This document shows positions 1 to 47,037 of a stretch of 47,037 nucleotides of DNA, in pieces. The stretch lies in the IMG/VR virus record IMGVR_UViG_3300012008_000008, positions 1-47,037 of that record, one strand, 5' to 3'. The position numbers were made by a program, and so were the translations under genes. Numbering within the stretch: the first letter of the stretch is position 1; each line of letters starts with the position of its first letter. A model generated the notes under the pieces. That model was not told the DNA's origin, ran no database searches, and saw only the letters and a list, made by a program, of their open reading frames with translations. Source of the DNA: a virus.

Positions 1-98
1 TAGACTGAGCCGTCCGCCGGACGCCTTCGGATGTAGACCGGGACGCCGTTGCAAACCCAATCGAGCGCACGCGGGCTCATTGTCGGACTGTGTCTCAT
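1..98 (-). CDS. Small protein, 3' end cut by window edge
   Basis: An open frame starts at ATG 98 and runs off the left edge (about 32 codons visible, beginning MRHSPTMSPRALDWVCNGV). The start overlaps the stop of the upstream gene as ATGA, the junction used throughout this leftward operon. A second in-frame ATG lies at 80. I do not recognise the family. Its main use is to show that the operon continues beyond the window. Confidence 0.55.
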   Translation of the reverse strand, partial: MRHSPTMSPRALDWVCNGVPVYIRRRPADGSV

Positions 99-349
99 TG
101 CATGATCTCCCGGAGAACCGCGTTCTCTTCGGCCTTGCTGAGCTTCGGATACAGCTTGCTGATCTCGGTCCTTGGCGCACGCTGGGTGAGCAGCCGCACC
201 TTGCCACTCTGGGTCACGTGTCGTCGTCCGCACTGACATGTATGTAAGAGATCGTCGCTCCAGTGCCCATAGACGTAAGCCGAGAACCGATGCTGCTCAC
301 CGCACTCGCACGTGAAGCCTTGTGGTAGCTTTTTGGGTTTTGGCGTCAT
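95..349 (-). CDS. Small zinc-ribbon-like protein
   Basis: 84 residues from ATG 349 (MTPKPKKLPQGFTCECGEQH), chosen because it overlaps the upstream stop as ATGA; a start at 364 would give five more residues. Two Cys pairs, CEC near residue 15 and CQC near residue 38, each with nearby His, suggest one zinc site. The basic C-terminal half ends in VLREIMQ, resembling the ALLREIMR end of the rightward gene at 5891. Function is unknown; DNA or RNA binding is only a guess. Confidence 0.7.
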   Translation of the reverse strand: MTPKPKKLPQGFTCECGEQHRFSAYVYGHWSDDLLHTCQCGRRHVTQSGKVRLLTQRAPRTEISKLYPKLSKAEENAVLREIMQ

Positions 350-495
350 CGTGTATCCTTGCAAGGCCAGAGCAGGTTGTCAACAGTGCGACCGTGCCAG
401 CACTCCGGCGAAGGCGGGGCAGGATACCGCATGACATAGCCGAGTGTGCCAAGCTCAATCCCGATGATGACGAGCACGAGGGTAAGGACTTTCAC
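346..495 (-). CDS. 49-residue membrane-anchored peptide
   Basis: A GTG start at 495 overlaps the exonuclease stop as GTGA, and the stop overlaps the next start as ATGA, so both ends fit the operon pattern. The product begins MKVLTLVLVIIGIELGTLGYVM, a hydrophobic stretch long enough for one membrane span or an uncleaved signal, followed by a short Pro-rich and Cys-containing tail (PAPPSPECWHG). No family recognised. The case rests on tight coupling and the coherent hydrophobic N-terminus. Confidence 0.6.
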   Translation of the reverse strand: MKVLTLVLVIIGIELGTLGYVMRYPAPPSPECWHGRTVDNLLWPCKDTR

Positions 496-1106
496 TGCCA
501 ATGGCTCCAGACTTGCCACGCCTGCGAGATGCAGTCGTAGATCGGCTCGTGCGGCACGCCCGGGATGTCGAGCGCGTGACCGATGAGCACGATGCGCGTC
601 GCTGGCGTTTCTTTCACAAAGGTCCGCATGTCGCGCGGAGCTTGATAGTGCCAGAGATTACCGACGCTGTTGTCGCCGAGTTGATTGTTGAGTTCTTCGA
701 GATTGGATAAATCGAATTGCGTTCCGTTGGCCCAGACGCGAGTGGCGCTCTTGCAGAACATTTTCACCGACTGGCAGACAGCGGCGAGGTTCGTGCGCCC
801 GCCTTCGGCAGTCCAGTGCGCGCTCGCCTCGGGCTTCTGATCCCGCCAGAATTTTTGAGTTCCCTTGCTGACCTCCCGACCGAGCGCGAGTTGCTGCTCA
901 AGATTGGGAAGAATGAGATCGCAAGCACCGAGCACCAACCCGTCAAGCGGGCTCGGGTCAAACTCAATCATACCGACCGACAGGATCAGCGAGTTGTGCT
1001 TGCTGAGCGACATGGTTTCGATATCGATCATCACGTGATCGAATGTATGCGGCGGTGAGACCGGCTCATGGAACGCGGCGAGCGTCGGATCAGAATGGGA
1101 TGTCAT
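492..1106 (-). CDS. DnaQ-fold 3'-5' exonuclease (DEDDh)
   Basis: 204 residues from ATG 1106, preceded by TCTGGAG at good spacing; an upstream ATG at 1151 would run deeper into the neighbour. The DEDDh motifs are visible: Exo I MIDIET with D28 and E30, Exo II ANGTQFDLSNLEELN with D132, and Exo III HEPIYDCISQ with H186 and D191. Layout and length resemble the phage T4 DexA and Rv2179c-like exoribonuclease group, which removes nucleotides from 3' ends using two metal ions. Substrate (DNA or RNA) cannot be told. The gene just upstream ends in an SSB-like tip, and cellular exonucleases of this fold (ExoI) can bind that tip, so a shared role in DNA turnover is plausible but inferred. Confidence 0.85.
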   Translation of the reverse strand: MTSHSDPTLAAFHEPVSPPHTFDHVMIDIETMSLSKHNSLILSVGMIEFDPSPLDGLVLGACDLILPNLEQQLALGREVSKGTQKFWRDQKPEASAHWTAEGGRTNLAAVCQSVKMFCKSATRVWANGTQFDLSNLEELNNQLGDNSVGNLWHYQAPRDMRTFVKETPATRIVLIGHALDIPGVPHEPIYDCISQAWQVWSHWQ

Positions 1107-1479
1107 CGTCGTTCTCCAGAGGCAGCTTAAGCGTTTGATAGAGCGCGGCACGTCGCCGAGCGATTGCGATGCTATGTGGAAAGCCGATTGGCTTCCGCGT
1201 CACATCCACTTGGCAAACCGTATAGCCAGAAAGAAACGCCTTTGTCAACCATCGGCTGATCAAGTGCGGGTTCATCAATTCGATGCCCACGTGTTTCTTT
1301 TTCGACCAGTCGAACGCCAGCGGGCAGGCGAGATAGCCCGGACCGCCGATGTCGTGATCGATCATGAACCGATATGGCCTGTCAGTGAGCGACATGCACT
1401 TGTCGGTCAGCAGCTTCGCGACCGTGATGTCCGGCACGGCTGGCCCGATCTCCAAAAGCATTCGGCTGGCGTTTTTCAT
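1090..1479 (-). CDS. Protein with bacterial SSB-like C-terminal tip
   Basis: 129 residues from ATG 1479, which overlaps the upstream stop as ATGA; an ATG at 1512 gives 11 extra residues but lies well inside the neighbour. The last eight residues are ENDDDIPF. DDDIPF is the conserved tip by which bacterial SSB recruits RecO, PriA, ExoI and HolC. The body does not show an obvious OB fold to my eye and I recognise no other domain. It could be a divergent phage SSB or a protein that docks onto host SSB-binding enzymes. It overlaps the exonuclease start by 17 bases. Confidence 0.75.
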   Translation of the reverse strand: MKNASRMLLEIGPAVPDITVAKLLTDKCMSLTDRPYRFMIDHDIGGPGYLACPLAFDWSKKKHVGIELMNPHLISRWLTKAFLSGYTVCQVDVTRKPIGFPHSIAIARRRAALYQTLKLPLENDDDIPF

Positions 1480-1826
1480 CGCGGTCTCGTGCACGAGGAC
1501 GGAGAACCGCACGAGCCATCACACGTCGAGCACCGCTTCAGCGTGCGCGGATCATAGCCCTTGCGAATGATGTCGGCGACCACGTCGAACGCGTGCGCGA
1601 CGTGCTCCATATCCTGCGCGGCCTTCTCCCACTTCGGCACGACGCGCATATACTTCCTGAATGGTGGCCAGATCGCGCGAATGGTATAGACCCCTTGACC
1701 CCTAAGCTTCGCCGCGCTCTCGCGTGCGATATTGGCGCGCATGGTGACGAGTTGCGCGCATCGCTCGACCTCATCGGCACGGGCGTCACGAAGCTGGCTA
1801 TAGGCATTGGCCTCGGCGTCGTCCAT
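1476..1826 (-). CDS. Hypothetical protein with C-terminal Cys cluster
   Basis: 116 residues from ATG 1826 (MDDAEANAYSQLRDARADEV), which shares one base with the upstream stop (TGATG). The frame is open upstream to 1946, but that would cross the small membrane gene. The N-terminal half is helical and charged; the C-terminus carries CSTCDGSC and a further Cys, a possible small metal site. Not recognised. Confidence 0.65.
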   Translation of the reverse strand: MDDAEANAYSQLRDARADEVERCAQLVTMRANIARESAAKLRGQGVYTIRAIWPPFRKYMRVVPKWEKAAQDMEHVAHAFDVVADIIRKGYDPRTLKRCSTCDGSCGSPSSCTRPR

Positions 1827-1957
1827 CAGTGAAATCCTCCGGCTCGCAGGATGTTGATCGCGCCCATCACGAAGATCGCAGTGATGCTCAGCATCAGGGC
1901 CATGGCGCAGAGCCCGCCGATGAAGAGAAACAGTTTGACGAACCAATCATTGGGCAC
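1826..1957 (-). CDS. 43-residue single-pass membrane protein
   Basis: Start is GTG 1957, set by a near-perfect ribosome site (AAGAGGTG, six bases upstream); longer ATG-started frames run out of frame across the upstream gene. The product begins VPNDWFVKLFLFIGG and is almost entirely a hydrophobic helix of about 25-30 residues, ending RAGGFH. Small phage membrane proteins include holins and superinfection factors, but nothing here decides. It overlaps the upstream gene by 11 bases and abuts the downstream start. Confidence 0.65.
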   Translation of the reverse strand: MPNDWFVKLFLFIGGLCAMALMLSITAIFVMGAINILRAGGFH

Positions 1958-2153
1958 GGTTGCACCTCTTGTCCTTGCGGAGGCATGAGTTGATCGGCAG
2001 GAAGTAGAAGTCATTGCCCATCTTCGAGTGACACTCGCAGCAAAAGAATTCGCTGTCATATGGGCTCTCCAGCGGCGGCTCGCGCTGCTCACTGCCCGGG
2101 ATCAAAAACTTTCTGCCGTCGTCCGTGACGAACGTCTTCATCGGATTACTCAT
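1947..2153 (-). CDS. Small Cys-containing hypothetical protein
   Basis: 68 residues from ATG 2153, overlapping the upstream stop by eight bases; a ribosome site (TGGAG) precedes it. The N-terminus reads MKTFVTDDGRKFLIPGSEQ. The middle carries CCECHSKMG and the C-terminus SCLRKDKRC, so four or five Cys could bind zinc. Family not recognised. Confidence 0.65.
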   Translation of the reverse strand: MSNPMKTFVTDDGRKFLIPGSEQREPPLESPYDSEFFCCECHSKMGNDFYFLPINSCLRKDKRCNRAQ

Positions 2154-2397
2154 CGAGGTCCACTCCAGAGGTGACGAGTGAGCGTCTCACGTCCGCGATC
2201 TCTTTGTCAAGCAGGGCGATGATGGCCTTACGGACATCCGCGAGGCATGTCAGATCGGCGATTGCGTAGTGCCTGCCCTCCGCCGCGACCGAGCACGTGA
2301 CGCTCTCGTATTGCGCCGCATCGCGGGCCGCCTCCAGCTTGCGGAGCCGCCCGACGAGTTCACCGGCCTTGTCGAATGCTGATAGTCTCATCATCAT
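2146..2397 (-). CDS. Small coiled-coil hypothetical protein
   Basis: 83 residues from ATG 2397, overlapping the upstream stop as ATGA; two further Met follow directly (MMMRLS). A heptad-like helix (AGELVGRLRKLEAARDAAQ) opens the protein and a second helix closes it (KAIIALLDKEIADVRRSL). Dimerisation through the helices is plausible. No function assigned. Confidence 0.65.
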   Translation of the reverse strand: MMMRLSAFDKAGELVGRLRKLEAARDAAQYESVTCSVAAEGRHYAIADLTCLADVRKAIIALLDKEIADVRRSLVTSGVDLDE

Positions 2398-2588
2398 GAA
2401 TTGCTCCGTTTGAGTGGCAACAGCGCGCCCATACTACTGATCCAATTCTTGACCTCGGGGTCTGCGAGTAACGTGTCCAACGCGAGCAGATCAAGGTTGT
2501 GACCGCTCGGGCTGCGCGCCTCGTCGCAATGAACGACGATAGAGCCCAGCTTGCAAAGCAGAGGCAGCGATGGCTCTGTGAAGTTCAT
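2394..2588 (-). CDS. Small hypothetical protein
   Basis: 64 residues from ATG 2588 (MNFTEPSLPLLCKLGSIVVH), preferred over an ATG at 2609 because it overlaps the upstream stop as ATGA. No recognisable domain, signal or membrane span. Support is translational coupling on both sides. Confidence 0.6.
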   Translation of the reverse strand: MNFTEPSLPLLCKLGSIVVHCDEARSPSGHNLDLLALDTLLADPEVKNWISSMGALLPLKRSNS

Positions 2589-2806
2589 GACGTGTGCTCC
2601 GTCCACCAAACCGCAATCGCGCGAGCCTGCTCGTGATCGCTCATGATCTCGTCGTGGATCACAGTGCAGCCGATGCTCTTCGCGAAGCGAATGAAGTCAT
2701 CATAGAGTTTGTCCGCTCGCCACGCTTGCTGACGCAGCGCCGCGAGATCAACGCGCATCGCGGGCTGCCGTGCGGGTCGTGGGGGTTCGTGCCAATCGAC
2801 GGTCAT
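2585..2806 (-). CDS. Small hypothetical protein
   Basis: 73 residues from ATG 2806, overlapping the stop of the short gene upstream as ATGA. Pro/Arg-rich N-terminus (WHEPPRPARQPAMRVDLAAL), then a helical part with KLYDDFIRFAKSIGCTVIHD. Not recognised. Confidence 0.6.
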   Translation of the reverse strand: MTVDWHEPPRPARQPAMRVDLAALRQQAWRADKLYDDFIRFAKSIGCTVIHDEIMSDHEQARAIAVWWTEHTS

Positions 2807-2970
2807 GGCGCGTACCCCGGGGCGGGAATGCAGATGTGCTTGTGATAGCCATCAACAGCATCGAACAGCTTTCCAGCGGCCTCGCACCCTGCGATGTCAC
2901 TGTATAGGCCCGGGACGACCGCGAGCGTGTTACCGCCGTAGATGTGGCTCAACAGGATCAGAACGAACAT
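2803..2970 (-). CDS. 55-residue protein, likely exported
   Basis: ATG 2970 shares one base with the upstream stop (TGATG) and the stop overlaps the next start as ATGA. The product begins with a short hydrophobic stretch (MFVLILLSHIYGGNTLAVV), then SDIAGCEAAGKLF and a C-terminal HICIPAP. The spaced Cys pair with AGK and CIPA resembles small periplasmic proteins often seen in phages and genomes of rhizobia, by memory only. Confidence 0.6.
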   Translation of the reverse strand: MFVLILLSHIYGGNTLAVVPGLYSDIAGCEAAGKLFDAVDGYHKHICIPAPGYAP

Positions 2971-3185
2971 CACCCTACCTCGCTTTTGCGATCAAGCGGG
3001 CCTAGCTCTTGCTCGGCCTGCCAGATCGCGCGACTGATTGCATACTGGAGATCGCGAAGCTCGCGATGATCGAACGACCCGAGGCTATGGGCCGCAACGC
3101 CGCGACTGGGATGGCGCTTCACGTTGATCCAGCACGGCCACGGGCGGGAGACTTCGATCTCAAACTTTCCGACACGGATGTCCAT
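2970..3185 (-). CDS. Small hypothetical protein
   Basis: 71 residues from ATG 3185 (MDIRVGKFEIEVSRPWPCW), with GAGG just upstream; a GTG one codon earlier is possible. The start shares a base with the upstream stop (TGATG). N-terminal beta-like half, C-terminal helix (RELRDLQYAISRAIWQAEQEL). Not recognised. Confidence 0.6.
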   Translation of the reverse strand: MDIRVGKFEIEVSRPWPCWINVKRHPSRGVAAHSLGSFDHRELRDLQYAISRAIWQAEQELGPLDRKSEVG

Positions 3186-3328
3186 CACTGCCTCGTCTCG
3201 TATGAGAAGCTACCGACGAGCGCGCCCACAAAGAACGCTAGGCCCGCGTCACCGCCGACCGTGAGCCAGAGGACCACGGGTCCTGCCAAGGTGATGAAGA
3301 GCCGGATGGGCGATTTGATTGTGAACAT
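3185..3328 (-). CDS. 47-residue membrane protein, two segments
   Basis: ATG 3328 follows a strong AGAGGA ribosome site nine bases upstream. The sequence has two hydrophobic stretches, RLFITLAGPVVLWLTVG and GLAFFVGALVGSFSY, each able to span a membrane, with a basic start (MFTIKSPIR). Topology would resemble small two-span holins, but length and genome position give no independent support. Confidence 0.6.
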   Translation of the reverse strand: MFTIKSPIRLFITLAGPVVLWLTVGGDAGLAFFVGALVGSFSYETRQ

Positions 3329-3331
3329 AGC

Positions 3332-3481
3332 TCAATCCTCTTTGTCGTCGCCCCACATCTCGGCGGCTTCCACTATCTGACGCAACGCTGAGACCGGGAT
3401 GGCCTTGCGCTCGGCGGCGCGTGCGAAGCGCCTGCCCAAATCTTTTCTGATGTCGCTCACCTTGTCAGTCTTGCGCGTCAT
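3332..3481 (-). CDS. 49-residue basic/helical protein
   Basis: ATG 3481 shares a base with the upstream stop (TGATG). The product (MTRKTDKVSDIRKDLGRRFA...) is strongly basic in its first half and helical, with an acidic tail (WGDDKED). Possibly a small nucleic-acid binder; no family recognised. Confidence 0.55.
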   Translation of the reverse strand: MTRKTDKVSDIRKDLGRRFARAAERKAIPVSALRQIVEAAEMWGDDKED

Positions 3482-3687
3482 CACGTATCCTTCTCTCCCA
3501 ATAGGCCAGCGTCGCTTGCCAGCCGATAACCACGAACCAATTCTTGCAGGATGACTGGCGACACATGCTGCAACAGCCGTGCGATGTCACTCGCGAGCGG
3601 CAGGTTCAGTATCGGACCCACACGCTGATGCGTCACCCAACCTAAGTCGCGGGCAATAAGGTCAAGCTTTCCATTCGCGATAATCAT
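3481..3687 (-). CDS. Small hypothetical protein
   Basis: 68 residues from ATG 3687, overlapping the upstream stop as ATGA. Helical, with hydrophobic runs (SDIARLLQHVSPVILQELV) that look amphipathic rather than membrane-spanning. Not recognised. Confidence 0.6.
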   Translation of the reverse strand: MIIANGKLDLIARDLGWVTHQRVGPILNLPLASDIARLLQHVSPVILQELVRGYRLASDAGLLGEKDT

Positions 3688-3977
3688 GGCTTCGTTTCCG
3701 TGTTGATCGCACGTAACACCGACCGCACGGCCTCGTCAAGTACCTCCTGCGCCAATTTGTAGTCGTAGGCGTAGATGTCATTGCCATGCTTAACGATGCC
3801 GTCCGGGCCGCGCAGTCCGCCCTCAAAGAGGTCGCCGCCGATATGATAGTGTCCGCTCATCACGGGCTCGATCTCTTCCATCATGCTTGCGCATTGGTCC
3901 ATGACTGACGCGCGACACGCGATGTCCACTGTGATCGGGAATTGCTTTAGCTTGCGTGCTCGCTTTCGCTTGCTCAT
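3684..3977 (-). CDS. Small hypothetical protein, basic N-terminus
   Basis: 97 residues from ATG 3977 (MSKRKRARKLKQFPITVD), preceded by AGAAGGAAG; a start at 4043 would overlap the 20-codon gene in another frame and lacks this site. Very basic first 12 residues, then a mixed domain with HYHIGGDLFEGGLRGPDG and a C-terminal helix. Not recognised. Confidence 0.65.
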   Translation of the reverse strand: MSKRKRARKLKQFPITVDIACRASVMDQCASMMEEIEPVMSGHYHIGGDLFEGGLRGPDGIVKHGNDIYAYDYKLAQEVLDEAVRSVLRAINTETKP

Positions 3978-4036
3978 TTGTCTTCCTTCTCTGGCGTGGT
4001 CGCGCGCAGCTTGCTGACTTTGACCGGCTCCGTCAT
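3974..4036 (-). CDS. Possible 20-residue gene
   Basis: ATG 4036 follows AGGA nine bases upstream and the TGA overlaps the next start as ATGA. The peptide is MTEPVKVSKLRATTPEKEDK. It fills an otherwise unexplained 90-base gap in a tightly packed operon and could be a real micro-gene or a translational coupler. Evidence is only signal layout. Confidence 0.4.
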   Translation of the reverse strand: MTEPVKVSKLRATTPEKEDK

Positions 4037-4067
4037 TGATCAAAATCCTGTTGCTGTATCGAAGCCA

Positions 4068-4313
4068 TCAAAATCCCATGTCTGTGAGTTCGTCGTCCGT
4101 GTGGACCCGGCGAACTGTGATCGTCCCCGTGATCATGTCCATCTTGGTGCGGAGCTTACGGGCGCGGGTCCGGCCAAAGTGGTCCACTGCGTTGGACACC
4201 CTTCTTCCAAACTCAACATTTGTCAAGTCCGCAGGCTTCTCAAGCTTGACCGTGTCACCGTGATTAAGCTCCGCGATCTCGCGCGCTACGCCGCGATATT
4301 TCTTCCTCGGCAT
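4068..4313 (-). CDS. First gene of the leftward operon, hypothetical
   Basis: 81 residues from ATG 4313 with an excellent AAGGAG site seven bases upstream, about 41 bases below the predicted transcription start. Basic N-terminus (MPRKKYRGVAREIAELN), then a beta-rich part ending MITGTITVRRVHTDDELTDMGF. The first-gene position suggests an early, abundant protein. No family recognised. Confidence 0.7.
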   Translation of the reverse strand: MPRKKYRGVAREIAELNHGDTVKLEKPADLTNVEFGRRVSNAVDHFGRTRARKLRTKMDMITGTITVRRVHTDDELTDMGF

Positions 4314-4360
4314 TGCAGGCTCCTTGTGTGCATTTGTCTGAGTTAACAGGCTCTGAGGGG

Positions 4361-4389
4361 CCTATAATGCACTTTTTCGCCCTTGTCAA
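4361..4389 (-). promoter_or_regulatory. Leftward sigma70-type promoter
   Basis: On the minus strand, TTGACA (4389-4384), a 17-base spacer and TATAGG (4366-4361). Predicted start near 4354, followed by the AAGGAG site and ATG of the first leftward gene. Confidence 0.75.
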
Positions 4390-4581
4390 CCTCACTTTTC
4401 ATTGGACGTTTCCTTCTAACATCAATGACTTAGCAAGAGCGATTTTGACCTCGGTTTTCATGGTTTTGCCGCTTTTGAGGCTTCGAGCGTTGGGGCCGGG
4501 ATCGGGCTCTACAGCACGTAACCTATTGCGTATGCAGCGAGATCGCCTCTGCGCGTGGCCTAGTTGCCCTCTTCTATCGTA

Positions 4582-4734
4582 CTCAGCTTTCTCACCTGCG
4601 TACTCAAGACCCCCCTCCTATAAGCCTTTGATAACATACACAATACTCACCAACTCAGCTTTCTCACTACTTTTATCTTAGAGAGAGAGAGTTGTTATAT
4701 TATAGGAACAGTGATCTAGGGTGAGAAAGCTGAG
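4582..4734. repeat. Three copies of CTCAGCTTTCTCAC
   Basis: Exact 14-mers at 4582-4595 and 4654-4667 (direct) and 4721-4734 (inverted). The direct copies extend to 15 bases with a leading A. Between the second and third lies an AT-rich stretch with a GA run (4680-4691) and TTATATTATAG. The arrangement suits iterons of an origin or operator sites. Confidence 0.7.
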
Positions 4735-4798
4735 AACACTATTTTGTGGGCTTTGGTTAAGGTGGCGCTTCGCCCCCTATTCGAGGCAGGGAGGGGGC

Positions 4799-5084
4799 AA
4801 TTAACCTTAATCGTTAGGGTTAACAGGCGCGCTAGGCTATTAACCTCAATTGTGGCCTGTTAACCATGCTATATGACCTATAAACCCTTGATTAACCTTA
4901 CCTATTAGCGTTAATAGCACCCTCCCATGCCCCTATTAGGCTGTCAACACTACTATACTACCTATTGTCATTAACCTAAATTGTTTACGTTAACGCCACA
5001 TGCCCTATCCCTGTGATGCGAGGGTATCATTCTTGTTAACCATGATTGCGATTAACGTTAACAATTAACCTTAATCGCGATTAA
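4799..5084. repeat. TTAAC-site array in the control region
   Basis: About eleven TTAAC/GTTAAC sites; the first four begin near 4801, 4820, 4840 and 4860, about 20 bases apart. The 3' end has TTAACGTTAA (5052-5061) and the perfect palindrome TTAATCGCGATTAA (5071-5084). No gene is supported between 4314 and 5317. Candidate origin, partition or operator region. Confidence 0.6.
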
Positions 5085-5087
5085 GCC

Positions 5088-5116
5088 TTGACACAACCCA
5101 GAGGATGTGCTACCCT
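5088..5116 (+). promoter_or_regulatory. Rightward promoter
   Basis: TTGACA (5088-5093), 17-base spacer, TACCCT (5111-5116) with TGC directly before it, an extended -10. It lies directly after the TTAAC array and 230 bases before the first rightward gene. Confidence 0.5.
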
Positions 5117-5254
5117 GCAATGCACGCGAGATACGGGGTAGTAACCCTAACGCGCGACCGAGGGCGATTTTGCTATGGCCCCTAGCGTCCACACACTTCC
5201 TCCGATTTGGATCAAAATTCAGAAAAATAAAAATATGGAATTAGGAAAAATCCC

Positions 5255-5283
5255 TTGACACCTCGCCAGCGGGCAATTAGACA
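5255..5283 (+). promoter_or_regulatory. Rightward promoter with upstream A-tract
   Basis: TTGACA (5255-5260), 17-base spacer, TAGACA (5278-5283); the preceding 35 bases are A-rich (AGAAAAATAAAAATATGG) like an UP element. About 30 bases before the ATG of the first rightward gene. Confidence 0.55.
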
Positions 5284-5317
5284 AATGCCACACGTCCACC
5301 CCTCACGAGGCTCGACA

Positions 5318-5617
5318 ATGCGAAACCGAACAGCCGAACAGATTGAAGCCCGCACCGAGGCCGTCATGCGTCTGCGCGAAGCGACCATCCGATATGAAGC
5401 CAGCGGCAACGAAGAGCTTGCGGAAATTTTCCGCGAGCTTCACGCCGAGGCGCTGGAGGCGTTGCAGAACGCGCTCGATCTCTATCGCGGACAGGTGCCG
5501 AACACCATCGACCCCTACGTCATGATGGCGCACGCGGCGCGGAAGACCACGCACATCGTGGTCGGCGATCACACCCCCGAGGTCCGAACGGACCACGGGT
5601 CGGAGCCGCGCACGTGA
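5318..5617 (+). CDS. First gene of the rightward operon, helical protein
   Basis: 99 residues from ATG 5318 (MRNRTAEQIEARTEAVMRLR). The open frame reaches back to 5255, but that TTG is part of a promoter, so the ATG is preferred. The first 60 residues look like long charged helices, possibly a coiled coil; the rest is polar. Not recognised. The next start overlaps its stop as GTGA. Confidence 0.65.
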   Translation: MRNRTAEQIEARTEAVMRLREATIRYEASGNEELAEIFRELHAEALEALQNALDLYRGQVPNTIDPYVMMAHAARKTTHIVVGDHTPEVRTDHGSEPRT

Positions 5618-5712
5618 TTATCTTGATCGGGATCGAAGCGCTGTTGCTCATAGGGCTGTTGCTCTTCGCGTTCGGCGTCGCCAACATCATCATCGTTGGA
5701 GGCAAGTCATGA
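5614..5712 (+). CDS. 32-residue membrane peptide
   Basis: A GTG start overlaps the upstream stop as GTGA and the stop overlaps the next start as ATGA. The product, beginning MIILIGIEALLLIGLLLFAF and ending NIIIVGGKS, is a single hydrophobic helix. Coupling on both sides makes a real gene likely despite its size. Function unknown. Confidence 0.6.
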   Translation: MIILIGIEALLLIGLLLFAFGVANIIIVGGKS

Positions 5713-5894
5713 CCGCGCGCTACGTTGGCACGATCTACATCCAGTGCGACGACGGTGACGAGGTCGCGACAGTGACGTGCCGAGACCGAAAAGAGTTTCG
5801 CGAGATCGCGGAGGGCGCAGCGATCACACTCGACGAGCCCGTCCTGTTCGCCGACAACGTCGCGCTCATCGGCTACGTTGAGTGGCCACAATGA
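5709..5894 (+). CDS. Small hypothetical protein
   Basis: 61 residues from ATG 5709, coupled by ATGA on both sides. Alternating beta pattern (RYVGTIYIQCDDGDEVATVTC) followed by a short helix. No family recognised. Confidence 0.65.
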   Translation: MTARYVGTIYIQCDDGDEVATVTCRDRKEFREIAEGAAITLDEPVLFADNVALIGYVEWPQ

Positions 5895-6226
5895 ACCTCA
5901 ACATCGTGACCATGAGCAGCGCGCTCGCGGGCGCAGTCATAGCCGGGCTCACCGGGCATCTCTGGATGGCCCTCTCTCCATCTCAACGCTACGCGATCTT
6001 GATGATGCACGCGTCCAACGGCATCAGCTACGACGACCAGCGTGACCGCACGATGATGGCTTTGCAACGCCGAGGTCTCGTGCGGTTTCAGCGTCGAGCG
6101 AAGTACGGGCGCAATTGCTGGCATCTAACCGAGGCCGGGACCGGCGAGGCGGCGAGGCGTCTCGCGCAGAAGGCGCGGCTGGCGAAGAGCGACGAGCGGG
6201 CGCTGCTCAGGGAGATCATGCGATGA
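5891..6226 (+). CDS. Winged-helix-like DNA-binding protein
   Basis: 111 residues from ATG 5891 (ATGA overlap; a GTG at 5882 is less likely). After a short hydrophobic start, residues about 28-80 read SPSQRYAILMMHASNGISY ... TMMALQRRGLVRFQRR ... WHLTEAG, the pattern of a winged helix in which a recognition helix is followed by an L-T-E-A-G strand (MarR/PadR-like logic). It could regulate phage genes. The C-terminus ALLREIMR resembles the end of the protein at 95-349. Confidence 0.6.
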   Translation: MNLNIVTMSSALAGAVIAGLTGHLWMALSPSQRYAILMMHASNGISYDDQRDRTMMALQRRGLVRFQRRAKYGRNCWHLTEAGTGEAARRLAQKARLAKSDERALLREIMR

Positions 6227-6531
6227 CCCATCGCGAGAAGAGCCTGACCCCGTGGATACTGCCGGACGGCTTCGTGCCAACGTTCCTATCGCCCAGCGTC
6301 TACGACGCGGCGGCGGCGCAGGGCTGCGACATGAAATGGTTCGTGCGACAGGAGCCCATCCCGCGCAGCGAGCGCTTCCCCGGCATCCCCGGGAGCCTCA
6401 CGCCAGACCCGGCGCACACCACGAGGCGCGGCAACCCTAAGAAGCACCGCGATGATCGCGGATGCAGCGGCATGTGCATGCTCGGCCTCGGCGGCAAGTG
6501 CGTGGCGTGCAGCGAGGATGACATGACATGA
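6223..6531 (+). CDS. Small Cys-rich C-terminus hypothetical protein
   Basis: 102 residues from ATG 6223 (ATGA overlap). Polar and Pro-rich, with a C-terminal cluster CSGMCMLGLGGKCVACSED holding four Cys in C-x3-C and C-x2-C spacing, a likely zinc site. Not recognised. Confidence 0.65.
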   Translation: MTHREKSLTPWILPDGFVPTFLSPSVYDAAAAQGCDMKWFVRQEPIPRSERFPGIPGSLTPDPAHTTRRGNPKKHRDDRGCSGMCMLGLGGKCVACSEDDMT

Positions 6532-6714
6532 GCACCCGGCCCCTGCAACCATCCGACAAGTATCTCGGCGACGGCCTCTATGCCACGCACGACGGATTTC
6601 AATTCGAAATCCTTCGCGCACAACGGCCTCGCGAAAACGAACCGCGTGTTCATGGAGCCGGACGTGCTGTCCGCCTTCCTGCGCTACGTCAAGGAAGTGG
6701 AGACAAGCGCATGA
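6528..6714 (+). CDS. Small phage protein, frame-disrupted
   Basis: The start (ATG 6528) overlaps the previous stop as ATGA and the first frame reads YLGDGLYATHDGFQFEI, a family I recognise from rhizobial phages and genomes. Its usual end, TNRVFMEPDVLSAFLRYVKEV, is in the +1 frame and stops at 6712-6714, where the TGA overlaps the next gene's ATG. Removing one base near 6610-6616 (ATCCTTC) joins the halves. Either a sequence error or a real frameshift; without it the first frame runs on to 6986. Confidence 0.6.
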
Positions 6715-6986
6715 CTGGAAGACCATCAAACCAAGACCGACAGGAAGCAATCGAGTTCGGGTTCAAGACCTACACGGGCGCGACGCACGTGAAGTGTGGC
6801 ACCAACATCCGCTACACCAAGGGCGGCAGTTGCGTGCACTGTGCGCGCGTGATCGCGACCGAGCAGCGGGAAGCGCGCAAGTATCTGCTCTCAAGCGGTG
6901 CACTTGACAAGCCCGAGGAAATGGTTTTAGAAGAGACGGATGACGCCGAAGCCCGCAGTCAGGCAGCGGTTGACGATATGATGTGA
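6711..6986 (+). CDS. Small zinc-finger protein
   Basis: 91 residues from ATG 6711, coupled by ATGA to the +1-frame end of the previous gene. Residues about 20-42 read TYTGATHVKCGTNIRYTKGG then CVHC, the C-x-n-RY-x-n-C-x2-C finger common beside phage HNH nucleases. The C-terminal third is acidic. It carries no HNH motif itself. DNA binding is likely; role unknown. Confidence 0.6.
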   Translation: MTGRPSNQDRQEAIEFGFKTYTGATHVKCGTNIRYTKGGSCVHCARVIATEQREARKYLLSSGALDKPEEMVLEETDDAEARSQAAVDDMM

Positions 6987-7029
6987 TGAAGCTCGGCCAT
7001 GTGGCCGGGTATGCCATGGAGCAATCACG

Positions 7030-7848
7030 ATGCCTCGCCCTTCTCGCACGCCGAACCAGATCGCGATAGACTGCACGCGTAATCAAAATCTGATCGACTG
7101 TTTTCTCAGCGGACAGATTTCGTCGCAACAGTGGGAGCACCATCTCGCTGACGAGCCCGGACTACAGACCGCATGGGAGAGACGGCCCTACAAGCTTAGC
7201 GACGGCACGGATATTTCGCGCAAGACCGTTGATCAGATCAAGGCCGCGCAACAGCGGGCTGATCTCGCTTTCCTCGACAAAGCGCGCACGCGCTCCCCGA
7301 AGTATCCCACGCTCGACGAGGCATTGCGTCGTCGGCAGATGCGACGCGAAGCTCTCGCGGCCCGCGTGCTGCTCGGCCTCGTGCCGCTCGGCATCATCGG
7401 CTCCATCTGGAACAGCATAGGCTGGATCATCGCCGGGTTCGCGTTCCTCGGCTTCGTCCTCACGTGCTTCATCGCGGGCGACCGTGTCCCGCACAACGGG
7501 AGCCGTCATGGTAGCATTCATGGCCAACCCACTCGGGACTGTTTCCGGTATTGTCCTTTCGCTTACTTCTTTCGCAGCCTTCGCAACGGTGCACTGCATC
7601 CGTGTCAATCGACGACGGCGGGCGCAGCACAAGAAGCAGGAGCTTTGCTAGTGGTCCTCCCAGATAGATTTGACCTTGCGGAGCAACTCCGCCGCGCGGC
7701 GCATGACAGACGCATCGCGAGGAAGTACGAGACCAAGCGCGACCGTTATGACAGACGCCTGCCACTATGGTTTCTGGCCTTTGGGATCGCGATCCTCACT
7801 CTCGGAATATTTCTAGCATCATGGGCGACGCCAAGATGGCTGATGTGA
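7030..7848 (+). CDS. Membrane protein ORF, possibly a run-on of two genes
   Basis: From ATG 7030 the frame is open for 272 codons. Residues 1-115 are soluble and basic; about 116-152 form two hydrophobic segments (VLLGLVPLGIIGSIW, WIIAGFAFLGFVLTCFIAG). The next 55 residues are rich in His, Arg, Cys and Ser and look out of frame, where another frame holds a convincing small membrane gene (7508-7651). From 7651 the frame looks genuine again, with its own GTG and AGGAG site. I suspect a lost stop near 7510 and two separate genes, but a single protein cannot be excluded. Confidence 0.5.
   Translation: MPRPSRTPNQIAIDCTRNQNLIDCFLSGQISSQQWEHHLADEPGLQTAWERRPYKLSDGTDISRKTVDQIKAAQQRADLAFLDKARTRSPKYPTLDEALRRRQMRREALAARVLLGLVPLGIIGSIWNSIGWIIAGFAFLGFVLTCFIAGDRVPHNGSRHGSIHGQPTRDCFRYCPFAYFFRSLRNGALHPCQSTTAGAAQEAGALLVVLPDRFDLAEQLRRAAHDRRIARKYETKRDRYDRRLPLWFLAFGIAILTLGIFLASWATPRWLM
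7508..7651 (+). CDS. 47-residue membrane protein nested in another frame
   Basis: ATG 7508 follows CGGGAG at six bases. The product MVAFMANPLGTVSGIVLSLT... has one strong hydrophobic helix (about residues 8-28) and a very basic tail (RVNRRRRAQHKK). The stop shares one base with a GTG start at 7651. The +1 frame looks more protein-like here than the long ORF that covers it. Confidence 0.55.
   Translation: MVAFMANPLGTVSGIVLSLTSFAAFATVHCIRVNRRRRAQHKKQELC
7651..7848 (+). CDS. 65-residue membrane protein (alternative split)
   Basis: GTG 7651 follows AGGAG at eight bases and overlaps the previous stop by one base. The first 45 residues are basic and helical (FDLAEQLRRAAHDRRIARKY); the last 20 form a membrane span (WFLAFGIAILTLGIFLASW). 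It is in frame with the ORF from 7030, so it is either the end of that protein or a separate gene. Confidence 0.45.
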   Translation: MVLPDRFDLAEQLRRAAHDRRIARKYETKRDRYDRRLPLWFLAFGIAILTLGIFLASWATPRWLM

Positions 7849-8453
7849 CTGATTTCAAATGCGATGTCTGCAATGACAATAAGCGCATCCGGCTGCCGAC
7901 GATGCGGCGGCTTGAGTGCACCGCCAGTCAGCTTGATGACACGCCAATCTCCGCGACGGACCCGGGCTGGAAAGAATTCGACTGCCCGCAGTGCGTGCCG
8001 CTCGTGCCGTACCGGCGCGTGCGCGCGCTCTCGCTCGTCACCAAATATCCGGCGGACGATTTCGGCAAGTATCAGATGCCCATCGAGCGTTCGCTCGCGG
8101 CGCGTTTCGGCGAATACCTGTTGCGTGAGGGGCTACTCAGGTTCGTGCACTCGGGCTCGGCTGACATGGGCACGCCATCGGACAAGATCACCGTGACCGC
8201 TCGCCTTGGGGTAGTATCGCGCGAAGATACGTTGAAGAGCGGAGCCGTGCCAGAAGTGGCGCTGGCCGTCTCGCCGAAGATACCTCAGAAGCTGACGCGT
8301 CAGGAGCGGGACCGGCTGGACAGGATTTCGCCTCGTGCCGTGGCGTGGAAGCCGCCGCCGCTGCCCGGGGAGCGGAGCGAGGATGTGATAACCGATGAGT
8401 TCGACGAGCCGAAGACCGCGCTCGCGAACCGCTTCTCGGGGCTGGAGATATGA
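7821..8453 (+). CDS. Hypothetical protein with N-terminal zinc ribbon
   Basis: About 210 residues from ATG 7821 (MGDAKMADVTDFKCDVC); ATG 7836 is an alternative. CDVC near residue 14 and CPQC near 55 form a likely zinc ribbon. The rest has an amphipathic middle (RSLAARFGEYLLREGLL), a beta pair and a polar C-terminus. It overlaps the membrane gene upstream by 28 bases; the next start overlaps its stop as ATGA. Not recognised. Confidence 0.65.
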   Translation: MGDAKMADVTDFKCDVCNDNKRIRLPTMRRLECTASQLDDTPISATDPGWKEFDCPQCVPLVPYRRVRALSLVTKYPADDFGKYQMPIERSLAARFGEYLLREGLLRFVHSGSADMGTPSDKITVTARLGVVSREDTLKSGAVPEVALAVSPKIPQKLTRQERDRLDRISPRAVAWKPPPLPGERSEDVITDEFDEPKTALANRFSGLEI

Positions 8454-8601
8454 CACACGACATTTTTTGCAAGGGCGTGAGGCTTGACGACCATCACGCG
8501 GATTGTGCTTTACGCTCGACGACAAGCCGCACGCGGCCTTCCGTGATGGCCTTCCGGCAGTGCGGTGGTTTCCAGTATCGACAATCAGGAGCGTGACATG
8601 A
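8450..8601 (+). CDS. Small protein, probably frame-disrupted
   Basis: ATG 8450 overlaps the upstream stop as ATGA and reads MTHDIFCKGVRLDDHHADC. The same frame ends at 8596 with an unconvincing tail. The -1 frame reads CFTLDDKPHAAFRDGLPAVR and ends at 8599-8601 in ATGA overlap with the next gene, suggesting the true C-terminus. A missing base near 8505-8510 would join them. Not recognised. Confidence 0.4.
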
Positions 8602-8942
8602 CCGCTTGGCAAATCGCATCGCTCCCCCAGGCGTTCATTGACCGGTGCGAGCCGCACTGCACCGCGTGGGTGCAGGCGACCGCGTCTCTCTGGGGCATGT
8701 CGAGCAGCCACGATCTCGACGAGCCGGTATGTCTGAGCGATGAGGTCCCCGTGCGACTGCGGTGGGACGGTGATGTGACTGTCGCCGACCGCCCGCTCTC
8801 GCTGACTACTACACGCGCAGCGACGCACATCGCGATCCGCTACTACTTCAAGAACGGGGAGTTCATAGAGGCGGACCTCATCGGTGTCCCGCATCTCAAC
8901 TTCGGCGAGACAGCCAACATCGACTGGAGACCACTGACATGA
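8598..8942 (+). CDS. Hypothetical protein
   Basis: 114 residues from ATG 8598, which has CAGGAG six to seven bases upstream. Contains WVQATASLWGMSSSHDL and a beta-rich second half (PVRLRWDGDVTVADRPL, HIAIRYYFKNGEFIEADLIG). No membrane span or metal motif. Not recognised; coupled by ATGA to the next gene. Confidence 0.65.
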   Translation: MTAWQIASLPQAFIDRCEPHCTAWVQATASLWGMSSSHDLDEPVCLSDEVPVRLRWDGDVTVADRPLSLTTTRAATHIAIRYYFKNGEFIEADLIGVPHLNFGETANIDWRPLT

Positions 8943-9139
8943 TCGTCAAACGCAATCGCCCCGAGCGTGGTATCTTCTATGCGATCTGGCCGAGACGGAC
9001 GCTGGTCGGCTGGGCCTGCTTCGAATGGCTGCACTTCGAGTGGGTCGAAGGCTGGGGCTGGGGCAGCAGCGGGTTCTATCGCTACGCGCGTTACATCCCG
9101 GAGGCCCGCTACGACGCGGGCGAGCGCCGCCAGTTTTGA
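8939..9139 (+). CDS. Small Trp/Tyr/Arg-rich protein
   Basis: 66 residues from ATG 8939 (ATGA overlap). Unusually aromatic: nine Trp and several Tyr and Phe, for example WACFEWLHFEWVEGWGWG, with a basic N-terminus. Possibly a small beta-sheet protein. Not recognised. Confidence 0.6.
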   Translation: MIVKRNRPERGIFYAIWPRRTLVGWACFEWLHFEWVEGWGWGSSGFYRYARYIPEARYDAGERRQF

Positions 9140-9152
9140 ATGGAGGACTGAA

Positions 9153-9362
9153 ATGGATTTGAACAGCGCCACTCATACATGCCAGTGCGGCGGCTTCGTC
9201 CGAGACGACGCGACCATGTCGCCCGGCTGGAGCATGCGCTGGGTCGCCGCCGAGAAGCTGCTCTACTACTTCGACCCGAGAGGCGAGAGGCGACACAAGG
9301 TTCAATTCAGCGACGCTCAACGCGCATCCTATCAGTGGCGAACTACACTCGACGGACAATAA
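9153..9362 (+). CDS. Small hypothetical protein
   Basis: 69 residues from ATG 9153, set by GGAGG seven bases upstream; the frame is open further back but has no better site. CQCGGFVRDD near the N-terminus may be half of a metal site. The middle reads GWSMRWVAAEKLLYYF. Not recognised. Confidence 0.6.
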   Translation: MDLNSATHTCQCGGFVRDDATMSPGWSMRWVAAEKLLYYFDPRGERRHKVQFSDAQRASYQWRTTLDGQ

Positions 9363-9375
9363 GAAAGGAACGACG

Positions 9376-9708
9376 ATGTCTCCCTACACCATTATCGGCT
9401 TGGCATTTCTCGCGGTCCTTGCGACCACGATCCTCGCGCTTTCGATGAGCCCACGCCCTCGTAAGCGAGAGCGTGAGGTCGAGCGCGCGACTGCGGGTGA
9501 CGGCTATCACTACAAGCGCAACATGACCTTTGAGAAGATCAAGCGCGAGATGGACCCGAAGCCTGCGCCGTTCGGCAAACGCACGAAGCCTCCGCTCACG
9601 CCACGCGAGACCGACAGGCTCGTTGATGTTCACGATGATCTTCGAGAGCGTGACTACGGCAGGCGTGATCCCCTGAGCGACCCCGACAGCTTCAAGGGGC
9701 CAAAGTAA
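9376..9708 (+). CDS. Membrane-anchored basic protein
   Basis: 110 residues from ATG 9376 with AAAGGAA upstream. Residues about 4-24 form one membrane span (YTIIGLAFLAVLATTILAL), followed by a highly charged region (PRPRKREREVERATAGDG) predicted to be cytoplasmic. Function unknown. Confidence 0.65.
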   Translation: MSPYTIIGLAFLAVLATTILALSMSPRPRKREREVERATAGDGYHYKRNMTFEKIKREMDPKPAPFGKRTKPPLTPRETDRLVDVHDDLRERDYGRRDPLSDPDSFKGPK

Positions 9709-9709
9709 A

Positions 9710-9901
9710 ATGCGGACCAGCGCCGTCCCGGTCCTTGACAAGGACGGAGAGGTCGTGCTCTACGACATATTCATCGATAACGAGTGGCACGGCTCCCGCC
9801 GGTTGCTGCGCTATGCAGAGGACTACATCAATGGCCACATCAGCAGAACAGTTGATCCTGCGGGGATTGCACCTCGTGATCCGGGCGTGCTTCTCGCCTA
9901 A
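9710..9901 (+). CDS. Small hypothetical protein
   Basis: 63 residues from ATG 9710, one base after the previous stop. Reads VPVLDKDGEVVLYDIFIDNE, a beta hairpin pattern, then a helix. Its last 23 codons overlap the next gene in another frame, an unusually long overlap (71 bases) here, so the annotated C-terminus may be extended by an indel. Confidence 0.55.
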   Translation: MRTSAVPVLDKDGEVVLYDIFIDNEWHGSRRLLRYAEDYINGHISRTVDPAGIAPRDPGVLLA

Positions 9902-10061
9902 TGATCCGGTCGATCAGGCGAAGCATTTCGCCGCGATGACGCAGGACATCGGCCCATGGCTTACCGACTACGCCGCCGAGATCGAGAAGCCCGCCATAGA
10001 CTTCACGCTCGACTTCACGGCGAAGCCGGAGGGCGACGGAGAAGGCGGGCTCCAGCAGTGA
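9831..10061 (+). CDS. Small helical hypothetical protein
   Basis: 76 residues from ATG 9831 (MATSAEQLILRGLHLVIRAC), with AGAGGA about eight bases upstream. Helical; the C-terminus is acidic and Gly-rich. The stop shares a base with the next start (TGATG). Not recognised. Confidence 0.6.
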   Translation: MATSAEQLILRGLHLVIRACFSPNDPVDQAKHFAAMTQDIGPWLTDYAAEIEKPAIDFTLDFTAKPEGDGEGGLQQ

Positions 10062-10297
10062 TGGACCTCGTCACCCTCTTATCGGAAATCCCGGACGGAC
10101 GTGAACTCAGCCTGTCGCGCAAGCCCGAGGGCATCCTCATCCAAATCGATGACTACGATAAGGGGACGCACGCTCGCAAGCTGATACCCTGCGCGGATGT
10201 CGCTCGCGCCGTGGACTTCGACAAGCTCTTCATCAATCGGCTCCGCCTCGTCAACGCGATGCTGGACCACGAAATAAAGGACCGGCCCCATGGCTAA
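10061..10297 (+). CDS. Small hypothetical protein
   Basis: 78 residues from ATG 10061 (TGATG junction). Begins MDLVTLLSEIPDGRELSLSR, mixed alpha/beta, and ends in a helix. It overlaps the next start by eight bases. Not recognised. Confidence 0.6.
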   Translation: MDLVTLLSEIPDGRELSLSRKPEGILIQIDDYDKGTHARKLIPCADVARAVDFDKLFINRLRLVNAMLDHEIKDRPHG

Positions 10298-10679
10298 GAC
10301 ACGTCGCACGAAACAGAACCGCTCGCCCGGGCGGCCCTTCCGCAACGCCAAGGCCTTCGTCGCCGAGAAGGGTGACAAAGTCGCCGTCGCGGGCGCGCGC
10401 GGGCGGACCAAAGTCGTCCGCGTCACGAACGATGATGGCAAGAGGGTCACCTCGGTCCGCTCAGTCGAGATCGTGCCCCAAGTCGCGGCGAAGCCGGTCG
10501 GCGACCGCAAGCCCATTGGTGTCTTCGTGGGTCGTCAGTACACGGGCGTCGCGCGCAGCAAGCCCTACCCATATCGCAGCGTCAAGCGGGGCGGCCCTCC
10601 GGCGGTTGCGCCGGTCGGCCTGATGGCGCGGGCCGCGAAAGCGGTCAAGCGCGTCATTGTCCGCGACGCGGCTGAATAA
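10290..10679 (+). CDS. Basic hypothetical protein
   Basis: 129 residues from ATG 10290. Strongly basic throughout (MAKTRRTKQNRSPGRPFRNA; C-terminal RAAKAVKRVIVRDAAE), with a KVAVAGARGRTKVVRVTNDDG segment that looks like a small beta barrel. Nucleic-acid binding is likely from composition alone. It is the last gene before a gap that carries leftward coding remnants. Confidence 0.6.
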   Translation: MAKTRRTKQNRSPGRPFRNAKAFVAEKGDKVAVAGARGRTKVVRVTNDDGKRVTSVRSVEIVPQVAAKPVGDRKPIGVFVGRQYTGVARSKPYPYRSVKRGGPPAVAPVGLMARAAKAVKRVIVRDAAE

Positions 10680-10816
10680 CGGCTTGATTGTGAAAAATAG
10701 GCCCGCGAAAAATTCAGCGAAGAAGTTTCCCAGAAGCGGTGGACGAAGTCCGGCTTACCGAACGCCTTGACAGCGGCCCAGTAGCGGTCATCCTTGAAGC
10801 CGACGAAGTGAAACAT
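10565..10816 (-). CDS. Leftward small protein facing the rightward operon
   Basis: ATG 10816 opens an 83-residue frame beginning MFHFVGFKDDRYWAAVKAFG and continuing to DFVHRFW, a family I recall from rhizobia (H/Y-F-x-G-F-x-x-D-x-Y-W ... PDFIHR-W). The last half overlaps the end of the rightward gene at 10290 and loses family character, so the true end may be elsewhere or the gene truncated. Confidence 0.5.
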   Translation of the reverse strand: MFHFVGFKDDRYWAAVKAFGKPDFVHRFWETSSLNFSRAYFSQSSRYSAASRTMTRLTAFAARAIRPTGATAGGPPRLTLRYG

Positions 10817-10828
10817 GGTGTTCCCGGT

Positions 10829-10930
10829 TCAATACATGAAAAAGATTTTGCCACTGACAACGTAGAGATCGATCTCGTGACGCTCGCACGCCTTGCTCAG
10901 TGCGTCACCTAGACCGTTCGCTTCTAGCAT
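10829..10930 (-). pseudogene. Leftward gene remnant
   Basis: The frame ending at 10829 reads MLEANGLGDALSKACERHEI ... VSGKIFFMY from an ATG at 10930. It stays open and protein-like upstream (TRNGHGVGFWDRQ) to 10990 with no start codon before a TAG at 10991-10993. It looks like the 3' part of a gene that has lost its 5' end, paired with the leftward gene at 10816. Confidence 0.4.
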
Positions 10931-11068
10931 CTGGCGATCCCAGAACCCTACGCCATGCCCATTTCGCGTCGGACCCGCTACCGGGTCGGGCTAACAAGCG
11001 AGCCCGACGCGAGCAACGTCTCATGGCGGTGATCAACGCCGCTATCGAGCAACATGGAGAGCACTGAG

Positions 11069-11353
11069 ATGAAACGCACGATCCTCGCCGCTGTCGCGGC
11101 GCTCGCGCTGACCACGTCGGCCAGCGCGCTCGAAATCACTATCCGCCACGCGCCCACGATCCTGTTCACACCGGGCTCGGCGGCGCGTATCATCAACATC
11201 CCGGGGCCGGTCGGCATCGTCGAGCAGAAAGAGCACGACGCGGCCATTGCCCGGTGGACGGATCACTGCAAGCCGACCGAGCATGTCGGCGAGTATGGCG
11301 TGATCCATCTGACCTACGCGCACCCCGGCTGCGAATTTGGAGAAGGCGAGTGA
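11069..11353 (+). CDS. Secreted/periplasmic small protein
   Basis: 94 residues from ATG 11069, preceded by GGAGAG at eight bases. A clear Sec signal peptide (MKRTILAAVAALALTTSASA, cleavage expected after ASA) precedes a mature part of about 74 residues with two Cys (DHCKP, PGCEF) that could form a disulfide. Not recognised. Confidence 0.7.
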   Translation: MKRTILAAVAALALTTSASALEITIRHAPTILFTPGSAARIINIPGPVGIVEQKEHDAAIARWTDHCKPTEHVGEYGVIHLTYAHPGCEFGEGE

Positions 11354-11427
11354 CCATCAGTCCAAAAGTTATCGGCGTCGCCTTCGTGGCGACGCTGCTA
11401 GTCCTAGTCATATTTGGAGGGCACTGA
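11350..11427 (+). CDS. 25-residue membrane peptide
   Basis: A GTG start overlaps the previous stop as GTGA; the peptide (M)TISPKVIGVAFVATLLVL...GGH is one hydrophobic helix. Its 3' end supplies the GGAGGG site of the next gene. Tiny, but coupling and composition argue for translation. Confidence 0.5.
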   Translation: MTISPKVIGVAFVATLLVLVIFGGH

Positions 11428-11429
11428 CC

Positions 11430-11774
11430 ATGGCCGACCTGTTCAAGGGTCCCTTGTGGACGATCCCGCGCTACCCCGGCGACTGTGTTCGGAGCCAGTT
11501 GCTCCGGCGCGGCGACGAGATGGGCGAGGTTTGCCTTCAACTCTATGAGACGTTCGCGACGGCATGTTCACTCTTGCCCGGCAGCAATGTAAGCTCGTGC
11601 GGCGACACTCCGAAGACATGGCCGGAGAAATCGCAAACGGTGCATTCCAGTCAGGCCGCCGACGAGGCGTTTGACAGACTGCTCGGCGAGGCGTATGCCG
11701 ACGGCTGGCAGAACTACGATCCAGAGGGCGGCGTCACCATCGATTGGATGACCGGAAGGGAGAGTGATGGCTAA
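11430..11774 (+). CDS. Hypothetical protein
   Basis: 114 residues from ATG 11430 with GGAGGG eight bases upstream. Begins MADLFKGPLWTIPRYPGDCV; polar, with Cys at several positions and an acidic C-terminus. It overlaps the next gene by eight bases. Not recognised. Confidence 0.6.
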   Translation: MADLFKGPLWTIPRYPGDCVRSQLLRRGDEMGEVCLQLYETFATACSLLPGSNVSSCGDTPKTWPEKSQTVHSSQAADEAFDRLLGEAYADGWQNYDPEGGVTIDWMTGRESDG

Positions 11775-12063
11775 CCTGTTCAAGGAAGCGAAACGTGGCA
11801 AGCACAGACCGCGCGTCCTCAACGGCAGCCTCTCGACCGGACAGACGGTCGAGTGGATGCCGCCAGACGACAGCGGCATGTGCACTGCCCGGCAGCTACT
11901 TCACACGCTCGACGTTTGGTCCGGCTCTGGCGAAGGCCGCGTCGAGTATCAGGTTCAATTAACCGACGACGAAATGATCCGCGTCACGAGCGAATGGCTT
12001 GTGAACTTCCATCATCAGCAGCAACAGAGGACCCGTGATGCCCAGCGCAAACCTAAGCCTTGA
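11767..12063 (+). CDS. Hypothetical protein
   Basis: 98 residues from ATG 11767; a GTG one codon earlier is possible. AGGGAGAG lies just upstream. N-terminus basic (MANLFKEAKRGKHRPRVLNG), then a mixed region with LLHTLDVWSGSGEGRVEY and a Gln-rich C-terminus. Overlaps the next gene by 26 bases. Not recognised. Confidence 0.6.
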   Translation: MANLFKEAKRGKHRPRVLNGSLSTGQTVEWMPPDDSGMCTARQLLHTLDVWSGSGEGRVEYQVQLTDDEMIRVTSEWLVNFHHQQQQRTRDAQRKPKP

Positions 12064-12325
12064 CGACGTGCTCCGCGACATCGCGGCGCGCGGCGAACTC
12101 AGTCACATTTCGCTCGCGCCGTCTCAGAACGGAAAGCTCTGGCGCGCGTCGTTCGCGATGTGCTCGCATTGGGGCGTCTCGTTTGCCGAGGACGCGGACC
12201 CGGCGAAGGCGCTCATCCTCGCCTGCACCTCGGCGAAGCTCAAGAAGCCGAGGACCACGATCACTTTGAAGCCGGAACCTGAGCCGCCAGCGGAGGCGGA
12301 GGACCCGGTTGCCGACCTCATGTAG
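12038..12325 (+). CDS. Hypothetical protein
   Basis: 95 residues from ATG 12038 (MPSANLSLDDVLRDIAARGE) with AGAGGA upstream. A small alpha/beta part (LWRASFAMCSHWGVSFAEDA) and a Pro/Glu-rich tail. Last gene of the accessory run; a TTGTCAGTTGTTC element starts three bases after its stop. Confidence 0.6.
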   Translation: MPSANLSLDDVLRDIAARGELSHISLAPSQNGKLWRASFAMCSHWGVSFAEDADPAKALILACTSAKLKKPRTTITLKPEPEPPAEAEDPVADLM

Positions 12326-12327
12326 TT

Positions 12328-12363
12328 TTGTCAGTTGTTCCGCGAGCCGGGATCGGCTAAGTT
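12328..12363 (+). promoter_or_regulatory. TTGTCAGTTGTTC element, copy 1
   Basis: TTGTCAGTTGTTC (12328-12340), 17 bases, TAAGTT (12358-12363). Read as a promoter with TTGTTC as -35, transcription would start near 12370, about 23 bases before ATG 12393. Confidence 0.55.
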
Positions 12364-12392
12364 CAACGACCATTCCGACTGGAGCGCACACC

Positions 12393-12644
12393 ATGGCCAA
12401 GCTCAAAGCAAAGACCCGCAACAAATTTCCTGCATCCAAATTCGGCCTACCCGGTGCGAAGGGAAGCGGCAAGGCCAAGGGCAAGTACCCGATGCCTGAC
12501 AAATCCCACGCGGCTGACGCGGAGGGCCGCGCGACCCAGATGGTCGCCAAGGGTAAGCTTTCCCCCGTGCAGGCCGCGAAGATCAGACACAAGGCTGCTG
12601 CTGTTCTCGGCAAGCACGATAGCGCCTATCACAATCAGGGCTGA
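12393..12644 (+). CDS. Small basic protein, DUF6582-like
   Basis: 83 residues from ATG 12393. Contains KFGLPGAKGSGKAKGKYPMP then DKSHAADAEGRATQMVAKGKLSP, matching the phage pattern F-x-L-P ... Y-P-I/M-x-D-x-x-H-A-x-x-A that I associate with DUF6582 domains near head genes. Lys-rich and probably DNA- or capsid-associated. First gene after the promoter-like element. Confidence 0.6.
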   Translation: MAKLKAKTRNKFPASKFGLPGAKGSGKAKGKYPMPDKSHAADAEGRATQMVAKGKLSPVQAAKIRHKAAAVLGKHDSAYHNQG

Positions 12645-12649
12645 GGTCC

Positions 12650-13111
12650 ATGAAAGACGCACTAGGACATGGCAGCAATTCGCGACTAGGACCGAACGGC
12701 AAAAGCATCATGCCGAGCCGCCCGTTCCGTGAGAGCGACGCGGCTGCGGCTGCCGCGCTTGCGAACGGACCGAAGTCGGCTCCCGCTCCAGTTCATGATA
12801 GCATGGCCCCCCGCACCTTTGGCGGCGACAATCCGGGCATAAAAGCCTTCGCGCCATCGCGCTTCGGCAAGCTCGTATCTGAGTTCGCGAAGTCCTCAAG
12901 CGGCGAGGGCATGGTGCCCAAGGCCCTCGAAGACTTCGACTTCCGTGAGAAAGGCCCGGCTGAGATTGGGAACACCATGAAGGATGTCGCAGCAAGTATG
13001 CACGAGGGCAAGCTCGACTTGCACTCGCTTGTCCACTTCGCGCACTTCCTCGGCTTCCTCGGCTTCCTCGCCGTGATCGACTGGATTGCGTTGGGACTGG
13101 GAGCGAAATAG
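12650..13111 (+). CDS. KDALGHGSN-tagged protein 1, C-terminal hydrophobic
   Basis: 153 residues from ATG 12650. Starts MKDALGHGSNSRLGPNGKSI, the tag shared by five neighbours; then a second shared motif KSAPAPVHDSM. The middle is helical and charged (EDFDFREKGPAEIGNTMKDV). The last 35 residues are hydrophobic (HFAHFLGFLGFLAVIDWIAL), a possible membrane span. The pattern of common tag plus different body suggests a targeting signal, for example virion packaging. Inference only. Confidence 0.65.
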   Translation: MKDALGHGSNSRLGPNGKSIMPSRPFRESDAAAAAALANGPKSAPAPVHDSMAPRTFGGDNPGIKAFAPSRFGKLVSEFAKSSSGEGMVPKALEDFDFREKGPAEIGNTMKDVAASMHEGKLDLHSLVHFAHFLGFLGFLAVIDWIALGLGAK

Positions 13112-13369
13112 ATGAAAGATGCGTTGGGACACGGAAGCAACTCGACGGGGCGCGGGCCGTACCTTCGACCTGATGGTCGTAGCATTCTGCCAACTGTTCC
13201 TGCTCGTGGCGGTGATGGGCATCCTGTTTCGGATGAGGCGGCAGCGCAGGCCCTGATGACGAAGTCGGCAGCGGCTCCAGTTCATTCAGCATTCGGACAG
13301 CGCGCCGTGGCTCCGGCGGCGAAGCCCGCGCGCCATCCGGTCGAAATATATCGGGGCAACCCGCTATGA
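13112..13369 (+). CDS. KDALGHGSN-tagged protein 2
   Basis: 85 residues from ATG 13112, directly after the previous stop. Starts MKDALGHGSNSTGRGPYLRP; has GRSILP (compare GKSIMP in protein 1) and KSAAAPVHSAF. The rest is disordered and Pro/Ala-rich, so it seems to be little more than the tag region. Coupled by ATGA to the next gene. Confidence 0.65.
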   Translation: MKDALGHGSNSTGRGPYLRPDGRSILPTVPARGGDGHPVSDEAAAQALMTKSAAAPVHSAFGQRAVAPAAKPARHPVEIYRGNPL

Positions 13370-13539
13370 GCAAACCACGCAAGGGGCAAAACGAAGCAGC
13401 GGATGCACTTCGCTACGGTAGCAAGTCTGGCACGGTGCCAACGCACGATGCAATGGACAACGGGCCAGACGAAGACGATCCCGATCCGAACGGCGACTGG
13501 GAAGACGAAGACTGGGACGCCTACGATCAAAGGAACTAA
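13366..13539 (+). CDS. 57-residue acidic protein with variant tag
   Basis: ATG 13366 overlaps the previous stop as ATGA. The N-terminus (MSKPRKGQNEAADALRYGSK) carries a degenerate ALxxGS version of the tag, followed by TVPTHDAM, like the APVHDSM motif of its neighbours. The second half is acidic with Asp, Glu and Trp (GDWEDEDWDAYDQ). Probably of common origin with the tagged genes. Confidence 0.6.
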   Translation: MSKPRKGQNEAADALRYGSKSGTVPTHDAMDNGPDEDDPDPNGDWEDEDWDAYDQRN

Positions 13540-13542
13540 GTG

Positions 13543-13932
13543 ATGGCAAAAGACGCACTAGGACATGGCAGCAACGGGCATGGCGGCGTCATTCAGCCCG
13601 TGCCGGGCTCGCTCACTCGACGCGGCAACCCAGTGAACAACGTGGCTGCGGCTGCCGAGCTTTCGGGCGGCGGCGCAAAGTCGGCGGCGGCTCCGGTTCA
13701 TGACAGCATGACCGGTCCATCGCTCATGTCGGGCGCAATTCACGGCGGACCCGGGTTGGCGGCGCAGGCCAATGCAGATCACTACCGGGGCGTAGCGGGC
13801 TGGGTAAAGGACTATCAGACGGCCCGAACGGCTGGCAATGTTAAACTGGCCAAAAGCATTCGCAATAATATCGACGCCGCAGTCAGCAAGCACGGACTGG
13901 ATAGGACGCGTGTCTATGGTAAAGGACCCTGA
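13543..13932 (+). CDS. KDALGHGSN-tagged protein 3
   Basis: 129 residues from ATG 13543 (a GTG one codon earlier is possible). Starts MAKDALGHGSNGHGG and has KSAAAPVHDSM in the middle. The C-terminal 50 residues form a basic helical unit (GVAGWVKDYQTARTAGNVKL ... AVSKHGLDRTRVYGKGP). At DNA level the tag is nearly identical to that of protein 1. Confidence 0.65.
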   Translation: MAKDALGHGSNGHGGVIQPVPGSLTRRGNPVNNVAAAAELSGGGAKSAAAPVHDSMTGPSLMSGAIHGGPGLAAQANADHYRGVAGWVKDYQTARTAGNVKLAKSIRNNIDAAVSKHGLDRTRVYGKGP

Positions 13933-13938
13933 CGCGTG

Positions 13939-14166
13939 ATGGTCGGTCAGAGAGTTTCAAAGCCGACGCACTCCATGGGCGTCACCATCGCCGTGCCGCA
14001 TACGAGCTTCACGCCAACGCCGACGATGTCGCCGCTGGAGATCGCGTTTCACAAGGGCCGGGAGGCCAAGCGCCTCGGGCGTCCGGCAGAGAACCCGCAT
14101 AACGATCTGTTAACCCCAAATCACGGAGCCCTTGCGGCGGAGTGGGACCGGGGCTATAACGTATAG
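13939..14166 (+). CDS. Small hypothetical protein
   Basis: 75 residues from ATG 13939. Contains SPLEIAFHKGREAKRLGRPA then ENPHNDLLTPNHGALAAEWD, the layout of small ribosome modulation factor-like sequences (G-x-x-A ... NPY/NPH ... W-x-x-GY) seen in many alphaproteobacterial phages. It lacks the KDALGHGSN tag. Assignment by pattern, low certainty. Confidence 0.55.
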   Translation: MVGQRVSKPTHSMGVTIAVPHTSFTPTPTMSPLEIAFHKGREAKRLGRPAENPHNDLLTPNHGALAAEWDRGYNV

Positions 14167-14178
14167 CGAGAGGCGATC

Positions 14179-14412
14179 ATGAAAGACCCACTAGGCCACG
14201 GCAGTAACGGGCGCGGAGCTTTCAAGGCTCCGACGCATCAGTTCATGGTCGAGAAGCACATCGCTTTTCATGGCCAGACTGCCGCCGGGCAGAAGGTCAC
14301 CACGACTGGTAACATCTGGCAGAAGGTTGGCGGCGGTCGCCGAGCGGTCGCTGAGAAGCTCGCGCAGTTCGCGCGGGTCGATAACCCCAACTCGCGAGTG
14401 AGGATCAGATGA
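14179..14412 (+). CDS. KDALGHGSN-tagged protein 4
   Basis: 77 residues from ATG 14179. Starts MKDPLGHGSNGRGAFKAPTH. The rest is basic (KVTTTGNIWQKVGGGRRAVA) with a C-terminal RVRIR. It overlaps the next tagged gene as ATGA. Function unknown. Confidence 0.65.
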   Translation: MKDPLGHGSNGRGAFKAPTHQFMVEKHIAFHGQTAAGQKVTTTGNIWQKVGGGRRAVAEKLAQFARVDNPNSRVRIR

Positions 14413-14860
14413 AAGACGCCCTCGGCCACGGCAGCAACGCGCACAATCGGGGCATTGACGCGCTTGCGCGCCCCGTCCCCGTCCACCCGAATGTGTTGCG
14501 CGTGATCCAGAAAAACCCTTGGGGCGCGAGCGTCAAGCCGCAGACAGGCCGCGATCCCGCTCACCGGCTACATGGTTTCGTTGCCGGGTCGCACATACGG
14601 CACGACCTCGGACGCGCTCTCTGGTCCGAGAGGCGGCAAGATCATTCATGACTTACTCCCGCACGAATTCGGACGTGCTCCAGAAAGACAGTATGCACCT
14701 TGGAAGTTGGGCCGACGAAACCGGGAAGGTCCATCTCGACGTATCGGAGAAAGTTCCGAGCAGAGCGACTGCAATCAAGCTCGGGCGCGCTCGCAACCAG
14801 ATGAGCATCTGGGACAACGCGCGCAAGAAGCTGATCAATACCGGCGGCACGGGAGATTAA
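14409..14860 (+). CDS. KDALGHGSN-tagged enzyme/toxin-like protein, frame-disrupted
   Basis: Starts MKDALGHGSNAHNRGIDALA at ATG 14409. The annotated frame stops at 14651, but neighbouring frames give a coherent continuation: AIPLTGYMVSLPGRTYGTTS ... GGKIIHD, then YSRTNSDVLQKDSMHLGSWA ... DVSEKV ... LGRARNQMSIWDN ... NTGGTGD, stopping at 14860. Two single-base insertions explain this, one C in GGCCGCG (14547-14553) and one T in GACTTAC (14650-14656). The GYMVS-PGRT, LGSW-D, LDVS, RNQ-SIWD pattern is a domain I recall from phage and polymorphic-toxin proteins, but I cannot name its activity. A separate start at ATG 14648 is possible. Confidence 0.55.
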
Positions 14861-14861
14861 C

Positions 14862-15047
14862 ATGGATGTGTCAACATGGGATGAAGCGGTGTCCGACGAT
14901 GATGCGGCTGAGTGCTTGGGCAATGGTCATCCCAAGAGCAAGCGTCCGCCTGCTCATGACAGCTTTCCGGGCAGTGGCGGCGGGCCGGGCGCGGGCTCGG
15001 CTCCGGGAGCGAACGGACCGCCTACGACGGGACCGGAATTAGCCTAG
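14862..15047 (+). CDS. Small Gly/Pro-rich protein
   Basis: 61 residues from ATG 14862. Acidic N-terminus, then KSKRPPAHDSFPGSGGGPGA, where PPAHDSF resembles the APVHDSM motif of the tagged genes. Otherwise disordered. Its 3' end overlaps the end of the leftward GIY-YIG gene. Confidence 0.55.
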   Translation: MDVSTWDEAVSDDDAAECLGNGHPKSKRPPAHDSFPGSGGGPGAGSAPGANGPPTTGPELA

Positions 15048-15524
15048 CGTTTTGTCAGTTGTGGACCGCCGTTTACGTGCCGCCACCATTTTAGCGCGGG
15101 CTTCGGCAGAATGTTTCTTTGGCCCTGTGGGCGGATGGCCCATCCGTGCCGCTGAGATATTCGCACGATGACTGTCCGACAATCTCATTCCTTTGGCCCA
15201 TGAACTATTGTTTTTCATTTTTGCTCGGGTTTGTGGCAGTGGATCACGACACCCGAAGCCTCCAGCGTTTTTATTGAAACCATCTGGCAATCGGGTTTGA
15301 AAAACTCGGATGGCATTGATCTCAAGTTCATAGATATATTCTCGGGAGCCACATGCGAGCGTTTCGAAACGCATCGTGGTCCGCCCGAATGTCCGGGCCG
15401 CGTCATAAATTGCTGATTGATGATCACGGCAATGCTTACTCCATCGGGTACGCGGGCATTCTGAGACGCCAATGTACGCCCGACCATCGGGAGCCGTGAT
15501 CCGATAAAGATAGTATGGTTTCAT
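15039..15524 (-). CDS. GIY-YIG homing endonuclease 1 (leftward)
   Basis: 161 residues from ATG 15524. The GIY-YIG nuclease core is clear: YYLYRI and AYIGVS near the start, a catalytic Arg and His in PRTRWSKHC, and Glu in YIYELEINAI. After that come NUMOD3-type DNA-binding repeats (HRANISAARMGH, SAEARAKMVAARK). It is paralogous to the gene at 20920. It is the only leftward gene in this region. Its last codons (TTDKTLG) are read from the reverse of the TTGTCAGTTGT element, and a second copy of that element lies just beyond its start, as expected if it inserted there. Confidence 0.85.
   Translation of the reverse strand: MKPYYLYRITAPDGRAYIGVSECPRTRWSKHCRDHQSAIYDAARTFGRTTMRFETLACGSREYIYELEINAIRVFQTRLPDGFNKNAGGFGCRDPLPQTRAKMKNNSSWAKGMRLSDSHRANISAARMGHPPTGPKKHSAEARAKMVAARKRRSTTDKTLG
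15052..15064 (+). promoter_or_regulatory. TTGTCAGTTGT element, copy 2
   Basis: TTGTCAGTTGT followed by GG rather than TC; no TAnnnT at the usual distance. It starts five bases after the stop of the gene at 14862 and lies inside the 3' end of the GIY-YIG gene. Confidence 0.45.
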
Positions 15525-15545
15525 GGTCCGGTCTTTAGCATGATA

Positions 15546-15581
15546 TCGTCAGTTGTTCAACCGTCGCGGACCATGTAAGCT
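15546..15581 (+). promoter_or_regulatory. TTGTCAGTTGTTC element, copy 3
   Basis: TCGTCAGTTGTTC (15546-15558), 17 bases, TAAGCT (15576-15581). It lies outside the GIY-YIG start and about 60 bases upstream of ATG 15642. Confidence 0.5.
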
Positions 15582-15641
15582 TGACGGCGAAATCACATCT
15601 GACCCGCGCCCGCTGGGCTAGGGAGCGAGAGGGCTACAATC

Positions 15642-15947
15642 ATGGTTGCAAATCATCCCGGCATGTCCGATCAGACTTCGAGCAACGTCGCCCGCGATGG
15701 CGCGGCCAAGCGGCCTCAGACCAAAATCGCCGTCACGCACGGCATGCGCGACCGCGTCGCCGAGATGTCGGGCGTCAGCCCGGCCAATCCCGGCGTTGGC
15801 CCCGATGCCGCCCCGGCGAACCCGCTTTCGCCCGAGACGAAGCAGAAGCACTCCGGCGATATCCCCGTCAAGTGGGGCATGAAGGGCAGGCACGATGCCG
15901 CCCTCGGCAGTGCCATCCTCAAAGAGGCGGCCAACCTCGGTCGCTAA
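15642..15947 (+). CDS. Hypothetical protein
   Basis: 101 residues from ATG 15642 with GAGAGGG nine bases upstream; ATG 15663 is an alternative. Contains KRPQTKIAVTHGMRDRVAEM and a C-terminal HSGDIPVKWGMKGRHDAALG. Polar and probably partly disordered. Not recognised. Confidence 0.6.
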   Translation: MVANHPGMSDQTSSNVARDGAAKRPQTKIAVTHGMRDRVAEMSGVSPANPGVGPDAAPANPLSPETKQKHSGDIPVKWGMKGRHDAALGSAILKEAANLGR

Positions 15948-15961
15948 TTTGTATACAAATT
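15946..15961. promoter_or_regulatory. Perfect 16-bp palindrome AATTTGTATACAAATT
   Basis: Two 8-base perfect arms between the gene ending at 15947 and ATG 15982. The GTATAC core within an AT-rich palindrome resembles operators of GntR-type repressors. No terminator T-run follows. Confidence 0.5.
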
Positions 15962-15981
15962 TCGGACAGGGAAGCCCTTAA

Positions 15982-16287
15982 ATGCCCAATCCAGTTGACA
16001 CTCAAACGGACGACACGACCTTCATCGGCTCGCACGAGAAGGCCATGAACGGTTATGGCCAGAACGGCTATCAAGGGGCGTCGAGCGATATGCCCGGGCA
16101 GCATACGACTTCCGGTTTCTTGCCGCAGGCGGAAATCCCGGCTAGCGACTGGCAGATGCGCAAAGTCTCGAAAGAGGGCTACGCGCCTTCGTTCGGGATG
16201 AAGAGCCCCGCCGAACCGGCGAAGGTCCCAAGCGTCACCACCCATCGCACGTCCAAGCAGGCCGCGCCCGGGTCGTTTCAACGGTAA
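15982..16287 (+). CDS. Hypothetical protein
   Basis: 101 residues from ATG 15982 with AGGGAAG upstream. Polar, Gly/Ser/Gln-rich (EKAMNGYGQNGYQGASSDMP), probably disordered. The C-terminus is basic. Not recognised. Confidence 0.6.
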   Translation: MPNPVDTQTDDTTFIGSHEKAMNGYGQNGYQGASSDMPGQHTTSGFLPQAEIPASDWQMRKVSKEGYAPSFGMKSPAEPAKVPSVTTHRTSKQAAPGSFQR

Positions 16288-16324
16288 CACCCGTTTCAAC
16301 AGTTGCTGAAAAATGGAGCCCAAA

Positions 16325-16618
16325 GTGTTGAAACTCGCAACGCTGTCCCTCGCTGCCCTTCTTGCACTCGCCACTCCAGCCATCGCCGCCCCAAAGTGCA
16401 TCGCCCCGGCCAAATTCCCGGATGCGATCAAGGTCTCCGGCGATGATCTCGTGAAATTCAGGAAGATTGCGAAAGGTCTTCCCGAGCAAGTCGATCTCGT
16501 GCTCTTGCTCAAGACGGCTCCCGTGGCCCTCTTGTTCGTCAAGGGCTGCGCGGTCGGGTATGGTGTAGTCGGGCCGATCTCGGCTCCAGCCAAGCCTTCC
16601 GACGATGGAAAAATCTGA
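16325..16618 (+). CDS. Secreted/periplasmic small protein
   Basis: 97 residues from GTG 16325, chosen because GGAG lies seven bases upstream; ATG 16313 lacks a site. The N-terminus is a Sec signal peptide (LKLATLSLAALLALATPAIA, cleavage after AIA). The mature part has two Cys (PKCIAP, KGCAVG), a helix of charged residues and a C-terminal hydrophobic stretch. Not recognised. Confidence 0.65.
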   Translation: MLKLATLSLAALLALATPAIAAPKCIAPAKFPDAIKVSGDDLVKFRKIAKGLPEQVDLVLLLKTAPVALLFVKGCAVGYGVVGPISAPAKPSDDGKI

Positions 16619-16637
16619 GCCACCGGCTCACTCAATG

Positions 16638-16704
16638 ATACGCGAACGCGCATAATCTGAGGTTATGCGCGAACCCGTATAGGACGCGGCGCGCATGTGC
16701 GCGC
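16638..16704. repeat. Inverted repeats upstream of terminase
   Basis: An imperfect 18-bp inverted repeat (16638-16655 and 16663-16680, 15 of 18 paired, 7-base centre) containing GCGCATAA/TTATGCGC, then a near-perfect palindrome GCGCGCATGTGCGCGC (16689-16704). Candidates: packaging site, operator or terminator (no T-run). Confidence 0.5.
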
Positions 16705-16746
16705 TCCATCGCATGCGCGATGCAGTACCCAAGAGAGGATACCCGC

Positions 16747-17568
16747 ATGCGCGGCGACGACATCGACCTCGAAGAGATGCTTGGCCCTGACCCGATGGGC
16801 CGGGAAGCCGAGGATCAGGAAAATCTAGTTGACGTGGCACCGCCGGGCGCGATCAACCCGAGCCAAGCCCTCCTAGAACGCTCGCGCTCTTACCCCATGC
16901 CCCGGCGCTCCAAAAAGAACACCCTAGAACGTCTTATCCGTATCCTCGGTTACGCGAGAGAAATGCCGGTCATTGCCGACATTTGTCGTCGTGCGGAGAT
17001 CAGCAACACAACTCTGAAGTATTGGCTACAGAAATCCAAGGACGGCGGCCCGAGGGACGGTTTCGATATTCCGCTCGGCGATAATGACGAGAGCGATGAT
17101 GGTGATACGATCCGGTTTCATCTCGCGTTTAACGACGCGGTTGAGGCGGGAGTGGATACAGTCGAAGCTGTTGGGCATACTCGGGCAACAGGCTATGAAG
17201 AGCCGCAAGTTTATCAGGGCCGCGTCCAATACAAGCTTGATCCCGTGATCGTCGCGACCTACGTCGAACTTGGCCTCCCAGTTAATGATCGTGATCCAAA
17301 TCTCTGGTTACGCGATGCGGCGGGAGCGCCTATCGCGGAGACGGTCGTCAAGATCGATCCTGATCTTCTGATGTTCATTCTGAAAGCGCGTAAGCCGACC
17401 GTCTATGGCGCGAAGGCGAGCGTGGACATCAATGTCAAAGGCGGCGTGCTCGTGGTCCCAATGCGGGCCGTTGCGGCAGCCGATCTCAACGTGATCGAAG
17501 ATCAATATCGCAAACAAGGTCGTCCGACCGTGACGTTCGAAGAGGGCGACGAGGACGAAGATGTTTGA
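16747..17568 (+). CDS. terS: Terminase small subunit
   Basis: 273 residues from ATG 16747, with GAGAGGA upstream (ATG 16720 is possible). A helix-turn-helix is visible near residues 75-100 (MPVIADICRRAEISNTTLKY then WLQKS), the DNA-recognition part of small terminases. The C-terminal KARKPTVYGAKASVDINVKG is typical of this family's oligomerisation and large-subunit contact region, followed by an acidic tail. It overlaps the large subunit start by eight bases. Expected to form a ring that recognises the packaging site; the inverted repeats just upstream are a candidate target. Confidence 0.8.
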   Translation: MRGDDIDLEEMLGPDPMGREAEDQENLVDVAPPGAINPSQALLERSRSYPMPRRSKKNTLERLIRILGYAREMPVIADICRRAEISNTTLKYWLQKSKDGGPRDGFDIPLGDNDESDDGDTIRFHLAFNDAVEAGVDTVEAVGHTRATGYEEPQVYQGRVQYKLDPVIVATYVELGLPVNDRDPNLWLRDAAGAPIAETVVKIDPDLLMFILKARKPTVYGAKASVDINVKGGVLVVPMRAVAAADLNVIEDQYRKQGRPTVTFEEGDEDEDV

Positions 17569-19156
17569 GATCAGTGGATCGGTCGAGACGTTCAGGTCCA
17601 TCAACGGCGAGTACGTCCCGTATGTGCGAGACGCAAATGGCATCTTGAAGCGAGTTGCGTGGGCTCCGCAGCCCGGCTCGCAGACGTTCTTCCTCGCGGA
17701 CCCGACTGTCGAAGTTATCTACGAAGGCACGCGCGGCCCGGGTAAGACCGACGCGCTCATCATGGACTTCTGTCAGGAGATCGGCAAGGGATACGGCGCG
17801 GAGTGGAAGGGCATCCTGTTCCGGCAGACGCATCCGCAGTTGCGCGACATCATTGAGAAGTCGAAGAAGTGGATCAAACGCATCTGGCCGGATGCGATCT
17901 ACAACGAAGTGAAGACGATGTGGGAGTGGCCGACAGGCGAGCGCCTGTACTTCGCGCACTTCAACGTCCGCAGTGACTACGATAATTATCACGGCCACGC
18001 CTATCCATGGATCGGCTGGGAAGAGTTGACGAATTGGCCGAGCCCTGACTGTTACAAGAGCATGTTCTCGTGCTCGCGTTCGACGATCAAGGGGATGCCG
18101 CGTAAAATCCGTTCGACCACGAACCCTTACGGCGTGGGCCACAACTGGGTCAAGGCGCGCTGGCGGCTGCCGATCAACGGCGAGATGGGTCCGAAGTCCA
18201 CGCGCCCGTGCGTCGGGCCGATCATCATTGGAGAGGTAGACGCGGAGGGCAACAAAGAGCCGCCGCGTCGCGCCATCCACGGCTACCTCGACGAGAACCA
18301 ATTGCTGTTGCATGCCGATCCTGAGTACAAAGGGCGCATCGCGGCGGCGGCGCGTAACGCGTCGGAGAAAGCTGCGTGGCTCGACGGATCGTGGGACATC
18401 GTCGCGGGCGGCATGTTCGACGACATCTGGTATGAATATCGCGACACGATCATCATGGAGCCCTTCGAAATTCCGGCGGGCTGGAAAGTCTATCGCGCTT
18501 ACGATCACGGCTCGTCGAAGCCATTCTCGGTCGGCTGGTACGCCGTCAGCGACGGCACGGACTTCAAGCTCCGCGACGGGCGAGTGCGCTCGACAGTCCG
18601 GGGCGATATGTTTCGGTTCAAGGAATGGTACGGATGGCGCGGGCAGCCGAACGAAGGATCGCGCATGCTCGTCGCCGACATCGCGAAGGGCATTATTGAG
18701 CGCGAGATCAAGTGGGGCCTGCGCGCCGCCGACGCGGCGTGGACGCGAATTAGCCGAGGGCCTGCGGACAGTCAGATTTTCGACGACAACACGAACGGCT
18801 CGGATATATCCATCGCGACCGACTTCGAGAAGCCGATCACGATCAACGGCGTCAAGCATCGGGGCATTTTCTGGGAGCGGGCTGACAAAGGCAGCGGCTC
18901 GCGCGAGCAGGGCTGGGAGCAAATCCGCAAGCGGCTCAAGGCGACCAAGCGTCCGCCGGGCGGCTTCCGAGAAATCCCCGGCCTGTTTATCACGACCGAA
19001 TGCGTCCAATGGCTTCGATGCGTGCCCGTGCTGCCGAGAGATGATGTCAAGATCGATGACGTGAACGACGAGGCGGAGGATCATAATGGAGATGAAACTC
19101 GTTATATGCTGCGCTTTGAAATCCGAACGATGAAGTCCGGGCGGGTCGGGGCTTGA
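17561..19156 (+). CDS. terL: Terminase large subunit
   Basis: 531 residues. ATPase: Walker A EGTRGPGKTDAL (residues about 55-66), Walker B YPWIGWEEL with E154/E155, and the coupling motif RSTTNP near 184-189. Nuclease domain: RAYDHGSSKPFSVGW with D315 as the first metal ligand, and later acidic residues in the DDNTNG and DEAEDHNGDET segments. It packages DNA into the prohead through the portal and cuts concatemers. Length is normal. Start ATG 17561 lies within the end of terS. A promoter overlaps its last codons. Confidence 0.93.
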   Translation: MFEISGSVETFRSINGEYVPYVRDANGILKRVAWAPQPGSQTFFLADPTVEVIYEGTRGPGKTDALIMDFCQEIGKGYGAEWKGILFRQTHPQLRDIIEKSKKWIKRIWPDAIYNEVKTMWEWPTGERLYFAHFNVRSDYDNYHGHAYPWIGWEELTNWPSPDCYKSMFSCSRSTIKGMPRKIRSTTNPYGVGHNWVKARWRLPINGEMGPKSTRPCVGPIIIGEVDAEGNKEPPRRAIHGYLDENQLLLHADPEYKGRIAAAARNASEKAAWLDGSWDIVAGGMFDDIWYEYRDTIIMEPFEIPAGWKVYRAYDHGSSKPFSVGWYAVSDGTDFKLRDGRVRSTVRGDMFRFKEWYGWRGQPNEGSRMLVADIAKGIIEREIKWGLRAADAAWTRISRGPADSQIFDDNTNGSDISIATDFEKPITINGVKHRGIFWERADKGSGSREQGWEQIRKRLKATKRPPGGFREIPGLFITTECVQWLRCVPVLPRDDVKIDDVNDEAEDHNGDETRYMLRFEIRTMKSGRVGA

Positions 19157-19182
19157 CAACATGGTTAACAGGGTGCTAGAGA
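19153..19182 (+). promoter_or_regulatory. Portal-operon promoter with GTTAAC operator
   Basis: TTGACA (19153-19158), 18-base spacer, TAGAGA (19177-19182) preceded by TGC. The spacer holds CATGGTTAACAGG (19160-19172), identical in inverted orientation to 4856-4868. It overlaps the terL stop codon. Confidence 0.55.
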
Positions 19183-19207
19183 CCACGGCCCCCAGATAGG
19201 ATACGAC

Positions 19208-20920
19208 ATGGCGCTTCCTGACAAACACCCGGAATATATCGAACGGCTCGCCGAGTGGATACAGATGACCGACACCTATACGGGCGAGCGCGCCGTCAAG
19301 GGCAAGCGGCTCGACTATCTTCCTGCGACCGAGGGCATGGTGCAGGATGGGATGACGACGCCGCAGTCTCCGGGCTGGAAAGATTATCAGGCGTATCTGA
19401 TGCGCGCCGTCTTCCACGATGTTGTCAAGGAAGCCGTCAAGGCCATGGTCGGCATCATGCATAACAAGCCTGCTCTCATTAAGCTCCCCAAGCGCCTCGA
19501 AGGCATGATGGAGAAGGCGACCATTCAGGGCGAGGGGCTCCAGATGCTTCTCCGCCGGATCAACGTCGCGCAACTCGTCTATGGTCGTTGCGGTCTTCTG
19601 TGCGACGCGCCGCAGGGCGTAGACGCGAACAAGGCTGTCCCGTATCTTTCGTTCTACAATCCCGAGCGGATCATCAACTGGGATGCGGGCAAGCTCAACG
19701 AAGGCATGAACGACCTCGATCTCATCGTGCTCGACGAGAGCGGCTTTCGCCGTGAAGGCTTCACGTGGAAGACTGAAAAGAAGTACCGCATCTTGACACG
19801 CGGAGGTCCCGCCGAACTCGATAGCGGATGGGAGCGTCCGCCGGAGGGCGCGCCATTCAGCGTCGCGGTGAAGGTCAACGACACGAGCATGCCGCTGATT
19901 GATGATTTCAGATTTCCGAGCATCGCGGGCAGGACGCTCGACCAAATCCCGTTTATCTTCATCGGGGCGAACGATCTCGTGCCCGAGACCGAGATATCTC
20001 CACTTCTGGGCCTGTCGAACCTCGCGCTCGCGATCTATCGCGCCGAAGCGGACTATCGGCAGACGCTCTATTTGCAGGGGCAGAACACGCTCGTCATCAT
20101 CGGCGGCAACGTGGATGAGGCCACGCCGTCGCAACTGCGCGTCGGTAACAAGGGCCTCATCGACTTGAAGCTGGGTGGCGACGCGAAGTATATCGGCGTT
20201 TCCGCTGCGGGTCTCGGAGAAATGCGGCAGTCGCTCACCTCGGATAAGGAAGCCGCCGCCTTATCGGGCATCGCCTTCTTGGATGTTGGCAACGCTCGTG
20301 GCGAGGTCGGAGAGACGCTCCGCATTCGTGTGGCTGCTCGCACCACGACAATCTCTTCCGTTGCCCAGTGCGCAGGCGCGGGGCTTGAGCAGGCTCTCAA
20401 GTATTGCGCGCAATGGGTTGGAGAAGACCCGGAAGAAGTCAAGGTCGAGCCGACTACCGACTTCGCCGATCAGACTGTTGCTGGCGCTGCGTTGCTCGCC
20501 TTCATGCAGGCGAAGCAATTGGGCCTCCCCCTGTCACTGCGGTCAATGCACCGCATGATGAAAATGAACGACATGACGGAGATGGATTTTGACCAAGAGA
20601 ACGCACAGATCGAAGAGGAAGCAGCGTCCATGCTTGGGACGATGGTCGGTCCATTCCAGACATCTGTCACCGATGATACTTTCTTGGATGAGGACATCAG
20701 CCCTGTCGCTGGTCCGGCTGCGGGCACGCCCGGCGGCACTGCATCTCCCGCCAGTCCTGCACCTCCGGCTGGGCCTGCATCTACTGCGCCGCCCAATAAG
20801 AACGTTCCGGTCACACCGAGTGCTCAGAACAAAGGCTACACGCGTGGCTCACCTGTCCCCCTGAAGCGCAAGGTCGGCAAGAAGGGAGCTAGTGCTGGCA
20901 AAACCAAGGGCGGAGTGTAA
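19208..20920 (+). CDS. Portal protein (DUF4055-like)
   Basis: 570 residues from ATG 19208. The N-terminal RAVKGKRLDYLPATEG, the KDYQAYLMRAVFHDVVKEAV helix and the conserved order of helices match the DUF4055 portal-like family. The C-terminal 80 residues are Pro/Ala/Gly-rich and end KGASAGKTKGGV. As portal it would form the dodecameric vertex ring used for packaging and ejection. The last seven codons (20897-20917, GKTKGGV) are repeated with synonymous changes at the end of the endonuclease that follows, so the tail was probably replaced when that gene inserted. Confidence 0.85.
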   Translation: MALPDKHPEYIERLAEWIQMTDTYTGERAVKGKRLDYLPATEGMVQDGMTTPQSPGWKDYQAYLMRAVFHDVVKEAVKAMVGIMHNKPALIKLPKRLEGMMEKATIQGEGLQMLLRRINVAQLVYGRCGLLCDAPQGVDANKAVPYLSFYNPERIINWDAGKLNEGMNDLDLIVLDESGFRREGFTWKTEKKYRILTRGGPAELDSGWERPPEGAPFSVAVKVNDTSMPLIDDFRFPSIAGRTLDQIPFIFIGANDLVPETEISPLLGLSNLALAIYRAEADYRQTLYLQGQNTLVIIGGNVDEATPSQLRVGNKGLIDLKLGGDAKYIGVSAAGLGEMRQSLTSDKEAAALSGIAFLDVGNARGEVGETLRIRVAARTTTISSVAQCAGAGLEQALKYCAQWVGEDPEEVKVEPTTDFADQTVAGAALLAFMQAKQLGLPLSLRSMHRMMKMNDMTEMDFDQENAQIEEEAASMLGTMVGPFQTSVTDDTFLDEDISPVAGPAAGTPGGTASPASPAPPAGPASTAPPNKNVPVTPSAQNKGYTRGSPVPLKRKVGKKGASAGKTKGGV

Positions 20921-21426
20921 TGGATTGCTACCTCTATAGCGTGAAGCTCCCGGATGGGCGTGGGTATCTCGGCGTCACGAAGTGGCCGGAAACCCGCTTC
21001 ACGGAGCACTGCCGAAACCGCTATGAGGTCGGTAAGGCCATCCGCGCCGCCGGACGGGAAAACGTCGAGTTCAAAATTCTCGTGCGTGGAGGGCAGGACT
21101 ATATCTTCGCGCTCGAAGAGAAGGCGGTTGAGGCATTCGGCACACGCTGGCCAAATGGCCTGAATGTGGCGAGCGGTGGATTTGGTGGACGCGATCACCT
21201 ACCGGAGATACGGGAAAAGTGCCGACGTGCAGTTGTTGGCATGCGGAGATCGGAAGAGACACGAGCGAAGATATCTGCGGCTAGACGAGGACGCTCGCCA
21301 TCACAAGAGACACGAGACAAGTTAGCGGCAGCCGGACGAGGAAAGCAGATGCCGGACGCGGTCAAAGCTAAAATCTCGGCTGCCCTGATTGGCAAGCCGA
21401 GGGGAAAGACCAAAGGCGGCGTATGA
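20920..21426 (+). CDS. GIY-YIG homing endonuclease 2
   Basis: 168 residues; its ATG shares a base with the portal stop (TAATG). Nuclease core: YLYSV (from Y4), GYLGV (15-19), R26 and H30 in ETRFTEH, and Glu in FALEEKAVEAF. Three NUMOD3-like repeats follow (EETRAKISAARRG, QETRDKLAAAGRGK, DAVKAKISAALIGK). The protein ends GKTKGGV, the same as portal but with different codons, and its TGA overlaps the next start as ATGA. That layout suggests it entered the original portal 3' end, taking over the old tail and supplying a recoded one. Confidence 0.88.
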   Translation: MDCYLYSVKLPDGRGYLGVTKWPETRFTEHCRNRYEVGKAIRAAGRENVEFKILVRGGQDYIFALEEKAVEAFGTRWPNGLNVASGGFGGRDHLPEIREKCRRAVVGMRRSEETRAKISAARRGRSPSQETRDKLAAAGRGKQMPDAVKAKISAALIGKPRGKTKGGV

Positions 21427-21674
21427 GCAACATCGTGGAGCTTAAATCACGTCCGGTCGTCATCGTCGAAAGCGTGGTAGCGCGGCTCGAAGAGATGCTG
21501 GCCGACGCGCGGGCGGGCAAGATCACGGCGGTTGCTATTGCTGCGGTCGCGAGTGACGGGGCATCAACTCAGTCGTGGTCGGAGGGTGATGATTTCGGGG
21601 AAATGTTGGGCGCAGTCGCTCGGCTCCAACATCGGCTTAACGTGGCGCAGGATAGAGTACAGGACGACGCATGA
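21423..21674 (+). CDS. Small conserved phage protein
   Basis: 83 residues from ATG 21423 (ATGA). Pattern LEEMLADARAGKITAVAIAA then GDDFGEMLGAVARLQHRL is one I recall from many proteobacterial phages and prophages, of unknown function. It is coupled on both sides. Confidence 0.65.
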   Translation: MSNIVELKSRPVVIVESVVARLEEMLADARAGKITAVAIAAVASDGASTQSWSEGDDFGEMLGAVARLQHRLNVAQDRVQDDA

Positions 21675-21880
21675 GAAATCTGCTCAAGAAAATCCGGCAG
21701 GCGCGCTGCCTGCATTGGTTTAATCCTCCGGTAACGATGGAGTTTACGGAGTGGAGCGGAGCTATCGTTTGTTGCCAGCAGAAACATTGGACCTACACTC
21801 AGGAGACCCGAACTTGCAGTAAGTGCGGCCTCACCGACAGCCGCCGGGTCGGCGAGCCAGTTTATATGGGATGGGACTGA
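21671..21880 (+). CDS. Small zinc-knuckle protein
   Basis: 69 residues from ATG 21671 (ATGA). HWTYTQETRTCSKCGLTDSR forms a C-x2-C knuckle, with further Cys earlier (ARCLHW, VCCQQ). Such proteins are frequent in phages; role unknown. The stop shares a base with the next start. Confidence 0.6.
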   Translation: MRNLLKKIRQARCLHWFNPPVTMEFTEWSGAIVCCQQKHWTYTQETRTCSKCGLTDSRRVGEPVYMGWD

Positions 21881-22131
21881 TGAGCGATCCGGCTGGCCCC
21901 CACATCGTCAAGACCTTCCACGAGGCGCTCGACATTCTCGATAAGTGTGAACCGGCGATCCGGGACCTGATTGAGACGAACCTGATGGACGTGGCTGGCG
22001 TCAATCGAACGAAGGTCAGCGACGCCATGCTGACCCGCGACGAATTGACGAAGCGCATTGTTGCATTGAGGCATCATCACCTTAAAGCAGCGTTTCGTCA
22101 TCTTCGCGACAACCTACCGAGTGATATTTGA
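21880..22131 (+). CDS. Small helical protein
   Basis: 83 residues from ATG 21880 (TGATG junction). All-helical in appearance (KTFHEALDILDKCEPAIRDL; ELTKRIVALRHHHLKAAFRH). Not recognised. Confidence 0.6.
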   Translation: MSDPAGPHIVKTFHEALDILDKCEPAIRDLIETNLMDVAGVNRTKVSDAMLTRDELTKRIVALRHHHLKAAFRHLRDNLPSDI

Positions 22132-22132
22132 A

Positions 22133-22501
22133 ATGCGTAAAATTAGCAGAGCAGTGGCGATCACGCGGGGACTTCCTCGGTACTTCACCGGGGTAGTCTG
22201 TAGGTGTGGTCACGTCTGCGAAAGACAGACGTGTGACCGAACGTGTCTTGCGTGCAAACGGGCCGGGACCAAAGAATATAGCATGGCCCCGAAAGGTCGG
22301 GAGGCCGCTCGGCGATACTTCACGAGCCCTCTAGGACACGAAACGCATCGTCGGTACGATGAGAGCCCATTAGGCCGTGAGGCCCATCGGCGATACGATG
22401 GAAGTCCATTAGGCCGGGAAGCGCATCGACGATACGATGGAAGTCCATTAGGCCGGGAAGCGCACCGTCGCTCCGATCAAAAGAGAGCATCTACCCAGTG
22501 A
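22133..22501 (+). CDS. Zinc-finger protein with 13-residue tandem repeats
   Basis: 122 residues from ATG 22133. Residues about 17-46 read PRYFTGVVCRCGHVCERQTC then LACKR, the YFTG-x-C-x-GH-x-x-R...C-x2-C finger that accompanies phage HNH nucleases. The rest is four full copies of R-Y-x-x-S-P-L-G-x-E-x-H-R plus a partial copy on each side. There is no nuclease motif. Copies 3 and 4 are almost identical at DNA level, showing recent expansion. It may be a nuclease-derived DNA binder whose linker repeats have multiplied. Confidence 0.6.
   Translation: MRKISRAVAITRGLPRYFTGVVCRCGHVCERQTCDRTCLACKRAGTKEYSMAPKGREAARRYFTSPLGHETHRRYDESPLGREAHRRYDGSPLGREAHRRYDGSPLGREAHRRSDQKRASTQ
22313..22468 (+). repeat. 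39-bp in-frame tandem repeat, four copies
   Basis: Units 22313-22351, 22352-22390, 22391-22429 and 22430-22468. Units 3 and 4 differ at about two positions; units 1 and 2 are more diverged. A degenerate half unit precedes (PKGREAAR). No spacers, so not a CRISPR. Confidence 0.8.
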
Positions 22502-23307
22502 CATTTAATCCCGCTCAGGCGCGCAACAATCACGGCGAGTTCGGCACGACCGATGTGGCTCTCAAGGGGCCGCAACAGCCGGTCAACGCGAGCGCCGTTG
22601 TTACGCGCCCAGTCGCGGCTCCCGCGCACAGTGGCGCGGAGACGCCCGAGGAAGCGCAGCCGCCGACCTATGCGAAGCTCGACAAAGAGCGCGCTGCGAA
22701 GATCGCGACCGAGTACGACGACATGAAGAACGATCCGACTGATCCCAAGGTCAAGGCCAGCTACGACGCGATGGTCAAGGAAACGCTCGCGCAGTGGGAG
22801 GCGATCAAGAAGACCGGCCTCAAGGTCGAGTGGGTCAAGCCCGGGATGAAAGACCCCTACGCGCTGTCGCCGCGTCTCGCCGCGATGGACGTGAGCGAGA
22901 ACAATCATTGGTGGGGATTTCCCACCGACCTCGGTTACGGCTCCGGCGTCGGCGCGAGCGACACGAGCAAAGACAATCCGCTGCTCAGATCGACCGGCGA
23001 GGTCATCGACGGGCGCAAGGTCGTCGCGAACGACGTGTTTCGCATCGTGCACGACATGATGGGGCACCTCAAGGAAGGCAATGGTTTTCGTGCCGAGGGC
23101 GAAGAAAACGCGTGGCGCTCGCACGCCGCGATGTATTCGGACCTCGCGCGTCCGGCGATGACTTCGGAGACGCGCGGACAAAATTCGTGGGTCAACTACG
23201 GCCCGCACGGCGTGACGAACCGCACCGCTGACGAGGATCACACGGTCTTCGCGCCGCAGAAGATCGGGCTCATGCCTAAATGGACGGTCAACGAGGGCCG
23301 CGAATGA
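22498..23307 (+). CDS. Virion-module protein with HDxxGH motif
   Basis: 269 residues from GTG 22498 (GTGA overlap). N-terminus MTFNPAQARNNHGEFGTTD, a leader shared with the next gene. The conserved part reads VFRIVHDMMGHLKEGNGF (H185, D186, H190), EGEENAWRSHAAMYSDLA (E202/E203) and TSETRGQNSWVNYGPHG. I recall this segment from proteins next to phage portal genes. His, Asp and Glu spacing suggests a metal-dependent active site (hydrolase or metallopeptidase-like), but this is inference. Position between portal and scaffold fits an internal virion protein. Confidence 0.65.
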   Translation: MTFNPAQARNNHGEFGTTDVALKGPQQPVNASAVVTRPVAAPAHSGAETPEEAQPPTYAKLDKERAAKIATEYDDMKNDPTDPKVKASYDAMVKETLAQWEAIKKTGLKVEWVKPGMKDPYALSPRLAAMDVSENNHWWGFPTDLGYGSGVGASDTSKDNPLLRSTGEVIDGRKVVANDVFRIVHDMMGHLKEGNGFRAEGEENAWRSHAAMYSDLARPAMTSETRGQNSWVNYGPHGVTNRTADEDHTVFAPQKIGLMPKWTVNEGRE

Positions 23308-25598
23308 CCTTCAATCCAAATGAAGCACGCGATCCTCTCGGGCGATGGACAGATGGCGGTGGCGGCGATACCGGCGAGAAGGAGGTCGAGCGGCATCTGC
23401 GCGACCCGCGCGTCCTCGATGTCGGCGGCGATGAGTGGAATAAAAAGACAGCGGAACGGCTCGAAACCGAGTACGCTGCCGTTCGGCCTGAGATCGATGC
23501 CATCGCGACCGAGGGCGTCGCGAAGGGCGCGGATGTAGCGGCTAACCTCGCGAGCGAAGACAATGAAGAGGCTCCGCAAACTCCCGAAGAGTGGGGTGAT
23601 CTGACAGATAGTCAGGTCGAAGAGGCTGAGCAGCACTATACCGATAGCCACATCGATCAGGAGAAAGAGTACGCCGTTAGTAACTGGCAGGAGAACGGCG
23701 ATCCGATCTACGAGGCAAAGCATCAACTCGCCGAGGATGACGACTTCAAGAGCGAATGGCTGAGCAGCTATCTCGAAACACGTGACGAGGTTGGTGACCC
23801 GCGCATCCCATTTAATGTCGATGATTTGTTGGGGGCGATCCAGATCAAGCCGGGCGACAGCTATGACGATGACCCAGAGATCACGTTCGACGAGAAATAT
23901 CTCGACAAGCCCGACACACTTGATACGACGACGCCGACCTCCCCCGGGATAGAGCCGCAGAAGGGCGCGGCTTTCCTCACGGCCAAGATGCGCGAAGACA
24001 TTACTGCGGATTTGATCGGGGAGTTCAACGAAAAAGCAAAATCCAAGGCAGAGGATATCGCTCCGCCCGACTACCTCGATGAAGAGGCGAAGACATCCGT
24101 TACGGATGCTTGGGACAGTCTGGACGATGAAGAGAAGTTCAAATACGCGCAGGAGAACGTGGAAGGCATCGATGGTGCCGAGATTGTGTCCAAGGTTTCG
24201 ACGACGGCGCTCGCGTGGCCTGCGAAGTTTGACCCGCTCAACAAGACCTCGGGCACGGACTACAAGCGCACGCAGGCGCTCGCGAAGTACATTGCGGACA
24301 AGCGCGGCGCGCAGCTTATCACTGAGCGCACGGACGCGGGTATCATCGGGCTACATGCGGGAGACGAATACCCGCGAACGCGGGGAGGCGGCGGATGGAA
24401 GCCGCGATCCGAGTTTCTCGGCGACGATGCCAGTTACGAGAAACTCTACGGCCCCGGCGACGTCGGCGCGAAAAAAGATGCGGCGTGGACCGAGCGCATG
24501 CGTGGCGAGCTTCAACGGGCGGACGCCAAGCTTTGGTCCGGCTGGAAGAGAAGCTCGACCAACGCGGAGGGTCAGCTGTTGCAAGTCGCGGCGTCCGACG
24601 AACTCGGCGGGCGCATCCGTGACGCGAAACCGGAAAAGGCCGATCCGCCAGAAGTTATCGTGGCCAAAGGCGTCATGGCGGATATGAAGGCTACGCCAGA
24701 AGAGCACGCCGCTGCTAACAAGATCATCTCGGATGCGTGGAGTTCTGGACAGCTTGCACGTTCTCCGAAACTGGTGCCAGAGTTGAACAGCGAGAAGGTG
24801 GGGCGGTTCGGGGAGTTCATCCGACTGCCCGATGTGAAGATTGACAGGAACGGTGCGGCCTCGACGACGGTCAGCCCGACCGTCGCCAACGGATGGAATG
24901 GCACCACGACCAACGCGCCGCAGGGCATCAACAAGAAAGAGAGCATTGACTACGCGAACAAAACCTACGCTGCCATCGGCGGGTATGAAGGCGTCAAGGC
25001 CGCGCTGCGCGCGAAGTGGGAGACGACGCAATATCTGCTTGACAAAGCGGACATCCCGGTCGTGCAGGCGTATCGCGGTATTACCTATGAGCACAAACTC
25101 AAGGGCGTCACGGATACAGGCGAGTTTAACGCGCCGTTCTCCGGGGTTGTGAATGGGTATCTGGTTGGCCACGATGATCCTTCGGACACTGGGGACTTTC
25201 ATCTGGCCACGATGAAAGTGGGCGATCAAATTAAAATTGCTTCGGGGAAGACCATCACAAAAGTAAGCGACACGGGTGGCACGTTCTCTATTCTCGACAA
25301 CAAAATAAATTTCGGGAAATGGGAGTATGCGGAGCCGCAGACAACGAAGTCGCGTATGGTGTTGCGCGCCGAAGTGCCGCGCACCGCCGTCGTGTCGGTC
25401 CCGGCCTACGGTGTCAACGTGAAGAGCGAACAGGAGGTCGTCGTCGTCGGCACGGCGTGGCGCGGCTGGGAGGCGTGGTCGGGGCAGGCTCCGACGTTCG
25501 GACAAATCCCGCTGCACGGCGCAGCCAAACCGCCCAGTGAAAAAGAGATGAAGGACACACAAGCGCTTTACGATGACCTAAAGAAGGCGCAGTCATGA
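23304..25598 (+). CDS. Large minor head protein with C-terminal ADP-ribosyltransferase-like domain
   Basis: 764 residues from ATG 23304 (ATGA overlap). N-terminus MTFNPNEARDPLGRWTDGGG is a leader common on phage head-associated effectors. The middle is long, acidic and helical. The C-terminal 190 residues fit an R-S-E mono-ADP-ribosyltransferase: R591 in VVQAYRGI, strands MVLRAEVPRTAVVSVPAYG, and an E-x-E pair E709/E711 in KSEQEVVVVG. The central Ser motif is not clear to me; FSG near FNAPFSGVV is a candidate. T4 Alt is a packaged enzyme of this type that modifies host RNA polymerase. Ejection with the DNA is inferred from position. Confidence 0.7.
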   Translation: MTFNPNEARDPLGRWTDGGGGDTGEKEVERHLRDPRVLDVGGDEWNKKTAERLETEYAAVRPEIDAIATEGVAKGADVAANLASEDNEEAPQTPEEWGDLTDSQVEEAEQHYTDSHIDQEKEYAVSNWQENGDPIYEAKHQLAEDDDFKSEWLSSYLETRDEVGDPRIPFNVDDLLGAIQIKPGDSYDDDPEITFDEKYLDKPDTLDTTTPTSPGIEPQKGAAFLTAKMREDITADLIGEFNEKAKSKAEDIAPPDYLDEEAKTSVTDAWDSLDDEEKFKYAQENVEGIDGAEIVSKVSTTALAWPAKFDPLNKTSGTDYKRTQALAKYIADKRGAQLITERTDAGIIGLHAGDEYPRTRGGGGWKPRSEFLGDDASYEKLYGPGDVGAKKDAAWTERMRGELQRADAKLWSGWKRSSTNAEGQLLQVAASDELGGRIRDAKPEKADPPEVIVAKGVMADMKATPEEHAAANKIISDAWSSGQLARSPKLVPELNSEKVGRFGEFIRLPDVKIDRNGAASTTVSPTVANGWNGTTTNAPQGINKKESIDYANKTYAAIGGYEGVKAALRAKWETTQYLLDKADIPVVQAYRGITYEHKLKGVTDTGEFNAPFSGVVNGYLVGHDDPSDTGDFHLATMKVGDQIKIASGKTITKVSDTGGTFSILDNKINFGKWEYAEPQTTKSRMVLRAEVPRTAVVSVPAYGVNVKSEQEVVVVGTAWRGWEAWSGQAPTFGQIPLHGAAKPPSEKEMKDTQALYDDLKKAQS

Positions 25599-26164
25599 GA
25601 CTTGACCTCAACAATCTGCCCGGCGCAGGCGGCGGCATCGGCGACCCTCATTGGCTTTCGGGCTCGGGGAAGGTTGATCGCGTCGGCAATCACAAGCGGG
25701 CTCAGGCGGCATATCTCGCCAGCCTCCCGCCCGCGCCCGCGCGCCCGGAGACGACCACGAAGCTGTTGGCCGTCGCGGCGCGCATTCGGGCGAAGTTCGC
25801 TCCAGCGCCTGCGGTCGAGCCGGACGACGCCGAGCACGAACACGATGCGGTCGCGTGGGCGAAGCATCAGCGACGGATGGGTCAACCGAAGACCCTGAAA
25901 ATTCATGGGCACGAACTCGCGCACTGGGCGCGGAATATCGCTGCTCAGGATGCCGAGCGCATCCACACCGCAATCAGTGTCGGCCTCACCGCTGGTGAGG
26001 ACAACACCGATATCGCCCATCGCGTCATCGGGTCCCGTCGTTTGAACGGCTCCAATGGCGTGACGGAGATCACGAGACAGCACATCCTGAGCCTCGGCAA
26101 GGGACTGCTTCACAAACGTAAATCTCGCATGAGCGGGACTTCGACGGATGGTCCGACGAAGTAA
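25595..26164 (+). CDS. Mu F-like minor head protein
   Basis: 189 residues from ATG 25595 (ATGA). The C-terminal two thirds read KIHGHELAHWARNIAAQDAE, IHTAISVGLTAGEDNTDIAH, RVIGSRRLNGSNG and TRQHILSLG, the helical repeat pattern of the phage Mu gpF / SPP1 gp7 family, proteins that bind portal and aid ejection. It is shorter than usual, so either a truncated form or one domain of a split system. No attached nuclease or toxin domain. Confidence 0.65.
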   Translation: MRLDLNNLPGAGGGIGDPHWLSGSGKVDRVGNHKRAQAAYLASLPPAPARPETTTKLLAVAARIRAKFAPAPAVEPDDAEHEHDAVAWAKHQRRMGQPKTLKIHGHELAHWARNIAAQDAERIHTAISVGLTAGEDNTDIAHRVIGSRRLNGSNGVTEITRQHILSLGKGLLHKRKSRMSGTSTDGPTK

Positions 26165-26178
26165 GACGGAGAACTACC

Positions 26179-27036
26179 ATGAGACTTAAAACGATCTACG
26201 ACACCGCCGAGGAAATTCCCGAAGGCTATGCCGATCTCTACACCGAGCGGAATGGCCGCTGGGAGCTTACCGCCATCGAAGGCGTGAAAACGCAGGCCGA
26301 TGTCGAGCGCGTGCAGGAGGCCTTGCGCAAGGAAAAGAACGATCACAAGCAGACGAAGCTTGCGTTCGCGCCCTTCGACGGTCTCGATCCCGAAGCCGTC
26401 GAGAAGACGACGCACGATCTCGAAGAGGCGAAAGCCCAACTCGAAGCCATCAACAAGGATGGTCGCATCGACGAGACCAAGCTGGAGCCGATCATCGCGG
26501 CCCGGATCAAACAGGCCGTCGCTCCGCTGGAGCGCGACAAGACCAATCTGGAGCGCCAGCTTGACGCTCAGAGAAAGGTCGTCACCGAGAGGGAAGGCGA
26601 AGTCGTCAGCCTCCGCACGTCCATCACGATGGGCGATATCGAGCGTCAAATCCGCGACGCCGCTGCGGACGCCAAGATTTTGCCGACCGCGTCTCTCGAC
26701 GCTGTCCGGTACGGTCGCGAGGTCTTTGAGAAGACCGATGACGGTCGCGTCATCACCCGAGACGTTGCGGGCGTCGTTCCCGGCCTGACCCCGAAGGAAT
26801 GGTTCAAGGACCAGATGGACAAGTCACCGCATTGGTGGCCCGCGTCTGTCGGCGGCGGTTCGGGCGGCGGCGGTGGCCCCCGTGGCGTCTACGGCGGGGC
26901 CAACAACCCGTGGTCGAAGGACGGCTGGAACGTCACCAAGCAGGGCGCGCTCATCACGCAGCTTGGTATGGCCAAGGCCGGAGAGATCGCGGCTCAGGTG
27001 GGTAGCAAGATCGGTGATACCAAGCCCGCCGCGTGA
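26179..27036 (+). CDS. Capsid scaffolding protein
   Basis: 285 residues from ATG 26179. Begins with a small beta part (YADLYTERNGRWELTAIEG), then a long charged coiled coil (about residues 35-160), typical of phage scaffolds that sit directly before the capsid genes. After a Gly-rich linker, the last 45 residues (NPWSKDGWNVTKQGALITQL ... GSKIGDT) recur as the core of the protein at 27875 and may be the capsid-binding part. A terminator follows. Confidence 0.8.
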   Translation: MRLKTIYDTAEEIPEGYADLYTERNGRWELTAIEGVKTQADVERVQEALRKEKNDHKQTKLAFAPFDGLDPEAVEKTTHDLEEAKAQLEAINKDGRIDETKLEPIIAARIKQAVAPLERDKTNLERQLDAQRKVVTEREGEVVSLRTSITMGDIERQIRDAAADAKILPTASLDAVRYGREVFEKTDDGRVITRDVAGVVPGLTPKEWFKDQMDKSPHWWPASVGGGSGGGGGPRGVYGGANNPWSKDGWNVTKQGALITQLGMAKAGEIAAQVGSKIGDTKPAA

Positions 27037-27041
27037 TCCAA

Positions 27042-27091
27042 TTCGTCAGTTGTAACTCGCGCGAGCCGCGTCTAAGATGCGGCTCGCTTTT
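27042..27091 (+). promoter_or_regulatory. TTGTCAGTTGT element copy 4 overlapping a terminator
   Basis: TTCGTCAGTTGTAA (27042-27055), 17 bases, TAAGAT (27073-27078). The spacer and -10 form a perfect hairpin: GCGAGCCGC (27061-27069), loop GTCTAAGAT, GCGGCTCGC (27079-27087), then TTTTCCTTT. So it ends the scaffold transcript and could restart at about 27085, 23 bases before ATG 27108. Confidence 0.65.
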
Positions 27092-27107
27092 CCTTTAGGA
27101 GAGACCG

Positions 27108-27449
27108 ATGGCAAATCCCTCGACCAAACGCACTGTCGGCCCCGTCGCGCTGACCAACACGCTCACGACGAATGTCTATAACAACGCCTCCGCCCTGATC
27201 TTCGACGTGATCAAGCATATCCATGTCGTCAACAAGACCGCCGGAGCGGTCACGTTTAGCTTGTGGCTCGGGGCGACCGGAGCCAATGCAGCGGGCACTG
27301 AATTTTTCAACGGCAAGTCCGTTGCGGCGAACGACGTGTACGACTGGTATGGGTCGCTGAAAATGCTCAGCACCGACTTCCTCGTCGGCGGAGCGAGCGC
27401 CCTCAGCGCGCTCACAATCACCATTGAAGGCGAAAGTTATGTTGTCTAG
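27108..27449 (+). CDS. Beta-rich capsid-associated protein
   Basis: 113 residues from ATG 27108 with TTAGGAGA upstream. Reads VGPVALTNTLTTNVYNNASA, then KHIHVVNKTAGAVTFSLWLG, and ends ALTITIEGESYVV: the alternating strands of a small beta-sandwich seen in decoration or minor head proteins placed between scaffold and capsid. Role in the virion is inferred. The HNH gene starts inside its end. Confidence 0.65.
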   Translation: MANPSTKRTVGPVALTNTLTTNVYNNASALIFDVIKHIHVVNKTAGAVTFSLWLGATGANAAGTEFFNGKSVAANDVYDWYGSLKMLSTDFLVGGASALSALTITIEGESYVV

Positions 27450-27855
27450 CGCTTCGCTGGCATCTAAGGCAGCATATCAGCTAAAATGGTATCATGAGAA
27501 CCGAGACGAGGTTCTCGCGAAGCGCCGTGCGACGTATGCTGCCGATACTGATTGGCAAGCCAAGAGGGCTGCTCGTCGCCAATCGGTAAAGCTCGCAAAT
27601 GCCAAAAAGAAAGCCGCGTATCGAGCAATGGTTGATGAGCTTAAGAAAGCCCCGTGTCTTGACTGCGCCGAATGTTTTCCGCCTGAGTGCATGGACTTTG
27701 ATCACGTGCGCGGCGCGAAGCTGTTTCAGATCGGTCAGATGGGGCAGCGGCAGCTTCCGCTAGTTTTGGCAGAAATTGCCAAGTGCGATCTTGTCTGTGC
27801 GAATTGTCATCGGGTACGGACAATGGCGCGACTACGGCAAGCAAAGCCGGTCTGA
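27439..27855 (+). CDS. HNH endonuclease
   Basis: 138 residues from ATG 27439, 11 bases inside the previous gene. Basic helical N-terminus with KAAYQLKWYHENRDEVLAKR, then CLDCAECFPPECMDFDHVRG, with paired Cys and the DH core, and CDLVCANCHRVRT, the closing C-x2-C-H of a zinc-bound HNH fold. Such genes are usually homing nucleases lodged between head genes. It sits in the gap between two head genes. Confidence 0.85.
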   Translation: MLSSASLASKAAYQLKWYHENRDEVLAKRRATYAADTDWQAKRAARRQSVKLANAKKKAAYRAMVDELKKAPCLDCAECFPPECMDFDHVRGAKLFQIGQMGQRQLPLVLAEIAKCDLVCANCHRVRTMARLRQAKPV

Positions 27856-27874
27856 GATTAAGGGACGTGCTTCG

Positions 27875-28117
27875 ATGTCTGTCGATAATCCATGGTCAGA
27901 AGAGTTCTGGAGCCTGACGGCTCAAGGGGCGTATGTGAAAGCATACGGCCTTTCTGTTGCGCAGCGTAAAGCACGGCAGGCGGGCTCGTTTATCGGAGCG
28001 CTAAAGCCGAGGATCGATGGGGTCTCGCCCGCGATTGAGCGGCACTGGATACTTTCCAAGAAGATGCTCGGGGGCGGCGGTACGACCGGCTCCAGTGGAA
28101 GTGGAGCGCCGACATAA
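27875..28117 (+). CDS. Small protein paralogous to the scaffold C-terminus
   Basis: 80 residues from ATG 27875. Begins MSVDNPWSEEFWSLTAQGAY and continues with GSFIGALKP; this matches the last 45 residues of the scaffold at the same positions (NPWS---W--T-QGA ... A---A--GS-IG--KP). The rest is a Gly/Ser tail. It may bind the same capsid site as the scaffold. Its stop shares a base with the fibre start. Confidence 0.65.
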   Translation: MSVDNPWSEEFWSLTAQGAYVKAYGLSVAQRKARQAGSFIGALKPRIDGVSPAIERHWILSKKMLGGGGTTGSSGSGAPT

Positions 28118-29992
28118 TGACCATCGCAGACCAATTTTATATCGACGACGCGACGTTCGATTTCTATTTGCATGAAAACGGCGCGTGGGTCTTGAAGGGC
28201 AACATCGGGCCGAACGGCAGCGTCGGGCACGGTGCGCCGACTGGCGACCAAATCAACGGGCTGTACATCGATATCGATGCAGGGACCTTCTACGAGAACG
28301 GTTCGCTCTTCGGGACCATCACTGGAAGCGGCGCAGCCGGTGCGCCGGGCAAGGACGCGCCCTTCATCCCCGGCGAAGACGGCAGTGATGGCGAGGACGG
28401 CTTCCCCGGCTCTCCCGGCGCCAGCGGGCGCAGCGGGCGCAGCGGGCGCGGCAGGCGCAGCGGGCGCGGCGGGCACAGACGGCCTTCCCGGCGCACCGGG
28501 CGCGATGGGCATCCCCGGCGAAGACGGCAACGACGGCGAGGACGCACCGATCATCCCGGGGGCGCAGGGCGATCCCGGCGCAGCGGGCGCAGCGGGCGCA
28601 GCGGGCGCAGCGGGCGCAGCGGGCGTAGACGGCATTCCCGGCGCGATGGGCATCCCCGGCGAAGATGGCAACGACGGCGAAGACGCGCCGATGATCCCGG
28701 GGCCGCAAGGTCCTCCCGGCGTATCCCCCAGCGGGACCCCAAACGGTTTTGCTGCGATTAAAGGGGGAACCATGCAATCAATTCCGGCAGCGACCTATAC
28801 CAAAGTGGTGTTTCCATCAGAGGTCTATGACGCGGGCGGATATTATGATGCCCCCAACTCAAGATGGACGCCTCCGGCTGGCGCTGTCTTGCTGAAGCTT
28901 AATTATCTGATGTCGCCGGTCGATGTCTCGGGTGATAACGAAATTCACATCTATAAGAACGGGGGCACTACCGCTACCGTGGGGTACATGTGGGGCGGCA
29001 CTGGAAGTCTCCAGACTGGGATGTCTCTCACGCTGATTGATCGAGCCAACGGGACGGACTACTACGAAGCGTATATCTACACGACAAACAGTTCAACGAT
29101 CTACGGGTCGGCCTCCTATTCTGCTTTTCGTGGTGTGATGTTGCAGGGGACGGTCGGAGCGACCGGCCCGGCTGGACAAGATGGAGGCGGTCTAGCGTTT
29201 CTGTTCGAACCCGCTGGCGCGACCCCGGCGGCTGGGCAATTCGCGTTCGACAACGCCACGTTCGCGAGCGCGACGAACCTCAAGATCAATAAGACCGACA
29301 ACCTCACCAACGACCTCTCTGGCCTGTTCGGCACGTTCGCGAGCTTCACCTCAGCGAACAAGTGCCTCGTCACGATCACCAAAGTAGGCGGGGGAGGGGT
29401 GTTCGTTTTCTACATCATCTCGGGCGCGGCCCCGGTGAGCGGGGTCTACTCATATGCGATCACGCCGCTGTCGTCCGGCGGCTCATTTAGCGCGGGCGAC
29501 GCATGTCAGGTTCAATTCACGCCAGTAGGCGACAAAGGTTCGCCTCCGTCCGCTATCGCGTTCTTCGCCGGGCTCTCTACGTCATTCAGCATCCCGAACA
29601 GCAACCTCGTCGATCAGAAGGTGCCGTTCGACAGTGCCCCGATCAACGATGGCAGCTACTACAATACGACTGCGCATAAGTGGGTCCCGCCAGCGGGCAA
29701 AGTATCGCTCGCGCTCTTCGTAGCAGTGAACACGGTTTCGACTTCGCTGCAAGTCGGTGCCGTCATCTACAAGAATGGAGTGCGGCTGGCGCTTTCGTTC
29801 ATGCCGAACATCAGCAACACGAGCTTCTCCAGCCTTGGACAACAGATGTGCTTTGCATCGATTATCGATACGTGCACTGGCACGGATTACTATGAGGCCT
29901 ACGCCCAGTACAAGGACAGCAGCGCTGCAACGGGCAGCACCATGCCAGCAGACAATACCCACAACTATTTCTGCGGCAACGTCATCCATTGA
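28117..29992 (+). CDS. Collagen-like fibre protein, frame-disrupted
   Basis: ATG 28117 opens an N-terminal domain (MTIADQFYIDDATFDFYLHE) leading into Gly-x-y repeats. After DGFPGSPGA the frame changes: the +1 frame carries on with GAAGAAGAAG, then GTDGLPGAPGAMGIPGEDG and stops at 29992. One extra C in GGCGCCAGC (28418-28426) explains it; the joined protein is about 624 residues. The C-terminal part has beta domains (YTKVVFPSEVYDAGGYYDAP and NLVDQKVPFDSAPINDGSYY, two related units). Collagen-like segments are common in phage head and tail fibres. Confidence 0.7.
28421..28710 (+). repeat. Collagen-coding repeats
   Basis: Two runs of a 9-bp unit (GCAGCGGGC), about 28421-28470 and 28575-28626, and a larger unit of about 140 bp containing GIPGEDGNDGEDAP twice (near 28508 and 28648). 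Such low-complexity DNA is prone to length change and assembly error. Confidence 0.7.
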
Positions 29993-30026
29993 GATGGTTT
30001 CGGTGGTGGCATTTTTCTGAACGAAA

Positions 30027-30062
30027 TTGTCAGTTGTTCTTCGGAATTTAGTGCTGTAGTCT
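30027..30062 (+). promoter_or_regulatory. TTGTCAGTTGTTC element, copy 5 (capsid gene)
   Basis: TTGTCAGTTGTTC (30027-30039), 17 bases, TAGTCT (30057-30062). It lies in the 199-base gap before the major capsid gene, leaving a leader of about 120 bases. Confidence 0.55.
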
Positions 30063-30191
30063 TAGGGCACAATTTAGGTTGTCTTCGTTTCTCCGCATGC
30101 GCGTGACGCACGATGACAGACCCGAGAATTTCGAAGCTCTCCATGGGGCGAGCGGACAAACCCACAAACCCCACAACCATCGGAGAGCACC

Positions 30192-31289
30192 ATGGTCAGC
30201 GTTGCCACCCAAATTTCGGACGTGATCGTCCCCGCCGTCTTCACGCCGTACACCCAACAGTTGACGATGGAGAAGACCGCGATCATCCAGAGCGGCGTTG
30301 CTGCTCGCGATGATTTCCTCGACAATCTGCTCGCAGGCGGCGGCTTGACCTTCACGGTCCCGTCTTGGCAGGATATCGGCGATCCGGCGGAGAACGTTTC
30401 CGACGACGTGCCGACCAATACCTCGACCCCGAACATCACCCAGACCTCCGCCGAAGTCGCGGTGCGTCTGAGCCGTAACTCAAGCTGGAGCACCATGCGC
30501 CTGACCACGGCGCTGGCCGGGTCCGACCCGATGCAGTCCATCGCATCGCGCGTTTCCGACTACTGGGTCCGCCGGTTGCAGCGCGCCTTCGTCGCCGTTG
30601 CCAACGGCGTGTTCGCCAACAACGCCCTCGCCGATCCCACGCTGGGTCGCTCGGGGCAGCTTGGCATCAACTCCGCCTACGGCGTGCAGAACGATCTGAC
30701 GCATAACATCTCCGGGGGCGCGTTCTCCGCAGGCGTCAGCAACTTCTCCGCGTCGGCGTTCATTGACACCGCAACGCTGCTCGGCGACGCCGCCGCAGAC
30801 GTGACCGCCGTGTTCATGCACTCCATCGTCTACTCGACGGCGCAGAAGAACAACCTGATCGATTTCATCCCGGACAGCAAGGGCGAAATCCAAATTCCGA
30901 CCTTCCTCGGTCGCCGGGTCATCGTCGATGACGGCATGCCCAACCCCGCTGGCGACAGCAGCAACGGCGCGCAGACCGCCGCAGGCATCTACCATACGTG
31001 GCTCGTTGGCCCCGCATCGTTCCGCCTCGGCGTCGGTACGCCCATCGTGCCGACCGAAGTCTTCCGTTCGCCCGACGCTGGTAACGGCTCCGGCGCGGAC
31101 ACCCTCTACAACCGCGTCGAGTGGTGTATCCATCCGGTTGGCCATGCCTACGTCGGCAGCCCGGCCAAGGAAGGTGGACCGACCAACGCCGCGACCGCGA
31201 ACAACCTCGCCTACTCCGGTTCGTGGGTGCGAGTGTTCCCGGAGCGCAAGCAGATCAAGCTTGCCCGTCTGATCACCCGCGAAAGCTAA
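30192..31289 (+). CDS. Major capsid protein
   Basis: 365 residues from ATG 30192, with GGAGAGC just upstream. Position (after scaffold, before connectors), length and own strong terminator fit the coat protein. Features: an N-terminal helix region (TQISDVIVPAVFTPYTQQLT), GGLTFTVPSWQDIGDPAENV, and late parts GRRVIVDDGMPNPAG and SGSWVRVFPERKQIKLARLI, recalling HK97-fold coat proteins in which a beta hinge and P-domain end in a strand. No cleavable delta domain is evident; a separate scaffold is used. Confidence 0.85.
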   Translation: MVSVATQISDVIVPAVFTPYTQQLTMEKTAIIQSGVAARDDFLDNLLAGGGLTFTVPSWQDIGDPAENVSDDVPTNTSTPNITQTSAEVAVRLSRNSSWSTMRLTTALAGSDPMQSIASRVSDYWVRRLQRAFVAVANGVFANNALADPTLGRSGQLGINSAYGVQNDLTHNISGGAFSAGVSNFSASAFIDTATLLGDAAADVTAVFMHSIVYSTAQKNNLIDFIPDSKGEIQIPTFLGRRVIVDDGMPNPAGDSSNGAQTAAGIYHTWLVGPASFRLGVGTPIVPTEVFRSPDAGNGSGADTLYNRVEWCIHPVGHAYVGSPAKEGGPTNAATANNLAYSGSWVRVFPERKQIKLARLITRES

Positions 31290-31315
31290 GTGATCGACGG
31301 CACTACAAATTGATC

Positions 31316-31345
31316 AGGGGCGGGCTTCATCGCCCGCCCCTTTCT
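31316..31345 (+). terminator. Rho-independent terminator after capsid gene
   Basis: A GGGGCGGGC ... GCCCGCCCC stem (31317-31325 and 31332-31340, extended by A-T), loop TTCATC, then TTTCT. Strong enough to end the capsid transcript. Confidence 0.85.
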
Positions 31346-31367
31346 CATGTTACGAAGGACCACCATC

Positions 31368-31622
31368 ATGGCCGGAAATCATGGCAGCGATATCAATCCG
31401 ACGACCGTCAAGAGTGGCCAGTCCGGGCCATCTCCGCGCGAGTATGTGCGCCATCGGCGTCATGACAAAGATGCTCGCAGGCGTTACGACAATCAGTACA
31501 CCGCGTTCCTAGCTGCTCAGGCTACCCGGCTTTCGAGCACCGCCGCAGTGATCGAAGACAAGCTCGACAAGTATGGAGCCGACCGCGTCAAGGCCGCAAC
31601 CAGTCTCAGCCAGCTTCCCTAA
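31368..31622 (+). CDS. Small hypothetical protein downstream of capsid
   Basis: 84 residues from ATG 31368 with GAAGGA upstream. Polar start (MAGNHGSDINPTTVKSGQSG), a basic middle (REYVRHRRHDKDARRRYDNQ) and a C-terminal helix (AVIEDKLDKYGADRVKAATS). Between two hairpins, so probably made from a separate or read-through transcript. Not recognised. Confidence 0.6.
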   Translation: MAGNHGSDINPTTVKSGQSGPSPREYVRHRRHDKDARRRYDNQYTAFLAAQATRLSSTAAVIEDKLDKYGADRVKAATSLSQLP

Positions 31623-31690
31623 TCGGTTGCGCTGGCGCTGATCAGCGGATAAGAGGGGGACACTTCGGTCCGCATTTCGCGCCACGCATC

Positions 31691-31716
31691 GCCCCGAGGG
31701 AGCAATCCCTCGGGGC
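31691..31716 (+). terminator. Strong hairpin without T-run
   Basis: GCCCCGAGGGA (31691-31701), loop GCAA, TCCCTCGGGGC (31706-31716): an 11-bp perfect stem with a stable GNRA tetraloop, followed by AACATTCCC. Could be a terminator, an mRNA stabiliser or a processing site. Confidence 0.6.
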
Positions 31717-31751
31717 AACATTCCCTGTCCCCAAGCACCATGAGGTGAAAT

Positions 31752-32423
31752 ATGCCTACCCCCAAACAAGCCATTGCGGAAGCCCTCCAGTCTCTCGACC
31801 ATGCCAACGATCTGCTCTGGACCGATGACGGTTCGCCGCTTGTCTCGGAAATTCAGCGGCTCGCGAACGACAAGACGATCACCCGAGCCCAGATCAACGA
31901 AGCCCTCCCGGGCTTCGCGCGCAAGACCGGTGACAGCATCGCCGAAGACGAGCAGCCCGACGACCTCGGCGACGAGACCGGCGGGACAATGGTTTCGACG
32001 GAGACCCTCGCCCCGACCTCGGACGTACAGGCGGGCGATGTCGAGTTGACGCCGGAGCAGGAAGTCGAGAGGCTTCACGCCATCGCTTACAAGCGGGTTC
32101 AAGAAGCTTCTCAGGCGATCTTGGACGCGCAGGATGGTGTGTCAAAGGCTCGTGCTGCCGTCGTGCAGGCCGAACAGCGACACGCCCGAGCGCTTCAAAT
32201 CTTCACGTCCAAGTATCCGCCGCTGACTTCGGCGGCGAACATCAAGCAGCATCTCGCGCGTCAGCAAGAGGCACTGCGGCAGCGGGTCGAAGGCGCTCGG
32301 TTTGTCCCGAACACGCCGCAGAACCCGCTCGATGCCAAGTTGATGGACAGGAAGCGAAACAACGGGCGGAGCAACACGGGACAGGCCCCGAGGGTGTTCT
32401 TGCCCCGCGCAGTCGGCGGCTAA
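31752..32423 (+). CDS. Hypothetical structural-region protein
   Basis: 223 residues from ATG 31752 with GAGGTGAAAT upstream. N-terminal helical part (AIAEALQSLDHANDLLWTDD; VSEIQRLANDKTITRAQINE), acidic linker, then a coiled coil (residues about 110-165, ERLHAIAYKRVQEASQAILD and on) and a basic tail. Location suggests a head-completion or internal protein. Not recognised. Confidence 0.6.
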   Translation: MPTPKQAIAEALQSLDHANDLLWTDDGSPLVSEIQRLANDKTITRAQINEALPGFARKTGDSIAEDEQPDDLGDETGGTMVSTETLAPTSDVQAGDVELTPEQEVERLHAIAYKRVQEASQAILDAQDGVSKARAAVVQAEQRHARALQIFTSKYPPLTSAANIKQHLARQQEALRQRVEGARFVPNTPQNPLDAKLMDRKRNNGRSNTGQAPRVFLPRAVGG

Positions 32424-32451
32424 AGCCAGTCGCTAACCGAAAGGCGACTAG

Positions 32452-33363
32452 ATGACCGCTATCTTCTCTGTGCAGGATGAAACCGGCACCGTCACGCAAA
32501 TCACCCTGATCCCGTCGCCGTCGCCGTCGCTGATTATCAGCGTCGGCGACACTGGCGTTTATGAGGGCTTCCCGGATGACGGTACGGGGAGTTTCGTGAC
32601 GCCAGTCTTCAACTCCCTCCCATTCACCGTTTCTCAGGTGATTGATAACGAGCACTTCTCCATCTCGACCATCAACGCCAACGCGGCTGACTGGCCAGCG
32701 GGCGGCACCATCACGTGGAAGACCGGCGCGAATGCCACTCTCGCATCCTATGTCTTCGAGATCGATGGCGCGAACGCCTATATCAGCGTGGCCGAATTCA
32801 CCAAGTATCATGTATCGCGCGGCAACGCTGTGCCCGTGGGCGCGACCAATCAGACGATCATGCAGGCAATCGTGCAGGGCACCGACTATATCGACGCGAA
32901 GTATCGGTTCTCGGGCATCAAGCTCTTGCAGTCGATTGGCGCGTCCATCCTTGATGCGAACTCATCGTTCCTCGAAAGCTGGCTGACGCCCTACGCGCTC
33001 AACGGCGTCTCGTATCTGACGCAATCCACCACGAAACAGAGCACGGAATGGCCTCGTCAGGGCGTCGTGGATTTCAGCGGCGACACGGTCAACGGCATCC
33101 CCAAGGCGGTCAAGGCGGCCTGCGCGGAGCTTGCCATTCGGGTTATCAATGGCACCGTCTTGCAGCCGGACTATGATCCCGGCCTCGTCGGCGCGGGCGG
33201 CATCGTCTCGTCGGTCACCAAGAAAGTAGGCCCTTTGGAGACCGTTTTTGCATACGATACGAAGATGGGACTTGGCTTCTTTGCGTCCTTTCCTATCGTG
33301 GACCGGATGCTTCGCCAAGCTGGACTGCTCAACGCGGGTGGCTCGCGGACTGTCATAAGATAA
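32452..33363 (+). CDS. Head-tail connector, DnaT-like/gp6-like, with extra N-terminal domain
   Basis: 303 residues from ATG 32452. From about residue 105 the pattern ANAYISVAEFTKYHVSRGNA ... ATNQTIMQAIVQGTDYIDAK, WPRQGV and IPKAVKAACAELAIRV matches the phage family annotated as putative DnaT-like or gp6-like connectors (helical bundle). The first 100 residues form an added beta domain (LIISVGDTGVYEGFPDDGTG). It probably attaches below the portal. Confidence 0.7.
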   Translation: MTAIFSVQDETGTVTQITLIPSPSPSLIISVGDTGVYEGFPDDGTGSFVTPVFNSLPFTVSQVIDNEHFSISTINANAADWPAGGTITWKTGANATLASYVFEIDGANAYISVAEFTKYHVSRGNAVPVGATNQTIMQAIVQGTDYIDAKYRFSGIKLLQSIGASILDANSSFLESWLTPYALNGVSYLTQSTTKQSTEWPRQGVVDFSGDTVNGIPKAVKAACAELAIRVINGTVLQPDYDPGLVGAGGIVSSVTKKVGPLETVFAYDTKMGLGFFASFPIVDRMLRQAGLLNAGGSRTVIR

Positions 33364-33372
33364 CCGACGGAA

Positions 33373-33408
33373 TTGTCAGTTGTTCGCCCCTGAGGGATAA
33401 CATAGAAT
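33373..33408 (+). promoter_or_regulatory. TTGTCAGTTGTTC element, copy 6
   Basis: TTGTCAGTTGTTC (33373-33385), 17 bases, TAGAAT (33403-33408). The TAGAAT overlaps the ATG at 33407, so at this copy a promoter with the same geometry could not serve that start; GATAAC (33396-33401) is an alternative -10. Confidence 0.45.
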
Positions 33409-33784
33409 GGCCACGAAATTCGACTACGAGCAGGCAATTACGGATGCCGACAACCTGATCCAGTTCTTTGGTATGGATGCCGTCCTCCGTCGCGCAGGAA
33501 GTAGCCCCGAGGATCGGCCATGTCGGATCGCGATCATCGAGTACACCCCGCACGAGAAGCCTTCCGACCTCGCCAACCCGACCGACCGCAGGGTCATCAT
33601 GTCGGCGAAGAACTCGGAAGTGCAACTGATGCCGCCCGACAACGAGCAAGATGAATTGGTGACGTTCGTGCAGCCCCCAACGAACCCGCCGGTTGTGAAC
33701 GAAGTTCTACCGCTGACTTGCAAGCCTAAGCAGACAGCGCCCGCCGGGGTAACAGTGCTCTGGGAATTTACGGTGCGTCAATGA
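33407..33784 (+). CDS. Head-completion (stopper-like) protein
   Basis: 125 residues from ATG 33407. Compact alpha/beta layout (MDAVLRRAGSSPEDRPCRIA; DRRVIMSAKNSEVQLMPPDN; a final strand VTVLWEFTVRQ). Its place between connector and tail terminator and its size fit a head-tail stopper. No strong family call. Overlaps the next gene as ATGA. Confidence 0.6.
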   Translation: MATKFDYEQAITDADNLIQFFGMDAVLRRAGSSPEDRPCRIAIIEYTPHEKPSDLANPTDRRVIMSAKNSEVQLMPPDNEQDELVTFVQPPTNPPVVNEVLPLTCKPKQTAPAGVTVLWEFTVRQ

Positions 33785-34293
33785 CGGTTAAAGCAGACAG
33801 GCGGCAAATGATTTTGTCAAGGCTGATGGAAATCCTGTCAGCCATGACCGTTACGCTTACAGACGGGACTGCGATCAAAGCGGGCAACATCGTGCACAAT
33901 CGCGATGAGCTTCCTGCGGAGAAGGTCCCGGGCATCGTCCTCTTGGATGCCGACGAGACTAGGGACCCGCGCTTCCCGGACAGGGATGGGCGCGGGAGCC
34001 GCCCCGGTCCCGGCATGATGAAGATGACGCCGGAAGTCTACATCGTTCTCGAAGTGCGCAAGGGCGCGCAGAAGAACAAGAACGTTGGCGAGGATTTGAA
34101 TTTGGCGCGGGCCGAGATCATCGATCTTGTCCTGCATGACGCTACCCTGATCGCGATCACTGGATCAGGCGGTTCAATTGTTGTTGACGGTTGCTACACC
34201 GACTTGGCTCGCAACCGCCAGATGAAGGGACAGATGGGGATATCTATCACTTTCGACTACCCATTTATCCCTGACGAATTTCGACCAGCTTAA
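33781..34293 (+). CDS. Tail terminator-like protein
   Basis: 170 residues from ATG 33781 (ATGA). Helical N-terminus (RRQMILSRLMEILSAMTVTL), PGIVLLDADE, MTPEVYIVLEVRKGAQKNKN, and a final strand MGISITFDYPFIPDEFRP: the usual order of tail completion/terminator proteins placed just before the tail tube. Confidence 0.65.
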   Translation: MTVKADRRQMILSRLMEILSAMTVTLTDGTAIKAGNIVHNRDELPAEKVPGIVLLDADETRDPRFPDRDGRGSRPGPGMMKMTPEVYIVLEVRKGAQKNKNVGEDLNLARAEIIDLVLHDATLIAITGSGGSIVVDGCYTDLARNRQMKGQMGISITFDYPFIPDEFRPA

Positions 34294-34308
34294 CCACGGA
34301 GAGATCGC

Positions 34309-34878
34309 ATGACCATTGGCAATGAAACGATTGAGGGCTCGCTGCTCTCTCCCAACATCGGCAACTACTACCTCGGTAAGGGCATCGTCAGCATCAAGCT
34401 GATGGGCGAGACCGCCTTCGTCGATTGCGGCAACGTCCCTCAATTTGAGTTCATGGCCAAGGTCACCCAGTTGGATCACTTCTCCAGCCGAACCGGCGTT
34501 CGCGTCAAGGATTTCACCGCCGTCATCGAACTCGCGGGTTCGCTCACGATGCAGTTGGAAGAGATGACCGCGCGCAACATGGGCTTCGCCCTGCTCGGTC
34601 TGCCGACCGGCGGCCCGTCGCCCGTGCCGGACACCATCGATATCTTCTCCAACCCAGTCATCTACGGGTCGGTCAAGTTCGTAGGCACCAACGACATCGG
34701 CCCAATCTGGACCGTCAACTTCCCGCTCGTGAAGTTGTCCCCGAACAAGGCGCTGTCCCTCATCGCCAACACGTGGGGTGTTATCGATCTCGACGGCGAC
34801 GTGCTGTTCGATCAGTTGCAGCGTACCTTCGGCACCGCGACCGTCTCGCTGCCCAACAGCCCGACCAACGTCCTGTAA
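34309..34878 (+). CDS. Major tail (tube) protein
   Basis: 189 residues from ATG 34309 with GGAGAG upstream. Starts with NYYLGKGIVSIKLMGETAFV DCG, then FEFMAKVTQLDHFSSRTGVR and AVIELAGSLTMQLEEMTARN, followed by strands that end in a C-terminal FGTATVSLPNS. A beta-sandwich tube protein located before the chaperone and tape measure genes; this gene order is diagnostic for siphoviruses. Confidence 0.75.
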   Translation: MTIGNETIEGSLLSPNIGNYYLGKGIVSIKLMGETAFVDCGNVPQFEFMAKVTQLDHFSSRTGVRVKDFTAVIELAGSLTMQLEEMTARNMGFALLGLPTGGPSPVPDTIDIFSNPVIYGSVKFVGTNDIGPIWTVNFPLVKLSPNKALSLIANTWGVIDLDGDVLFDQLQRTFGTATVSLPNSPTNVL

Positions 34879-34915
34879 CCGGAACGCGGGGTGGTAACAA
34901 GAAGGGATATTCTCC

Positions 34916-35380
34916 ATGAACGAACCTGACAATTCAAATCCAACACCGTCGTCTGCCCCCGCTTCTCCGGTAGTCGTGCCCGCGACAGGCGCTCTACCGG
35001 CTCCCGGTAGCCCGCAGGTCAAGGGGACCTATCAAGCTCCGAACCCCGGGGCTCAGCCCGGTGAGGTAGCCGAACAGCCTTTGGTTGAAGGATCGGCAGC
35101 CGATCCGAGCCCCAAGAAGTCGGAGCCTTCGGCCCCCAAGGGGGTAGTTGGAACCGCCGATGACCCGGACCCGGAAGCGTCCGCTCAGGGCGCGACCGAT
35201 CCGGCCATGCACAATCCGCGCGGCCCGCTCGACGCGGAGACGAAAACGGACGGCGGCGGCACTGGCGAAGTAGACCCGAACGCGCCGAAGATGCCCGCTC
35301 CGCAAGGCCCGGCTCAGACCAAGAATTCGGAGCATCCGGTACGCGGTGCCCCGCCTCGCCGCCCTTCCGATCAAGTATGA
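34916..35380 (+). CDS. Disordered Pro/Gly-rich protein
   Basis: 154 residues from ATG 34916 with AGAAGGGA upstream. Dominated by Pro, Gly, Ala, Ser and Asp (SAPASPVVVPATGALPAPGS); no fold expected. Possibly a flexible tail or head decoration. A strong hairpin follows. Confidence 0.55.
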   Translation: MNEPDNSNPTPSSAPASPVVVPATGALPAPGSPQVKGTYQAPNPGAQPGEVAEQPLVEGSAADPSPKKSEPSAPKGVVGTADDPDPEASAQGATDPAMHNPRGPLDAETKTDGGGTGEVDPNAPKMPAPQGPAQTKNSEHPVRGAPPRRPSDQV

Positions 35381-35387
35381 GACTATG

Positions 35388-35415
35388 GCCTGATTTCCCA
35401 CCCGGGAAATCAGGC
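35388..35415 (+). terminator. 12-bp hairpin after the tail tube region
   Basis: GCCTGATTTCCC (35388-35399), loop ACCC, GGGAAATCAGGC (35404-35415), a perfect stem, followed by TCTGGCC with no T-run. Terminator or mRNA 3' stabiliser. Confidence 0.6.
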
Positions 35416-35510
35416 TCTGGCCTTATGTTACGCGGTACGCGGAAAGTGACGTTTTTCGTCCTTTTCTGCATATGAAATTCTGTCCCCTGTAACCCCCGGA
35501 GAACTCCCCC

Positions 35511-35774
35511 ATGTCCGAAGACACCCAGAACCCCGCCGATCCCGCAGCCGTGGCGCAGGATGAGTTCAATGCTGACCCGGCCACGGAAGTCGCCGCCGAC
35601 CCGGCAGCCTCTCAGGACCCCTCCGATGAGCTTCTGGAGAGCGATCCCGAGAGTGAGCTTGCCTCGGATGAGGACGAAGTAGACGAAGAGCCCGCCGAAC
35701 TCCAGCCCGGCCAGACCTTGGCGGCCCTACGCGGCATCCCCGCCGGTCCGGCCCCCCACCCCCGGACCGTCTGA
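35511..35774 (+). CDS. Acidic disordered protein
   Basis: 87 residues from ATG 35511 with CGGAGA upstream. Very acidic (DELLESDPESELASDEDEVD), with few aromatics. Similar in style to the gene at 34916. Function unknown. Confidence 0.55.
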   Translation: MSEDTQNPADPAAVAQDEFNADPATEVAADPAASQDPSDELLESDPESELASDEDEVDEEPAELQPGQTLAALRGIPAGPAPHPRTV

Positions 35775-35785
35775 TACAGAATACC

Positions 35786-35822
35786 GCATCAGTTGTCCCC
35801 CACTGATACAGGAAAGTAGATC
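35786..35822 (+). promoter_or_regulatory. TTGTCAGTTGT element, divergent copy 7
   Basis: GCATCAGTTGTCC (35786-35798); TAGATC lies 18 bases after TTGTCC, one more than in other copies. It is flanked by a direct repeat CTGATACAG (35771-35779 and 35803-35811). Upstream of the tail chaperone gene. Confidence 0.35.
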
Positions 35823-36290
35823 ATGAGCACCAAGAAACCCGGCCTCAATCTGGCCGATCTCGCGCCGATGTCGGAAGATGTCACGGTCGGCGACAGCTAC
35901 ATCACCGTCCACGGCGTCAGCGCCAAGGACTGTCTCGAAATCTTCAAGCGTTTCCCCAAAATTCTGGGGATGATGAGCGGAAACGGATTTGACCTCGGCA
36001 CGTTCCTGAGCGTCGCCCCGGACGCGGTCGCCGCGATCATCGCCTCGGCGAGCGGCTCCGCTGGAGATGAGCGCGCGGAAGAGGGAGCGGCGGGGCTGGG
36101 CGTTGAACTCCAGTTTGATCTTCTCGAAGCAATTGGGAGGTTGACCTTCACGAAAGGGTTCGCCCCTTTCGCGGAGAGGGTCATGGCCCTCGTAGGCGGA
36201 GCCAACTCCGGCCCCTCTTCAAGGGTGACGGATATGAAATCGCCGCCAGCATCGAAGCCCTCATCGCCGCCGGACATTCTCCCGGCGTAG
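35823..36290 (+). CDS. Tail assembly chaperone, short form (gpG-like)
   Basis: 155 residues from ATG 35823 with AGGAAAG upstream. Contains NLADLAPMSEDVTVGDSYIT and CLEIFKRFPKILGMMSG, a pattern familiar from the first tail chaperone of rhizobial siphoviruses. As in lambda gpG/gpGT, most ribosomes would make this form while a fraction shift to the longer one; the pair binds tape measure and tube protein during tail assembly. The residues after 116 (beyond the slip site) are polar and Pro-rich. Confidence 0.8.
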   Translation: MSTKKPGLNLADLAPMSEDVTVGDSYITVHGVSAKDCLEIFKRFPKILGMMSGNGFDLGTFLSVAPDAVAAIIASASGSAGDERAEEGAAGLGVELQFDLLEAIGRLTFTKGFAPFAERVMALVGGANSGPSSRVTDMKSPPASKPSSPPDILPA

Positions 36291-36451
36291 TCTGGGACTA
36301 CACCCCCAGACAGATGGCCGCTTACACGTTCCTCGCGGTAAAGCGCATGAACCGCGAGAACCATACTGCTCTCGGCTTACTCTGTCTCGCGCAGAGCGGC
36401 GATGACAAGGCAATCAAGAAGCAGTTTGAGGATTGGGAAAAAGATGCCTAG
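35823..36451 (+). CDS. Tail assembly chaperone, -1 frameshift product (gpGT-like)
   Basis: A -1 slip at C-CCT-TTC (36164-36170) joins the first 116 residues to a second frame open from 36119 to the stop at 36449-36451, giving about 209 residues. The second part is clearly coding: YEIAASIEALIAAGHSPGVV, WDYTPRQMAAYTFLAVKRMN and LGLLCLAQSGDDKAIKKQFE, the known T-domain style (W-x-Y-T-P-x-Q ... A). It has no convincing start of its own near its 5' end. This gene pair lies just before the tape measure gene region, as expected. Confidence 0.8.
36164..36191 (+). promoter_or_regulatory. Programmed -1 frameshift site
   Basis: Slippery heptamer C CCT TTC fits X XXY YYZ in the zero frame. After a five-base spacer, GAGGG (36176-36180) pairs with CCCTC (36187-36191), extended by a T-G pair around a CATG loop, forming a stimulatory hairpin. 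Confidence 0.75.
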
Positions 36452-36761
36452 ACGAACGGGTAGGTCTCCCCCTTACCAGCCGTCAAAGCGGCCAAATGTG
36501 TCGCCGCGCACGGTGTTCTGTGAGCAGCGGACTGCCGCGCGCAAGCGCGGAATTGACTTCACGCTAACATTTGATCAATGGCTGGGTATCTGGGAGAGAT
36601 CGGGTAAATTTGATAAGCGAGGATGTCGGATCGGTCAATACGTGATGGCCAGACCCGGAGATATTGGCCCGTACTCAATCGCTAACGTCATGATCATCTC
36701 GTGCTCTGAGAACCATGCCCAAGCTCGGGTAGCGGCGCAAGCGCAGCGGTGGGGGACCTAA
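36444..36761 (+). CDS. HNH-like mobile gene
   Basis: 105 residues from ATG 36444, eight bases inside the end of the chaperone fusion. Basic N-terminus, then RKRGIDFTLTFDQWLGIWER, GKFDKRGCRIGQYVMARPGD and GPYSIANVMIISCSENHAQA. The R-P-G-D-x-G-P-Y-S-x-x-N-V block is typical of small phage HNH-related or DNA-binding genes. Full H-N-H residues are not evident. It separates chaperone and tail genes, as a mobile gene would. Confidence 0.6.
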   Translation: MPRRTGRSPPYQPSKRPNVSPRTVFCEQRTAARKRGIDFTLTFDQWLGIWERSGKFDKRGCRIGQYVMARPGDIGPYSIANVMIISCSENHAQARVAAQAQRWGT

Positions 36762-36763
36762 TC

Positions 36764-37294
36764 GTGGATTTCACCCTCACCATCGACGCGGACGCGTTCA
36801 AGAAGAGCATCGAGACCACCGCAGATAAGTATGATGCGGCGTTCAAGGTAGCTACCAACATGATCGCGTCCATGATGCTTCAAGAGGTAACTGCGGACAT
36901 CAAGAGCGCGGGCAACTTCGACGACAAATACCTAGAAGGCTTGAGCGTCACGGTAGACGACGACAACACCATCACCACGAGTATCGACGCGCCCGGCGCG
37001 GACATCTTTGAAACCGGCGGCACCATCAGCGGGCACCCCCTCCTATGGCTTCCGATCAGTGGCACGGATGCCGAGGGCATTCAGGCTCACGATTACGGCG
37101 ATCAGCTTTTCTCGGTCAATCGCAAGGCAGGCGGAGTGCCCCTTCTGTTTTCGATTAAGGACCGCGCGCCTAAATACTTCGGCGTCCCCAGTGTAACCAT
37201 CCCCAAGAAGTTTCACATTGCAGAAATCCGGACCAAGGTGATGGAAAACTTCGCGGATACGTTCGAACGAGCGCTGAAAGAAGCCAATGCCTGA
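36764..37294 (+). CDS. Minor tail/tail-completion protein
   Basis: About 176 residues from GTG 36764, which has GGGGGACC upstream; GTG 36749 is an alternative within the previous gene. N-terminal strand-helix (DFTLTIDADAFKKSIETTAD), central TGGTISGHPLLWLPISGTDA, and GGVPLLFSIKDRAPKYFGVP before a C-terminal helix. The order resembles HK97 gp10-type or DUF6441-type tail proteins. It overlaps the tape measure start by eight bases. Confidence 0.6.
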   Translation: MDFTLTIDADAFKKSIETTADKYDAAFKVATNMIASMMLQEVTADIKSAGNFDDKYLEGLSVTVDDDNTITTSIDAPGADIFETGGTISGHPLLWLPISGTDAEGIQAHDYGDQLFSVNRKAGGVPLLFSIKDRAPKYFGVPSVTIPKKFHIAEIRTKVMENFADTFERALKEANA

Positions 37295-40058
37295 AATTGA
37301 CCCGCTAGTAGCAAAAATTCTTCTCAAGGGCGATGATGAATTCATCTCGTCGATCAAGAAGGTTGGCGAACAGGCGGCGGAGAGTTTTGAGAAACTCTCG
37401 GAGAGCGTCCAACACGGCGCGACTTCGGCGGAGGCCCTTAGCGGGTCGCTCGGGCTTATCGAAGCCGCGTTTGCCGGTGCCACTGCCGCGACTGTCCTAT
37501 TCATCGAGCAGCAGACAGAGCTTTCTCAGAAGACCGAGTTGCTCGCCGATGCGTTCGGTACGACGGCGGGTAAGCTTCAAGATATCGAAGCGGTCTTCGC
37601 ATCGTCCGGCGTCAAGGTCGAGCAGTTTGAGCGGTTCGCGAACCGGCTCACGATCACGATTGCGCGCGAGTGGCCGCAGATCGCGGAGAGCATCAAGAAC
37701 TATGCCAACGAGAACGACGCCGCGCAGATGCGTGTGACGAATTCCATCCTCCGCGTTCAAGACGCGCAGAAGGCCCTCGGTGATAACGCCGCTTCGCGCG
37801 CGTCCCGGATGGAGCGAGACAATAACTCGCTGGAGCAGTCATACAATAAGCTCATGTTCGCCGCGCAGCATGCCGCCGAGGCGCAGGTTGCTGGGCAGAA
37901 CAGCATCCGAGATGCGTCCCTCTCTACCGAGGCCGCGTTGATGGCCCAGCGGGAAGCCCATGGCGACAAACCATCGACAGGTGAAAAGCAGGACCTGAAA
38001 GAACGGCAGAGCGATCAAGCCGTCGATGACGCTCGCGCCAGAGAGGCGCAGGCGCGGACCGATGAGCAAGAGCGTCAGGCCAATGCTACGCTCAAGCAGA
38101 AGCAGATGGAGCAGGAATACGATGACCTCGCCCGCAAGGCCGCGAAGAACGCGCGGGACGATGCTGAGCAGCGTCAGAAGGATGAGAATGCCGTCAAGGA
38201 AGCAGTCATCGCTCGGGGCGAAGCGGAGGCGCGGGCGGCTAAGCTCGCACTGACCAATGTCGCCAGCATCCGTGCCGCGCTCGACGGCGTTGCAAGTGGT
38301 AACAAGGCGGTCGCTAGTCAAATCGATCTGACCCAAGTCTCCGTGCAGAACCTGACTAGGGCGATCATTGCGCAAGCGGCGGAGACGACCAAGAATAAGA
38401 GCGGCCAGCCTTCGGCATACGAGACCATGATCTCGCTCAGCAAGACTTTGAGGACAGCTACCGAAGATCAGATTTCCAAACAGCAGCAGTTGGCCCTTGT
38501 CAATCGATTGGCGGCTACATCCATGACCGCTCTCGGCGGCGTGGGGTCGGAGCTTCTGGACGTATTGAGGAACGATAGCGAAGAGCTTGCGAAGTTCAAT
38601 CAGCAAGCCGCCGCGATTGACACAGAAGAGGCAAAGAAATCGATCAAGGATTTTCGCGCTGCGCTTGCGGGGCTTAATCTGGATATCAGTCTTCTCTCGC
38701 AGCGGTTCGCAATTGCAGCTTCGCCCGCATTCACGGCGTTTTTGAAAGCCGTCAGGAGTAGCCTCGACGACAACAATGGCGTCCTCCATATCTTCATCGA
38801 TGGCCTCAAAGAAATCTCTCGCATCGTCGGGAGGGTGGTTGACGGGGCTGACAAGCTCGTCACTACCTTCGCCAAGTGGATCGGGTTAAAAGATAGCAGT
38901 GCGGTTTGGGTGGGCATCTTCACTGCCATCGGCGTCCTTATCGCGGCCACCGCGACCGCACTTCTCGCGTGGCCGATGATCATCGCGGGCATCGTTGTGG
39001 AGATTGGCTATATCGCGGACCACTGGTATGAAGTCAAGGACGCTATCGCCAGCGCGGCTGACCATCTTGACCGGTTTTTCCATCTGATTTCCGAGGGAGA
39101 GCTTAAAGCGCGCGAGGAAGCGCGAAAGACAGCAGCAGAAAAGCGGGCGGAAGAGCGGAGGTCAGAAGCGGCAGCTCAGAAAGCGGCGCAGGAGAAGCAG
39201 GCAGCGGCGGCAGGAGGGCAGAAGGCAGCAGGAGGGTCAGGCGCTTCGGAGGGCGCTCCGGCGGCTACCCATGCAGCGTCGGGGCTGGACGACTTGGCGA
39301 GGTCGGCGGACAATGTTACCCAGAAGCTAGACAGGGTGGGTGAGCAGCGGATTTATGAGAAATCGGGAAGCGCGCCGTATGACGCCTTGACGCCGACAGC
39401 CGCCGAGGATGCCGCGCACTCGAAATTTATTCACCAAGGCGAAGCCCAGCCCGGCGATCCGATGTATGGATATAAAGGGCTCGATGCCCCCGGCAGTCGT
39501 ACCGAGGGCGACAAATCAGTCGGCCAAGCTCCGCCAGCTACGGCGGAGGATGTTTCGCGGTGGGGTGACAAGTCACTCGGTCAAGCTCCGCCAGCTACGG
39601 CGGAGGATGTCGCGCGTTGGGGCGACAGGATATTCTCTACAAAGGACAAATCGGAAAAAGACAAATCGACAAAAGACAAATCAGCGAGCGCACCCGGCTA
39701 TGCCGAAGGCGGCGAGGTAAATGGTCCGGGCACCACGACAAGTGATAGCATCTTTGCGCGGCTGTCGCGCGGTGAGTTCGTCACGCAGGCGAAAGCTGTC
39801 GCATATTGGGGCGCTGACTTCATGCACGCAGTGAACAACATGCAATTGCCCGGTTTCGCGACTGGCGGTCTCGTACCTTCACCGGTCCGCATGGGCGGCG
39901 GCAGCATCGCTCCGGCAACGAGCACCTTGAACCTGTCCATCGACGGACGATCCTTCAATGGCTTGAAGGGTCCGAAGAGCACGATTGATGATCTCTCCAG
40001 CTTCGCAGTCGCGCGTCAAACGTCGGCAGCAGGCTCCAACCCGTCATGGATGAAGTAA
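37287..40058 (+). CDS. Tape measure protein
   Basis: 923 residues from ATG 37287. Long helical N-terminal half with a highly charged coiled coil (about residues 215-320), a hydrophobic double segment near 540-580 (WVGIFTAIGVLIAATATALL, WPMIIAGIVVEIG), a low-complexity linker including a duplicated 19-residue unit, and the typical C-terminus GYAEGGEVNGPGTTTSDSIF, ARLSRGEFVTQAKAV, LPGFATGGLV. It sets tail length: at about 1.5 Angstrom per residue a tail of roughly 140 nm is expected from family knowledge. Confidence 0.88.
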   Translation: MPEIDPLVAKILLKGDDEFISSIKKVGEQAAESFEKLSESVQHGATSAEALSGSLGLIEAAFAGATAATVLFIEQQTELSQKTELLADAFGTTAGKLQDIEAVFASSGVKVEQFERFANRLTITIAREWPQIAESIKNYANENDAAQMRVTNSILRVQDAQKALGDNAASRASRMERDNNSLEQSYNKLMFAAQHAAEAQVAGQNSIRDASLSTEAALMAQREAHGDKPSTGEKQDLKERQSDQAVDDARAREAQARTDEQERQANATLKQKQMEQEYDDLARKAAKNARDDAEQRQKDENAVKEAVIARGEAEARAAKLALTNVASIRAALDGVASGNKAVASQIDLTQVSVQNLTRAIIAQAAETTKNKSGQPSAYETMISLSKTLRTATEDQISKQQQLALVNRLAATSMTALGGVGSELLDVLRNDSEELAKFNQQAAAIDTEEAKKSIKDFRAALAGLNLDISLLSQRFAIAASPAFTAFLKAVRSSLDDNNGVLHIFIDGLKEISRIVGRVVDGADKLVTTFAKWIGLKDSSAVWVGIFTAIGVLIAATATALLAWPMIIAGIVVEIGYIADHWYEVKDAIASAADHLDRFFHLISEGELKAREEARKTAAEKRAEERRSEAAAQKAAQEKQAAAAGGQKAAGGSGASEGAPAATHAASGLDDLARSADNVTQKLDRVGEQRIYEKSGSAPYDALTPTAAEDAAHSKFIHQGEAQPGDPMYGYKGLDAPGSRTEGDKSVGQAPPATAEDVSRWGDKSLGQAPPATAEDVARWGDRIFSTKDKSEKDKSTKDKSASAPGYAEGGEVNGPGTTTSDSIFARLSRGEFVTQAKAVAYWGADFMHAVNNMQLPGFATGGLVPSPVRMGGGSIAPATSTLNLSIDGRSFNGLKGPKSTIDDLSSFAVARQTSAAGSNPSWMK
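39510..39623 (+). repeat. 57-bp tandem duplication in tape measure gene
   Basis: Two in-frame copies (39510-39566, 39567-39623) coding D-K-S-x-G-Q-A-P-P-A-T-A-E-D-V-x-R-W-G, followed by short DKS-rich repeats. Recent by near identity of the central GCTCCGCCAGCTACGGCGG. Confidence 0.75.
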
Positions 40059-40059
40059 C

Positions 40060-40524
40060 ATGCCCGTTCTCGAAAACGTCCTGCCCTCCGGGGCCGATAC
40101 GATCCTGACGATCTCGTCGTTCGGCAACATGCTGTATCAGGCGCGCGGCCTGATCCAGACTTTGTCCGTGATCGGAGAAGCGACGCAACAGGCTCGCACG
40201 ATCAACGGGACGCTTGTCGATATCTCGGCGGCGCAGTTCCGCAAGTACGCGTCGAAGATCAGCGTGTCGAGTGAGGTCTACGCGCCGCCGCTCGACAACG
40301 TCTTCCCGGGCCAGACAGTGACCGTGCACTGCGCGGTCACGTTGGCATTCATCACCGGGACAGCCGGACTGCCGAACCGTCCGGCGGTCTCGGGCTCGAC
40401 GTGGACCGAGAATGGCTACACGTTTTACAGGCCCGAACTCACGATGATGGTCAAGTCCGTCGAGACGCAATTCGACGAATGGAAAAACATTGTCGGCTGG
40501 ACGCTGGACCTTGAGGAAATCTAA
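40060..40524 (+). CDS. Minor tail protein
   Basis: 154 residues from ATG 40060, one base after the tape measure stop. Beta-rich (TILTISSFGNMLYQARGLIQ; VFPGQTVTVHCAVTLAFITG; ELTMMVKSVETQFDEWKNIV) and placed as a distal tail or hub-associated protein. No confident family. Confidence 0.65.
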   Translation: MPVLENVLPSGADTILTISSFGNMLYQARGLIQTLSVIGEATQQARTINGTLVDISAAQFRKYASKISVSSEVYAPPLDNVFPGQTVTVHCAVTLAFITGTAGLPNRPAVSGSTWTENGYTFYRPELTMMVKSVETQFDEWKNIVGWTLDLEEI

Positions 40525-40740
40525 ATGGTAAGAAAATCTTTCCGATGTGTCATTGAGACAAACGGCGCTCAGCTATGCACGGGCATCTTCGTCAACGTCC
40601 CATCCGGATTGACGAGAAATCAGGCTATCGACTACATCACCGGCGCTATCGCAAAAGAGGTCAGCCGCTACGCGGCGTCAGAAGCTCTCGGCCTCGGCCC
40701 CACCGATCACAATACCGACTGGAATGAAATCGTCACATGA
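40525..40740 (+). CDS. Small tail-region protein
   Basis: 71 residues, directly after the previous stop. Reads SFRCVIETNGAQLCTGIFVN and a helix (RNQAIDYITGAIAKEVSRYA). Overlaps the next gene as ATGA. Not recognised. Confidence 0.6.
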   Translation: MVRKSFRCVIETNGAQLCTGIFVNVPSGLTRNQAIDYITGAIAKEVSRYAASEALGLGPTDHNTDWNEIVT

Positions 40741-43316
40741 CCCTCCCCTTCACATTCTATTGGGCGAATGAGAACGAAACGACGTTCAACGCGAGCACCA
40801 TGAACGAGTTCGGCGAGGATGTCTTTTCGTTCCACATCCAGCACGATGAAGGACAGGTCCCCACGCTGGACATCATCGTCAAGAACCCGCGCATTGGTTT
40901 ACTGGCTCCCACGAGGAAATTGTGGACGTGGCTTGCGTGGCAGAGTGACGCCACGGACCCGGTCTACGCAGGCGCGCTCGTGCCGCTGTTCTTCGGCGTG
41001 CTCGTCGGCGTGCCTACGAGCCTGTTTCAAGAGAAGGTCACTCTCCAATTCATCGCGCGCTCGCCGCAGTTCATTCGAAACAAGCAGGCGCTTGCCGAAA
41101 CCATGAAGACTTCACCCTACTACGATCCGATCTTTATCGAGACGAGCAAGCGCGATGACCCGGACACGATCCTCGAAGGCTGGTCCGCGCTCTGGCATAT
41201 CGACCGCACATCGATGGCGATCACCGCGAGCGACATCCTGACCGGCGAAGACGGCACCGTCACGTTCGATGAGAGCCACGCGTTCTATAACAGTGTGTCG
41301 CTGCAACTCGGGCAGCCACCGCTGGACAACATCCGCATCGAAGCGACCGTCAACTGGACCCAGAGGTCTTCGGGTTACTTCGTCGTGCCCACGGTCAATA
41401 TCTCCAGCTACACTGGGGAGACGCTGATCAATGATTGGTCAAAGCCGGGAGCCGGTCTTGGCGGCGGGTATAAGTGCGAGACCAGCTTCGTCACGGATAC
41501 TTATCTCATCAATGAGACCCCGACCACGACGTACAATTCACAGTGGACGAACACTGATCCAAATCCGGGCCAGTGTTCAAACGCTTCGTCGTCCTTTCAG
41601 TCGAGTGGTCCCGCCTTGCTCTCGCCGAACCCGTTGCAGAACGTGTTGACGCAATACTTGAAGTCGGGCGTGTGCTTCCCGGACAGTGACCCGCCGATGA
41701 ATACGCCGATGGAAAACTCTTCGAGCGGCGTGATCATTCCGCTCTGGAACGTCGCGATGGATATGACGATCCGCTACGACGCGAGCCGCCAGTTCTCGGA
41801 AATTCTGTCGTTCGACATGACTGCGAACGTGCAAGGCATCCTTGCATCGCCGCTTGTCGATCAGCACACTGAATTACTGACGATCTCGTCGGTCGATATC
41901 GGTCAGCCGCTTGTCGAAGTGGACGCGTGGACCGACTTCTTGAGCGCGGCTGTTGGCATTGGGCAAGTCGTCTTCCCGAATAACCCGACGACGCCGGGCG
42001 GCTTGTCGTATCAGATTTGCGTCGTCGCTGGCACCGCTGGCGCGACCGAACCCGTATTCAGTGATGTCCCCGGCTTCACGACGGCGGATAATACTGTGAC
42101 GTGGTCGAGCCTCGGCACTCAGGGCATCTCGCAGGCGTCGAAGTGGTCGCCCGGCGCGTTCGTACCACTCGGGCAGATCATGCTCTTGCAGCAACAGACC
42201 TTCAACGTTAACACCGGAAGTTTTGAAGATGTCCCGGGCTCGTCGAGCTATTACATCTGCACGACTGCCGGAAAGACCCGTGGCACGTACACGATTTACT
42301 CGTACACTCCGCCGGTCACGTCCAACGTCGAGCCCACGCCCGCGATCAGGCATATCGACTATATCGCGCAGCCGACATTTTCGACGAGCGTCGGTGCTCA
42401 CATCTCGGACGGCTCCGTGGGCTGGACCGTGCTTGGCGTGTCGCCCGCGCTGCTCAGCATCCCGATTGGCGGCACGCCGGACAACGTCACGGCGCGCAGC
42501 TACTTCCCAACCGCTCGCGGCATCACGAGCGTAGAATACCTGATCAGCCGCGCCCGCGCTCGGCTGCGCTTCCGCTCTCGCGCGGTGAAGATTGGCTGGG
42601 AAGCGCGCTTCGCCGACGTGGTCCCGCTGTCGTGCCGCAAGAACGCGACGCTGTTCGATCCCCGGCTCCCCGGAGGCGCGGCGACGGGCAAGGTCACGGG
42701 CTATTCGCTGTCGTGCAGCGGCGACGGCGTCATCAAAGGAAAAGTCGAGATCGGTTGCGCTATCGGCTACGGCAACAGCATCAACGAGATCACTGGCACG
42801 CCGGAGTACGTCTCGGCGGGCTACGTGCAGTCGGGCTATCAGGTTTACGACGGCGCGATGCAGGCGCACGGAAGCGGTGACACGACGTTCTCCCCGCCGG
42901 TCAACGGTGGCGGTTTCGACGATGGGCTCGTTTTCCCACTCCGTTGGCGTGATGTGAGCGACGGCGGTCTCGTCAGCGGGTCTCTCGCCGATCAGAAGGC
43001 AGCGATTGAAGCTTCGTTCGTGACAGCGCGCGTTCTGAGCTACCTCAACCAAGTAGGCGGCTCACTCTCGCAGAGCGCCAACCCGAGCCAAGTCATCACG
43101 GGCGTTGATCCTTCTACCGCGTGGACGATCACACGTGAACAGCTTGCGCTGCTCAGTCAGAACACCCCTTACGTCATGGCGGCAAACCCGGTCTCGTGGT
43201 CGTGTCTGCTCAAGCCGTGCGCGAACAACGGACCGTTCGGTGGGTCATACGCGATCACCGTCTCGCCGCTCGTGGTGCCGCAGGGCATCAATCTCGAAGC
43301 TCCGTCAGCGCCGTAA
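40737..43316 (+). CDS. Large tail tip / hub-like protein
   Basis: 859 residues from ATG 40737. The start (FTFYWANENETTFNASTMNE ... DVFSFHIQHDEGQVPTLDII) and VKNPRIGLLAPTRKLWTWLA read like baseplate-hub or tail-associated proteins of alphaproteobacterial siphoviruses, where a beta-barrel domain with a surface-facing loop is followed by several others. Later parts contain two LSYQICVVAGT/SYYICTTAGKTRG units, similar to chitin-binding-like modules, and SAGYVQSGYQVYDGAM near the end. Probably the central tip hub. Confidence 0.7.
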   Translation: MTLPFTFYWANENETTFNASTMNEFGEDVFSFHIQHDEGQVPTLDIIVKNPRIGLLAPTRKLWTWLAWQSDATDPVYAGALVPLFFGVLVGVPTSLFQEKVTLQFIARSPQFIRNKQALAETMKTSPYYDPIFIETSKRDDPDTILEGWSALWHIDRTSMAITASDILTGEDGTVTFDESHAFYNSVSLQLGQPPLDNIRIEATVNWTQRSSGYFVVPTVNISSYTGETLINDWSKPGAGLGGGYKCETSFVTDTYLINETPTTTYNSQWTNTDPNPGQCSNASSSFQSSGPALLSPNPLQNVLTQYLKSGVCFPDSDPPMNTPMENSSSGVIIPLWNVAMDMTIRYDASRQFSEILSFDMTANVQGILASPLVDQHTELLTISSVDIGQPLVEVDAWTDFLSAAVGIGQVVFPNNPTTPGGLSYQICVVAGTAGATEPVFSDVPGFTTADNTVTWSSLGTQGISQASKWSPGAFVPLGQIMLLQQQTFNVNTGSFEDVPGSSSYYICTTAGKTRGTYTIYSYTPPVTSNVEPTPAIRHIDYIAQPTFSTSVGAHISDGSVGWTVLGVSPALLSIPIGGTPDNVTARSYFPTARGITSVEYLISRARARLRFRSRAVKIGWEARFADVVPLSCRKNATLFDPRLPGGAATGKVTGYSLSCSGDGVIKGKVEIGCAIGYGNSINEITGTPEYVSAGYVQSGYQVYDGAMQAHGSGDTTFSPPVNGGGFDDGLVFPLRWRDVSDGGLVSGSLADQKAAIEASFVTARVLSYLNQVGGSLSQSANPSQVITGVDPSTAWTITREQLALLSQNTPYVMAANPVSWSCLLKPCANNGPFGGSYAITVSPLVVPQGINLEAPSAP

Positions 43317-43327
43317 AGGGTAGGACA

Positions 43328-43564
43328 ATGGCTGGTCTTGAAGGCATCATCCGCCCATTCGTGGGCAGCAACGTCGCTCCGCAGCCCTTCCATCCGGGCA
43401 CCAGCACAAGCGCGCCGCCCGTCCGGTTGTCTATCGGCCTTGTCGGCGGCTCGAAGACGTTCGCGTTTAGCCAGAGCAGCACGCTGACCTCGTACATGGC
43501 GGCGGTGCATACGGAGAAAGCGTCGAAGGCATTCGACATGACGACGGGAAAACTGGCGCAGTAA
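43328..43564 (+). CDS. Small tail-region protein
   Basis: 78 residues from ATG 43328 with GGGTAGGA upstream. Begins MAGLEGIIRPFVGSNVAPQP and has a central strand pair (RLSIGLVGGSKTFAFSQSST). Probably a small tail-tip component by position; family not recognised. Confidence 0.6.
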   Translation: MAGLEGIIRPFVGSNVAPQPFHPGTSTSAPPVRLSIGLVGGSKTFAFSQSSTLTSYMAAVHTEKASKAFDMTTGKLAQ

Positions 43565-43565
43565 A

Positions 43566-45296
43566 ATGACGGGATATTCACGCAGAACTCACATCGTTCG
43601 TATCTCGGATGCGAAGCCCGGCGACCCGCCGAGCGACACGTACATCGATGTCGAAGTGCTCGACGCGATTGCATTTCAAACGGGACGGGGCGAGGAAGTT
43701 GTCTTGCATATAGATAACTCTGATCCGTATATCGTGGACGACACGGGCGGCGGTCATGACAAGAGCCCGGACGAACCCACCCAGCGCACCCACATGAAAC
43801 GTGTCACGAGCAAGACTGACCCGACCCAAAAGCTTGACATTGAGGTCATGGACATTCTGGCGTTCCAAGATCAGCGAGGCGAAGAGTGGATTTTAGACGC
43901 GCAGGCGTTGCCCGGGGTTAGCAATGCTGTTTTTAATACGACAGACGGGTCGGGTGATAGCTTCGCGACACGTCGGGTACACGACGAGAAAATCGCGGAC
44001 CCGTTTGGCGAGAAAGACCCGACTAGCTACTTGACTTCTCAACGGTGCGATGCAGTTGCGTTTCGCGGGGCCAAAGGCAAGGAGGTTGTGTTCGCGTGCC
44101 CGTCGAATGACGACCCGAACTCAAGCGATCCGCGCGCTTCGACTTACGTCTGGAGCCCTGTCGGCTACGATCCGACTGATGAGAGCGACCGCGCGGTCAA
44201 GCCGCCATCGCTCTCCGACAGCGGAGACAAACACAACTATCTCAATTTCGTCAAGGACGCTGGGGGCTTCCTGACCGGCGACGAGAAAATCCAGATGGGG
44301 CCGTTCTGGTGGATCAGGAAAGTGGTCAACGGCGGTGCTGGCCTGATGGTTATTGGGCTCCGCACTTCTAGCATAGACGCTACGGGTGCGCCTCCCCGAC
44401 CGTTTCCGTTTACAAAGTTCGCCTATGACAGCGATGCCTATGATGTGATGACGTTAGACCAAGCGCTGATTAACCCTCAAGCGACGCAACCAGCAACAGT
44501 CAATCCCCCTTCCAGCGCAATGCTGGGGGCGAGCTATATGTTCACGATAGGGCCACCAACAGTCTTCGTATCAAATCAAGACTGGGGAGGGATCAGCGCC
44601 ACCCAAACAGATACTTATCGGGAGCTTGTTTTCAACATCGCCGCGATCAAGGCGCAACTTCCGCCCGGGGCTACCACCCTCACGATTTCAGCGGTCGCCC
44701 CTATTGTAACAGGCTACATGACCGCCGCCTCGCCGCACGGACCATATTTGCAGGGGTCAATCGTGACTGGACACGATGTTAGTTCCGTCTACGCAACTAG
44801 TGCGGATGGCGCGATAGCGGAGGCCACACGGGAGTATATGACCATCCCGGGAATGATCAGCGTAGCCAATGCAGTAGCCTATCCCGCCGGGCCGCTATGG
44901 CCAACTCTATGGACGGTTGCGGCAGACATTACTCAGCAGAACCTCATCGGCGTCAGCTTTTTCTGGCAGGCGACTGGATACACCTATCGGTCAAAGAACA
45001 TTGATAGGAAGCAAGCTCTCACCTTCACAGGAGGGTCTTCCGGGGTATGTTCAGATCAGGTCACAGGGCGTGTCGCTCCGCTGGATAAGTGGACAGGCGC
45101 TAGTTCGGAAGTTATGTGGAGTTCGCCACCGTTCGTCCCGGCTCTCTCTTTGGGGCAATCGGTACAGCCTGCGGCGGGCTTCAGTTGGACAATTGACCTC
45201 AAGACCCTGAAGTTTATTAGCCCGGCGGATGATGGAAGCGCGTTCCCGCCAGCGTGGCCGAGTGATCCGAATGCCCCGGCTCAAGCAACACCTTGA
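43566..45296 (+). CDS. Tail-tip structural protein with three N-terminal repeats
   Basis: 576 residues from ATG 43566. The first 170 residues hold three related units: RTHIVRISDAKPGD...VEVLDAIAFQTGRGEEVVL, RTHMKRVTSKTDPT...EVMDILAFQDQRGEEWIL, and RRVHDEKIADPFGE...RCDAVAFRGAKGKEVVF, each ending V/A-I/V-A-F-x-G/Q...GEE. The rest is beta-rich and Ser/Thr/Pro-rich like receptor-facing tail proteins. The TTGACA of the next promoter overlaps its stop. Confidence 0.65.
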   Translation: MTGYSRRTHIVRISDAKPGDPPSDTYIDVEVLDAIAFQTGRGEEVVLHIDNSDPYIVDDTGGGHDKSPDEPTQRTHMKRVTSKTDPTQKLDIEVMDILAFQDQRGEEWILDAQALPGVSNAVFNTTDGSGDSFATRRVHDEKIADPFGEKDPTSYLTSQRCDAVAFRGAKGKEVVFACPSNDDPNSSDPRASTYVWSPVGYDPTDESDRAVKPPSLSDSGDKHNYLNFVKDAGGFLTGDEKIQMGPFWWIRKVVNGGAGLMVIGLRTSSIDATGAPPRPFPFTKFAYDSDAYDVMTLDQALINPQATQPATVNPPSSAMLGASYMFTIGPPTVFVSNQDWGGISATQTDTYRELVFNIAAIKAQLPPGATTLTISAVAPIVTGYMTAASPHGPYLQGSIVTGHDVSSVYATSADGAIAEATREYMTIPGMISVANAVAYPAGPLWPTLWTVAADITQQNLIGVSFFWQATGYTYRSKNIDRKQALTFTGGSSGVCSDQVTGRVAPLDKWTGASSEVMWSSPPFVPALSLGQSVQPAAGFSWTIDLKTLKFISPADDGSAFPPAWPSDPNAPAQATP

Positions 45297-45321
45297 CACA
45301 GCCTCAAAATATGGTTAATAC
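45293..45321 (+). promoter_or_regulatory. Promoter for distal fibre genes
   Basis: TTGACA (45293-45298), 17-base spacer, TAATAC (45316-45321, weak). The spacer holds ATGGTTAA, resembling the portal promoter spacer. About 28 bases before ATG 45349. Confidence 0.45.
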
Positions 45322-45348
45322 CTTCCCCTCTTCCCAAAGGATAAACTC

Positions 45349-46196
45349 ATGCCCGCCAGTCTCGTCTACCGGACAGCCGATGCAACGCGATGGGGTGGCG
45401 GCCAAGGCTCCGATCTCGCCGCCGTCACCATTGACTTGAATTTCTGGACGCTGTTCTCCGCCGTCGATGTGCTTGAAAATGCACTGGTCGTGAACGCGGG
45501 CATTGACTACATCAATCAACCGACTGGCGGCAATATTTTCTACGTCCATCTGACCGATCACCGGGTGCTCGGGCCGTTCACAATCCCGAGCTGCGCAGTG
45601 GGTTGCGCGCGGCGCTTGGGCTCCGACGACCTCCTATGCGGCCTACGACGTGGTCTCAAACAACGGGTCGGTCTACTTGATCACCATCCCGCACACGAGC
45701 GGAGCGACGTTCTCCGCGTTCGCAACGGATGGGGCGGGCCACAACCTCTACAATCTTTTGCTGTCGCAGCCCGCGAACCAACTGCCCCTCGGCGGCCACG
45801 CCGGGGCAGCGGCTCATCAAGTTGGGCACGGGCGACTTCGTCACCGAGTGGCAGACGGACTTCGTTCGTCTCGCGTTGTTCGTCGCGGGCCTGCCCGACG
45901 CGGGCGAGCTAGTGTTGCAGTTCGCAGTGGCCGACAACATGACCCTCCCCGTAGGGCTCTCGGGGTCCGTGATCTTCTCAAACCTCCCGGCTGCGGCCCC
46001 GGCTATTTTCCAGATCAACAAGAACGGCGCGGCCATCGGGACAATCGAGTTCGCGCCGTCCCCGCACGTCATCGTCAGTTTCCCGGCAGCGATCACCTTC
46101 GTCCCGGGCGACATCATCACCATCACGGCCCCCTCGCCGCAAGACGCGACGCTGTCGGACGTGTCGCTGACGCTCGTCGCCGACCTCACGCTCTAA
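45349..46196 (+). CDS. Tail fibre protein, split over three frames
   Basis: ATG 45349 starts MPASLVYRTADATRWGGGQG and stays protein-like to LTDHRVLGPFTIP. The +1 frame continues with AQWVARGAWAPTTSYAAYDV, VSNNGSVYLITIPHTSG and NQLPLGG, and the next +1 frame with ATPGQRLIKLGTGDFVTEWQ to LTLVADLTL, stopping at 46196. One extra C in ATCCCGAG (45583-45590) and one extra base in GGCGGCC (45791-45797) would restore about 281 residues. The WxxRGAWAPxTxYxxxDVVxxNGSxY block is a carbohydrate-binding-like module common in fibres. If the sequence is right, this is a pseudogene. Confidence 0.6.
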
Positions 46197-46207
46197 AGGA
46201 CTAGCCA

Positions 46208-46808
46208 ATGACGACTGATTTCAACCCACCGACTACCACGTTGTTCTCTTTTGCGGCGGCGGCAGCTTCGGCTACCGTGTCCATCAACTACGACAGCCTG
46301 CGCGGGTATTCGATCCAGAAGTCCGACGCCGGGGCCGCCTCGACGGACCGCTTGGTCTTTCAGGGCAAGGCCGTGCCCGCGTCCACGCCGTGGACGGCAA
46401 CAATGAAGATCGATACGCGCGTTGTCGGCAGTGGCGACTTCGACCGGATCGGTATCTCGCTCTACGACACTGTATCCGGCAAGCTGCTCCTGCACGGCAT
46501 CAACTTTCAGGGCGGCACGATTGACCTGACGGACGATGTACTTCACCGCGCTCGGGACGTTTAGTGCTTCGCCGTACAGTCAAGCCGTTGTCGGCACGCT
46601 GCCCCAATGGTTTCGCGTCAGCTTCGATGGGACCACCTATACGTTCGCTATATCGTTTGACGGGAATATCACGTGGGTCACCGTGGCCTCGCTCGCCGCT
46701 GCGAGCTATTTCACGGCGAACAAGGTGGGTATCGCGCTGGAGACATTCGCTGTCCCCGTGATCAAGCCCACCGCTCTGATCCTCTACTACAATGATCCTG
46801 ATTTCTGA
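46208..46808 (+). CDS. Fibre/lectin-like protein, frame-disrupted
   Basis: ATG 46208 begins MTTDFNPPTTTLFSFAAAAA and includes NYDSLRGYSIQKSDAGAAST. The frame stops at 46564 after LTDDVLHRARDV, but the +1 frame carries on with MYFTALGTFSASPYSQAVVG, WFRVSFDGTTYTFAISFDGN and ends at 46808. Removing one G near 46535 joins them into about 199 residues. The WFRVSFDG-TYTFAISFDG strand pattern looks like a jelly-roll/lectin domain. A paralogue follows directly. Confidence 0.6.
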
Positions 46809-47037
46809 TGTCTACTATTATCTTCACAACGGAAGAGATGTTCGGGGCCTCGTTTGGCTCCACGTTCGGGACCCCGCATGCGGGTGGCGGCGCGACCGCC
46901 GTTGTCACATATGACAGCCTGCGCGGCTACTCGATTGCACGAACGGACAGCGGGACTAGCGGAGAGGCCGCGTTCTTCACGGGCTCGCCCGTGCCTACAC
47001 CCGCCCCACCGCCGGGCGCGAAGGGAGGCTCGGGCTC
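46808..47037 (+). CDS. Paralogous fibre protein, 3' end cut by window edge
   Basis: ATG 46808 shares a base with the previous stop (TGATG) and the frame is open to the window end (76 codons). MSTIIFTTEEMFGASFGSTF leads to VTYDSLRGYSIARTDSGTSG, matching INYDSLRGYSIQKSDAGAAS of the preceding gene, so the two are tandem duplicates. Confidence 0.65.
   Translation, partial: MSTIIFTTEEMFGASFGSTFGTPHAGGGATAVVTYDSLRGYSIARTDSGTSGEAAFFTGSPVPTPAPPPGAKGGSG

Follow-up and report, generated by a model that had tools for sequence, protein, structure and literature searches.

A phage protein family carries the C-terminal tip of bacterial SSB on a body without detectable SSB similarity and may act as a docking adaptor

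Introduction

Bacterial DNA repair and replication have their main docking hub in the C-terminal tip of SSB, which is also a drug target. What, then, is the same tip doing at the end of a phage protein that does not look like an SSB? The question is raised by a gene in the window, as we call the whole stretch of 47,037 nucleotides analysed here (IMG/VR record IMGVR_UViG_3300012008_000008), a 47-kb virus record whose large terminase is closest to that of Roseobacter phage RDJL3 (56.5% identity). Its product, hereafter the tip protein, offers a natural competitor or adaptor for the SSB docking hub and a direct way to learn which SSB partners matter to phages. The locus has the following features:

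1090..1479, minus strand: tip protein gene; 129 aa, ATG start, ending LPLENDDDIPF and then stop
1093..1110, minus strand: codons of the DDDIPF tip (GAC G/AT GAC ATC CCA TTC TGA)
492..1103, minus strand: exonuclease, next gene downstream (PF16473 Rv2179c-like / phrog_255)
1476..1820 (start approximate), minus strand: upstream syntenic small gene (MDDAEANAYSQLRDARADEVERCAQL...), an ORF read by eye

Results

The tip and the protein that bears it

The first-pass annotation had read the C-terminus as the exact tip of bacterial SSB and the remainder as unlike SSB. Both readings stand: positions 1479..1090 of the minus strand translate to a protein ending ENDDDIPF, and at the level of sequence its similarity to SSB is undetectable. 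The tip protein matched no Pfam or PHROG family, its family profile had no match among PDB chains by sequence, and Pfam SSB gave no match at E ≤ 1 in any of the four family members scanned. An alternative GTG start upstream, at 1512, would lengthen the protein to 140 aa.

The occurrence of the tip at the very end of the protein is more than chance. Among 5603 ORFs from seven related records (stop-to-stop, at least 50 aa), DIPF-type ends were limited to the tip protein family and a single HNH family; the only exceptions, ending in DDLPL and PEMPL, are weak matches attributable to chance. Five cultured phages, with 2674 ORFs between them, yielded one DIPF-type end, carried by a protein related to that HNH nuclease.

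A family of nine

A pattern search with the window protein as sole query retrieved no relatives, and tblastn of the tip protein in cultured phages gave one weak match only, covering 33%. The route to the family was a search of IMG/VR loci for the neighbouring exonuclease: every close locus had an upstream ORF ending in DDIPF. Three loci (L007, L012 and L014) were gained by profile searches, and two more (L168 and L176) by a search with the exonuclease profile, a family member ending in DDDIPF lying just upstream in both. Since these last two were reached via the exonuclease alone, the tip played no part in their selection. Eight further members are thus known from IMG/VR phage contigs, each sharing 35–50% identity with the window protein; in GTDB genomes, two scans failed to detect any.

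The DDIPF ending is encoded in all nine members, and a check for homologues lacking the tip found none. One member, at L012:3995-4388, has an in-frame TAG where its homologues read on, and a frameshift cuts the end off from the body; in the other frame the conserved tail survives intact, reading ETDDDIPF. The break is either a sequencing error or a mark of a decayed gene.

Selection acts on the tip peptide

Some members have the next gene's start codon inside their tip codons, so the tip is conceivable as a by-product: the acidic tail might be kept only because its codons hold that start. Indeed, GATGA lies within the Asp codons in all nine loci, giving an ATGA overlap. However, Ile, Pro and Phe are invariant as well, the exonuclease of L012 apparently begins further downstream, and the tip is followed by a different gene in L002 and L004. 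In the frame test across the nine loci, the 15 bases coding for DDIPF have four variable sites, all at codon position 3, and all four synonymous codons are represented at the proline; in the +1 frame, the same sites produce H/L/R/P, T/I and S/F changes. Variation confined to third positions in the tip frame, with amino acids changing in the overlapping one, indicates that the peptide is selected and not the overlapping exonuclease start. The codons thus show conservation of the tip by peptide-level selection across the nine members, and we rejected the explanation by mere overlap, which we now regard as hardly credible.

The neighbouring exonuclease

The gene next door, annotated at first pass as a DEDDh exonuclease, is one: it matches PF16473 (E = 2e-22, 80 bits, cut-off 27) and phrog_255 (E = 7e-37), a DEDDh-type family, and has no match in the PDB by sequence. 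Its first in-frame ATG, at 1103, lies within the tip codons; a longer form starting with GTG at 1151 is possible. On the other side of the tip gene, an ORF similar to the small upstream gene of the window is present in L002, L003 and L004, as judged by eye without alignment. At L002:3391-3774, a lipoprotein-like gene (MISLSKIAMIALAALSLASC...) begins inside the tip codons, taking the place of the exonuclease.

It had been proposed that the tip tethers this exonuclease, bringing it to whatever the body targets, as SSB does with ExoI. In each of the nine loci, the tip gene lies beside the exonuclease gene or close to it, and their reading frames overlap in several. On the other hand, small genes intervene in L002 and L004, the synteny extends to the whole small-gene block, the nuclease consists of one domain of some 200 aa, and two loci with distant exonuclease homologues (L177 and L178) have no tip protein nearby. 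We therefore see no specific tie between the two proteins; gene order is the sole basis of the tether, which we consider improbable.

The body: predicted structure and charge

AlphaFold2 models built with seven and nine sequences have the same secondary structure, H-H-E-E-E-H-E-E-H, with mean pLDDT values of 86.8 and 85.8 and last residues of low confidence. The tip is thus predicted to sit on a disordered tail below a confidently modelled α/β body. Neither model has a clear structural relative: Foldseek against the PDB and viral models returned nothing at E ≤ 0.001. The best VIA-align Z-scores were 3.4 and 4.4 and belong to widespread α/β sandwiches, with ferredoxin-like, RbcS-like and RRM-like domains among the matches listed. 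Without the tail, the bodies have a pI of 8.9–10.8 and a charge of about +2 to +8, the L002 member reaching only about +2.

These properties bear on the possibility that the tip protein serves the phage as an SSB of its own, non-canonical in fold, its basic body coating single-stranded DNA and its tip working as in SSB. The layout of a basic body followed by an acidic tip is that of SSB, and the modelled strand order, E-E-E-H-E-E, is also the order of OB folds. Structure prediction, suggested at first pass as a check for an OB fold, thus gave a compatible strand order. No OB domain was recognised among the matches listed (Z ≤ 4.4), which by appearance are ferredoxin-type or RbcS-type sandwiches, but an OB fold is still conceivable. 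A sequence match to SSB is lacking, too.

The search for a genuine SSB in the same phages is relevant here. No SSB above the cut-off was present in any of the records checked: PF00436 had no match in the window record, and DUF669 was not found in the seven records tested. A weak SSB match in G001 was rejected, as it scored 13 bits against a cut-off of 26 and the translated ORF does not look like an SSB. A family A DNA polymerase is encoded in six of eight records, none of that family being seen in the window record. The presence of a phage DNA polymerase while PF00436 and DUF669 were not found speaks for a substitute SSB. The records are likely to be incomplete, and an SSB-like protein from a different family might lie outside them. 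Taking both sides together, we find it unlikely that the tip protein is an SSB in its own right.

Other phage proteins with SSB-like tips

Five of these phages also encode an HNH-type nuclease, unrelated to the tip protein, that likewise ends in an SSB-like tip. Its ends are SDIPF in G002, EDIPF in G003, G007 and L168, and ADVPY in G005. The tipped HNH nuclease loci (ends EDIPF, SDIPF or ADVPY) include:

L014:~6430-6813: tipped HNH nuclease
L168:7415-7939: tipped HNH nuclease
L003:7368-7985: tipped HNH nuclease
G003:C1:38708-39301: tipped HNH nuclease
G005:C1:35538-35996: tipped HNH nuclease

The gene is absent from the window record. A distant relative in the cultured Bradyrhizobium phage OP596612 ends in EEIPF; HNH relatives of Microcystis and Methanosarcina viruses carry no such tip.

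A scan of viral contigs for DDDIPF followed by a stop turned up at least 80 proteins no shorter than 45 aa. Among the matches listed, about 21 match SSB profiles strongly and 13 more weakly, and many others look OB-like; some of the SSB-profile matches may stem from the tails alone, and the counts are not frequencies. The matches listed also include SF2 helicase-like proteins of about 560–620 aa (L084, L107, L112 and L120), phrog_1811 proteins of 73–75 aa (L053, L072, L080 and L118) and a 392-aa ORF (L119) that belongs to the phage DNA polymerase processivity factor family phrog_947 and ends in IEDDDIPF. Helicases, a clamp and phrog_1811 proteins with DDDIPF ends mean that such tips recur on non-SSB phage proteins. 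We found no description of a non-SSB phage protein bearing an SSB tip in the open-access literature. A broader reading is conceivable, although we hold it to be doubtful: these phages may run a private tag system, in which the host SSB tip would be carried independently by several unrelated proteins, the basic tip protein and the HNH nuclease among them; a borrowed docking code, and not an SSB, would then steer host or phage partners to phage DNA.

Discussion

Every one of the nine family members retains the tail; the phage has thus probably taken over a docking signal of its host. Isolated SSB tip peptides are enough to bind E. coli RecO, PriA, chi and PriC (PMC7145534), which makes binding of the tip protein to such partners plausible. 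In phages themselves, the binding of Sak4 to SSB-covered DNA needs the last six residues of the cognate phage SSB (PMC5928155). Given these precedents and a conserved, free tip, the tip protein should be able to dock in pockets of this kind.

What such docking would achieve can be read in two ways. Our preferred reading, held tentatively, is that the tip protein is an adaptor, a surrogate SSB tail through which SSB-tip-binding proteins would be brought to phage DNA. We infer that the body would associate with nucleic acid or with a phage replication or recombination complex, and that the tip would dock into the SSB-tip pockets of host RecO, PriA, chi, RecQ, ExoI and similar proteins; the phage might thereby bring these partners to its own DNA independently of host SSB. 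This adaptor role is suggested by the DDIPF end in nine of nine members, the third-position-only variation, the basic body and the disordered tail in two AlphaFold2 models. It is also consistent with the lack of an SSB above the cut-off, the family A DNA polymerase in six of eight records, the tipped HNH nuclease, and the occurrence of DDDIPF elsewhere on phage replication proteins—SSBs, OB-like proteins, helicases and a processivity factor. Against it, a basic charge says little about DNA binding, the L002 member being only about +2, the fold of the body gives no functional hint, and the probably incomplete records may conceal an SSB-like protein of another family.

Alternatively, the tip protein could be a decoy: by filling the SSB-tip pockets of ExoI, RecQ, RecO, RecG and other repair enzymes of the host, it would block them and thereby shield phage DNA or bring host repair to a halt. 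An exact tip that is identical in nine members of a small protein with a short tail would suit this purpose, as would the binding of several partners by tip peptides alone. However, a large conserved basic body is superfluous for a pure decoy, yet many of its positions are conserved. Moreover, one tip probably binds only modestly, and a decoy would then need high expression. We consider a decoy unlikely, if a better candidate than a non-canonical SSB, and rank the adaptor above these two as well as above the exonuclease tether.

Whichever role applies, the tip protein may also bear on defence, given that the Retron-Eco8 defence system recognises phage SSBs (PMC12887533).

Comparison with known systems

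The DDDIPF-tipped SF2 helicases and the phrog_947 and phrog_1811 proteins are, like the tip protein, phage proteins that carry the tip without detectable relation to SSB, and their bodies are unrelated to its own. The Rv2179c-like / phrog_255 phage exonucleases are the family of the neighbouring gene and not of the tip protein. Among phage SSBs with SSB-like tips, that of HK620 has the tail NDYPPF and acts on Sak4 (PMC5928155). Like the tip protein, it is phage-encoded with an SSB-type tip, and the tip of HK620 SSB has been shown to recruit a phage recombination protein; however, HK620 SSB is a true SSB, whereas the tip protein is without SSB similarity. Bacterial SSB itself differs from the tip protein in two respects: the latter has, by Pfam, no SSB domain and carries an α/β body of unknown type, and its linker spans about 10 residues, whereas that of bacterial SSB is long and disordered. 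The ends are nevertheless alike: both have a preceding acidic run and an extreme C-terminal position on a flexible tail (predicted for the tip protein), and the last six residues are identical to those of the E. coli SSB C-terminus (...PMDFDDDIPF).

Follow-up and report, generated by a model that had tools for sequence, protein, structure and literature searches.

As a rule, homing endonuclease genes are inserted in the intervals between genes or within introns or inteins, which are removed by splicing. MobE and MobA are inserted into large-subunit genes themselves, splitting them. In these two cases, MobE in Aeh1 nrdA and MobA in T4 gene 60, the endonuclease gene has been described as lying within coding sequence (PMC2988022). 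The free-standing GIY-YIG (Seg) endonucleases of T-even phages, which move by intronless homing, are described as inserted between genes and as cutting hundreds to thousands of bases away (PMC2988022). Another arrangement is found among the mobile ORFs of fungal mitochondria, which form gene hybrids with atp6 in Allomyces and with atp6, atp9, cox2 and nad3 in Glomus: the host gene is fused to an inserted, synonymously diverged C-terminus, the endonuclease ORF comes next and the native C-terminus, displaced, lies beyond it, and the Glomus atp9 element is of the GIY-YIG type (PMC3630166).

The locus described here is not mitochondrial: it lies in the window, the whole stretch of 47,037 nucleotides that was analysed, which is a virus record (IMGVR_UViG_3300012008_000008) with portal and terminase genes. 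It comes closest to the C-terminus-replacing mobile ORFs of fungal mitochondria, which it resembles in that a host gene with an inserted C-terminal segment is followed by an endonuclease and a native segment (in the window and in locus L137, with a relic in L104), the native segment matching insert-free relatives and the inserted one differing from them synonymously. Unlike the fungal elements, it resides in a phage, where the host gene is an essential capsid gene and the tail measures just 7 to 11 codons, and the native tail is kept in frame as the C-terminus of the homing endonuclease gene (HEG), together with the stop codon and the overlap with the next gene. The window element works like the fungal mitochondrial C-terminus-replacing ORFs but is not a member of that group. 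With the T-even Seg endonucleases it shares a stand-alone GIY-YIG/NUMOD gene between essential phage genes, a scattered presence and an expected spread via double-strand-break repair and co-conversion; unlike them, it appears to be inserted inside a coding end, which is replaced. Insertion into the coding sequence of an essential phage gene is a feature held in common with MobE and MobA, although in the window the host gene remains whole, as the replacement end comes with the insert. The GIY-YIG endonuclease of yuavirus LKO4 (L041) is 38% identical to that of the window and lies in the interval between portal and head morphogenesis genes, as in the window, but a 39-aa ORF separates it from portal and the portal tail is not duplicated. 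A layout of this kind is already known from fungal mitochondria; a phage example was not found in the literature searched, where subscription journals were sparsely covered, and the phage version is apparently undescribed there.

The portal assignment rests on family matches (1.2e-100 for phrog_145 and 1.4e-17 for the Pfam domain) and on relatives that are 83-88% identical. The next gene is, judging from profile matches, conserved residues and a structure model, a GIY-YIG/NUMOD3 homing endonuclease gene. It matches phrog_314 at 9.4e-22 and NUMOD3 at 7.8e-8, the latter above the gathering score in the HEGs of the window, L102 and L137, and the GIY-YIG catalytic residues Y6, Y16, R26, H30, E66 and N82 are invariant among the HEG relatives; the Pfam GIY-YIG profile gave a sub-threshold match only, and only for the L102 HEG. 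The best match of the predicted fold is the catalytic domain of I-TevI (1ln0; TM-score of 0.72, target), with the confidence of the model confined to residues 1-80 and the captured tail unstructured, and a PDB sequence search with the HEG profile gave no match. The HEG sits between intact genes, outside any intron or intein, and overlaps its neighbors on the two sides through TAATG and ATGA (Table 1). Searches of bacterial and archaeal genomes gave no relatives of either gene, portal or HEG; therefore, the phages carrying these loci are probably not prophages. The window also encodes another GIY-YIG endonuclease of this family (15039-15524, minus strand), which is 42% identical; in the phage represented by L011, L037 and L132, a homologue of it is similarly placed upstream of the packaging genes (L132, 3001-3660).

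Table 1. Features at the portal end of the window; assignments of origin rest on sequence comparison
Feature	Coordinates	Strand	Description
Portal protein gene	19208..20920	+	570 aa; phrog_145 portal, Pfam DUF4055
Replacement (recoded) portal tail, GASAGKTKGGV	20885..20917	+	GGA GCT AGT GCT GGC AAA ACC AAG GGC GGA GTG
TAATG	20918..20922	+	portal stop and HEG start overlap by one base (sequence)
Predicted free-standing GIY-YIG/NUMOD3 homing endonuclease gene (HEG)	20920..21426	+	168 aa; phrog_314, NUMOD3, catalytic residues, fold
Native portal tail, GKTKGGV-TGA	21403..21426	+	now in frame as HEG C-terminus
Gene A, inserted small gene (phrog_796)	21423..21674	+	ATGA overlap with HEG; not the ancestral portal neighbor
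Gene B, inserted small gene	21671..21880	+	no family; no match among fetched loci apart from the window itself
MSDPAGPH... gene	21880..22131	+	native portal neighbor in HEG-less relatives

The original prediction, made from the sequence of the window, held that portal and the HEG both end in GKTKGGV with third-base differences in five of the seven codons, and that the TGA of the HEG overlaps the next ATG as ATGA. Both points are confirmed: the 3' end of portal reads GGC AAA ACC AAG GGC GGA GTG TAA (20897-20920), that of the HEG reads GGA AAG ACC AAA GGC GGC GTA TGA (21403-21426), and the next ATG starts at 21423. A mechanical scan of 4,035 adjacent ORF pairs from the window and the fetched loci identified C-termini with at least five shared residues in the portal/HEG pairs of the window (7 aa), of its copy L001 (the same 7 aa) and of L137 (5 aa), and otherwise only in one pair from L003 (16 aa). 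Because such sharing is so rare among these pairs, the common C-terminus of portal and the HEG goes beyond chance. The L003 pair was rejected as a case of the same layout and represents an ordinary tandem gene duplication (589-1602), in which paralogues of the MAKD..LGHGSN type, small genes that are abundant in these phages, have their last 16 residues in common.

Comparison with HEG-less phages indicates which of the two copies is native. The 16 close portal relatives all lack a HEG at the portal end, one of them having a distant paralogue elsewhere. In L008 and L057, which are the same contig, portal ends GGG AAG ACC AAA GGC GGC GTA TGA G and directly adjoins the gene that follows, and in L007 and L012 it ends GGG AAG ACC AAA GGC GGC GCA TGA G. 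The HEG-borne copy in the window (21403-21427) matches the L057 portal end (5693-5717) in 24 of 25 bp (96%), after which homology to L057 resumes only at position 21880; homology between the HEGs of the window and L102 stops at residue 161 (GKPR), beyond which the window HEG has only the seven residues of the portal tail. The portal tail of the window itself differs synonymously from that of L008/L057 in 9 of 11 codons, with no amino-acid changes; in the portal body, 36% of the codons for shared residues differ from L008. The recoded stretch has a sharp left boundary and is longer than noted earlier, 11 codons (GASAGKTKGGV) instead of 7. Since the HEG-less portals match the codons borne by the HEG and not those of the window portal, the downstream copy is the displaced native tail, now the HEG C-terminus, and the last 11 portal codons are the replacement. 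The claim that the HEG kept the old tail while portal received a recoded one is supported by this match and is also borne out by the independent occurrence of the same layout in L137, the relic in L104 and the partial version in L102, all described below. Alternatively, the resident tail could have been duplicated in tandem when the HEG was inserted, and the upstream copy could then have drifted synonymously. Both copies in the window end in V, as in L008, unlike the other HEG-less relatives with a KTKGG tail, which agrees with such a duplication; nevertheless, we regard it as very improbable, given the density of exclusively synonymous change against the background of the portal body and the presence of GGA GCT AGT also in L102, with a portal that is only 67% identical.

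The expectations for the junction in HEG-less relatives held in part. The predicted portal end GKTKGGV is found in L008, whereas most relatives end in GKTKGGA and, outside the window's clade, the tails are shorter (GK or K). The predicted ATGA junction is present, but it connects portal to the homologue of the gene at 21880 (L006-L008, L012 and L014), and the gene at 21423, once proposed as the ancestral neighbor of portal, was rejected in that role. The latter gene (gene A, MSNIVELK...) is absent from the records of the 16 close relatives, and the interval 21423-21880 holds two further genes that were added between the displaced tail and the MSDPAGPH gene. Gene A looks mobile in its own right: an unrelated phage has a 49% identical homologue behind another gene, which it overlaps through ATGA (L019, 711-947). 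Further downstream, a small gene (22121-22501) that overlaps the end of the MSDPAGPH gene contains an in-frame 39-bp tandem repeat in 3.5 copies (22340-22477; SPLGREAHRRYDG).

Most likely, this arrangement arose when the HEG homed into the end of portal; the donor would have supplied the recoded tail, and the HEG would have captured the native one as its C-terminus. Under this scenario, the HEG would occupy the last portal codons in a family of soil phages. In a HEG-less phage, the enzyme would cut the 3' end of portal around the K-G-A-S-A-G-K codons, and repair from a co-infecting HEG-bearing phage would copy in the HEG along with a portal tail that specifies the same amino acids through different codons, so that the recognition sequence is disrupted without damage to portal. 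The native tail, now displaced, would stay downstream, in frame, and the HEG would read through it as its own C-terminus, taking over the stop codon of this tail as well as the overlap of the tail with the gene behind it. The duplication, the identity of the native copy, the recurrence at one site with diverged HEGs, the scattered presence, the linkage of recoding with the HEG and the relic are seen in the sequences, whereas enzyme activity, the exact position of the cut and immunity via recoding are inferred; as the recoded codons adjoin the insert, the cleavage site may be close by.

A wider scan with the portal alignment yielded 63 loci, and L137 was found by an endonuclease-based scan; the evidence at the portal site comes from metagenomic contigs and comprises two intact homologues of the HEG and one relic. 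In L102, with a portal that is 67% identical to that of the window, a HEG that is 59% identical to the window HEG overlaps the portal end. Compared to the HEG-less L087 (92% portal DNA identity), the last nine portal codons of L102 all differ, all of them synonymously, whereas in the portal body 18.7% of same-residue codons differ. No native tail is kept in L102, and the C-terminal extension of its HEG had no match elsewhere in a search for its origin. L137, with 65% portal identity to the window and a HEG that is 60% identical to the window HEG and 79% identical to that of L102, shows the full layout: portal ends in GASAGK with recoded codons (AAA GGA GCC AGC GCG GGA AAA TGA), and the HEG ends in AEAASAGK with native-type codons (GCG TCA GCC GGA AAG TAA), followed by GTC ATG of the next gene, so that the HEG C-terminus corresponds to the native portal tail (ASAGK-TAA). 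In L104, a recoded portal tail is followed by about 80 bp and then by the ORF end SAALAGRNVRAEASAGK-TAA, in which the C-terminus of the L137 HEG (SAALIGRNVRAEAASAGK) runs into GCGTCGGCCGGGAAGTAAG, the exact native tail of L104's clade; this layout is the deletion scar of a lost HEG. Convergence of Lys/Gly-rich C-termini by chance or low complexity, which might be entertained because NUMOD3 tails are rich in Gly and Lys, has a practically negligible probability in view of the 25-bp DNA match to native portal ends with a single mismatch and the recurrence in L137 and L104, where the tail is another one (ASAGK); together with the ORF-pair scan, these observations led us to reject a chance match.

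The same layout was not found around the other HEG homologues, namely those of LKO4 and of Xanthomonas, Rhizobium, crAss-like and Pseudanabaena phages (L041, L044-L046, L048, L049, L052). Another phage, L133, encodes a 290-aa GIY-YIG endonuclease between the genes for the small and large terminase subunits (2980-6232), with no duplicated terminase tail beside it; its large subunit contains an intein-like insert (Pfam Intein_splicing 5.6e-7, under the curated cut-off).

The portal tails end at each host's own length (GKTKGGV, GK, GK and GKA), and GGA GCT AGT is common to the tails of the window and L102. In L102, the GC content at third codon positions (GC3) is 0.00 in the portal tail, 0.54 in the HEG and 0.75 in portal. 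These features bear on the possibility of passive hitchhiking, under which the recoded tail would be the 3' end of a diverged donor portal that was co-converted with the HEG, the codon differences reflecting donor divergence and not escape from cleavage, with the true cut site perhaps elsewhere. The tail and the HEG of L102 are both AT-rich at third positions, as if they came from another donor; the cut sites of free-standing T4 endonucleases are usually at a distance of hundreds of bases or more (PMC2988022); and the inserted C-termini in Glomus cluster apart from the native ones (PMC3630166). Conversely, the recoding is densest in the last 9-11 codons, involves no amino-acid changes, affects the same codons in four phages and fits the tail length of each host. 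We view hitchhiking as possible but rather unlikely; it and the homing account favored here are not mutually exclusive.

To describe the linkage between recoding and the HEG, 'GCT AGT' proved too narrow as a strict marker because L137 has GCC AGC, and it was replaced by Gly GGA or GGG combined with Ser AGY. Among 34 non-redundant portals, tails of this type are present in all 4 that have or had a HEG and in none of the 30 HEG-less ones (Fisher p=2.2e-5, for a codon rule chosen after the tails were seen). L064, which clustering left out of the test as a near-duplicate of L061-L063, would raise this value to about 1e-4 if counted. Its tail is recoded (GGG GCC AGT GCG) without a HEG, on a portal body that is 99.7% identical to that of L062; thus, tail recoding is not strictly tied to the HEG, and the L064 tail could be either a resistant HEG-free allele or the product of ordinary gene conversion. 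The difference between L062 and L064 consists of a short recoded tract that extends from the portal tail into the beginning of the following gene (about 5690-5730). In another pair, L070 and L071, the portal bodies are 100% identical, but divergence sets in at the tail and continues through the genes behind it, with no HEG there. On the portal tree, the HEG is scattered, with 4 changes for the four HEG-positive rows, at least three of them forced by the starred branches; L087 and L102 differ in its presence despite the portal similarity mentioned above, and the HEGs of L102 and L137 are more similar (79% identity) than their portals (68%). The recurrence, linkage, scatter and excess of HEG identity over portal identity fit a mobile gene at one site. 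The recoded tail of the window contains the clade-specific TKGGV and was therefore not copied from L102- or L137-like phages; the immediate donor would have been a phage of the window's clade, or else the recoding may have arisen within that clade.

Ordinary mosaic accretion could, in principle, produce some of these patterns if the 3' end of portal were a hot spot for small genes, with the HEG as one passenger and the tail differences resulting from random recombination at module borders. Genes are indeed inserted at the portal 3' end more generally, with other small genes at the same junction in L003, L004, L005, L013 and L015, and within the near-identical pairs L062/L064 and L071/L070 the tails differ in the absence of a HEG there. 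However, the portal tail is carried twice only with HEG insertions, none of the other inserted genes ends in it, and three separate parts of the portal tree have a HEG of the same family at an identical codon position; accretion of this kind is improbable.

Beyond the window, the homing account leads us to favor, with somewhat more confidence than doubt, the view that C-terminus-swapping homing elements form a class that recurs in phages. Such elements would target the end of an essential structural gene, restore that gene with a synonymously recoded tail through which the carrier gains immunity, and recruit the displaced native tail as the HEG C-terminus, without an intron or intein; their losses would leave scars, as in L104, and recoded HEG-free, presumably resistant, alleles, as in L064. 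The model predicts a cut site within about 10 codons, and a tail carried twice in different codons offers a sequence signature for finding such elements elsewhere. An element of this type would sit where the coding sequence of an essential capsid gene ends, paying for its place with a spare, recoded gene end; if true, this would explain how an intron-free selfish gene targets a conserved coding sequence and protects its carrier.
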